DNA from: a virus
IMG/VR virus record: IMGVR_UViG_3300036857_000511
Coordinates: 1-25,398 of that record
Length of the DNA: 25,398 nucleotides
Reading direction: 5' to 3' (one strand)
Below are positions 1 through 25,398 of the stretch, piece by piece. Position 1 is the stretch's first letter. Every line of letters begins with the position of its first letter. Under the pieces are notes generated by a model. That model searched no databases. It saw only the letters and a list, made by a program, of their open reading frames with translations, and was not told where the DNA came from. The position numbers and the translations under genes were made by a program.

Positions 1-141
1 GGCATCCGCGGCGTGAGCGGCGCGGACATCTGGGTGGCCAATTCGGCGCCCTCCTATGACGGTGTCTGGGACAACCTGAGCAGAGAGCGCTTCAACGCGT
101 TGGGGCCGGTGTCGCTGATTTACGTGGAGTCGCGGGCGTGA
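1..141 (+). CDS. C-terminal fragment of an unrecognised protein
   Basis: The open frame runs from the window edge to a TGA and gives 46 residues ending in LIYVESRA. The stretch is aromatic-rich and has no membrane segment. It precedes two small membrane proteins on the same strand, which could make it the end of a lysis or tail gene, but I recognise no motif and that is only inference. The start lies outside the window. Confidence 0.6.
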   Translation, partial: GIRGVSGADIWVANSAPSYDGVWDNLSRERFNALGPVSLIYVESRA

Positions 142-160
142 CGCGCGACAGGGGGAGACG

Positions 161-322
161 ATGCAGATAACGACCGTCGGAAACTACGCGATCACCATCG
201 GCTGGCTGATCGCGCTGCTGGTACTGATCCTGGCCATCCTGGGGCTGGTCGGTGTGCTGCCCATGACCATGACGGTATTCTTCGGCCTCATCGCGGCCCT
301 GGCCATCGCACGCTTGCTCTAA
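161..322 (+). CDS. Small two-helix membrane protein (holin-like shape)
   Basis: This 53-residue protein starts at ATG after a purine-rich GGGGGAGA ribosome-binding site with good spacing. Residues about 11-33 and 38-53 are strongly hydrophobic, with a short VLPMT turn between them, so it should form two membrane helices. There is almost no soluble part. Small two-helix proteins near phage lysis genes are often holins. That role is inferred from shape and position only, because holins share little sequence. Confidence 0.65.
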   Translation: MQITTVGNYAITIGWLIALLVLILAILGLVGVLPMTMTVFFGLIAALAIARLL

Positions 323-341
323 GCCGCTCTGTCGTGACCTG

Positions 342-581
342 ATGAGCGAGTCGCCAGATGAGGAGTGGCACGAGGCCGCGTCGGTCACGGTCACGCGGCT
401 CATCTGCCAGGTGCTCGTCACGCTGACCGTGCTGGGCGCCTCCGTTCTGCTGGTGCTGGCGCATCCAGAGTACGGGGCGGGCATCGCGCTGGTGTGCGGT
501 GTCGTGTTGGGCAGCTGGTTCACCGGCGTGCCGCAGGGCTGGACACGCGGCCGTCGCCGTCGTCAGGATTCCGAGGAGTGA
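342..581 (+). CDS. Small membrane protein, second holin-like candidate
   Basis: The 79-residue product has an acidic N terminus (MSESPDEEW), hydrophobic stretches at about residues 20-40 and 44-62, and a very basic tail (RGRRRRQ). Two helices with a charged basic C terminus are a common holin or antiholin layout. No clear ribosome-binding site is visible. The stop is followed directly by the ATG of the next gene, which fits coupled translation. With the 53-residue protein upstream it could form a holin pair, but no family was recognised. Confidence 0.6.
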   Translation: MSESPDEEWHEAASVTVTRLICQVLVTLTVLGASVLLVLAHPEYGAGIALVCGVVLGSWFTGVPQGWTRGRRRRQDSEE

Positions 582-1259
582 ATGCTGGTCTTTGCCGTGG
601 GCCTGGCGATGCTGCTGCACGCCCAGTGCGTCAATCCGCTCGGCACCATCGAGGTGTGTCCCACGCCCACCGAGATGCCTGTCCCCACCGAGACGCCCGA
701 GCCGACCGAGACACCAACCGTTGAGCCGACGCCGACCGAGACGACGGAACCGACCGAGACACCCACGGCTGTGCCGCGCGACACGCCCACGCCCGAACCT
801 ACCCAGACGCCTGTCTCGCGCCCAACCGTCATAGTGGTGACCGAGACACCTACGCCGCGCGAGCAGCGTACGCCCAGGCCCACTCCGGAGGTGCCATCGG
901 TGCAGACGCGCACCCGTCCGACGCTGCCGCCTGGCCCCGAACGAGCGCGATCGCCGGCCTGTCTGTCGGCGCCTCCACCTGTGCCCGATCTACCTGGAGT
1001 TCGTGACGTGGACTGGACCAACGAGCAGCGCTGCGGCGGCACGCCCGAGGCACTGGCTATGCAGCAGCAGCCCGTGATCGACCGTCCAGCTGCACCCACA
1101 CCAGATCGTGGAGCCCCGCTGGTGGTGGTGGTGGTGATCCTGCCTCCACGCGAGCCGACCGAGACGCCAGCACCCGAGCGCGTGCTGCCGATCAGTCCGC
1201 CTGATGAGACGCCGCTCGAGCGGCCTGAGGTGCCGGTTCAGGTGCCGGACCCTGAGTGA
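582..1259 (+). CDS. Pro/Thr/Glu-rich secreted or anchored protein
   Basis: The 225-residue product starts with a short hydrophobic stretch (LVFAVGLAMLL) followed by a cysteine, resembling a signal peptide or lipobox-like anchor. From about residue 26 it is built of imperfect PTET, PTPTE and EPTET repeats, then a proline-rich region with a run of valines near residue 185. Such repeats form extended stalks on surface proteins and are especially common in Chloroflexota. ATG directly abuts the upstream stop. The gene ends one base before the stop of the convergent leftward operon, with no hairpin terminator between. Its function is unknown; a spacer or cell-wall-spanning role fits. Confidence 0.6.
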   Translation: MLVFAVGLAMLLHAQCVNPLGTIEVCPTPTEMPVPTETPEPTETPTVEPTPTETTEPTETPTAVPRDTPTPEPTQTPVSRPTVIVVTETPTPREQRTPRPTPEVPSVQTRTRPTLPPGPERARSPACLSAPPPVPDLPGVRDVDWTNEQRCGGTPEALAMQQQPVIDRPAAPTPDRGAPLVVVVVILPPREPTETPAPERVLPISPPDETPLERPEVPVQVPDPE

Positions 1260-1260
1260 A

Positions 1261-1575
1261 CTAAGGGCAGTTATCTCTACCAAGATCCGGTGACTTCACG
1301 CCGCAGACCGTGTTGAGCATCAGGTTCTCACCGACGATGCCGTAGCTGGCGGACCCGTTATCGAGGGTGAAGGTGATGATGCCATCGCCCATCTGGACGT
1401 ACCTGGGCGACGCCTCCTCTAGAAACTCGCGTGCGAAACACACGCGCTCTGGAAACGGCCCAACAGCCTCGACTGCCTTGCAGTCCCACAACACGCGCAG
1501 ACTCAGACGCTGAGCAGCCGGGCGAAGCCTGCCGTACTCGCATTCGCAAGGCGGGTAGAGGGGTTCTCGGCTCAC
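1261..1575 (-). CDS. Hypothetical protein, last gene of the leftward operon
   Basis: The chosen GTG gives 104 residues; the frame is open upstream to a GTG at 1668, but that would run across the small membrane gene at 1593-1715. The protein has several cysteines, including a CEC, and a C-terminal part with GDGIITFTLDNG that looks like a small beta-rich domain. No family was recognised. Its last codons lie inside a copy of the operon's repeated start-associated element. Confidence 0.45.
   Translation of the reverse strand: MSREPLYPPCECEYGRLRPAAQRLSLRVLWDCKAVEAVGPFPERVCFAREFLEEASPRYVQMGDGIITFTLDNGSASYGIVGENLMLNTVCGVKSPDLGRDNCP
1271..1284 (-). repeat. Orphan copy of the start-associated element
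   Basis: On the minus strand this reads CTTGGTAGAGATAACTGCC, nearly identical to the element before the gene at 1593-1715 (CTTGATAGAGATAAGTGCC). Here it lies inside the last codons of a gene, and no leftward gene follows it. Confidence 0.5.
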
Positions 1576-1592
1576 ACTAACGGCACATCTGT

Positions 1593-1715
1593 CTACCAAA
1601 CCCCGGACACGTGCAAAAAGACTGCTGCCCCAAGCAGCACCGGCAAGATCAGAATGACCATGCACCACGTTGGGTCCGGGTCACTCAGCACTTCGTAAAG
1701 TTTGCTAGCTTTCAC
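1593..1715 (-). CDS. 40-residue single-pass membrane protein
   Basis: GTG starts a 40-residue protein with a soluble N terminus (VKASKLYEVLSDPDP) and one hydrophobic helix at about residues 18-36. The start sits inside a copy of the operon's repeated element, which supplies codons 3-5 (GCT AGC AAA); two other genes start with the same ASK tripeptide. That shared context is the main reason to accept so short a gene. Function unknown. Confidence 0.5.
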   Translation of the reverse strand: MKASKLYEVLSDPDPTWCMVILILPVLLGAAVFLHVSGVW

Positions 1716-1735
1716 GGCACTTATCTCTATCAAGC
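1700..1735 (-). repeat. Start-associated repeat, copy at the 40-residue membrane gene
   Basis: The minus strand reads CTTGATAGAGATAAG, then TGCC, the GTG start, and AAAGCTAGCAAA inside the gene. It shares the GAGATAA core and the downstream GCTAGCAA block with copies at 2822-2853 and 3590-3620, and the CTTGAT-GAGATAA block with 3061-3096. Confidence 0.6.
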
Positions 1736-2359
1736 CGCTTCCATGAATGTCTGGTCGCGTACCTTGTCGAGCCAGCCATTCAGTTTCGACCAGTTCACGT
1801 CTGGGCCGTACTTCAGATAGGTGCCGTCGGCCGAGTCGAACATCGAGACCATCATCGTCAGAAGCCGCCGTTCGCCATTGACGCGACCCATGTGCGTGGG
1901 CTTGCCGTGGTTCCGCGCCCAGCGAGCAGCTGCATAGCCACCATCCTCGCTGAACTTCCACTCATCGCGACCACCGACGAACAGCACGTCAAAGGTGTCG
2001 GGGTTGGGGAAAGCGTCATGGAAGCCGTCCTGAGCGACAAACGCGGCGCGGTATCCAAGGTGACGAATCGTCTCAAGGTAGGGCATCGACAACTGCAGCG
2101 TGGCGAGCGCATCGCCCACCACGTCGGGCGCCGTCGCAAACAGACAGCGGTCACGATAGCGTCGTAACCCCGCTAACCACTCAAGCCAATCGCCGGCATT
2201 CCATTCATCAGGTTTGGCGAACCGCCCGTTGTCCAGACCGAAGCGCCAGAACTGGAACGCTGGCGTCGTCATCCCCATGCCCGGCTGAAACATGATCCCT
2301 AACTCAGGACGCGGGTTCGCGAGCAACGTCTGGGTGATCACGCCGCTGAGATACAGCAC
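1730..2359 (-). CDS. dpdA: DpdA-like DNA 7-deazaguanine transglycosylase (TGT superfamily)
   Basis: The 209-residue protein resembles phage DpdA proteins, relatives of tRNA-guanine transglycosylase that exchange guanine in DNA for a 7-deazaguanine such as preQ0 or preQ1. Visible landmarks are the opening LYLSG, the QPGMG loop (about 25-29), GLDNGRF with a candidate catalytic Asp at about 43, APDVVGD (77-83), FVGGRDEWK with a second candidate Asp at about 132, HMGRVNG (156-162) and DGTYLKYGPD near 178. The usual TGT zinc cysteines are not evident. The GTG start is chosen because LYLSG opens this fold; it overlaps the transporter gene by 56 nt. A tRNA substrate cannot be excluded, but phage context and the neighbouring precursor transporter favour DNA. 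Function is by resemblance, not tested. Confidence 0.75.
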   Translation of the reverse strand: MLYLSGVITQTLLANPRPELGIMFQPGMGMTTPAFQFWRFGLDNGRFAKPDEWNAGDWLEWLAGLRRYRDRCLFATAPDVVGDALATLQLSMPYLETIRHLGYRAAFVAQDGFHDAFPNPDTFDVLFVGGRDEWKFSEDGGYAAARWARNHGKPTHMGRVNGERRLLTMMVSMFDSADGTYLKYGPDVNWSKLNGWLDKVRDQTFMEAA

Positions 2360-2840
2360 GCCAGCCCCACAAGATGACTACCGCGATCGCGGTGACCCAC
2401 AGCTTACCGACTATCTGGCCGGCTAAAAAGTCGAGCGAGCCGAACGCGAGCCAAAGGAAGAGCGCAGAGTCAACGACTAGGCCGACGGCGTTCGACGCTG
2501 CGACTGCTCCGAGCCAGTGCCGCTCATACAGTGGCGTGTAGACAAGGAAGTCCGCTGTCTCGCTGAAGAGGAAGGCGACGCCTGAGGCGATCGCGAGCGG
2601 CCCACTGAGGAAGCCCGACAGGCCAGCGCCGATGATGATCGCGACGTATGTCCAACGCCTGCCGAGCGCATCCTGCGTCAGGTCACGGAACGTGAAAGCG
2701 AGACCCGCGAAATAGACACCAGCGGGGGCCATGAGCCCAAAGCCAACAGGGACGAACCCGAACGTGGTGATCGCCCAGTTGGCCGCAAAGATCGTCGCGA
2801 CGTACGCAACCAGCGGCCAGAACTTGCTAGCTATAACCAT
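2304..2840 (-). CDS. yhhQ: Queuosine-precursor transporter, VUT/YhhQ family
   Basis: The 178-residue protein has about six hydrophobic segments and VUT-family landmarks: FRDLTQDALGRR at about 51-62, an SETADFLVY segment at 93-101, and a conserved loop before the last helices. Known members import preQ0 or preQ1 across the inner membrane. ATG at 2840 is chosen because it lies in the repeated start-associated element (M-V-I-A-S-K); the frame is open further upstream. The start overlaps the previous stop by 14 nt, and the end overlaps the DpdA-like gene by 56 nt, so both should be co-translated. I infer that it feeds the transglycosylase with base. No queC, queD, queE or folE is present in the window. 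Confidence 0.8.
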   Translation of the reverse strand: MVIASKFWPLVAYVATIFAANWAITTFGFVPVGFGLMAPAGVYFAGLAFTFRDLTQDALGRRWTYVAIIIGAGLSGFLSGPLAIASGVAFLFSETADFLVYTPLYERHWLGAVAASNAVGLVVDSALFLWLAFGSLDFLAGQIVGKLWVTAIAVVILWGWRAVSQRRDHPDVAREPAS

Positions 2841-2853
2841 CTTTATCACTGCC
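2822..2853 (-). repeat. Start-associated repeat, copy at the transporter gene
   Basis: The minus strand reads GTGATAAAG, then ATG GTT ATA GCT AGC AAG. The GATAAAGATGGT block matches the copy at 3061-3096, and ATAGCTAGCAA matches the copies at 1700 and 3590. Confidence 0.65.
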
Positions 2854-3081
2854 AAGCAGTCGGACTTCATCGGGTGGATACGGGGCGGCATTGCCCACGC
2901 CTTCACCATCTTCACTGTCGAAGTTGATCAGGATGGTCCCATCGTCAAAAATTTCGTCCACCGTACCGTGATGGTTGGGCGGCGCCGATCCGGTGGCTCT
3001 GAACATGATGTCTCGCATCGCGGCAAGCGCGGGATCGGTCACGAATACCCGGTCGCCGGGCTTGATAGATCTAAGCACCAT
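2827..3081 (-). CDS. Small beta-rich hypothetical protein (SH3-like composition)
   Basis: ATG gives 84 residues; an in-frame TTG 15 nt upstream is possible. The N terminus KPGDRVFVTDP and the segment HHGTVDEIFDDGTILINFD alternate hydrophobic strands with charged turns, as in small SH3-like or KOW-like barrels. It starts within a start-associated element (ATGGTGCTTAGATC) and its stop lies 14 nt inside the transporter gene. No specific function is supported. Confidence 0.6.
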   Translation of the reverse strand: MVLRSIKPGDRVFVTDPALAAMRDIMFRATGSAPPNHHGTVDEIFDDGTILINFDSEDGEGVGNAAPYPPDEVRLLGSDKDGYS

Positions 3082-3096
3082 CTTTATCTCGATCAA
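3061..3096 (-). repeat. Start-associated repeat, copy at the SH3-like gene
   Basis: The minus strand reads CTTGATCGAGATAAAG and then ATGGTGCTTAGATCTATCAA. It joins the CTTGAT-GAGATAA half seen at 1700-1735 to the ATGGTGCTTA half seen at 3590-3620, so it links the two versions of the element. Confidence 0.6.
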
Positions 3097-3251
3097 GAAC
3101 GCTTTGTGAACGCGCCTTGTCCTCGAAAAGGGTTATAAGCGCGGTGCTCTGCTGGGTTCTGCCAAGCATCTTTGAATGCCATCCAGTCAAGGAGGCGGGA
3201 CGCCTTCGTCCGAAAGACGCTCACGTTCCCAACGCTGAATTTCCTGCTCAT
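3093..3251 (-). CDS. Possible small hypothetical protein (start uncertain)
   Basis: From ATG at 3251 the frame gives 52 residues (MSRKFSVGNV to AFTKRS) with several aromatic and basic residues. The frame is open to a TTG at 3323. It overlaps the gene at 3187-3417 in another frame by 65 nt, more than is usual in this operon. A later ATG at 3182 would avoid the overlap and leave 29 residues. The composition looks coding, but the start is unresolved and no family was recognised. Confidence 0.35.
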   Translation of the reverse strand: MSRKFSVGNVSVFRTKASRLLDWMAFKDAWQNPAEHRAYNPFRGQGAFTKRS

Positions 3252-3417
3252 AGGCACGTAGTAGCCAGAGGGGATGACGATCTCGTGGACGGTCACTGTC
3301 TGCCCATTGGTCCCGATTGTCAAACCACCACTCTGCCAACTCTGCTAACTGGCGCATCGCTTCTGCGCCATTCCACACGCCGCGCGCGTAGTTGTCCGTT
3401 CTACATACGGTCGGCAT
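3187..3417 (-). CDS. Hypothetical helical protein
   Basis: ATG at 3417 gives 76 residues, starting two bases after the upstream stop. The sequence is Trp- and Glu-rich (AELAEWWFDNRDQWADSD, then EQEIQRWERERL), suggesting two amphipathic helices. An in-frame start at 3441 lies inside the previous gene and is less likely. No family was recognised. Confidence 0.5.
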   Translation of the reverse strand: MPTVCRTDNYARGVWNGAEAMRQLAELAEWWFDNRDQWADSDRPRDRHPLWLLRAYEQEIQRWERERLSDEGVPPP

Positions 3418-3419
3418 GC

Positions 3420-3611
3420 TTACCCTGCACAGTCTGGGCAAATGGCCGGTTCGGCTTGCCAGTCCAAAATGTCCATCGTCCAGTCACGCGCATCGCTCCA
3501 TTCAAAGCACAGCACGCAGCACGCAGTCGCATGGCCACACTCCCAATTGATCGAGTAACTCGCCTCATACTCGCACCAGGCGCACTCGAGTTTGCTAGCT
3601 ATAAGCACCAT
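3420..3611 (-). CDS. Cysteine-rich small zinc-binding protein
   Basis: The 63-residue product has CAWCEYE near residue 10, CGHATACCVLC in the middle and a terminal CPDC. These pairs could build one or two zinc knuckles. The gene starts in a start-associated element (M-V-L-I-A-S-K) and its ATG shares a base with the upstream TAA (TAATG). Small zinc proteins of this sort are common in phage accessory operons. The target is unknown. Confidence 0.6.
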   Translation of the reverse strand: MVLIASKLECAWCEYEASYSINWECGHATACCVLCFEWSDARDWTMDILDWQAEPAICPDCAG

Positions 3612-3620
3612 TATCGTGAG
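3590..3620 (-). repeat. Start-associated repeat, copy at the cysteine-rich gene
   Basis: The minus strand reads CACGATAATGGTGCTTA followed by TAGCTAGCAAACTC. It has the ATGGTGCTTA block of the copy at 3061 and the GCTAGCAAACT block of the copy at 1700. Confidence 0.6.
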
Positions 3621-3907
3621 AGCTTGCGAGTGGCGGGCGAAGCTTCCTCGCGGCCTCGGACCATGCGCTCTTCGACCTCGAGATTGATGATGCGCAGGCG
3701 CCGCTCGCCCTCCAGGTCCAGCCAGCGTTTGTCGACCTCGCGCCGCACCGCACGTTCGAAATCATCGGCCGTCTGGACGCGGAGTCGCCACCCGCGCCAG
3801 AACTGCCCGCATGGTCGCCAGATCACGTAGTACAGGACCGGCAGCAGCGCGATGCCCATGCCCGCCCCAGCGAACAAGCCGACGACGAATCCATCGTGAG
3901 CTGTCAT
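3611..3907 (-). CDS. Membrane-anchored protein with basic helical tail
   Basis: The 98-residue protein has one hydrophobic segment at about residues 7-30 (FVVGLFAGAGMGIALLPVLYY), then a long Arg- and Glu-rich region that is probably helical. It starts by ATGA overlap with the previous stop and ends in a TAATG overlap with the next gene. Such small anchored proteins are frequent in phage operons. I see nothing that assigns a role. Confidence 0.6.
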   Translation of the reverse strand: MTAHDGFVVGLFAGAGMGIALLPVLYYVIWRPCGQFWRGWRLRVQTADDFERAVRREVDKRWLDLEGERRLRIINLEVEERMVRGREEASPATRKLSR

Positions 3908-4095
3908 CAGCGCATCCAGATCGATGACATGATGGTCGAACGCAGGGCCGAGCGAACGATCTCGCGGCGCAGCTCGGGATCGGCGTCAATTCGCTCGACA
4001 AGCCCGGCGAAGATGCTATCGAGCTGGTCCTCAATGTGCTGTTCGCGGATCGCGTCGTTGACCAGATCGCGAATGCGGTCGCGTGCCTCAGTCAC
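3907..4095 (-). CDS. Small acidic/basic helical hypothetical protein
   Basis: GTG at 4095 starts a 62-residue protein (MTEARDRIRDLV) made almost wholly of charged residues and spaced leucine, isoleucine and valine, so it is probably alpha-helical. It ends in an ATGA overlap with the next gene. Its first codons lie at the edge of the 65-bp duplicated segment that also occurs after the HTH gene at 4846. No family was recognised. Confidence 0.5.
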   Translation of the reverse strand: MTEARDRIRDLVNDAIREQHIEDQLDSIFAGLVERIDADPELRREIVRSALRSTIMSSIWMR

Positions 4096-4162
4096 GTCGT
4101 CTCGCCCTCTTTCTGGCGACCAACCATCGCTTGGCCAGCCATTCGTCGAATGTTTCAGTCAT
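4086..4162 (-). repeat. Partial duplicate of the HTH gene at 4840-5073
   Basis: Bases 4086-4150 match 4840-4908 at about nine positions in ten, with a 4-nt gap. Bases 4151-4162 equal the 5' end of the same gene at 5062-5073. Together they are a copy of that gene with its middle removed. Confidence 0.75.
4088..4162 (-). pseudogene. Gutted copy of the excisionase-like HTH gene
   Basis: The 24-codon frame starts MTETFDEWLAKR. This joins residues 1-4 of the gene at 4846-5073 directly to its residues 56-63, so about 51 codons, including the whole helix-turn-helix, are missing. A further 4-nt deletion shifts the frame at the end (RWLVARKRARRRD). Its ATG overlaps the stop of the upstream 201-residue gene. 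It may still be translated as a coupling peptide but cannot bind DNA in the original way. Confidence 0.6.
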
Positions 4163-4764
4163 GCTCCTACTTCCTGGAGGTCACCACTAGGACTGGACGG
4201 CCGGTGCGCCACGACCCACTTATCAAGTGCTGCAGCCAATTGCGTGCTGACGGAAGGCAAATTGCGGTGCTGTCGTCTCCGCTGCTGGATGAGCGCTAAG
4301 ACGCCGTCCGGTGCTGTCAGAATCCGCATGAGCTCCATATCGGCGACAGCTCTCCGACTCACCGAGCCGTCGAAGTCATGCTGTTCATCCGAAAATACCG
4401 ATTTTGGCTTGCGGGGACCGACGGCATAGCGACCATCCGGACGACGGATCGCGCTATGGAGTTGCACCATTGACTGTGCGGAACTGCGTATGACATATCG
4501 AATGGCTGCACTCCGCGCCGCCGGCGTATCCTCCAGTGCTGATACAAAGCTACCACCTCTGCTTTGTATCAAGCTCTTCCTGTGTCTCAGGTAGCGTCGC
4601 CAGGCATAGCCGGCCGGTACGCGCGGAGTGACTCTGTCGGCTAATTCCTCAAACAGCAGGCCGGTTTCGCCGGCCTGCTGTAGCTCGTACCAGATCTGCA
4701 TCGTTATGCTCGTGGCACCGGCGTGATCTCTGCCGACACCACGTACACTCTCGCGAGGGCTCAC
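4159..4764 (-). CDS. Hypothetical protein with winged-helix-like N terminus
   Basis: A GTG at 4764 gives 201 residues; ATG at 4701 (MQIWYELQQAG) is an alternative. The stretch WYELQQAGETGLLFEELADRV resembles the first helices of a winged-helix domain, and the C-terminal half is rich in Arg and Gln. The GTG overlaps, as GTGA, the stop of a short open frame (LVELGRKMLELYGV...) that looks like the tail of a deleted gene. It lies exactly between the intact and gutted copies of the HTH gene, so it may have entered as a cassette. Function unknown. Confidence 0.5.
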   Translation of the reverse strand: MSPRESVRGVGRDHAGATSITMQIWYELQQAGETGLLFEELADRVTPRVPAGYAWRRYLRHRKSLIQSRGGSFVSALEDTPAARSAAIRYVIRSSAQSMVQLHSAIRRPDGRYAVGPRKPKSVFSDEQHDFDGSVSRRAVADMELMRILTAPDGVLALIQQRRRQHRNLPSVSTQLAAALDKWVVAHRPSSPSGDLQEVGA

Positions 4765-4845
4765 GCGGTGACGAGTTCGCGTTCCGCCACGCCGTAGAGC
4801 TCAAGCATCTTTCGGCCAAGCTCTACTAGTTCCTGCCTACCTCAG

Positions 4846-5073
4846 TCACGTCGTCTCGTCCTCTCTCTGGCGGCCAACCATTGCGCGCTTGGCGAGCCAT
4901 TCGTCGAACAAGCGCGCGTGGATGCGCAACTGGTGGGGCCCGACGATGACCGGAAAGCCCGGCTCGTACGTCCATTCGTAGATACGGTCTAACGAGACCT
5001 GGCACAGTTCCGCGGCTTGCTTCGGTGTGAGCAGGATCACTCCGTCGGAGAAGCTGTCGTGTGTTTCAGTCAT
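4846..5073 (-). CDS. Excisionase-like helix-turn-helix protein
   Basis: The 75-residue protein has the layout of the HTH_17/Xis-like family: LLTPKQAAELCQVSLDRIYEW at about 14-34, a short wing with PVIVGPHQLRI, then the terminal helix RLFDEWLAKR. Such proteins bind DNA and serve as excisionases, recombination directionality factors or regulators. With a serine integrase in the same element, a directionality-factor role is possible but unproven. ATG overlaps the end of the zinc-finger gene by 8 nt. A truncated copy exists at 4088-4162. Confidence 0.65.
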   Translation of the reverse strand: MTETHDSFSDGVILLTPKQAAELCQVSLDRIYEWTYEPGFPVIVGPHQLRIHARLFDEWLAKRAMVGRQREDETT

Positions 5074-5428
5074 GCATACGTCGCCGTGTCCTCGATGCTG
5101 CCGAGGCGCGCCGACGTTTTAGCCACGTGGCTTCGTCGTCGGTCAGATCCATCGCTACTGTTGGCTCCGGCGCAGTGCGTTCCGAAGGGGCTGCGGGTGC
5201 CGCCTCAGCTGCTCTCGAACCCCTCAGCAGCTGCAGGATGCGCTGCTGTGTGGCGACTACTCCTCTCCGAAATTCATCGAATGACTCTGGATGCTCTGCC
5301 AGGACGTGATCCGCTAGAGAGTGGAACCCTGTCGGACGGCCGTCATCTTCAAGAAAGGTCCAGGTGGTATTGCACCACCTGCACTCGACGACGCTCTCGA
5401 CGGTGAACTCTTGAGGCTTTCGGGGCAT
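5066..5428 (-). CDS. Zinc-finger-like hypothetical protein
   Basis: The 120-residue protein has CRWC at 16-19 and HSLADHVLAEH at 36-46, spaced like a C2H2 finger (C16, C19, H41, H46). A helix follows (RRGVVATQQRILQLL), then an Ala/Pro-rich linker and a basic C terminus (WLKRRRASAASRTRRR). This suggests nucleic-acid binding. It starts 9 nt after the upstream gene and overlaps the HTH gene at its end. No named family was recognised. Confidence 0.6.
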   Translation of the reverse strand: MPRKPQEFTVESVVECRWCNTTWTFLEDDGRPTGFHSLADHVLAEHPESFDEFRRGVVATQQRILQLLRGSRAAEAAPAAPSERTAPEPTVAMDLTDDEATWLKRRRASAASRTRRRMHD

Positions 5429-5437
5429 GCCTGTCGC

Positions 5438-6082
5438 CTATGAGCTTGTTTCCAAGTCAAGCTTTGGACGGCCCATGCGACGAATGCCGAATTGACGACG
5501 TCGACCACGCATCTCATCACCGCTTCTTTCGAAGCGCTCGCTACGCTCGCTCTCCTTCTTTGGTCGATTCGATCGGTGCGCCGATGAGTTCGACGGCTCC
5601 GATGGCGCGACTGTTGATTCCGCTGGCTGACGAACAGGCGGTTCTGGCAGGTTGCTAAGCGGACCCACGCCCGGCGGGTGACCACCGATTTTTGTTGATG
5701 AATCCCCAGGATCGCCGGTCACATTCATGAATCCCTGCGTCACGCGGCCACCGCGTTTGATGGCCGCCGGGCCGCTATTCGTGATCTGTGCAGGGGTACG
5801 CAACGTAAAGCGGAATGGTCGTGGCTTGACCCCGTTGTCGAATTGGAGCAGCACGTCCTGGACTGAGCCAGGCGTGAAATAGACGTACCGCTTACCGACC
5901 CTGTTGTCCGTCCATCGGATTGTGGCCAGATCAACGACGACTGAGCGCGCGTGGGGAAGCGCGGCTTTGATGGCGTCAGCGATCATGCAGTGCGACGAAT
6001 CGAGAGGGATCGCGGCGTCGATCAGAGGTTCTGTCACGTTGACGTCGACGCGCTTCAGTTTCTCGCCGTTCTCGGATTCCAT
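5438..6082 (-). CDS. Conserved phage-type protein of unknown function, first gene under the triple-operator promoter
   Basis: The 214-residue product has an N-terminal domain (about 10-97) with the pattern C-M-I-A-D-A-I-K-A-A-L followed by VDLATIRW, a YVYFTP strand and a final FDNG...PRPFRF. It resembles a short family often met in actinobacterial phages and plasmids, with no function known to me. The remainder is low-complexity, Pro/Ser-rich and basic, with an ERSERFERSG repeat and a GRRRQFGIRRMGR tail that could bind nucleic acid. ATG at 6082 follows an untranslated region of about 40 nt containing an operator palindrome. Confidence 0.55.
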   Translation of the reverse strand: MESENGEKLKRVDVNVTEPLIDAAIPLDSSHCMIADAIKAALPHARSVVVDLATIRWTDNRVGKRYVYFTPGSVQDVLLQFDNGVKPRPFRFTLRTPAQITNSGPAAIKRGGRVTQGFMNVTGDPGDSSTKIGGHPPGVGPLSNLPEPPVRQPAESTVAPSEPSNSSAHRSNRPKKESERSERFERSGDEMRGRRRQFGIRRMGRPKLDLETSS

Positions 6083-6091
6083 GGCGACCTC

Positions 6092-6163
6092 GTGTAGATT
6101 TTCTACACGCCGTAGCTTCAGCGTGTGTAGAAATTGTACTCAGCCTCTGTAGATTTTCTACAC
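6092..6163 (-). promoter_or_regulatory. Leftward promoter with three operator-like palindromes
   Basis: Site 1 (6092-6108) is the perfect inverted repeat GTGTAGATTTTCTACAC with 7-bp arms. Site 3 (6147-6163) is CTGTAGATTTTCTACAC with 6-bp arms. Site 2 (6125-6139, GTGTAGAAATTGTAC) keeps the left arm only. On the minus strand a near-consensus -10 box TACAAT (6133-6138) lies in site 2. Site 3 covers the -35 region, which has only a weak match, and site 1 lies in the leader of the gene at 5438-6082. This is the layout of a repressible promoter. The repressor is not identified. Confidence 0.65.
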
Positions 6164-6226
6164 GGGCTGAGTCGGGATGCCGGCATGCTGGCTCAATCCC
6201 AGGCAGCCGCGCCTGCAGGGTGTCGG

Positions 6227-6589
6227 TCACTGGTTGACCCACGCCAACCACTTGTCGGCAATCTGGAGTACGTGGTCGCTTTTGATCTCTTCGCGGGTCT
6301 GGCCCCAGAGCCCGACGAACTCCGCCGCGGCTTTCAGGACCGCCAGACGTGTGATGCGCTCGTCCTTGGTACTCAAAACTGCGGGAGTTTCACCGCGCGT
6401 TGAGAGGTTTTCCAACTCCACGATGTAGCCCTTCGAGTCGATCTTCATCCGCACGTGCGCGCCGGCCTCGGGCAGTTCCACCGGGCGATAGCGACTCACG
6501 TTGACCCACGCGCCGCCCAGTTTCAAGCCGGTGGCGTTCACGCTTTCGACGACGCCCTCGACGTCTTCGGTCGGTATACGCCCGTTCAT
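6227..6589 (-). CDS. OB-fold-like hypothetical protein
   Basis: The 120-residue protein has an N-terminal beta-rich part (VEGVVESVNATGLKLGGAW, then VRMKIDSKGYIVELENL) that reads like a small OB-type barrel. After a linker comes a helical tail, RLAVLKAAAEFVGLW and SDHVLQIADKWLAWV. Similar tails occur in phage single-strand-DNA or recombination accessory proteins, so DNA binding is plausible but not shown. ATG shares one base with the upstream stop (TGATG). Confidence 0.5.
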   Translation of the reverse strand: MNGRIPTEDVEGVVESVNATGLKLGGAWVNVSRYRPVELPEAGAHVRMKIDSKGYIVELENLSTRGETPAVLSTKDERITRLAVLKAAAEFVGLWGQTREEIKSDHVLQIADKWLAWVNQ

Positions 6590-6861
6590 CAGAACGCCAC
6601 CTCCTGATCATCGAAGATTGGCCGCGGGCGGCGGTCGGTGCGCCTGAGCACGTCCTCGACGCGGCCGTCCTCGAGCAGGCACAGTAGCTCGCGCAGCACG
6701 GGCACCAGGTCGACCAGGCGCGCACTGTCCTGCAAGGCGGCACGCGCACCGGCCCGCCAGGCGGCGCCCCACACCATAGCGGGGTCCTCGGCCTCGTGAG
6801 GATGGTGGTGCTTGTAGGCAAAGAACTGGCCGGCAGCGCTGGTGAGCTCGAGCGGTTTCAT
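6589..6861 (-). CDS. Hypothetical protein, homologue of the gene at 10590-10892
   Basis: The 90-residue protein carries FFAYKHHHPHEAED and then WGAAWRAGARAALQDS. The product at 10590-10892 has LFAWLHRHPSEADA and WADAWREGGWQAIHDS in the same order, so the two look like diverged copies of one family. An Asp/Glu-rich tail closes both. It overlaps the SWIM gene by ATGA and the next gene by TGATG. The family's function is unknown to me. Confidence 0.55.
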   Translation of the reverse strand: MKPLELTSAAGQFFAYKHHHPHEAEDPAMVWGAAWRAGARAALQDSARLVDLVPVLRELLCLLEDGRVEDVLRRTDRRPRPIFDDQEVAF

Positions 6862-7220
6862 CGTGGGCGCCCAAGGATGCGGGTGAGCGCACGGTCCTCG
6901 TCGTAGTCGAAGCGCTTGAAGATATCGTCGGCCGACTCGGGGGCTGGATCAAGCTTGGGCTGGGTCTGCTCTTCGACCAGTTGGCAGTGCAACTCGACGG
7001 CGAGGACGTGCTTGCAGTCTCGGCCGCGGCCGTGGAGGAAATCCGGGCAGGTGCAACTGTGGCGGTTGACGAGGTAGTAGCGGCTGCCGTCGCTCGAGCG
7101 AATGCCGTAGAACTTGCGGCCGTCGCGCGTGCGGCAGGTGGCCCACTGGCCGGCGTCGCGCGCCAGTTCGACGGCTTTGGGGCCGCGGGGGTCGGTTTCA
7201 GAAACGAGTAGAGTGCTCAT
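6858..7220 (-). CDS. SWIM-type zinc-finger protein
   Basis: From ATG at 7220 the protein has 120 residues with the signature C-x-C-x10-C-x-H at C56, C58, C69 and H71, in a context (SCTCPDF, then CKHVLAVELH) typical of SWIM domains. These bind zinc and mediate DNA or protein contacts. The segment before it (FYGIRSSDGSRYYLVNRH) is the usual beta hairpin. The acidic C terminus (PAPESADDIFKRFDYDED) may be a partner-binding tail. A GTG at 7271 is in frame but adds an unlikely N terminus. It is the first gene of the leftward operon. Confidence 0.75.
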   Translation of the reverse strand: MSTLLVSETDPRGPKAVELARDAGQWATCRTRDGRKFYGIRSSDGSRYYLVNRHSCTCPDFLHGRGRDCKHVLAVELHCQLVEEQTQPKLDPAPESADDIFKRFDYDEDRALTRILGRPR

Positions 7221-7305
7221 CGGTCGATGTCTGGTCCAATCAGATGTTGACCACGGGCAGGTCGGCGTCACGAGCGCTGGCCTGCTCTTTGTGTGTCACG
7301 GCCTC

Positions 7306-7311
7306 AGTATA
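7306..7311 (-). promoter_or_regulatory. Possible -10 box of the leftward SWIM operon
   Basis: TATACT on the minus strand lies about 85 nt upstream of the SWIM gene's ATG in the divergent region. A good -35 hexamer at 16-18 nt is missing, so it would need an activator. The adjacent TGCGGCAGTA (7320-7329) recurs in the palindrome before the XRE gene (10260-10274), hinting at control by the repressor. Confidence 0.3.
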
Positions 7312-7344
7312 CCCCACAGTGCGGCAGTAGTGCTACATTTTTAG

Positions 7345-7384
7345 TGTCCCAACGCACCAAACTACTTTTTGTGACGTAGGGACA
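7345..7384. other. Candidate attP site: 40-bp imperfect dyad upstream of the integrase
   Basis: The block begins TGTCCC and ends GGGACA, with further matching positions inward (ACG and CAAA against their complements), so about 13 of 20 half-site positions are symmetric. It ends 5 bp before the integrase start codon. Serine integrases use attP sites of about 40-50 bp with this sort of imperfect dyad, usually beside the int gene. The centre falls at AC (7364-7365). It could instead be an operator for int. Confidence 0.45.
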
Positions 7385-7388
7385 TACA

Positions 7389-8936
7389 TTGGACTACACT
7401 CGTTTCGTGACCATCGATCTGACGTATACGCGCGTGAGTACTTTCGAGCAGAGCAAGGAAGGCCTGTCCCTCGACATGCAAGCTAGAGAGACCGTGCGGC
7501 TCGTCGACCAGCGCCGCTCGTATCTCGGCGGCCAGTTCTCCGATGTCCTCAGCGGCGCGCGCTCGGACCGACCTGGCTATCAGGCGTTGCTCGCCGAGAT
7601 TCGCCGCCTGCGGCACGCAGGCGAGCGCGTGGCCGTCATCGTCTGGCGTCTGGATCGCTTCGGTCGCGACCTGGAGGAGCGCGCGCGCTCGTGGAAAGAG
7701 CTCGCCAAACTCGAGGTCACGCTGCACAGCGTCAGTGAAGGTGGCCACGCCATCGACGAGACGACCGCGTACGCGATGGCCTTCGCCGCCCAGGTGCAGC
7801 TCACCAGCATCCGCCAGAACATCAAGGGCGCGCTCAAGAACGCGCGCAGCCTGGGCTGGTGGACCAGCGGCATCTGTCCCTACGGCTACATCTGGCGGCC
7901 GCGAACCGATGATGAGCGCGCGCGTGGCGCACCCAAGGGTGTGCTGGATGTCGACCCGGTGGCTGCGCCGCGCGTGCTCGAGGCGTTCCAGCGTCTGGCA
8001 GACGGCGCCTCTGCGGGCAGTGTCCACAAGTGGCTGTCGAGCCTGTCCGACGACGATCGCCGCGGGCGCGCCATGCACCGTCGCAGCGTGTTTTTGATGT
8101 TCAAGGCGCCGGTGTACATGGCCAGGTTCGAGTCCGATGGACCCGAGGGTCAATGGCCAGCGATTGTGGATGAGAAAACCTGGCGCAAGGCGCAGCATGT
8201 GTTCGACGGTCATAAGGTTGGCTCTGGAAAACGCGCGGCGACAGGTCGGTACCTGCTGAGCGGTTTTCTCAAGTGCCCGGTGTGCGGCCATGCGATGGTG
8301 GGTACGAGTGTGGGCAGCAGCAAGCGGCATCAGGTGCGCTACCGCTGCAAGGCGCGCGAATACGGCACGTCGTGCGGCCAGACGGTGACAGTCGCGCGCG
8401 TCGATCGGGACGTGCTCGCGCGTGTCGCTGAATTGGTGGACTGGCTGGTCGATCCAGTCAAGCGCGCGCAGCTCGTTGCCAGGTGGAACGCCAGCCGCGC
8501 GAAGGTGTTCCCCAATGAACAACGCGAGCGGCGCCAGATCGAACGTGAGCGCGAGCGCGAGCGGACGCGGCTCATGCAGGCCATCGACAAGTGGAACGAC
8601 GGCAAACTGTCCGACGCGGAGTATTACGCGTATCGCGCGACAGTCGAACAGCGACTGCGCTCCGGGGACGAGCGCTTGGCTGCGCTCGCGGCCGAGGTGC
8701 CGCCCGAGCCTGAACTACCCGCGCTGGAGACGTTGCTGCCGCCGGCGCCGGGCTGGCTGCGGATTCTGCGGGAGACCAGCGACATCGAGGCGCGCCGGCG
8801 GGTGCTGAGTGTCTTCGTCAACAGCGTGGTCGCTCACCGCACGAGTTGGGGCCGGTATGACGTTGTCGTCGGCCTGACCCCGCTCGGGGAATGGTTGGCG
8901 ATGTTCACGCCACCAGGACTCGAGGAGGTGAGTTAG
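7389..8936 (+). CDS. int: Large serine recombinase (phage integrase)
   Basis: The 515-residue protein inserts and excises the phage genome by serine recombination. The catalytic domain has YTRVST with nucleophile Ser17, DVLSGARSDRPG near 52-63 and RLDRFGR at 87-93. A recombinase domain follows, with the GYIWRP and VLEAF elements. The zinc ribbon has C296, C299, C320 and C329. A coiled coil rich in RERERE follows, then a C-terminal tail. Length is normal for the large serine integrase family. TTG at 7389 is preceded by TAGGGA; GTG at 7407 is an alternative and still includes Ser17. It points away from the leftward operon. Confidence 0.93.
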   Translation: MDYTRFVTIDLTYTRVSTFEQSKEGLSLDMQARETVRLVDQRRSYLGGQFSDVLSGARSDRPGYQALLAEIRRLRHAGERVAVIVWRLDRFGRDLEERARSWKELAKLEVTLHSVSEGGHAIDETTAYAMAFAAQVQLTSIRQNIKGALKNARSLGWWTSGICPYGYIWRPRTDDERARGAPKGVLDVDPVAAPRVLEAFQRLADGASAGSVHKWLSSLSDDDRRGRAMHRRSVFLMFKAPVYMARFESDGPEGQWPAIVDEKTWRKAQHVFDGHKVGSGKRAATGRYLLSGFLKCPVCGHAMVGTSVGSSKRHQVRYRCKAREYGTSCGQTVTVARVDRDVLARVAELVDWLVDPVKRAQLVARWNASRAKVFPNEQRERRQIERERERERTRLMQAIDKWNDGKLSDAEYYAYRATVEQRLRSGDERLAALAAEVPPEPELPALETLLPPAPGWLRILRETSDIEARRRVLSVFVNSVVAHRTSWGRYDVVVGLTPLGEWLAMFTPPGLEEVS

Positions 8937-9013
8937 CGCGTCGAGTGCGCCGTCGATTTCGTCCTGGCTGGGCGGGCGTGGACTCACGTTGTCCAGTATG
9001 CGCACGGCCTGTG

Positions 9014-9059
9014 TGCAAGCGACCGGGCACGGCCTATGCAATCAATCGTGCAATCTGCC
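9014..9059 (+). repeat. TGCAA phased repeat array, locus A
   Basis: Units start at 9014 (TGCAAGCGACCG), 9026 (GGCACGGCCTA), 9037 (TGCAATCAATCG) and 9049 (TGCAATCTGCC), spaced 12, 11 and 12 bp. The first three units match loci C (9892) and D (10379, minus strand) in the same register. It lies in the gap after the integrase and runs into the end of the HTH-PAS gene. Confidence 0.65.
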
Positions 9060-9797
9060 GTCGCGTCCTTGAAACCGGTAGGGTGGCAGCGACGCTTCGT
9101 ACAGGCGCAGAAGGTGCTCCATGTCGAGCACCTCGACCTGGTCGGGGGTCACGCCCTGCCGCAGCACGACCCCCGGCTTGACATTGAACGTCTCGGGCCG
9201 GGTGCGTACGTCATCCTCGGGCTCGCCTGCGGTGGCGTCGACGAAGACGCAGTCGTACTCGTGCCCGTAGGTCACCTGCATGTGCAGCGGCAGGCGCCGC
9301 CCGTCCGCTTGCAGAATGTAGGTGTCGCACTCGCCAATGGGCGGCTCGAGCAGATCGGCGCGCAGGGCCTGGACCAGCTCCGCGAAGCGGTCGTAGTGGG
9401 CCTGTATTTGACGACCGCGGCGGAGCGCGACTCGGACATTCTGACCGATGAGTTCATCGCGCGGCATACCCACCGCGGCACACACCGACGGCGAGACCCA
9501 CTGCAAGATGTGGTCGACGCACGTGATGACCAGTACCAGGTGATCCTCGGGCGGTGGCCCCAGGCTCGGATACCAGGGCATACCCACCGCGCTCAGGTAG
9601 CGAAGTAAGGTATGCGGAGCCTTGTGCCAGTGCTCGCAAAACGCCGTTTTGGTCCGCGGTCGTTGAAGAACACGCGCGGTGGCGTAGGTCCTGTCCATGA
9701 TGTCTTTGATGGGCCACTGGGGTCCGCGTGGGGTGCCGGCGGGACTGTGCCACGGCTGTTGCCTGCTCTGCATCAGATCAAACTGTGAGCGCTCCAT
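9042..9797 (-). CDS. HTH-PAS-like regulatory protein
   Basis: The 251-residue protein has a PAS-like domain at about residues 86-190: ITCVDHILQWVSPSVCAAVG, then MPRDELIGQNV, and later YILQADGRRLPLHMQV. That is the usual PAS order of beta strands, the DELIG helix turn and the DGR strand. Before it, TKTAFCEHWHKAPHTLLRYL (about 50-69) resembles a helix-turn-helix. No kinase or cyclase output domain is present. I infer a sensor-regulator beside the lysogeny genes. The start has an AAGGGGAA ribosome-binding site. A possible promoter, TTGCAC, 17 nt, then TAGGTA, overlaps repeat array C upstream. Confidence 0.6.
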   Translation of the reverse strand: MERSQFDLMQSRQQPWHSPAGTPRGPQWPIKDIMDRTYATARVLQRPRTKTAFCEHWHKAPHTLLRYLSAVGMPWYPSLGPPPEDHLVLVITCVDHILQWVSPSVCAAVGMPRDELIGQNVRVALRRGRQIQAHYDRFAELVQALRADLLEPPIGECDTYILQADGRRLPLHMQVTYGHEYDCVFVDATAGEPEDDVRTRPETFNVKPGVVLRQGVTPDQVEVLDMEHLLRLYEASLPPYRFQGRDGRLHD

Positions 9798-9891
9798 TTC
9801 CCCTTCGACCGCGCGACGACTACCCCGTGCCAGCCTCAGTCGATGTGCGGTTGCCTGGTTGTCTCTCTACCTAGTCTGTGGCCACCTAGTG

Positions 9892-9925
9892 TGCAAGCAA
9901 CCGTGCAAAGATTGTGCAAAGTTTG
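9892..9925 (+). repeat. TGCAA phased repeat array, locus C
   Basis: Units start at 9892 (TGCAAGCAACCG), 9904 (TGCAAAGATTG) and 9915 (TGCAAAGTTTG), the same 12- and 11-bp spacing as loci A and D. It lies in the promoter region of the leftward HTH-PAS gene. On the minus strand its TTGCAC may serve as a -35 box, so a bound protein could block transcription. Confidence 0.65.
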
Positions 9926-9960
9926 GTTGCCGGCATGATTTAGTGCCAACTTGACAGTGT

Positions 9961-9980
9961 CGCACTACAGCCACTGTAAT
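9961..9980. other. Gap between the two leftward regulators
   Basis: The 200-nt gap 9798-9997 holds array C and, near 9955-9979, a weak dyad ACAGTG...CACTGT with 6-bp arms and a 12-nt loop. It could be a terminator stem after the XRE gene or an operator, but there is no T run. I see no gene in the gap. Confidence 0.25.
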
Positions 9981-9997
9981 GTCACACCAGTCAGGGA

Positions 9998-10246
9998 CTA
10001 GGTGAGTGGGCCGGTGAGGTCCACAGGGCGGCACTTCAGCGCGAGCGCCAGCTTCCGCACGCTGGACAAGCGAATATCCTCGCCGTCTTCACCGCGGCCG
10101 ATGGTCGCGCGCGAGACGCCGGCGAGCGTGGCCAGGTCTTTCTGGGACAGGGCTGCTTCGCGTCGCTTGCGTTCGAGGTGTGGCACGAGCACGGCCCGAG
10201 AGATACCCGAGCGAGGCGTTACTGCACCAGTGCGCAACTGCGGCAT
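9998..10246 (-). CDS. XRE-family transcriptional repressor
   Basis: From ATG at 10246 the protein has 82 residues. It contains the XRE fold at about 22-78: HLERKRREAALSQKDLATLA, then GVSRATIGRGEDG as turn and recognition helix, then SVRKLALALKCRPVDL. Such small Cro/CI-like proteins bind operators and control the lytic-lysogenic switch. A longer frame to 10357 exists but covers the palindrome at 10260 and array D, so the short start is preferred. There is no cleavable C-terminal domain, so control must differ from lambda CI. Confidence 0.8.
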   Translation of the reverse strand: MPQLRTGAVTPRSGISRAVLVPHLERKRREAALSQKDLATLAGVSRATIGRGEDGEDIRLSSVRKLALALKCRPVDLTGPLT

Positions 10247-10259
10247 AGCTACGGTCAGG

Positions 10260-10274
10260 GTACTGCGGCAGTAC
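10260..10274. promoter_or_regulatory. Operator-like palindrome upstream of the XRE gene
   Basis: GTACTGCGGCAGTAC has 7-bp arms around a single central base. It lies 14 bp before the XRE start codon in the divergent region 10247-10407, a natural autoregulatory site. The half TGCGGCAGTA occurs again at 7320-7329 between the integrase and SWIM genes. Confidence 0.5.
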
Positions 10275-10345
10275 ACGAGTAGGAAAGCGTCCGCAGTGCG
10301 GCCCAAGTCGAGCGTTACAGTTTCATCACCCCTCGAAAAATTGGT

Positions 10346-10379
10346 CCCACATTGCACAGTCCGTGCACGATCGCTTGCA
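10346..10379 (-). repeat. TGCAA phased repeat array, locus D
   Basis: On the minus strand, units start at 10379 (TGCAAGCGATCG), 10367 (TGCACGGACTG) and 10356 (TGCAATGTGGG). Spacing and order equal loci A and C. It sits between the XRE gene and the rightward early operon, where a bound protein could act on both. Confidence 0.65.
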
Positions 10380-10407
10380 AAGGGACCCGCTCCACACTTG
10401 AGGGGCT

Positions 10408-10593
10408 ATGTCAAGTGCGTACCGCTCAACTGCGGAGCGGATCTTGCGGGTGCCCGTTCGCGACGAATACTGGGACCGCCTGTTTGAACTAGCCCAGGAC
10501 GCGCGTCAAGACCCGAGAGACTGGGCCGCCTCGCAGCTCGAGCGCATCGTGCGCCGCAACATGTCCAAGAAGCCGGTCGCCGAGGTTGCGTGA
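10408..10593 (+). CDS. Small hypothetical protein opening the rightward early operon
   Basis: ATG follows a GAGGGG ribosome-binding site and gives 61 residues. The sequence ERILRVPVRDEYWDRLFELA, then DPRDWAASQLERIVRRN, suggests one strand and two helices, in the manner of ribbon-helix-helix or Arc-like proteins. That would suit a regulator at the head of an operon, but the resemblance is weak. It ends in a GTGA overlap with the next gene. Confidence 0.6.
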   Translation: MSSAYRSTAERILRVPVRDEYWDRLFELAQDARQDPRDWAASQLERIVRRNMSKKPVAEVA

Positions 10594-10892
10594 CCAGCGA
10601 TCCCCGCGGCCGCCTGTTCGCGTGGCTGCATCGTCATCCGTCCGAAGCCGACGCGCTCAGAGACGTGCCGCCCGAGGTCCTGGGTCAGTTGTGGGCCGAC
10701 GCGTGGCGCGAGGGGGGCTGGCAGGCTATCCACGATTCGACCGAGGTGGGTGGCCTGCTCGAGCGAGCAAGCCAGCGCATGGAGTGGTTGATCGACCTGT
10801 ACCGCGCTGCGGAAGTCGAACGCGAGGTCGAGGATGGCAGCGCCTACTACGCCTCCGACGACGCCGAAGAATTGGAGTCCCTCGCATTTTGA
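10590..10892 (+). CDS. Hypothetical protein, homologue of the gene at 6589-6861
   Basis: GTG gives 100 residues, with LFAWLHRHPSEADA near the N terminus and WADAWREGGWQAIHDS after it, matching the 90-residue product of the leftward operon. The tail is acidic (VEREVEDGSAYYASDDAEELE). Start and stop overlap both neighbours (GTGA and TGATG), so it is translated as part of a coupled set. Function unknown. Confidence 0.6.
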   Translation: MTSDPRGRLFAWLHRHPSEADALRDVPPEVLGQLWADAWREGGWQAIHDSTEVGGLLERASQRMEWLIDLYRAAEVEREVEDGSAYYASDDAEELESLAF

Positions 10893-11017
10893 TGCCGTGG
10901 TTTGTGTGGGTCTTGGTTGGCTGGGTGATGGCGTCGGTGTGCTTCGGTGCGGCGATCGCCCGCTGGTTCCGATTCTTGCGCGAGCAGGACGACCACGAGC
11001 GCTGGGGCATCTGGTGA
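10892..11017 (+). CDS. 41-residue membrane protein
   Basis: The product has a hydrophobic helix at residues 2-26 (WFVWVLVGWVMASVCFGAA) and a charged tail (RFLREQDDHERWGIW). Its ATG overlaps the upstream TGA and its own TGA overlaps the GTG of the nuclease gene, which supports expression despite its size. Role unknown. Confidence 0.6.
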   Translation: MPWFVWVLVGWVMASVCFGAAIARWFRFLREQDDHERWGIW

Positions 11018-11382
11018 CGCGACTGGCTGTGCTCACTCGCGCGCGCCCTCGCCCTCAGCAGGCGTACCGCGTGCTGCCGCCCGAGTCGGAAGAATCCTTC
11101 CAGCACCGCGTGCTCGAGTACGCGCGCTGGATGGGCTGGGGTCTTCGGTATCACACCCACGACTCGCGTCGCTCGCCGCCGGGCTTCCCCGATTTAGTCC
11201 TGGTGCGCGCGCCGCGGGTGATCTTCGCCGAGTGCAAGACGGACTACGCGCCCAAGGAGCTTCCGCTCGCCCAGCGCGTGTGGATGCACGAGCTGCTGCG
11301 CTGTCCGGGCGTGGAGTTCTACGTCTTCAGGCCACGTAACTGGCAAGAGATCGAGCGCATCCTGGCGCGGAGGCCGGCGTGA
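11014..11382 (+). CDS. VRR-NUC domain nuclease
   Basis: The 122-residue product is a stand-alone VRR-NUC domain of the PD-(D/E)XK nuclease superfamily. Visible residues are E27 and Q30 in EESFQHRVLEYAR, the active-site Asp in GFPDLVL (D60), E73-C-K75, and Q87 in LAQRVWM. Phage versions cut branched or single-stranded DNA, and a role in replication or recombination is likely. The GTG start overlaps the previous stop (GTGA). It lies about 700 nt before the RecT-like gene, so it may act in the same recombination path. Confidence 0.85.
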   Translation: MTRLAVLTRARPRPQQAYRVLPPESEESFQHRVLEYARWMGWGLRYHTHDSRRSPPGFPDLVLVRAPRVIFAECKTDYAPKELPLAQRVWMHELLRCPGVEFYVFRPRNWQEIERILARRPA

Positions 11383-11585
11383 TCGTCCAGCCCGACAACG
11401 AAGAGTTCCGCAACGACGTGATTGCCGCGGCGCTCGCGAGTGTGCCGGAGCTCTGTCAGGAGTTTGGCTGCCGTCAACCGGTCCAGACCTGGTGCCCCTT
11501 GTGTCGATGCTTTTTCTGCGACGAGCATGACGAGCTGTATCCACGTCGGCGGCACTGGTGTCTCAAGGGTCCGGCCGAGGAGTGA
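11379..11585 (+). CDS. Small zinc-finger protein
   Basis: The 68-residue protein has CQEFGC (26-31), then CPLCRCFFCDEH and a later HWC, which can coordinate one or two zinc ions in a B-box or AN1-like way. GTG overlaps the nuclease stop and its own stop overlaps the next GTG. It may bind DNA or RNA. No named family was assigned. Confidence 0.6.
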   Translation: MIVQPDNEEFRNDVIAAALASVPELCQEFGCRQPVQTWCPLCRCFFCDEHDELYPRRRHWCLKGPAEE

Positions 11586-11668
11586 ACGATGAGCAACTTC
11601 GAGTTTTCATCATCGTGGCGGTGTTCGTGACCTTGGTCATTCTGTTCATCGCCAGGAGCATGAACTAG
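11582..11668 (+). CDS. 28-residue membrane peptide
   Basis: GTG within the upstream GAGTGA opens a 28-residue frame: a short polar head (NDEQLR) followed by an almost purely hydrophobic helix (VFIIVAVFVTLVILFIA) and RSMN. The GTGA overlap and the position directly before a membrane-anchored lysin favour a real peptide. It could be a lysis accessory or a coupling peptide. Confidence 0.5.
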   Translation: MNDEQLRVFIIVAVFVTLVILFIARSMN

Positions 11669-11669
11669 C

Positions 11670-12086
11670 GTGGCCAAAGCGATGGGTGTGGCCGGCTTCG
11701 TGCTCGGCGTGCTGGTCACCACGGTGGCCGGCGCGGCGCTCGGCTCGCACGCCGCCGGTGATGGTGGTGCGGCACTGGAGTCGCCACCGGAGGACACGCC
11801 GGTGGTGGCTGAGACTGCGAAAACGACACCGGAGCCGGCGTATGGTGTGTTCGACCGGCTGGCGGCATGTGAGAGTTCGGGCCGCTGGTCGGTCAACACC
11901 GGCAACGGCTATTTCGGCGGACTCCAGCAGGATTTGGTGTTCTGGCGGCGCTATGGTGGACTGGCGTACGCGCCGCGGCCGGACCTCGCCAGTCGCGCTG
12001 CTCAGATCGCTGTGGCCCAACGCGGGCTTAGTGTGCAGGGCTGGAAGGCATGGCCCGCGTGCGCGCGGGCGTTGGGGCTGAGATGA
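11670..12086 (+). CDS. Membrane-anchored Rpf-like muralytic transglycosylase
   Basis: The 138-residue protein has an N-terminal membrane segment (about 6-25), a spacer of Asp, Glu and Pro, and then an Rpf domain (59-137). Visible signatures are FDRLAACESSG with the catalytic Glu68, WSVNTGNGYFGGLQ (74-86), YAPRPDLASRAAQIAVA, and a closing WPAC. Cys67 and Cys131 match the conserved Rpf disulfide. The family cleaves peptidoglycan glycan strands in a lysozyme-like fold. It lies among recombination genes rather than lysis genes, so it may remodel the wall during infection or release phage. GTG follows the upstream stop by one base. Confidence 0.85.
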   Translation: MAKAMGVAGFVLGVLVTTVAGAALGSHAAGDGGAALESPPEDTPVVAETAKTTPEPAYGVFDRLAACESSGRWSVNTGNGYFGGLQQDLVFWRRYGGLAYAPRPDLASRAAQIAVAQRGLSVQGWKAWPACARALGLR

Positions 12087-12096
12087 CTGGAGGCGT

Positions 12097-12858
12097 ATGA
12101 CGCAATCGAATGGCAGCACGGCGCTGGCCGTACCGGCGCTCTCGGACAAGCAGCTTCGCACGCGCTTGCAGGTGGCCCGACAGCCAGGCTTCGGCCTGGA
12201 CGGCGCGACCGGTGAGCAACTGCACCTGATCTACCAACTCTGTCAGCGCTATCGGCTCGATCCATTGCTGCACATCACGCTGTTTCGCGATAAACCATTC
12301 ACGACGATCGACGGCCGCATCGAGCTCGCCAAGCGCCACCCGGAGTACCGCGGCTTTCGCACACGACCGCTCACCAAAGACGAGAAAGCGGCGTGGGACT
12401 ACCGCCCCGACGACCTCGTCGTGGAGTGCACCATCACCACGCGCTCGTGGGGCGACATCACCTCGCGCGGCAAGGTGTCCGCGGTCGAGCGCCAGAAGAA
12501 TTCGCCGCTCGGCACCAACCCGCAGGAGATGGCCGAAAAGCGCGCCATCGCGCGTGCATCCCGCCTCGCGTTTGGCCAGTCGGCGTATCTCGACGACGAC
12601 GACCTCGAGCAGGAGCGTGACGACCCGCAGCGTCAGGCCCAGCTCGCCCAGCGCTACACCGAGATCTTCTCAGACGAGGAGGACGAACCATCGACACCAC
12701 CACCGAAGAGCCACAAACAGGGCGCGTCCGACTCCGGTGGCGCGCCCGAATCCCAGCAGGCCGCGGAGATCGTCGACAAGGCCAAGGCCGCCGCCCATCA
12801 GCGCGAACTGGACCTGGCCGAGATCGACCGCCAGCGCCGCGAGGAAGGCCTGATTTAG
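12097..12858 (+). CDS. recT: RecT-family single-strand annealing protein
   Basis: The 253-residue protein carries RecT-type features: QLCQRYRLDPLLHITLF (about 47-63), RDKPFTTIDGRIELAKRHPEYRGF (64-87) and, later, EMAEKRAIARASRLAFG, the usual helix before the end of the core. RecT proteins coat single-stranded DNA and anneal complementary strands in phage recombination. The C-terminal third is acidic and low-complexity, then helical (AEIDRQRREEGLI). No RecE-type exonuclease is adjacent; the VRR-NUC protein upstream is a possible partner. Confidence 0.8.
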   Translation: MTQSNGSTALAVPALSDKQLRTRLQVARQPGFGLDGATGEQLHLIYQLCQRYRLDPLLHITLFRDKPFTTIDGRIELAKRHPEYRGFRTRPLTKDEKAAWDYRPDDLVVECTITTRSWGDITSRGKVSAVERQKNSPLGTNPQEMAEKRAIARASRLAFGQSAYLDDDDLEQERDDPQRQAQLAQRYTEIFSDEEDEPSTPPPKSHKQGASDSGGAPESQQAAEIVDKAKAAAHQRELDLAEIDRQRREEGLI

Positions 12859-12860
12859 CC

Positions 12861-13043
12861 TTGCCGTATCGCAGCGCTGAGCGACGGCGTGCCAATGCTC
12901 GCGATCGCTGGCAGCGCTATCGCGTGTTGCCGTATAGCGCACACTGTCGACTGTACCGCCACTGGGCATGTTTCGGGCGGCGTGGTGAGGGCGCTCCGAA
13001 ACGGGCCTGCGAGTGCCCATGCCATCAGGAGACGTCCACCTGA
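12861..13043 (+). CDS. Cysteine/histidine-rich miniprotein
   Basis: TTG opens a 60-residue basic protein with HCRLYRHWACFG and ACECPCHQ, spaced like a small zinc site. The first half is arginine-rich (YRSAERRRANARDRW). It begins two bases after the RecT stop and ends in a TGATG overlap. Nucleic-acid binding is likely from composition only. Confidence 0.55.
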   Translation: MPYRSAERRRANARDRWQRYRVLPYSAHCRLYRHWACFGRRGEGAPKRACECPCHQETST

Positions 13044-13303
13044 TGTCGAAGCCGGCGGCGCTCGAAGGTGAGACGCAGCGCGAATATGCCTGGAGGGTGT
13101 ACCCCAACGACGCGCGCGAGCTGCTGCTGGCGAAGGCCGCACCGGCGCGCAAGTGCAGTCAACCGTTGTGCCGTGCGGACATCTGGTGGGGTTTTTCCAG
13201 AGCCAACAACCGGCGCTGTCCGTTCGACATCAAACCTGATGGGACCAGGACCGGCACGAATCATTGGAGGACCTGCAGACAACGACCGGAGAGAAAGGAG
13301 TGA
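13043..13303 (+). CDS. Small zinc-ribbon protein
   Basis: ATG overlaps the preceding TGA and gives 86 residues. The C-terminal half has CSQPLCRADIWWG, then RRCPFDIKPDGT, then HWRTCRQ: a C-x4-C / C / H-x3-C arrangement common in phage miniproteins with an added strand. It is likely to bind zinc. Function unknown. Confidence 0.55.
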   Translation: MSKPAALEGETQREYAWRVYPNDARELLLAKAAPARKCSQPLCRADIWWGFSRANNRRCPFDIKPDGTRTGTNHWRTCRQRPERKE

Positions 13304-13317
13304 GTTGAGAAAAGCCC

Positions 13318-13533
13318 ATGCAATTTCGAGCGCGACTCGCGGCGGTGAGTGGCACGGCACCGCGGTCGGACAAACCGAATGTCATCAGTGTCAAGCTGGA
13401 GCCGATGGAATTGCTCGAGGCGGAGTGGCTGTTCGAGCGGCTGGGCGACGACGTGGTGGTGGACCTGGTGGACGGTCCGCCACCGCGCACACCCCTGGAC
13501 GACGCGATCGACGAGGCGGTGAGACGGGCGTAG
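13318..13533 (+). CDS. Hypothetical acidic protein
   Basis: The 71-residue product has a strand NVISVKLEPMELLEAEWLFERLGDD followed by an acidic helix DDAIDEAVRRA. It sits 14 nt after the zinc-ribbon gene and 2 nt before the replication gene. No family was recognised. Confidence 0.5.
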   Translation: MQFRARLAAVSGTAPRSDKPNVISVKLEPMELLEAEWLFERLGDDVVVDLVDGPPPRTPLDDAIDEAVRRA

Positions 13534-13535
13534 TT

Positions 13536-14120
13536 GTGGCGTGGATTGAAGTCCATCAATCACTCGTGTCCCACAAAAAAACGATGGCCTTGTGTGATGC
13601 GCTGGCGATAGAGCCGGCGCAAGCGGTGGGACATCTCGTGTGTCTGTGGACGTGGTCGATCGACAACGCCCCACATGGCGATCTGTCCGGAGTCCAGCCG
13701 GCGAGCATTGCGCGAGCAGCTGGCTGGCCGCGGGGAAGGACCCAGCAACTCCTGGATGCGTTGGTCCAGTCCGGGTTCCTGGAGCACGTCGAGGAGCGGC
13801 TGCGGATCCACGATTTCGACGACTACATTGGCAAGCTCATCGCCCGACGGGAGGCGTCGGTTGCGCGTACACGGGCAGCTCGTTCGCGCACCGTCACACG
13901 CACAAACGGCTCGCGTGCGCCGGATGATGCGCGAATATATGGCGAAAGTACGGTGCTACCCAACCGGACACAACCCAACACAACCGTACCGGACCGCCCC
14001 CCCATAAGCTCCCCCCCAGGCCACGCTGCGAACGGCACACTCCAAACGTCGTGTTGCAGCAAGTTCGCTCAAACGGGCGTTGATCACCTGGCGTCCTGTC
14101 CAACCCGGGTGACGGCGTGA
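13536..14120 (+). CDS. Replication-initiator-like winged-helix protein
   Basis: GTG gives 194 residues. The N-terminal part (1-105) resembles the phage replication and DnaD-like N-terminal fold: WIEVHQSLVSHKKTMALCDAL, then AVGHLVCLWTWSIDNAPHGDL, the turn IARAAGWP and LLDALVQSGFLEHVEERLRIHDFDDYIG. These proteins recruit the helicase to the phage origin. The second half is low-complexity, basic and proline-rich, then Cys-rich. Two runs of seven C (near 13986 and 14002) could permit slippage or be an assembly error, so the C terminus is less secure. Confidence 0.6.
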   Translation: MAWIEVHQSLVSHKKTMALCDALAIEPAQAVGHLVCLWTWSIDNAPHGDLSGVQPASIARAAGWPRGRTQQLLDALVQSGFLEHVEERLRIHDFDDYIGKLIARREASVARTRAARSRTVTRTNGSRAPDDARIYGESTVLPNRTQPNTTVPDRPPISSPPGHAANGTLQTSCCSKFAQTGVDHLASCPTRVTA

Positions 14121-14462
14121 CTACGCTGCTCGACAGCCACACGCTTCACGTCGTCTCGCTTCCTCGAGCTTCGCGTGGCAGCGGCGGTGCACCGCGACCA
14201 GGTCCGACGCTTCCTCATAGCCCAGCGCTTCGTAGCCATTGGCGTGGTGGACGTCGTAGGACTTGCCAAGCAGATACCCGCATTCCCAGCAGCGGAACTT
14301 CTGGCGGACGAGTGCCTCGTACTTTTGGTGGTCGTGCCGCGGCGAGCACCACCAGCGTCGGTACTGCGGCGAGGGCCAGACCTGCGGACTCGTCACTTGG
14401 ACCACGTAGCGACTCCAATCAAACAGCGTCGGCTGCATCGGTTGGGAGCGGAACATGTGCAC
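14121..14462 (-). CDS. HNH endonuclease
   Basis: The 113-residue protein has the zinc pair CWEC (58-61), the catalytic DVHHAN (70-75, H72/H73, N75) and the closing CH (95-96), the HNH order C-x2-C / HH-N / CH. HNH proteins nick or cut DNA; phage examples serve homing or assist terminase. It is the only leftward gene between two rightward modules. It faces the replication gene tail to tail with no gap. GTG at 14462 is the longest start. Confidence 0.8.
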   Translation of the reverse strand: MHMFRSQPMQPTLFDWSRYVVQVTSPQVWPSPQYRRWWCSPRHDHQKYEALVRQKFRCWECGYLLGKSYDVHHANGYEALGYEEASDLVAVHRRCHAKLEEARRREACGCRAA

Positions 14463-14557
14463 ACGCTAGCGTTCCGCCGGCGTTACAAACGTTGTACTCA
14501 CACATGTATTGCCGGCGCTCTGGCTACATGGCACCGACCGGATTAGAGGTGCAATGA

Positions 14558-14911
14558 ATGCCATTGCGTTGGCAATTGCGGTTCGATGGCGACGATTGGC
14601 CGAAGCCATCAAAGCCAGTCCGTCCGAGGCTGCGCATGGTCGATGAAAGCCGTCTGGCAGAGATTCGTGCGCTCGCGCCGGAACTCGATGATCCGTCTGA
14701 GATCGAGATTGTCGCGCAAATTTATTATGAAGATGCCGACAACTACGAGATCGCCGTGTCCTTGGGTCGTGATAGTCGTAATTGGGTTCAGACGCATCTA
14801 CGTACGATCGCGGCTAGCCTGCATGTGCGACCTAAGGGCAAGCACTTGAGACCGGCAATTACGGCTGAGTTGGCCCGCCGCGAGCGGGCGCGCCGCGAGA
14901 AGTCGGCATGA
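14558..14911 (+). CDS. Hypothetical protein, first gene of the packaging module
   Basis: ATG at 14558 has an AGAGG site 8 nt upstream and gives 117 residues. The core DPSEIEIVAQIYYEDADNYEIAVSLGRD and NWVQTHLRTIAASL is helical and could hold a helix-turn-helix, and the tail is basic (ARRERARREKSA). It may be a DNA-binding or packaging accessory protein by position. No family was recognised. Confidence 0.55.
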   Translation: MPLRWQLRFDGDDWPKPSKPVRPRLRMVDESRLAEIRALAPELDDPSEIEIVAQIYYEDADNYEIAVSLGRDSRNWVQTHLRTIAASLHVRPKGKHLRPAITAELARRERARREKSA

Positions 14912-15108
14912 CCTGGCAGGACACCCAGCTGCGCAGTCTCGCCAAACGCATGGTCCACTTCGAACGCCTCGCCCAGCGTGCTGAAGCTCGCCACGAGCAC
15001 GACCGTGCCAGAGATATCTGGGCCCGCCGCGAAATCGTCCAGTGGCAGCGCTCGCTCCTCCTCCGCGACGTCTGGGACGCCCGCCGTGGCCAGCAGCGTG
15101 GCGCATGA
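14908..15108 (+). CDS. Hypothetical basic helical protein
   Basis: The 66-residue product is rich in Arg, Glu, Gln and His (RMVHFERLAQRAEARHEHDRAR) and is probably an amphipathic helical hairpin. ATGA overlaps join it to both the upstream gene and the small terminase gene. It is likely to be co-expressed with the packaging genes. Function unknown. Confidence 0.6.
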   Translation: MTWQDTQLRSLAKRMVHFERLAQRAEARHEHDRARDIWARREIVQWQRSLLLRDVWDARRGQQRGA

Positions 15109-15533
15109 CCCGCGGCGTCCCCCACAGCCCCGAGCTGCGCGCCCAGGTGCTGGCAGCCATCCTTGCCGGCTCGACCGTGGCCGATGCTGCAGCACGCTTC
15201 AACATCGACAAGAGCATCGTGTCGCGCTGGGCTACCGCGGATGCAACGATTGCAACGACGCGTGCGAATGCTCGGAGTCCCGAAGCGCTCGAGGCGATGA
15301 TTTTTGACCTCGTCGCCGAGCACATCACGACGCTTCGCGCTCAACTTCAAGCGGCCGCCTCCACTGCCTACGTTCAGGGGCAAACCGCCGGAGACCTTGC
15401 CGCCCTACTGGGCGCCGAGCGGGATACGCTCATTCGACTTCTCAGCGGATTCCGACCCCTCGAGCCCGAGCCACGATCTGAGCTCGCTGGACCTGCCGAC
15501 GCTGCACCCGGCGCAGCAGCGGATGATCAGTGA
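15105..15533 (+). CDS. Small terminase subunit (terS-like)
   Basis: ATG at 15105 overlaps the previous stop and gives 142 residues. The N terminus (SPELRAQVLAAILAGSTVADAAARFNIDKSIVSRWA) is a homeodomain-like helix-turn-helix, and a helical oligomerisation region (QLQAAASTAYVQGQTAGDLAALLG) follows. This is the usual plan of small terminases, which bind phage DNA and present it to the large subunit. The large subunit gene is directly downstream, so the call rests on order and fold. Confidence 0.65.
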   Translation: MTRGVPHSPELRAQVLAAILAGSTVADAAARFNIDKSIVSRWATADATIATTRANARSPEALEAMIFDLVAEHITTLRAQLQAAASTAYVQGQTAGDLAALLGAERDTLIRLLSGFRPLEPEPRSELAGPADAAPGAAADDQ

Positions 15534-16722
15534 AGCCAAACGCTTCAACGTGGCCGTCTGCGGCCGGCAGATGGGTAAGACCACGCTGGGTATCGAACGC
15601 ACCGCACGCGGCGCCGCGGACGGATTATCGTGTGCCTGGTTCGCACCGACGTTCAAATTCCTGGAGCAATCCTGGCGCACACTCCGCGAGATTCTGGCAC
15701 CGGTAACCTCCGCGAAATCCGAGCAGCAACACCGGTTGGACCTCGCCGGTGGAGGCAGCATCGAGTGCTGGAGTCTGGAGGATCCGGACGCCGGTCGTGG
15801 ACGACGCTACGCCAGAATTGTGGTGGACGAAGCGGCCATTGTGCGCGACCTGGAGCACGTGTGGCAGGCGTCACTCCGGCCGACACTGTCCGTGCTGCGC
15901 GGCGACGCGTGGTTTCTCAGCACGCCCAAAGGGCTGAATTATTTTCACACGCTGTACCAGCTCGGCCAGGACCCGCTCGAGTCGGAGTGGATGTCCTGGC
16001 AGATGCCATCCTCGGCCTCGCCGTTCATCCACGTCGAGGAGATCGCCGCGGCCAAGGCGGAGCTACCCGAGCGCGTGTTCGCCCAGGAGTTCCTCGCCGA
16101 GTTCTTGGCGCTCGAGGGCGCCGGCGTGTTCCGCGGGGTCGACGCCGTCGCGCGACTCGAGCCGCAGCCGCCCGCGCAGTACCACCAGTACGTCTTCGGC
16201 GTGGACTGGGGCCGTAGCAACGATTTCACGTGCATCAGCATCCTGGACGCCACCACGCTCGAGCAGGTCGCCCTCGACCGGTTCACCCAGATCGACTGGG
16301 AGTTCCAGTCCGAGCGCTTGCACCGCTGGGCCGACCTGTACCAGCCGCGCGCCATCGTCGCCGAGACCAACGCCATGGGCAACCCGCTCGTCGAGCGCTT
16401 GCAGCAGGGCTACGGGCGCGTGTACGGCGACGCCAGGCGCGCGCTGCCGATGCAGCCGTGGCTGGCCACCAATGCGTCGAAGGCCGCGGCCATCCAGTCG
16501 CTCAGTCTGGCGATCGAGAACGGCGAGGTGACGTTGCTCGACGACCAGGTGCAGACGGGCGAGCTGCTGGCGTACGAGGCCGAGCGGATGCCGTCTCGCT
16601 TGCTCAGGTACGGCGCGCCCCAGGGCCAGCACGATGACACGGTGATTGCGCTGGCACTTGCCTGGCTCGGGGCGAGCGTGCCGCAGGTCACCACGCGCTC
16701 GAGTTACGCGTTCAGCCGATGA
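15523..16722 (+). CDS. terL: Large terminase subunit
   Basis: From ATG at 15523 the protein has 399 residues. ATPase: Walker A GRQMGKTT (14-21), Walker B VVDEAA with D102/E103, coupling motif STPKG (133-137). RNase-H-like nuclease: GVDWGRSND (D228), AETNAMG (E281), HDDTV (D371/D372). It drives ATP-dependent packaging and cuts the DNA. The ATG cuts into an adenine-binding LHPAQQR segment just upstream, so the real start may be a non-ATG codon inside terS; the frame is open from TTG at 15304. An ORF that reads into the repeat array begins at its stop. Confidence 0.93.
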   Translation: MISEAKRFNVAVCGRQMGKTTLGIERTARGAADGLSCAWFAPTFKFLEQSWRTLREILAPVTSAKSEQQHRLDLAGGGSIECWSLEDPDAGRGRRYARIVVDEAAIVRDLEHVWQASLRPTLSVLRGDAWFLSTPKGLNYFHTLYQLGQDPLESEWMSWQMPSSASPFIHVEEIAAAKAELPERVFAQEFLAEFLALEGAGVFRGVDAVARLEPQPPAQYHQYVFGVDWGRSNDFTCISILDATTLEQVALDRFTQIDWEFQSERLHRWADLYQPRAIVAETNAMGNPLVERLQQGYGRVYGDARRALPMQPWLATNASKAAAIQSLSLAIENGEVTLLDDQVQTGELLAYEAERMPSRLLRYGAPQGQHDDTVIALALAWLGASVPQVTTRSSYAFSR

Positions 16723-16729
16723 AACTGCC

Positions 16730-16884
16730 CGGCGTGGCGAGGCGTGGTCAGGTCGGGTTTGGCATGGTCAGGCGGGGACGGGCGAGGCCAGGCCCGGCCC
16801 GGTGGGGCGGGGCAAGGCCAGGCCAGGCAAGGCATGGTCCGGTGGGGCGGGGCCAGGTCTGGCGCGGCGGGACAAGGCGAGGAC
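16730..16884 (+). repeat. NGGYN pentanucleotide array
   Basis: About 31 five-base units follow the terL stop in strict register: CGGCG, TGGCG, AGGCG, TGGTC, AGGTC and so on. Nearly every unit fits NGGYN; the exceptions are GGGAC and GGACA. Because five is prime to three, it has no preferred reading frame. It ends at GGACAAGGCGAGGAC, which recurs at 16989. Confidence 0.75.
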
Positions 16885-16913
16885 ATCAACACTTGGGAAA
16901 GGAGAGCCAAAAC

Positions 16914-17015
16914 GTGCAATTAGCCATTGCCTTTGACGGCATAACAGGGCTGTTACAGCACAACCCACGGCTCATCGACAGTGTGGCTGGACAAGGCGAG
17001 GACCGGCGGGGCTAA
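16914..17015 (+). CDS. 33-residue mini-gene inside the pentamer region
   Basis: GTG has a strong AAAGGAGAG site 9 nt upstream and gives 33 residues (MQLAIAFDGITGLLQHNPRL then an RRG end). The coding part differs in composition from the GC-rich array on both sides. The last codons (AGQGEDRRG) are written in the second array. The frame is also open back to ATG 16719, which overlaps the terL stop and would read the array as a 98-residue Arg/Gly/Pro-rich protein. The strong ribosome-binding site favours the short form. Function unknown. Confidence 0.5.
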   Translation: MQLAIAFDGITGLLQHNPRLIDSVAGQGEDRRG

Positions 17016-17088
17016 GCAAGGCTAGTCCGGGCTCGTCCGGGCTCGGCTAGGCATGGTTCAGCGTGGATGGGCAAGGCAGGGGACCGCC
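16985..17088 (+). repeat. Second part of the pentamer array
   Basis: Units such as AAGGC, CCGGC, TAAGC, AAGGC, TAGTC, CGGGC and TCGTC continue the five-base period after the mini-gene, more degenerate than the first part. CCGGGCTCG is duplicated. It ends before the portal upstream region. Confidence 0.6.
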
Positions 17089-17092
17089 GGCG

Positions 17093-17114
17093 CGTGAAAC
17101 GTTACCCGTGAAAC
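17093..17114 (+). repeat. Direct repeat CGTGAAAC before the portal gene
   Basis: CGTGAAAC occurs at 17093-17100 and again at 17107-17114, each followed by a TT-containing step. It may be an operator or activator site for the portal and virion genes. No clear -35 and -10 pair is visible. Confidence 0.3.
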
Positions 17115-17139
17115 ATTGGCGTTACACTGGCGCGCAAGC

Positions 17140-19098
17140 GTGGCAGCTGACGATCCGCCGACGGCGTCCTACTTGTGCGAACTTCAAGCCGAAATGTTCG
17201 ACAGGTATCGGCGTGACGACGTGCAGATCGACACCACGCGCGCCCAGCGCGAGATGAGAATCCCCGCCATGATGGGCGCCGACGAGAAGTACACGCTGGT
17301 CAACGTCGACCCGCGCGACCCCGACGTCAGCGAGGAAGGCTTTCAGCAGACGGCCATGCTCACCCTCGAGCGACCCAAGCTGCACCTGGACGGGGGCGAG
17401 TCGGACACGGCCCAGACCGCGGCGTCGCAGCGCGAGCACTGGACGGAAGAGACGCTGTGGACGTGCGGCTCGCGCACGCCCGGCCAGGACACCATGACGT
17501 TCATCACCGACGCGGCGCTGAACGACGGCGGCGCGTGGAGCAAAATCCTGTTCCTGCCGGATGCGTGGGACAAGCGCTACGCCTACCCGGCGCCCAACCC
17601 TGGCGAAAGCTACGAGGCCTGGCAGCACTACGACAGGGCCACCGAGGACATCAAAAAGACCTGCGGTCCGCCGTTCGCCTGGGAGTTCGTCGACGCGCGC
17701 ACGGTGTATCCCGACACCATGGGCGGGCGCGTGTGCGAGGTGCTCGAGGTCACCGACCGACCGGTCAGGACGACGTTCCGCCGCTACCGGCTAGGACTGG
17801 ACGGCGACGGCAACATCGTGCCCGAGGAGATGGGCCAACCGCAGGCATCCAACGCGTGGGGCGCCAACCAGCGGCCGATCCTGCCCACCAGTCTGACGAT
17901 GATCGAACACTGGGACGAGACGTGGGCGTCGTGGTGCGTCGCGGGCCAGAACTACAAGAGCGAGCCGACCGGCCAGGTCGTCAAGCAGTTCAAGCACAAC
18001 TACGGCTTTCTGCCGTACGACTTCGCGCCCGGCTTGTGGATGAATTTCTGGCGCAATCGCAAGGTGGGCTGGGGCGTCTCTCAAACGAAGCTGTGGCTGG
18101 TGCAGTATCGCCAGTACCTCAGAGCCATGCACGCCCAGTACGTCGCTCGCGACCTGCTCAGTCCGCTGGTGACGTACGGCGACTCGAGCGCCGCGCCGGT
18201 GATTGGCGATGACGGCAAGCCCCGCGATCGCGACCCCGGTCCGCTACCGGGGGAGGTCATCAACCTCGGGCCTGGCCGTCAACTGCAGCGTATCAACTAC
18301 CCCGATGCGACCACGCTCGAAAAACACATGCAGCTGATCGACAACGCCATCCGCGAGCTCGAGTCGCCCCGAGTCACGACGCTCTCGGGCATGGAGGGCG
18401 CCGGCTTCGCCATCTCGCAGGTGCTCAGCTATCAGCGCGTACGGGTGGGCCCGATCGTCAACAACATCGAGAGTTTGCTCAAGCGTCAGACCGAAAAGCT
18501 GTGGGACCTGGCACAGAACAAGGTCCAGGAAAAGATCTGGGTGGGCTACACCGGGCAGTCGACCAAGACCGGCAGTGGCTATATCGGCCTGGGACCCGAC
18601 GACTTCGCGCGGCCCGTCAAAATCGAGTGGGATGTCAAGCAGGAATTGCCCACCGACGACCTGATCAAGGCGCGCTACGCCCATGAACGCCTGCAAGCTG
18701 GTACCTGGGGCAGCGACGAGGCCATCGACTACCTCGGTGATAACCCGGACGAGATCCGACGCTCGAAGGCGCGCGATCGCATCCGCCAGAGTCCGCAGTA
18801 CCAGCAGTGGCTCGATCAGCAAGTGTTCCAGTTCGCGGGTCGCGGCGACATCCTCGGCGCCGCCGCACAGGCGCAGGCCATGGCAGCCCAGGGCCAGCTG
18901 CCGGGTGGTCCGCCTGGCACACCCGGTGGTATGGCGACGCCGGCACCGGGTGTCTTCGAGGGCGGGCAGCCAGGCGCCGGAGGCGTTCCGGACCTGGCTG
19001 CACTGGCCACCGCGCCGAATGGAGCCGGCGCACTACCACCACCGGGTCAGCAGGTGATGCAGGGCGCCGCGCAAAACGTCGGCGCACCGGGTGGATAA
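17140..19098 (+). CDS. Portal-like protein
   Basis: GTG at 17140 gives 652 residues (a TTG at 17116 adds eight). The gene follows terL and contains the late portal pattern: NAIRELESPRVTTLSGMEGAG, FAISQVLSYQRVRVGPIVNNIE and a long helix LLKRQTEKLWDLAQN. Mid-protein it is aromatic-rich (LWMNFWRNRKVGWGVS). The C terminus is a Gly/Pro/Ala-rich tail after about residue 585. Portals form the dodecameric ring through which DNA is packaged and ejected. The assignment rests mostly on position, size and the SGFA-like region. Confidence 0.7.
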   Translation: MAADDPPTASYLCELQAEMFDRYRRDDVQIDTTRAQREMRIPAMMGADEKYTLVNVDPRDPDVSEEGFQQTAMLTLERPKLHLDGGESDTAQTAASQREHWTEETLWTCGSRTPGQDTMTFITDAALNDGGAWSKILFLPDAWDKRYAYPAPNPGESYEAWQHYDRATEDIKKTCGPPFAWEFVDARTVYPDTMGGRVCEVLEVTDRPVRTTFRRYRLGLDGDGNIVPEEMGQPQASNAWGANQRPILPTSLTMIEHWDETWASWCVAGQNYKSEPTGQVVKQFKHNYGFLPYDFAPGLWMNFWRNRKVGWGVSQTKLWLVQYRQYLRAMHAQYVARDLLSPLVTYGDSSAAPVIGDDGKPRDRDPGPLPGEVINLGPGRQLQRINYPDATTLEKHMQLIDNAIRELESPRVTTLSGMEGAGFAISQVLSYQRVRVGPIVNNIESLLKRQTEKLWDLAQNKVQEKIWVGYTGQSTKTGSGYIGLGPDDFARPVKIEWDVKQELPTDDLIKARYAHERLQAGTWGSDEAIDYLGDNPDEIRRSKARDRIRQSPQYQQWLDQQVFQFAGRGDILGAAAQAQAMAAQGQLPGGPPGTPGGMATPAPGVFEGGQPGAGGVPDLAALATAPNGAGALPPPGQQVMQGAAQNVGAPGG

Positions 19099-19119
19099 AC
19101 ACAGGAGGAGTCCAGGCGC

Positions 19120-19311
19120 ATGGCCAACAAGAGCGGCGGGTGGAAGCCACCCTCGGGCGATCAGCACCCACCCTTCAAGGGCGGGCAGAAGACGAGCTGC
19201 ATCGGCGGCGCGCATGACGCGGGCCCGATGAACAACCACGGCGGCGGCGGCGAGGGCACCACTCACGCCAATGCTGTCACGCGTCCGCCCAACGGCATCC
19301 GGACGAAGTAG
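19120..19311 (+). CDS. Small Gly/His-rich hypothetical protein
   Basis: An ACAGGAGGAG site precedes ATG, and the product has 63 residues, mostly Gly, His, Asn and Pro with one cysteine (KTSCIGGAH). It is likely disordered, perhaps a head or scaffold accessory. No family was recognised. Confidence 0.55.
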   Translation: MANKSGGWKPPSGDQHPPFKGGQKTSCIGGAHDAGPMNNHGGGGEGTTHANAVTRPPNGIRTK

Positions 19312-19313
19312 TC

Positions 19314-19463
19314 GTGGCCGGCTCAAAGGCGAAGAAGTGGACCGAGGCGAGCGATGCCGCGGCCGACAAGCGCGCCGGCATCAAGCAAGGCAGCGCGAAG
19401 GACAACGCACTCGATCGCGCCCGAGGGGTGCCGGTGCGCAAGGCAGCCAAGAAGGGCAAGTAG
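19314..19463 (+). CDS. Small lysine/alanine-rich protein
   Basis: GTG gives 49 residues (MAGSKAKKWTEASDAA, then KRAGIKQGSAKDNALDRARG and a KAAKKGK tail), highly basic. It lies in a chain of short basic proteins between portal and giant virion protein. It is probably an ejected or DNA-condensing virion peptide by composition and position. Function unknown. Confidence 0.5.
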   Translation: MAGSKAKKWTEASDAAADKRAGIKQGSAKDNALDRARGVPVRKAAKKGK

Positions 19464-19467
19464 TCGC

Positions 19468-19650
19468 GTGGCCGAGAAGTGGATCCAGGGGGCCATCAAA
19501 CGACCTGGCGCGTTCACGGCCAAGGCCAAGGCCGCGGGCAAGAGTGTGTCGGAGTTCGCCAACCAGGTCAGCAAGCCGGGCTCGAAAGCCAGCACGCGCA
19601 CCAAACGTCAGGCGGCGCTGGCCAAGACGCTCAAAAAGATCAACAAGTGA
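19468..19650 (+). CDS. Small conserved-type basic virion-region protein
   Basis: The 60-residue product has the pattern KWIQGAIKRPGAFTAKAKAAG, then EFANQVSKPGS, then RQAALAKTLKKINK. This resembles short basic proteins that sit beside portal genes in many phages. The role is not known to me. GTG start; it ends in a GTGA overlap with the next gene. Confidence 0.6.
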   Translation: MAEKWIQGAIKRPGAFTAKAKAAGKSVSEFANQVSKPGSKASTRTKRQAALAKTLKKINK

Positions 19651-19769
19651 AAGCGCGTCGTTTCGGCCGCCACTGGGGCTTTCCCCGAGGCTGGCTGCTG
19701 TACTTCGTGGCGCTGGGCTGGCGCGGCTGCCCGCACTGGTCGCACAACCTGACCTGGCGGGACGCGTAA
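19647..19769 (+). CDS. 40-residue aromatic-rich protein
   Basis: GTG overlaps the previous stop and gives 40 residues with seven Trp and a hydrophobic core (WLLYFVALGWRGC). It may touch the membrane. Support is the overlap and the open frame ending just before the next gene. Function unknown. Confidence 0.45.
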   Translation: MKARRFGRHWGFPRGWLLYFVALGWRGCPHWSHNLTWRDA

Positions 19770-19779
19770 GAAACGTACG

Positions 19780-20292
19780 ATGCCGCAGCAGACCGACTCG
19801 GAGATGCTGCGCGACTCGATGACGCGCGAGGTCAGCAACGACGCGTATCACATCGCCTCGCAGATCTTCAAAGGCCAGGAACCGGACGTTGCTCGAGTGA
19901 GCAACGAGCAGGTCGATCAGCGTTACCGCCAGGCGTTCATGACCAACGACCGCGGTTATCTGCAGCAGGAGGCGGTGCGCGATCCGGTGCAGTTCATGGC
20001 GGCTATGCAGCGCCTGAACGTGCAGATGCCGCCAGGCAAGGAGATCCAGCCGGACCCGCCGCTGCCGAAGTCGGCGAAGGCGAATGTGCCGGTGCCGAAG
20101 CCGCCGGAGTCGGCGACGCAGACCACGTACGACCAGCTGCAGCAGGTCCCCGCGCCTGCTCCAGTTGCCCCACTCCCCCAGCCGGCGCCACCGGTGCTCG
20201 CATCGCCACCGGTGGTGCCCGGCGGAGGACCACCGGTGGCCGCTCCACCGGTTGCCCTGCCGCCACCACCGGGTGTGATTCCAGGAGCCTGA
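19780..20292 (+). CDS. Virion-region protein with proline-rich tail
   Basis: The 170-residue protein has a helical N-terminal half (SEMLRDSMTREVSNDAYHIA, then QRYRQAFMTNDRGYLQQEAV) and a low-complexity C terminus of Pro, Ala and Val. The tail is typical of flexible virion proteins. It ends 4 nt before the giant gene and is probably co-expressed. The exact role is unassigned. Confidence 0.55.
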   Translation: MPQQTDSEMLRDSMTREVSNDAYHIASQIFKGQEPDVARVSNEQVDQRYRQAFMTNDRGYLQQEAVRDPVQFMAAMQRLNVQMPPGKEIQPDPPLPKSAKANVPVPKPPESATQTTYDQLQQVPAPAPVAPLPQPAPPVLASPPVVPGGGPPVAAPPVALPPPPGVIPGA

Positions 20293-20296
20293 GCGC

Positions 20297-23200
20297 GTGC
20301 CGTTCCTGCTGCTGGACGACGCGACCGACGAGGCCACGCGTCGTTTGCAGGAGTTCGGCCAGGGCCTGCTGCAGCCCATCGGTCAGACCATCCAGCAAGC
20401 CGGCGCCACGGTCCAGCCCGGTCCGCAGGTGGTCCCGCCGGGTGCGGCGATTCCCAATGCGCAGGCGGCCACGCAGCGGTTGCAGGACTTCGGCTCGAGC
20501 CTGCTCCAACCGCTCATCCCGCAGGCGCCGACGCAGATCCAGGAGCAGCCGGGGATTCAGGACATTACCCAGCGGCTCCAGGACTTCGGCCAGCAGCACC
20601 TCGACCAGCTCAGTCAGCAGGCCCAGCAGCTGCAGACACAGACGACCCAGTTGCTGCAACCGCCCCAGGAGGGCCAGATCTTCGGGCCCGGCGCCCAGAC
20701 CCAGGCGCAGCAGCAGGCCCAGGCGCAGGTGGTGCAGACCGAGACGCCGCGGGGTGGCGATCTGCAAACCTTCGCGCGCCAGGTCGCTCAGAAGGCCGGC
20801 ATCGACCCGGACATCTTTGTGCGCCAGATCCAGCAGGAATCCGGCTTCAATCCCAACGCGAAGTCGCCGGCGGGTGCCATCGGGATCGCCCAGTTCATGC
20901 CCGGCACAGCGGCCGGGCTGGGCATCGATCCGACTGATGCGTACGCCGCGCTCGAGGCGGCGGCGAAGATGGACGCGCAGCACCTGGCGCAGTACGGCGG
21001 CGACTGGGCCAAGACGCTCGCGGCGTACAACGCCGGCCCCGGCGCGGTCGACAAGTACGGCGGCGTGCCACCGTTCGCCGAGACGCAGACGTACGTCAAA
21101 AACATCCTGGGCGGCGCGCAGCAGGCCGTCCAGCAAGGCGTGGGCGCAGTCCAGCAAACCGCGCAGAACGTGGCTCAGGGCGCGCAGCAAGCGGTGTCGA
21201 ACGTGCTGCCGACCATCAGCCAGTTCGGCGACAAGCAGCTCACCGCGGCCGAAGCGTATGCCGCGTGCGGGCCCGCGGCGGCGGTCAGGTTCGCGCAGAT
21301 GATGGGCCGCAATCCGACGCTGCAGGAAGCGATCGGACTCGCGCAGCAAGTGGGCTGGACCGTCGACCAGGGCATGGCCGGCCTCGGCTCGGAGTCGCGT
21401 CTGTTCGACAAGATGAACATTCCGCACCGCATGGTCGGCGCCGACTGGAACGCGCTCGCGAAGGAAGCGCAATCCGGCAATCCGGTGACGATGAGCACGC
21501 CGGGCCACTACTTCACCGCGGACAACTACGATCCCAACACGGGTGCGTTCCACGTGGGCTCGAGCGGTACCGACCTGCGGGGTGGCTCGGAGTGGATGAC
21601 GCCGGCGCAGATGGAAGCGCGCATGGGCAAGCTGCAGGGCGGCATGGCCGTCGACAACCCGCAGGTGCCAGGTCCCAGTCCGCTCGCGTCGGGCATGTCT
21701 GCAGCGCAGCAGGGGCTCGGCAACGTGGTGCAGGGCGCGCGTCAGGGCCTGCAGGACCTCACCGGGCGCGCGGCGGACCTCGCCGGCCAGTCACCCCTGC
21801 CGATGGCTGGCGGACGAGTGTCGGACCTCGCCGCGGCCGGCCGCGGCGTGCAGGCCGGCCTCGATGTGGTTGAGCAGCAGCGCCAGCAATTGATCAACCA
21901 GCCGGACGCGTTGCGCCAGTTCGAGGACAACGTCGACGCCGCTCGCCGCGGTGACTGGGGCGCCTTCGCGCAGGGCACGTTCGATCTGACGCAGCGTGTC
22001 GCGAGTGGCGGGCCGATGGGCGGCCCAGAGGCGGACGCCAGCCAGGCCGTGTCGGCCGGGTTGACCGCGGGCGGCGTCGACCCCAACACCGCGCGCGTGC
22101 TCGGCCAGGTCGCCAACGTCATCGGGCCGATCGCGCTCGAGCGGGCAATACCCGCGGTGGTCGGTGCCGCCGAGCGGGGCGTGCCCGTGGCTGCGGGTGA
22201 GCTGCTGAGTCGTGGACTGGGGGCGCTGGACGTCATCAGACCGCCCGAGGACGTCTTCGCCAGCACGCTCGGACCGGGCGAACGATTGTCGGTGGGCGAT
22301 CTCGTGGACACCATCCGGCAGTACCCGGAGGACGTCCAGAGCGGCCTGCGCGACTTCGTCGAGACTCAGACCCAGGCCGGCATGTCCGGCAAGGACATCA
22401 ACGACACGCTGCGTCAGTGGGTCGCCGACAATCCGTTGCCGAGTCAACCTCGAGCGCCCGCGGCGCCACCCGAACCCGTCAGCACCAATCCGTACCAGTT
22501 GCGCACCGGCCCACCCGAACCCAACGCGCGGCCGGTGACGCCCGATGAGCGGCTCGAGCATTTCGATCTGCTGCAGCAGCGCTACGACACGGTCGAGCAG
22601 CAGTTGTCCGACCTGGACGACCAGCTCAACAACGCGCGCGGGATGCGCCCCGAGCGCCCGCCGTGGGCCGTGGGCTGGACCAACCAGGGCCTGATCGAGC
22701 TCGCGCGCACGCAGGGCGCCAGCGCCTACGAGCCGCTGTGGTGGGAAAAGGTGGGGATGCTCACCGGCTCGGGCGAAGTACGCGAGGACGCGCTCCAGTC
22801 CGGGCTGAAGTTGCTGGGCGGGAAACAACCGACGGCCGCGGAGTTGCGCGACCAGATCCAACGCTTGACTGCCGAGCGAAGTCAGTTGATCGAGGCGGCC
22901 AACGACCTGAGCGGCCATGCGGACGAAACGCCCCTGTATCGACCAGTGAGCGCGCCGACGCCCGAATTGCCGTTCGATGTGCCGTACACTGAGGCGCGTG
23001 GCGGAGCAGCCGAACAAGCCGCAGTCGGTCCAGCAGCAGATACAGGCGCGCGTGAAGGCGCTGCAGCTGCGCCACCTGCAGCAGTTGAAGCGCGACCAGG
23101 ACCGCAGCCGCCGCCACCCGGACCTGTTCCCACCGAAGGGGTAACGGGACCTCCGCTCGAGGTACTTACCAATCGCGCACCGGGTGCGCCAGCGCCTCCG

Positions 23201-24976
23201 CCGCGGCTCCCAGAACTACCAACGCCTGAGCCACCGGGGCCGCTCGCACGTCTGCTCGGCGCGCCGGGCGCCGGCGTCTCACGGCTCGGTCAACTGGTCG
23301 CCTCGGCGTTGAGTCCCACCGAGAATCTGCCGGCCGATACGCGTGGAGTGATTAGCAACTTCGCCAACATGGTGGGTCGCCAGTCGGACGCGGCGCGTGT
23401 CATGGCCGAGAATCAAATGCGCGCCGGCGGTGCGCGCCTCGACATACCAGCCGTAGCCGAGCAGGTGGGCCAACTCCGGGGCGAGATCCGCGACGATGCC
23501 GCCCGCAGAATGGTGTCCGAGCTGCAGTCGCAGGGCAAGGCGGCACCGATCCGCAATGCGCCGCGCGAGTTCCGCACGGTCACCGATGATCCAAACACCT
23601 ACCTAGCCAACTACGCCTTTAGCCCGGACGTCGTGGGGCCCATCAAGGCGGTCATCGACGTCTCGGACATCTCCGCCAATCCGCTCGGCAGCGCCGTGCT
23701 GAAGACCATCGGCACGGCCAAGGGCACGCTGTTTTCGCTGTCGAACTTTCACACCCTGACTGAGGCGCTCAACGCGGCCTTCACCTCGCCCCAGACGCTC
23801 GCCAACTATGGGCGCGCGTTCGTCAGCGACAGTTTCGCCCAGGGCCTGCGCGGCAGCATGGCGGACACCATCGACGCCGCGGCTCGAGCGGGGGTCACTG
23901 GGCTGGCCGAACACGCGCGCCCCGAGGATGTCGGCAGCCAGCTCGGCAACGCGGCCTGGAGGAGGATCGTTGCGAGTGGTGTTTCGGGCGCGGGCGGTGC
24001 CGCCGCCGGCTACACCGAGACCAAGCTCACCGGCGGCACGGATGAAGAGGCGCGCGCCAACGCGGCCAAGGCCGGACTCGCCAGTGCCGCGCTCGCCGGT
24101 GTGCCAGTCGGCGCTCGAGGGACCTTGCCCGAGATCCTGCAGTCGGCGCTCTGGGATCGCGCCGTGCCACTCGCGAAAGCCACCGCGTGGGACGCGCTCA
24201 CGAAGGGCGGACTCGATGCGAACCAGGCCGCCAACGTGGTCAACGAACGCTTCGGTGGGCTCAACTACGCCGCCATGGGGCGTAGCCCCACGCTACTGGA
24301 CGCCCAGCGCCTGCTACTGCAAGCCTCGGACTGGAACGAGGCGACGGTGCGACAGTTGGGCTCGGCGCTCTTCGGCGGCGACGGGCGCGGCGCACGTGCA
24401 GGATTTTTGGCCAAGACCATCGCCGGCATGATGGTCACCACCGAGGCGCTCAACTACGCCTTCAGCGGCCACTCGACGCTCGACAACCAGCCCGGCCACG
24501 GGTTCGAGGTGGAGCTCCAGAACCCGAATGGCGGGTATCTGCACTTCGGCATCCTGCCTGGCAACGTGCAGGCCTACCTGAACCTGGCCAACACCGAGAT
24601 CTCCGACCCGGCGAAACGCGGGACGCAGCCGACCAACTTCATCGTCAACCGTTTGTCGGCACCGGTGGGGGCCGGCATCGACATGGCGCTGAGTGCTGCG
24701 GGGATGCCGCCCTTCCAGGTGGCCAGAGCCGGGCCGATCGCCTACGGCGAGAACGTCGCACCGATTGGCGTCTCGCAGGTGCTGCAATCGACGCTACGGG
24801 GCGGCATGAATCCGCTGGTGGCCGGTGGACTGGCGGCCGCGGGTCTCAACCCACGCTATAGCGCCGGGGGCGGTGGAGGCGGTGGATTCACGTCTCCGAC
24901 GACGCGCGCGCCCCTGCCCACGCGAAGCGCTGAGTCGGGCGAGCCCGCGACTCGAGCGGCGGTGCCCAAGCGATGA
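20297..24976 (+). CDS. Giant virion protein with SLT transglycosylase and C39-like peptidase domains
   Basis: GTG gives 1559 residues. N terminus: three repeats of T-[RQ]-RLQ-[DE]-FG at about 14, 59 and 91. Lytic transglycosylase (about 155-270): IQQESGF with catalytic Glu181, then GAIGIAQFMPG and AYNAGPGAV. Papain-like C39 fold (about 305-450): AACGPAAAV with Cys324, GHYFTADNYD with His404. Low-complexity linkers separate a helical part with QRYDTVEQQLSDLDDQL near 755. The C-terminal 270 residues (SDWNEATVRQLGSALF, GFLAKTIAGMMV, LHFGILPGNVQAYLNLA) resemble a domain of ejected and polyvalent phage proteins. It probably travels in the virion, opens the wall and enters the cell. Confidence 0.8.
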   Translation: MPFLLLDDATDEATRRLQEFGQGLLQPIGQTIQQAGATVQPGPQVVPPGAAIPNAQAATQRLQDFGSSLLQPLIPQAPTQIQEQPGIQDITQRLQDFGQQHLDQLSQQAQQLQTQTTQLLQPPQEGQIFGPGAQTQAQQQAQAQVVQTETPRGGDLQTFARQVAQKAGIDPDIFVRQIQQESGFNPNAKSPAGAIGIAQFMPGTAAGLGIDPTDAYAALEAAAKMDAQHLAQYGGDWAKTLAAYNAGPGAVDKYGGVPPFAETQTYVKNILGGAQQAVQQGVGAVQQTAQNVAQGAQQAVSNVLPTISQFGDKQLTAAEAYAACGPAAAVRFAQMMGRNPTLQEAIGLAQQVGWTVDQGMAGLGSESRLFDKMNIPHRMVGADWNALAKEAQSGNPVTMSTPGHYFTADNYDPNTGAFHVGSSGTDLRGGSEWMTPAQMEARMGKLQGGMAVDNPQVPGPSPLASGMSAAQQGLGNVVQGARQGLQDLTGRAADLAGQSPLPMAGGRVSDLAAAGRGVQAGLDVVEQQRQQLINQPDALRQFEDNVDAARRGDWGAFAQGTFDLTQRVASGGPMGGPEADASQAVSAGLTAGGVDPNTARVLGQVANVIGPIALERAIPAVVGAAERGVPVAAGELLSRGLGALDVIRPPEDVFASTLGPGERLSVGDLVDTIRQYPEDVQSGLRDFVETQTQAGMSGKDINDTLRQWVADNPLPSQPRAPAAPPEPVSTNPYQLRTGPPEPNARPVTPDERLEHFDLLQQRYDTVEQQLSDLDDQLNNARGMRPERPPWAVGWTNQGLIELARTQGASAYEPLWWEKVGMLTGSGEVREDALQSGLKLLGGKQPTAAELRDQIQRLTAERSQLIEAANDLSGHADETPLYRPVSAPTPELPFDVPYTEARGGAAEQAAVGPAADTGAREGAAAAPPAAVEARPGPQPPPPGPVPTEGVTGPPLEVLTNRAPGAPAPPPRLPELPTPEPPGPLARLLGAPGAGVSRLGQLVASALSPTENLPADTRGVISNFANMVGRQSDAARVMAENQMRAGGARLDIPAVAEQVGQLRGEIRDDAARRMVSELQSQGKAAPIRNAPREFRTVTDDPNTYLANYAFSPDVVGPIKAVIDVSDISANPLGSAVLKTIGTAKGTLFSLSNFHTLTEALNAAFTSPQTLANYGRAFVSDSFAQGLRGSMADTIDAAARAGVTGLAEHARPEDVGSQLGNAAWRRIVASGVSGAGGAAAGYTETKLTGGTDEEARANAAKAGLASAALAGVPVGARGTLPEILQSALWDRAVPLAKATAWDALTKGGLDANQAANVVNERFGGLNYAAMGRSPTLLDAQRLLLQASDWNEATVRQLGSALFGGDGRGARAGFLAKTIAGMMVTTEALNYAFSGHSTLDNQPGHGFEVELQNPNGGYLHFGILPGNVQAYLNLANTEISDPAKRGTQPTNFIVNRLSAPVGAGIDMALSAAGMPPFQVARAGPIAYGENVAPIGVSQVLQSTLRGGMNPLVAGGLAAAGLNPRYSAGGGGGGGFTSPTTRAPLPTRSAESGEPATRAAVPKR

Positions 24977-24984
24977 CTCATCGA

Positions 24985-25257
24985 TCAGCTGCGGCCGCCA
25001 ATGCGCTGGTCCAAGCACACGCCCACATGGTCGATGCCGGTGCAGTGCGCGAAGCCCGACGCCGTCACGAAGACGAGCAGAAGGATGACCAGCATGAAGA
25101 GCGCGATGAGCAGCCACGTCTTGCGCGCCGCACGTCGGGCATCAGACGCGGAGCTCGAGCGGAGAGCGGCCTCACGAATCTCCTCGCCGGCCTCGAAGGT
25201 CGCGCGTGCTCGGTCAACGCTGGCGCACAACTCCGTGTACCGCTCCTCGGGGCTCAT
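24985..25257 (-). CDS. Membrane-anchored helical protein
   Basis: ATG at 25257 follows a GGGAGG site and gives 90 residues. Residues 1-45 form a charged helix (SPEERYTELCASVDRARATF), followed by one membrane segment (WLLIALFMLVILLLVFVTA) and a short tail with two Cys. ATGA overlap with the upstream gene. Such proteins occur near phage tail or lysis genes as spanins or chaperones; a role is not assigned. Confidence 0.6.
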   Translation of the reverse strand: MSPEERYTELCASVDRARATFEAGEEIREAALRSSSASDARRAARKTWLLIALFMLVILLLVFVTASGFAHCTGIDHVGVCLDQRIGGRS

Positions 25258-25397
25258 GGTCGTGCCTCCCATGGCCAACGGAAAGCGGGTTTCCGGTTGA
25301 GGCTATCCAGCGACACGAAAATGCGTTCGAACGCACGGCTGAGATCCTGGCGCAAGCCGGCCACCTCCTGGCGCACCCCGGCGAGGTTCTGCTCCAT
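25254..25397 (-). CDS. Small coiled-coil protein at the window edge
   Basis: ATG one base inside the window edge gives 47 residues: MEQNLAGVRQEVAGLRQDL, then SRAFERIFVSLDSL, a heptad pattern. The tail is Trp/Pro-rich (RWPWEARP). It ends in an ATGA overlap with the membrane-protein gene. The frame may extend beyond the window, so this could be only the C-terminal part. Confidence 0.55.
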   Translation of the reverse strand: MEQNLAGVRQEVAGLRQDLSRAFERIFVSLDSLNRKPAFRWPWEARP

Positions 25398-25398
25398 A

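What the first reader, a model, noticed from the sequence alone, without database searches (positions are those of the whole stretch)
1730..2840. Transporter and DpdA-like transglycosylase overlap: a possible salvage-fed 7-deazaguanine DNA modification
A YhhQ/VUT-family precursor transporter overlaps by 56 nt a TGT-fold protein with DpdA landmarks (GLDNG, GGRDEWK, DGTYLKYGPD). DpdA enzymes exchange guanine for 7-deazaguanine in phage DNA and can protect it from restriction. No preQ0 synthesis gene is present, so the phage may import base. The two-gene architecture and the missing zinc cysteines would make it a minimal variant.
Basis: partly seen in the sequence, partly recalled or inferred. 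Interest (0 to 1): 0.85.

Follow-up and report, generated by a model that had tools for sequence, protein, structure and literature searches.

The report
Short phage DpdA with base importer
Two overlapping phage genes encode a membrane importer for queuosine-type bases and an unusually small enzyme predicted to swap guanine in DNA for such a base; relatives in many phages carry the enzyme with either the importer or the genes that make the base, which suggests that phages can buy or make the same DNA disguise.

Summary
Window 1730-2359(-) encodes a 209-aa protein that overlaps by 56 nt a Vut_1/QPTR (YhhQ-type) transporter (2304-2840, -). The 209-aa protein has no named family (phrog_15826, unknown function). 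AlphaFold2 models it as a complete (beta/alpha)8 barrel (pLDDT 94), and tRNA-guanine transglycosylases dominate the PDB matches. D43, P78, D79, Q110, G130, H156 and D178 are invariant in 77 relatives, and profile alignment links the family to canonical phage DpdA.

Genomic context is the strongest evidence. Of 49 viral lineages, 29 carry the transporter immediately upstream (median gap about 0 nt). Some insert a QueF-like gene between the two. Others have no transporter and carry queC-queE-queD directly before the same gene instead. QueC and transporter rarely co-occur (1 of 54 records). This ties the small enzyme to 7-deazaguanine chemistry and suggests interchangeable supply modules: salvage, salvage plus conversion, or synthesis. 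The window is the plain salvage type; no QueC, QueD or canonical DpdA was found in it or in five 38-43 kb close relatives.

Modification of DNA is not shown. I rate it a new variant of a known kind.

The parts
1730..2359 (-). Short DpdA-like transglycosylase, 209 aa, GTG start; phrog_15826
   Evidence: phrog_15826, 1.1e-46; invariant residues; AF2 pLDDT 94, eight strands; Foldseek TGT and phage queuine tRNA-ribosyltransferases; dN/dS 0.06-0.11 against the five closest relatives; profile match to DpdA
2304..2840 (-). Vut_1/QPTR (YhhQ-type) six-helix queuosine-precursor transporter, 178 aa from ATG 2840 (alternative GTG at 2915)
   Evidence: PF02592 above gathering score; TIGR00697 matched by 44 of 44 relatives, but 25.7 bits against the equivalog cut-off of 50.95 for the window protein; AF2 pLDDT 95, six long helices
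2304..2359 (-). 56-nt overlap of the two coding regions (translational coupling likely)
   Evidence: overlaps of 10-100 nt or start/stop contact are the commonest arrangement in relatives
2231..2233 (-). Codon of D43 in the D-N-G motif, aligned with the DSG motif of canonical DpdA; compared with TGT general base D102 by motif
   Evidence: 77/77 conserved; alignment
1826..1828 (-). Codon of D178, aligned with the Asp of the canonical DpdA CDSSS motif and the last Asp of TGT DMFD (nucleophile)
   Evidence: 77/77 conserved; alignments
2830..3082 (-). Neighbouring 84-aa ORF upstream of the transporter (starts at ATG 3082, ends just before 2840); not part of the proposed module
   Evidence: No family above cut-off

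Best explanation
A salvage-type 7-deazaguanine DNA-modification module. The transporter brings a queuosine-precursor base (preQ0 or preQ1) into the infected cell. The short DpdA-like enzyme, a TGT-fold barrel reduced to about 200 residues, exchanges guanine in the phage's own DNA for that base through a covalent Asp (D178) intermediate, with D43 as general acid/base and D79, Q110 and G129-G130 holding the base. The modified DNA resists host restriction. Shown by computation: the ORFs, overlap, selection, fold model, conserved active-site set, the recurrent transporter pairing, and replacement of the transporter by queC-queE-queD (or addition of a queF-like gene) in the same operon. Inferred: catalysis, DNA rather than RNA as substrate, which base is imported, and protection from restriction.
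For: Fold: AF2 pLDDT 94, pTM 0.90, eight strands. Foldseek PDB: TGT at ranks 2-6 and in nearly all of the top 50; BFVD: phage queuine tRNA-ribosyltransferases including Sonali's canonical DpdA. Profile-profile to canonical phage DpdA: probability 93%, E 4e-7 for one comparison, with D43, G129-G130, H156 and D178 aligned to DpdA motifs. One 226-aa phage DpdA (RHph_N3_2) matches both phrog_887 (7e-51) and phrog_15826 (7e-5). Active-site set invariant in 77 sequences. Transporter directly upstream in 29 of 49 viral lineages and directly downstream in 4 more loci; 96 of 50,697 phage records carry the transporter at all, against 15 of 24 with the small enzyme. queC-queE-queD directly upstream of the small gene in L036/L037, L050, L051, L058, L059, all without transporter (some loci are cut short upstream); L036 and L058 records lack canonical DpdA by phrog_887. 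QueF-like gene between transporter and enzyme in Aoka and seven other loci. Canonical DpdA sits next to the same transporter type in RHph_N3_2, Pam5, phiLM21, Flyfo and PEAT2. Literature: DpdA inserts 7-deazaguanines in phage DNA, deletion of dpdA in CAjan abolishes it, and modified DNA resists restriction (PMC6884629).
Against: No chemistry was measured. Three close relatives of the window's enzyme (L019-L021, 81-83% identical) have neither transporter nor QueC, so the transporter is dispensable or another supply exists. A chromosomal clade in Nonomuraea and Sphaerisporangium carries a solo enzyme in genomes with no credible TGT, QueC or Vut_1. Sonali, phiG7 and R29Z carry the small protein beside a canonical DpdA, so an accessory role is possible in them, and in phiG7 the small gene is frameshifted. 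The transporter scores below the TIGR00697 equivalog cut-off. TM-scores to TGT are moderate (0.5-0.57), other TIM barrels reach 0.5, and TGT is very redundant in the PDB.
Confidence: 0.74

Rival explanations
1. The pair acts on host tRNA: it imports queuine or preQ1 and places it in tRNA to tune translation during infection.
For: The closest solved structures are tRNA-guanine transglycosylases. QPTR transporters normally feed tRNA queuosine (PMC11130926). Several carrier genomes lack their own TGT.
Against: In zinc-dependent TGT the zinc site lies after the nucleophile; here only about 31 residues follow D178 and 66 of 77 relatives have no Cys there. The profile match is to phage DpdA, not TGT. 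No tailoring gene was looked for beyond the queF-like one; PMC6884629 reports that no QueA/QueG/QueH homologs were found in viruses.
Confidence: 0.1
2. The enzyme is a DNA transglycosylase, but the base comes from the host; the transporter serves something else or only tops up the pool.
For: 17 of 54 records with the enzyme have neither transporter nor QueC, though some are fragments. Nocardia carriers without a phage transporter have a strong chromosomal Vut_1 near TGT. Phage 7-11, DpdA only, carried a trace of dADG (PMC6884629).
Against: Adjacency of the transporter in 29 of 49 lineages, occurrence in swapped gene order, and its replacement by queCED.
Confidence: 0.09
3. The short protein is an accessory subunit, paralogous specificity factor or eraser rather than the main DpdA.
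For: It coexists with canonical DpdA in Sonali, phiG7 and R29Z.
Against: In 51 of 54 records, including two with a queCED operon (L036, L058), no phrog_887 DpdA is found, and the full active-site set is invariant. Other DpdA families (DpdA2, phrog_1279, phrog_7068) were not searched in all of them.
Confidence: 0.07

Closest known systems
Phage DpdA (canonical type, phrog_887 'queuine tRNA-ribosyltransferase'; Hutinet et al. 2019, PMC6884629)
   Same: TGT-like barrel; aligned D-(N/S)-G, GG, H and D-S motifs; next to 7-deazaguanine synthesis genes or a QPTR transporter
   Different: About 200 aa instead of about 230-310; too far apart for a sequence-to-profile hit to phrog_887 (only the profile-profile comparison and one bridging protein link them); own family phrog_15826 of unknown function
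Bacterial tRNA-guanine transglycosylase (PF01702)
   Same: Predicted fold and order of active-site motifs on the strands; closest solved structures
   Different: No Pfam hit; lacks the C-terminal zinc-binding part
QPTR/YhhQ queuosine-precursor transporter (PF02592, COG1738, TIGR00697)
   Same: PF02592 above gathering score; six predicted membrane helices; E. coli YhhQ imports preQ0/preQ1 (PMC11130926)
   Different: Shorter (178 aa), below the TIGR00697 equivalog cut-off; phage-specific cluster phrog_4899
Bacterial dpd islands with YhhQ or preQ0 genes (GATOR-GC, PMC11888242)
   Same: Same logic of DpdA plus a synthesis or import gene; YhhQ reported in about 9% of islands
   Different: Those are islands of up to eleven genes with DpdB and restriction genes; here one or two genes in a phage operon, with no restriction genes noticed beside them
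Pectobacterium phage PEAT2 VUT-DpdA pair
   Same: Overlapping transporter and transglycosylase genes
   Different: Enzyme is a 262-aa phrog_887 type, not the short type

Membership tests
DpdA (phage DNA guanine transglycosylase) | TGT-type (beta/alpha)8 fold | tested here: met
   AF2 pLDDT 94 with eight strands; TGT and phage queuine tRNA-ribosyltransferases among the best Foldseek matches. Predicted model; moderate TM-scores.
DpdA (phage DNA guanine transglycosylase) | Catalytic Asp pair and base-binding motifs | tested here: met
   D43, D79, Q110, G130, D178 in 77/77; D43, G129-G130 and D178 aligned to DpdA motifs; D178 aligned to the DMFD Asp of TGT
DpdA (phage DNA guanine transglycosylase) | Conserved His of DpdA (H196 in phage 9g), absent from DpdA2 | tested here: inconclusive
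   H156 is 77/77 and aligns with the His of phiG7 DpdA KLHAFGIT, but the 9g sequence and numbering were not checked
DpdA (phage DNA guanine transglycosylase) | Detectable homology to named DpdA families | tested here: met
   Profile-profile probability 93% and bridging protein RHph_N3_2; single-sequence hmmscan of the window protein hits only phrog_15826
DpdA (phage DNA guanine transglycosylase) | Linked 7-deazaguanine supply genes | tested here: met
   queCED, QueF-like or QPTR genes in the same operon in relatives
DpdA (phage DNA guanine transglycosylase) | 7-deazaguanine in virion DNA dependent on the gene | not testable with these tools
   Needs LC-MS
Bacterial TGT (PF01702) | PF01702 match and C-terminal zinc site | tested here: not met
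   No Pfam hit; about 31 residues after D178 and no Cys in 66/77
QPTR/YhhQ transporter | PF02592 match above gathering cut-off | tested here: met
   29.6 vs 27.2 bits
QPTR/YhhQ transporter | TIGR00697 equivalog cut-off | tested here: not met
   25.7 vs 50.95 bits; all 44 relatives match the model at E <= 0.01
QPTR/YhhQ transporter | Six membrane helices | tested here: met
   AF2 model, six long helices, pLDDT 95; weak Foldseek resemblance to ECF S components only
QPTR/YhhQ transporter | Transport of preQ0/preQ1 | not testable with these tools
   Needs an uptake or complementation assay

The most novel reading that the evidence does not exclude
A widespread, unnamed family of minimal (about 200 aa) DpdA enzymes works with plug-in supply cassettes at one operon position: queC-queE-queD (make), transporter (buy) or transporter plus QueF-like (buy and convert). 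The salvage form would let phages modify their DNA in hosts that cannot make the base, using preQ0 released by other bacteria, so a virus's restriction resistance would depend on neighbouring microbes.
Probability: 0.4. Interest if true: 0.75.

Novelty: new variant of a known kind. Interest (0 to 1): 0.58.

Why it matters
Hutinet et al. left 76 DpdA-only phages unexplained and saw no correlation of YhhQ with any phage group (PMC6884629). Here the transporter correlates strongly with one short DpdA family and substitutes for the synthesis genes. That makes salvage-dependent phage DNA modification directly testable, for instance in cluster P mycobacteriophages on M. smegmatis, a host reported to lack the preQ0 pathway: feed preQ0 or not, then measure the DNA. 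It would also show a viral defence that depends on a metabolite from outside the infected cell.

Tried and rejected
Idea that the second transglycosylase explains the two preQ0 motifs of phage CAjan (recalled paper, not held): among E. coli phages tblastn found the short family only in phiG7 and SHIN8, with the phiG7 copy frameshifted, so dropped. A preQ1 riboswitch upstream: Rfam scan found nothing credible. Direct PDB sequence search: no hit for the single sequence and only unrelated weak hits for the profile. A first QueF-like search used a seed carrying out-of-frame transporter residues and gave false hits; repeated with clean seeds. Conserved partner genes in the Nocardia/Nonomuraea clade: none found. 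Host from terminase: no close phage relative, all below 60% identity. EAL-domain hits of six relatives (best E 4e-4) taken as general TIM-barrel resemblance. Two papers that probably bear on the family (Cui et al. 2023; de Crecy-Lagard et al. 2024) are not in the library, so I could not check whether their DpdA subfamilies include this one.

Full report
OBSERVATION. The window is a 25.4-kb virus record. On its minus strand the ORF 2359->1730 (209 aa, GTG start) overlaps by 56 nt the ORF that ends at 2304. The upstream ORF is a Vut_1 transporter above the Pfam gathering score and most likely starts at ATG 2840. The six nearest relatives encode the 209-aa protein with the same GTG start. dN/dS is 0.06-0.11 for the enzyme against the five closest (0.24 against the more distant L022) and 0.12-0.19 for the transporter. 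The pair is real and under selection.

WHAT THE 209-AA PROTEIN IS. No Pfam or NCBIfam model names it; PHROGs has it as phrog_15826, unknown function. tblastn finds relatives in Arthrobacter phages Aoka and Sonali, Rhodococcus phage ReqiPine5, cluster P mycobacteriophages, cyanophages, Erythrobacter phages, two E. coli phages and a Vibrio phage; several are labelled 'DpdA-like tRNA-guanine transglycosylase' by annotators. IMG/VR holds at least 527 contigs with relatives (80 fetched), and 71 loci were found in bacterial genomes, mostly Actinomycetota, Burkholderiaceae and some Chloroflexota. From 77 sequences AlphaFold2 gives a confident barrel (pLDDT 94, pTM 0.90) with eight strands. Foldseek against the PDB returns tRNA-guanine transglycosylase at ranks 2-6 (E about 2-6e-4) and for nearly all of the top 50; the TM-scores are moderate (about 0.5) and TGT is over-represented in the PDB. 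Against viral models it finds phage queuine tRNA-ribosyltransferases, including Sonali's canonical DpdA. Profile-profile comparison with nine canonical phage DpdA proteins gives 93% probability and aligns D43, G129-G130, H156 and D178 with the DpdA motifs; comparison with TGT alone aligns only the C-terminal half, with D178 on the nucleophile Asp. Invariant in all 77: D43, P78, D79, Q110, F127, G130, H156, G158, N161, D178, G179. Placing D79 and Q110 as base-binding residues rests on motif order and on my knowledge of TGT, not on a structural superposition.

ZINC SITE. Only about 31 residues follow D178, and 66 of 77 relatives have no Cys there.

CONTEXT. At 70% clustering 29 of 49 viral lineages have the same transporter immediately upstream on the same strand, usually overlapping or touching, and four loci have it directly downstream. 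In the annotated phage collection 96 of 50,697 records carry the transporter, but 15 of 24 records with the short enzyme do (Fisher 6e-36, records not independent). Lineages without a transporter include L036/L037, L050, L051, L058 and L059, where queC-queE-queD lie directly upstream in the same order (some of these loci are cut short upstream). In L036 and L058 no canonical DpdA (phrog_887) is found. In Aoka and seven other loci with a transporter a short QueF-like gene lies between transporter and enzyme. Over 54 records, 32 have Vut_1, 6 have QueC and 1 has both (phiG7, with Vut_1 below the cut-off; Fisher p 0.036). In phages without the short enzyme, five of seven transporter genes checked touch or lie beside a canonical DpdA (RHph_N3_2, Pam5, phiLM21, Flyfo, PEAT2), one lies a few genes away (RHph_X2_30) and one has none nearby (RHph_Y55).

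MECHANISM. The simplest reading is that the enzyme uses a 7-deazaguanine base and that transporter, transporter plus QueF-like, or queCED are alternative supplies. The window has the transporter-only form, and neither it nor five relatives of 38-43 kb contain QueC, QueD or canonical DpdA. DNA as the substrate is inferred from the relation to DpdA, from the absence of the zinc site and from published DpdA biology (PMC6884629), not shown here. The transporter model has six long helices, and QPTR members import preQ0/preQ1 or queuine (PMC11130926), so which base is imported is open.

UNEXPLAINED. L019-L021, 81-83% identical to the window enzyme, lack both transporter and QueC. Nonomuraea and Sphaerisporangium loci carry the enzyme alone in genomes with no credible source. 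Sonali, phiG7 and R29Z carry it beside canonical DpdA.

KNOWN VERSUS NEW. DpdA, YhhQ and the idea of uptake are known: Hutinet et al. proposed uptake for DpdA-only phages but found no correlation of YhhQ with any group, and found phage Orion unmodified on M. smegmatis because neither phage nor host makes preQ0 (PMC6884629). What I did not find described in the papers I could read is the short family as such and its exchangeable supply genes. Two likely relevant papers could not be read.

Noticed in passing
window 1702-1735, 2824-2857, 3057-3097, 3592-3615 (weaker 1252-1285): Successive minus-strand genes begin with a shared 24-34 nt sequence spanning ribosome site, start codon and first codons (like GATAAAGATGGTTATAGCTAGCAAG, giving M-V-(L)-I-A-S-K). 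The GCTAGCAA core was found only once, at a locus edge, among seven close relatives.
   Followed up: partly
window 6093-6164: Copies of the palindrome GTGTAGAAAATCTACAC (two exact, one partial) just upstream of ORF 5438-6082(-): a candidate operator.
   Followed up: no
window 4081-4150 and 4835-4908: Near-identical 50-nt direct repeats (88%) around the beginnings or ends of small ORFs, suggesting a partial gene duplication.
   Followed up: no
window 7389-8936: Serine recombinase (PF00239, zinc ribbon, recombinase): the phage is probably temperate. A PF06737 transglycosylase-like domain lies at 11670-12083.
   Followed up: partly
window 9042-9797(-): A phage-encoded protein with a weak PAS-domain match below the curated cut-off.
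   Followed up: no
L008 4607-4936 (Arthrobacter phage Aoka gp39, 'hypothetical protein'): A short QueF-like protein (PF14489 above cut-off) between transporter and DpdA-like gene; the C-x6-D, ELH and SHE motifs resemble the QueF active site from memory. Same slot in seven other loci.
   Followed up: yes
L014 5923-6515 (phiG7), L015 4767-5351 (R29Z), L009 5001-5618 (Sonali): The short DpdA-like protein coexists with canonical DpdA and preQ0 genes; in phiG7 it is split by a frameshift, and the SHIN8 match is likewise split over two annotated ORFs.
   Followed up: partly
L113, L116, L117 and other Nonomuraea/Nocardia loci: A well-supported clade of chromosomal solo copies without transporter, queCED or a conserved partner.
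   Followed up: partly
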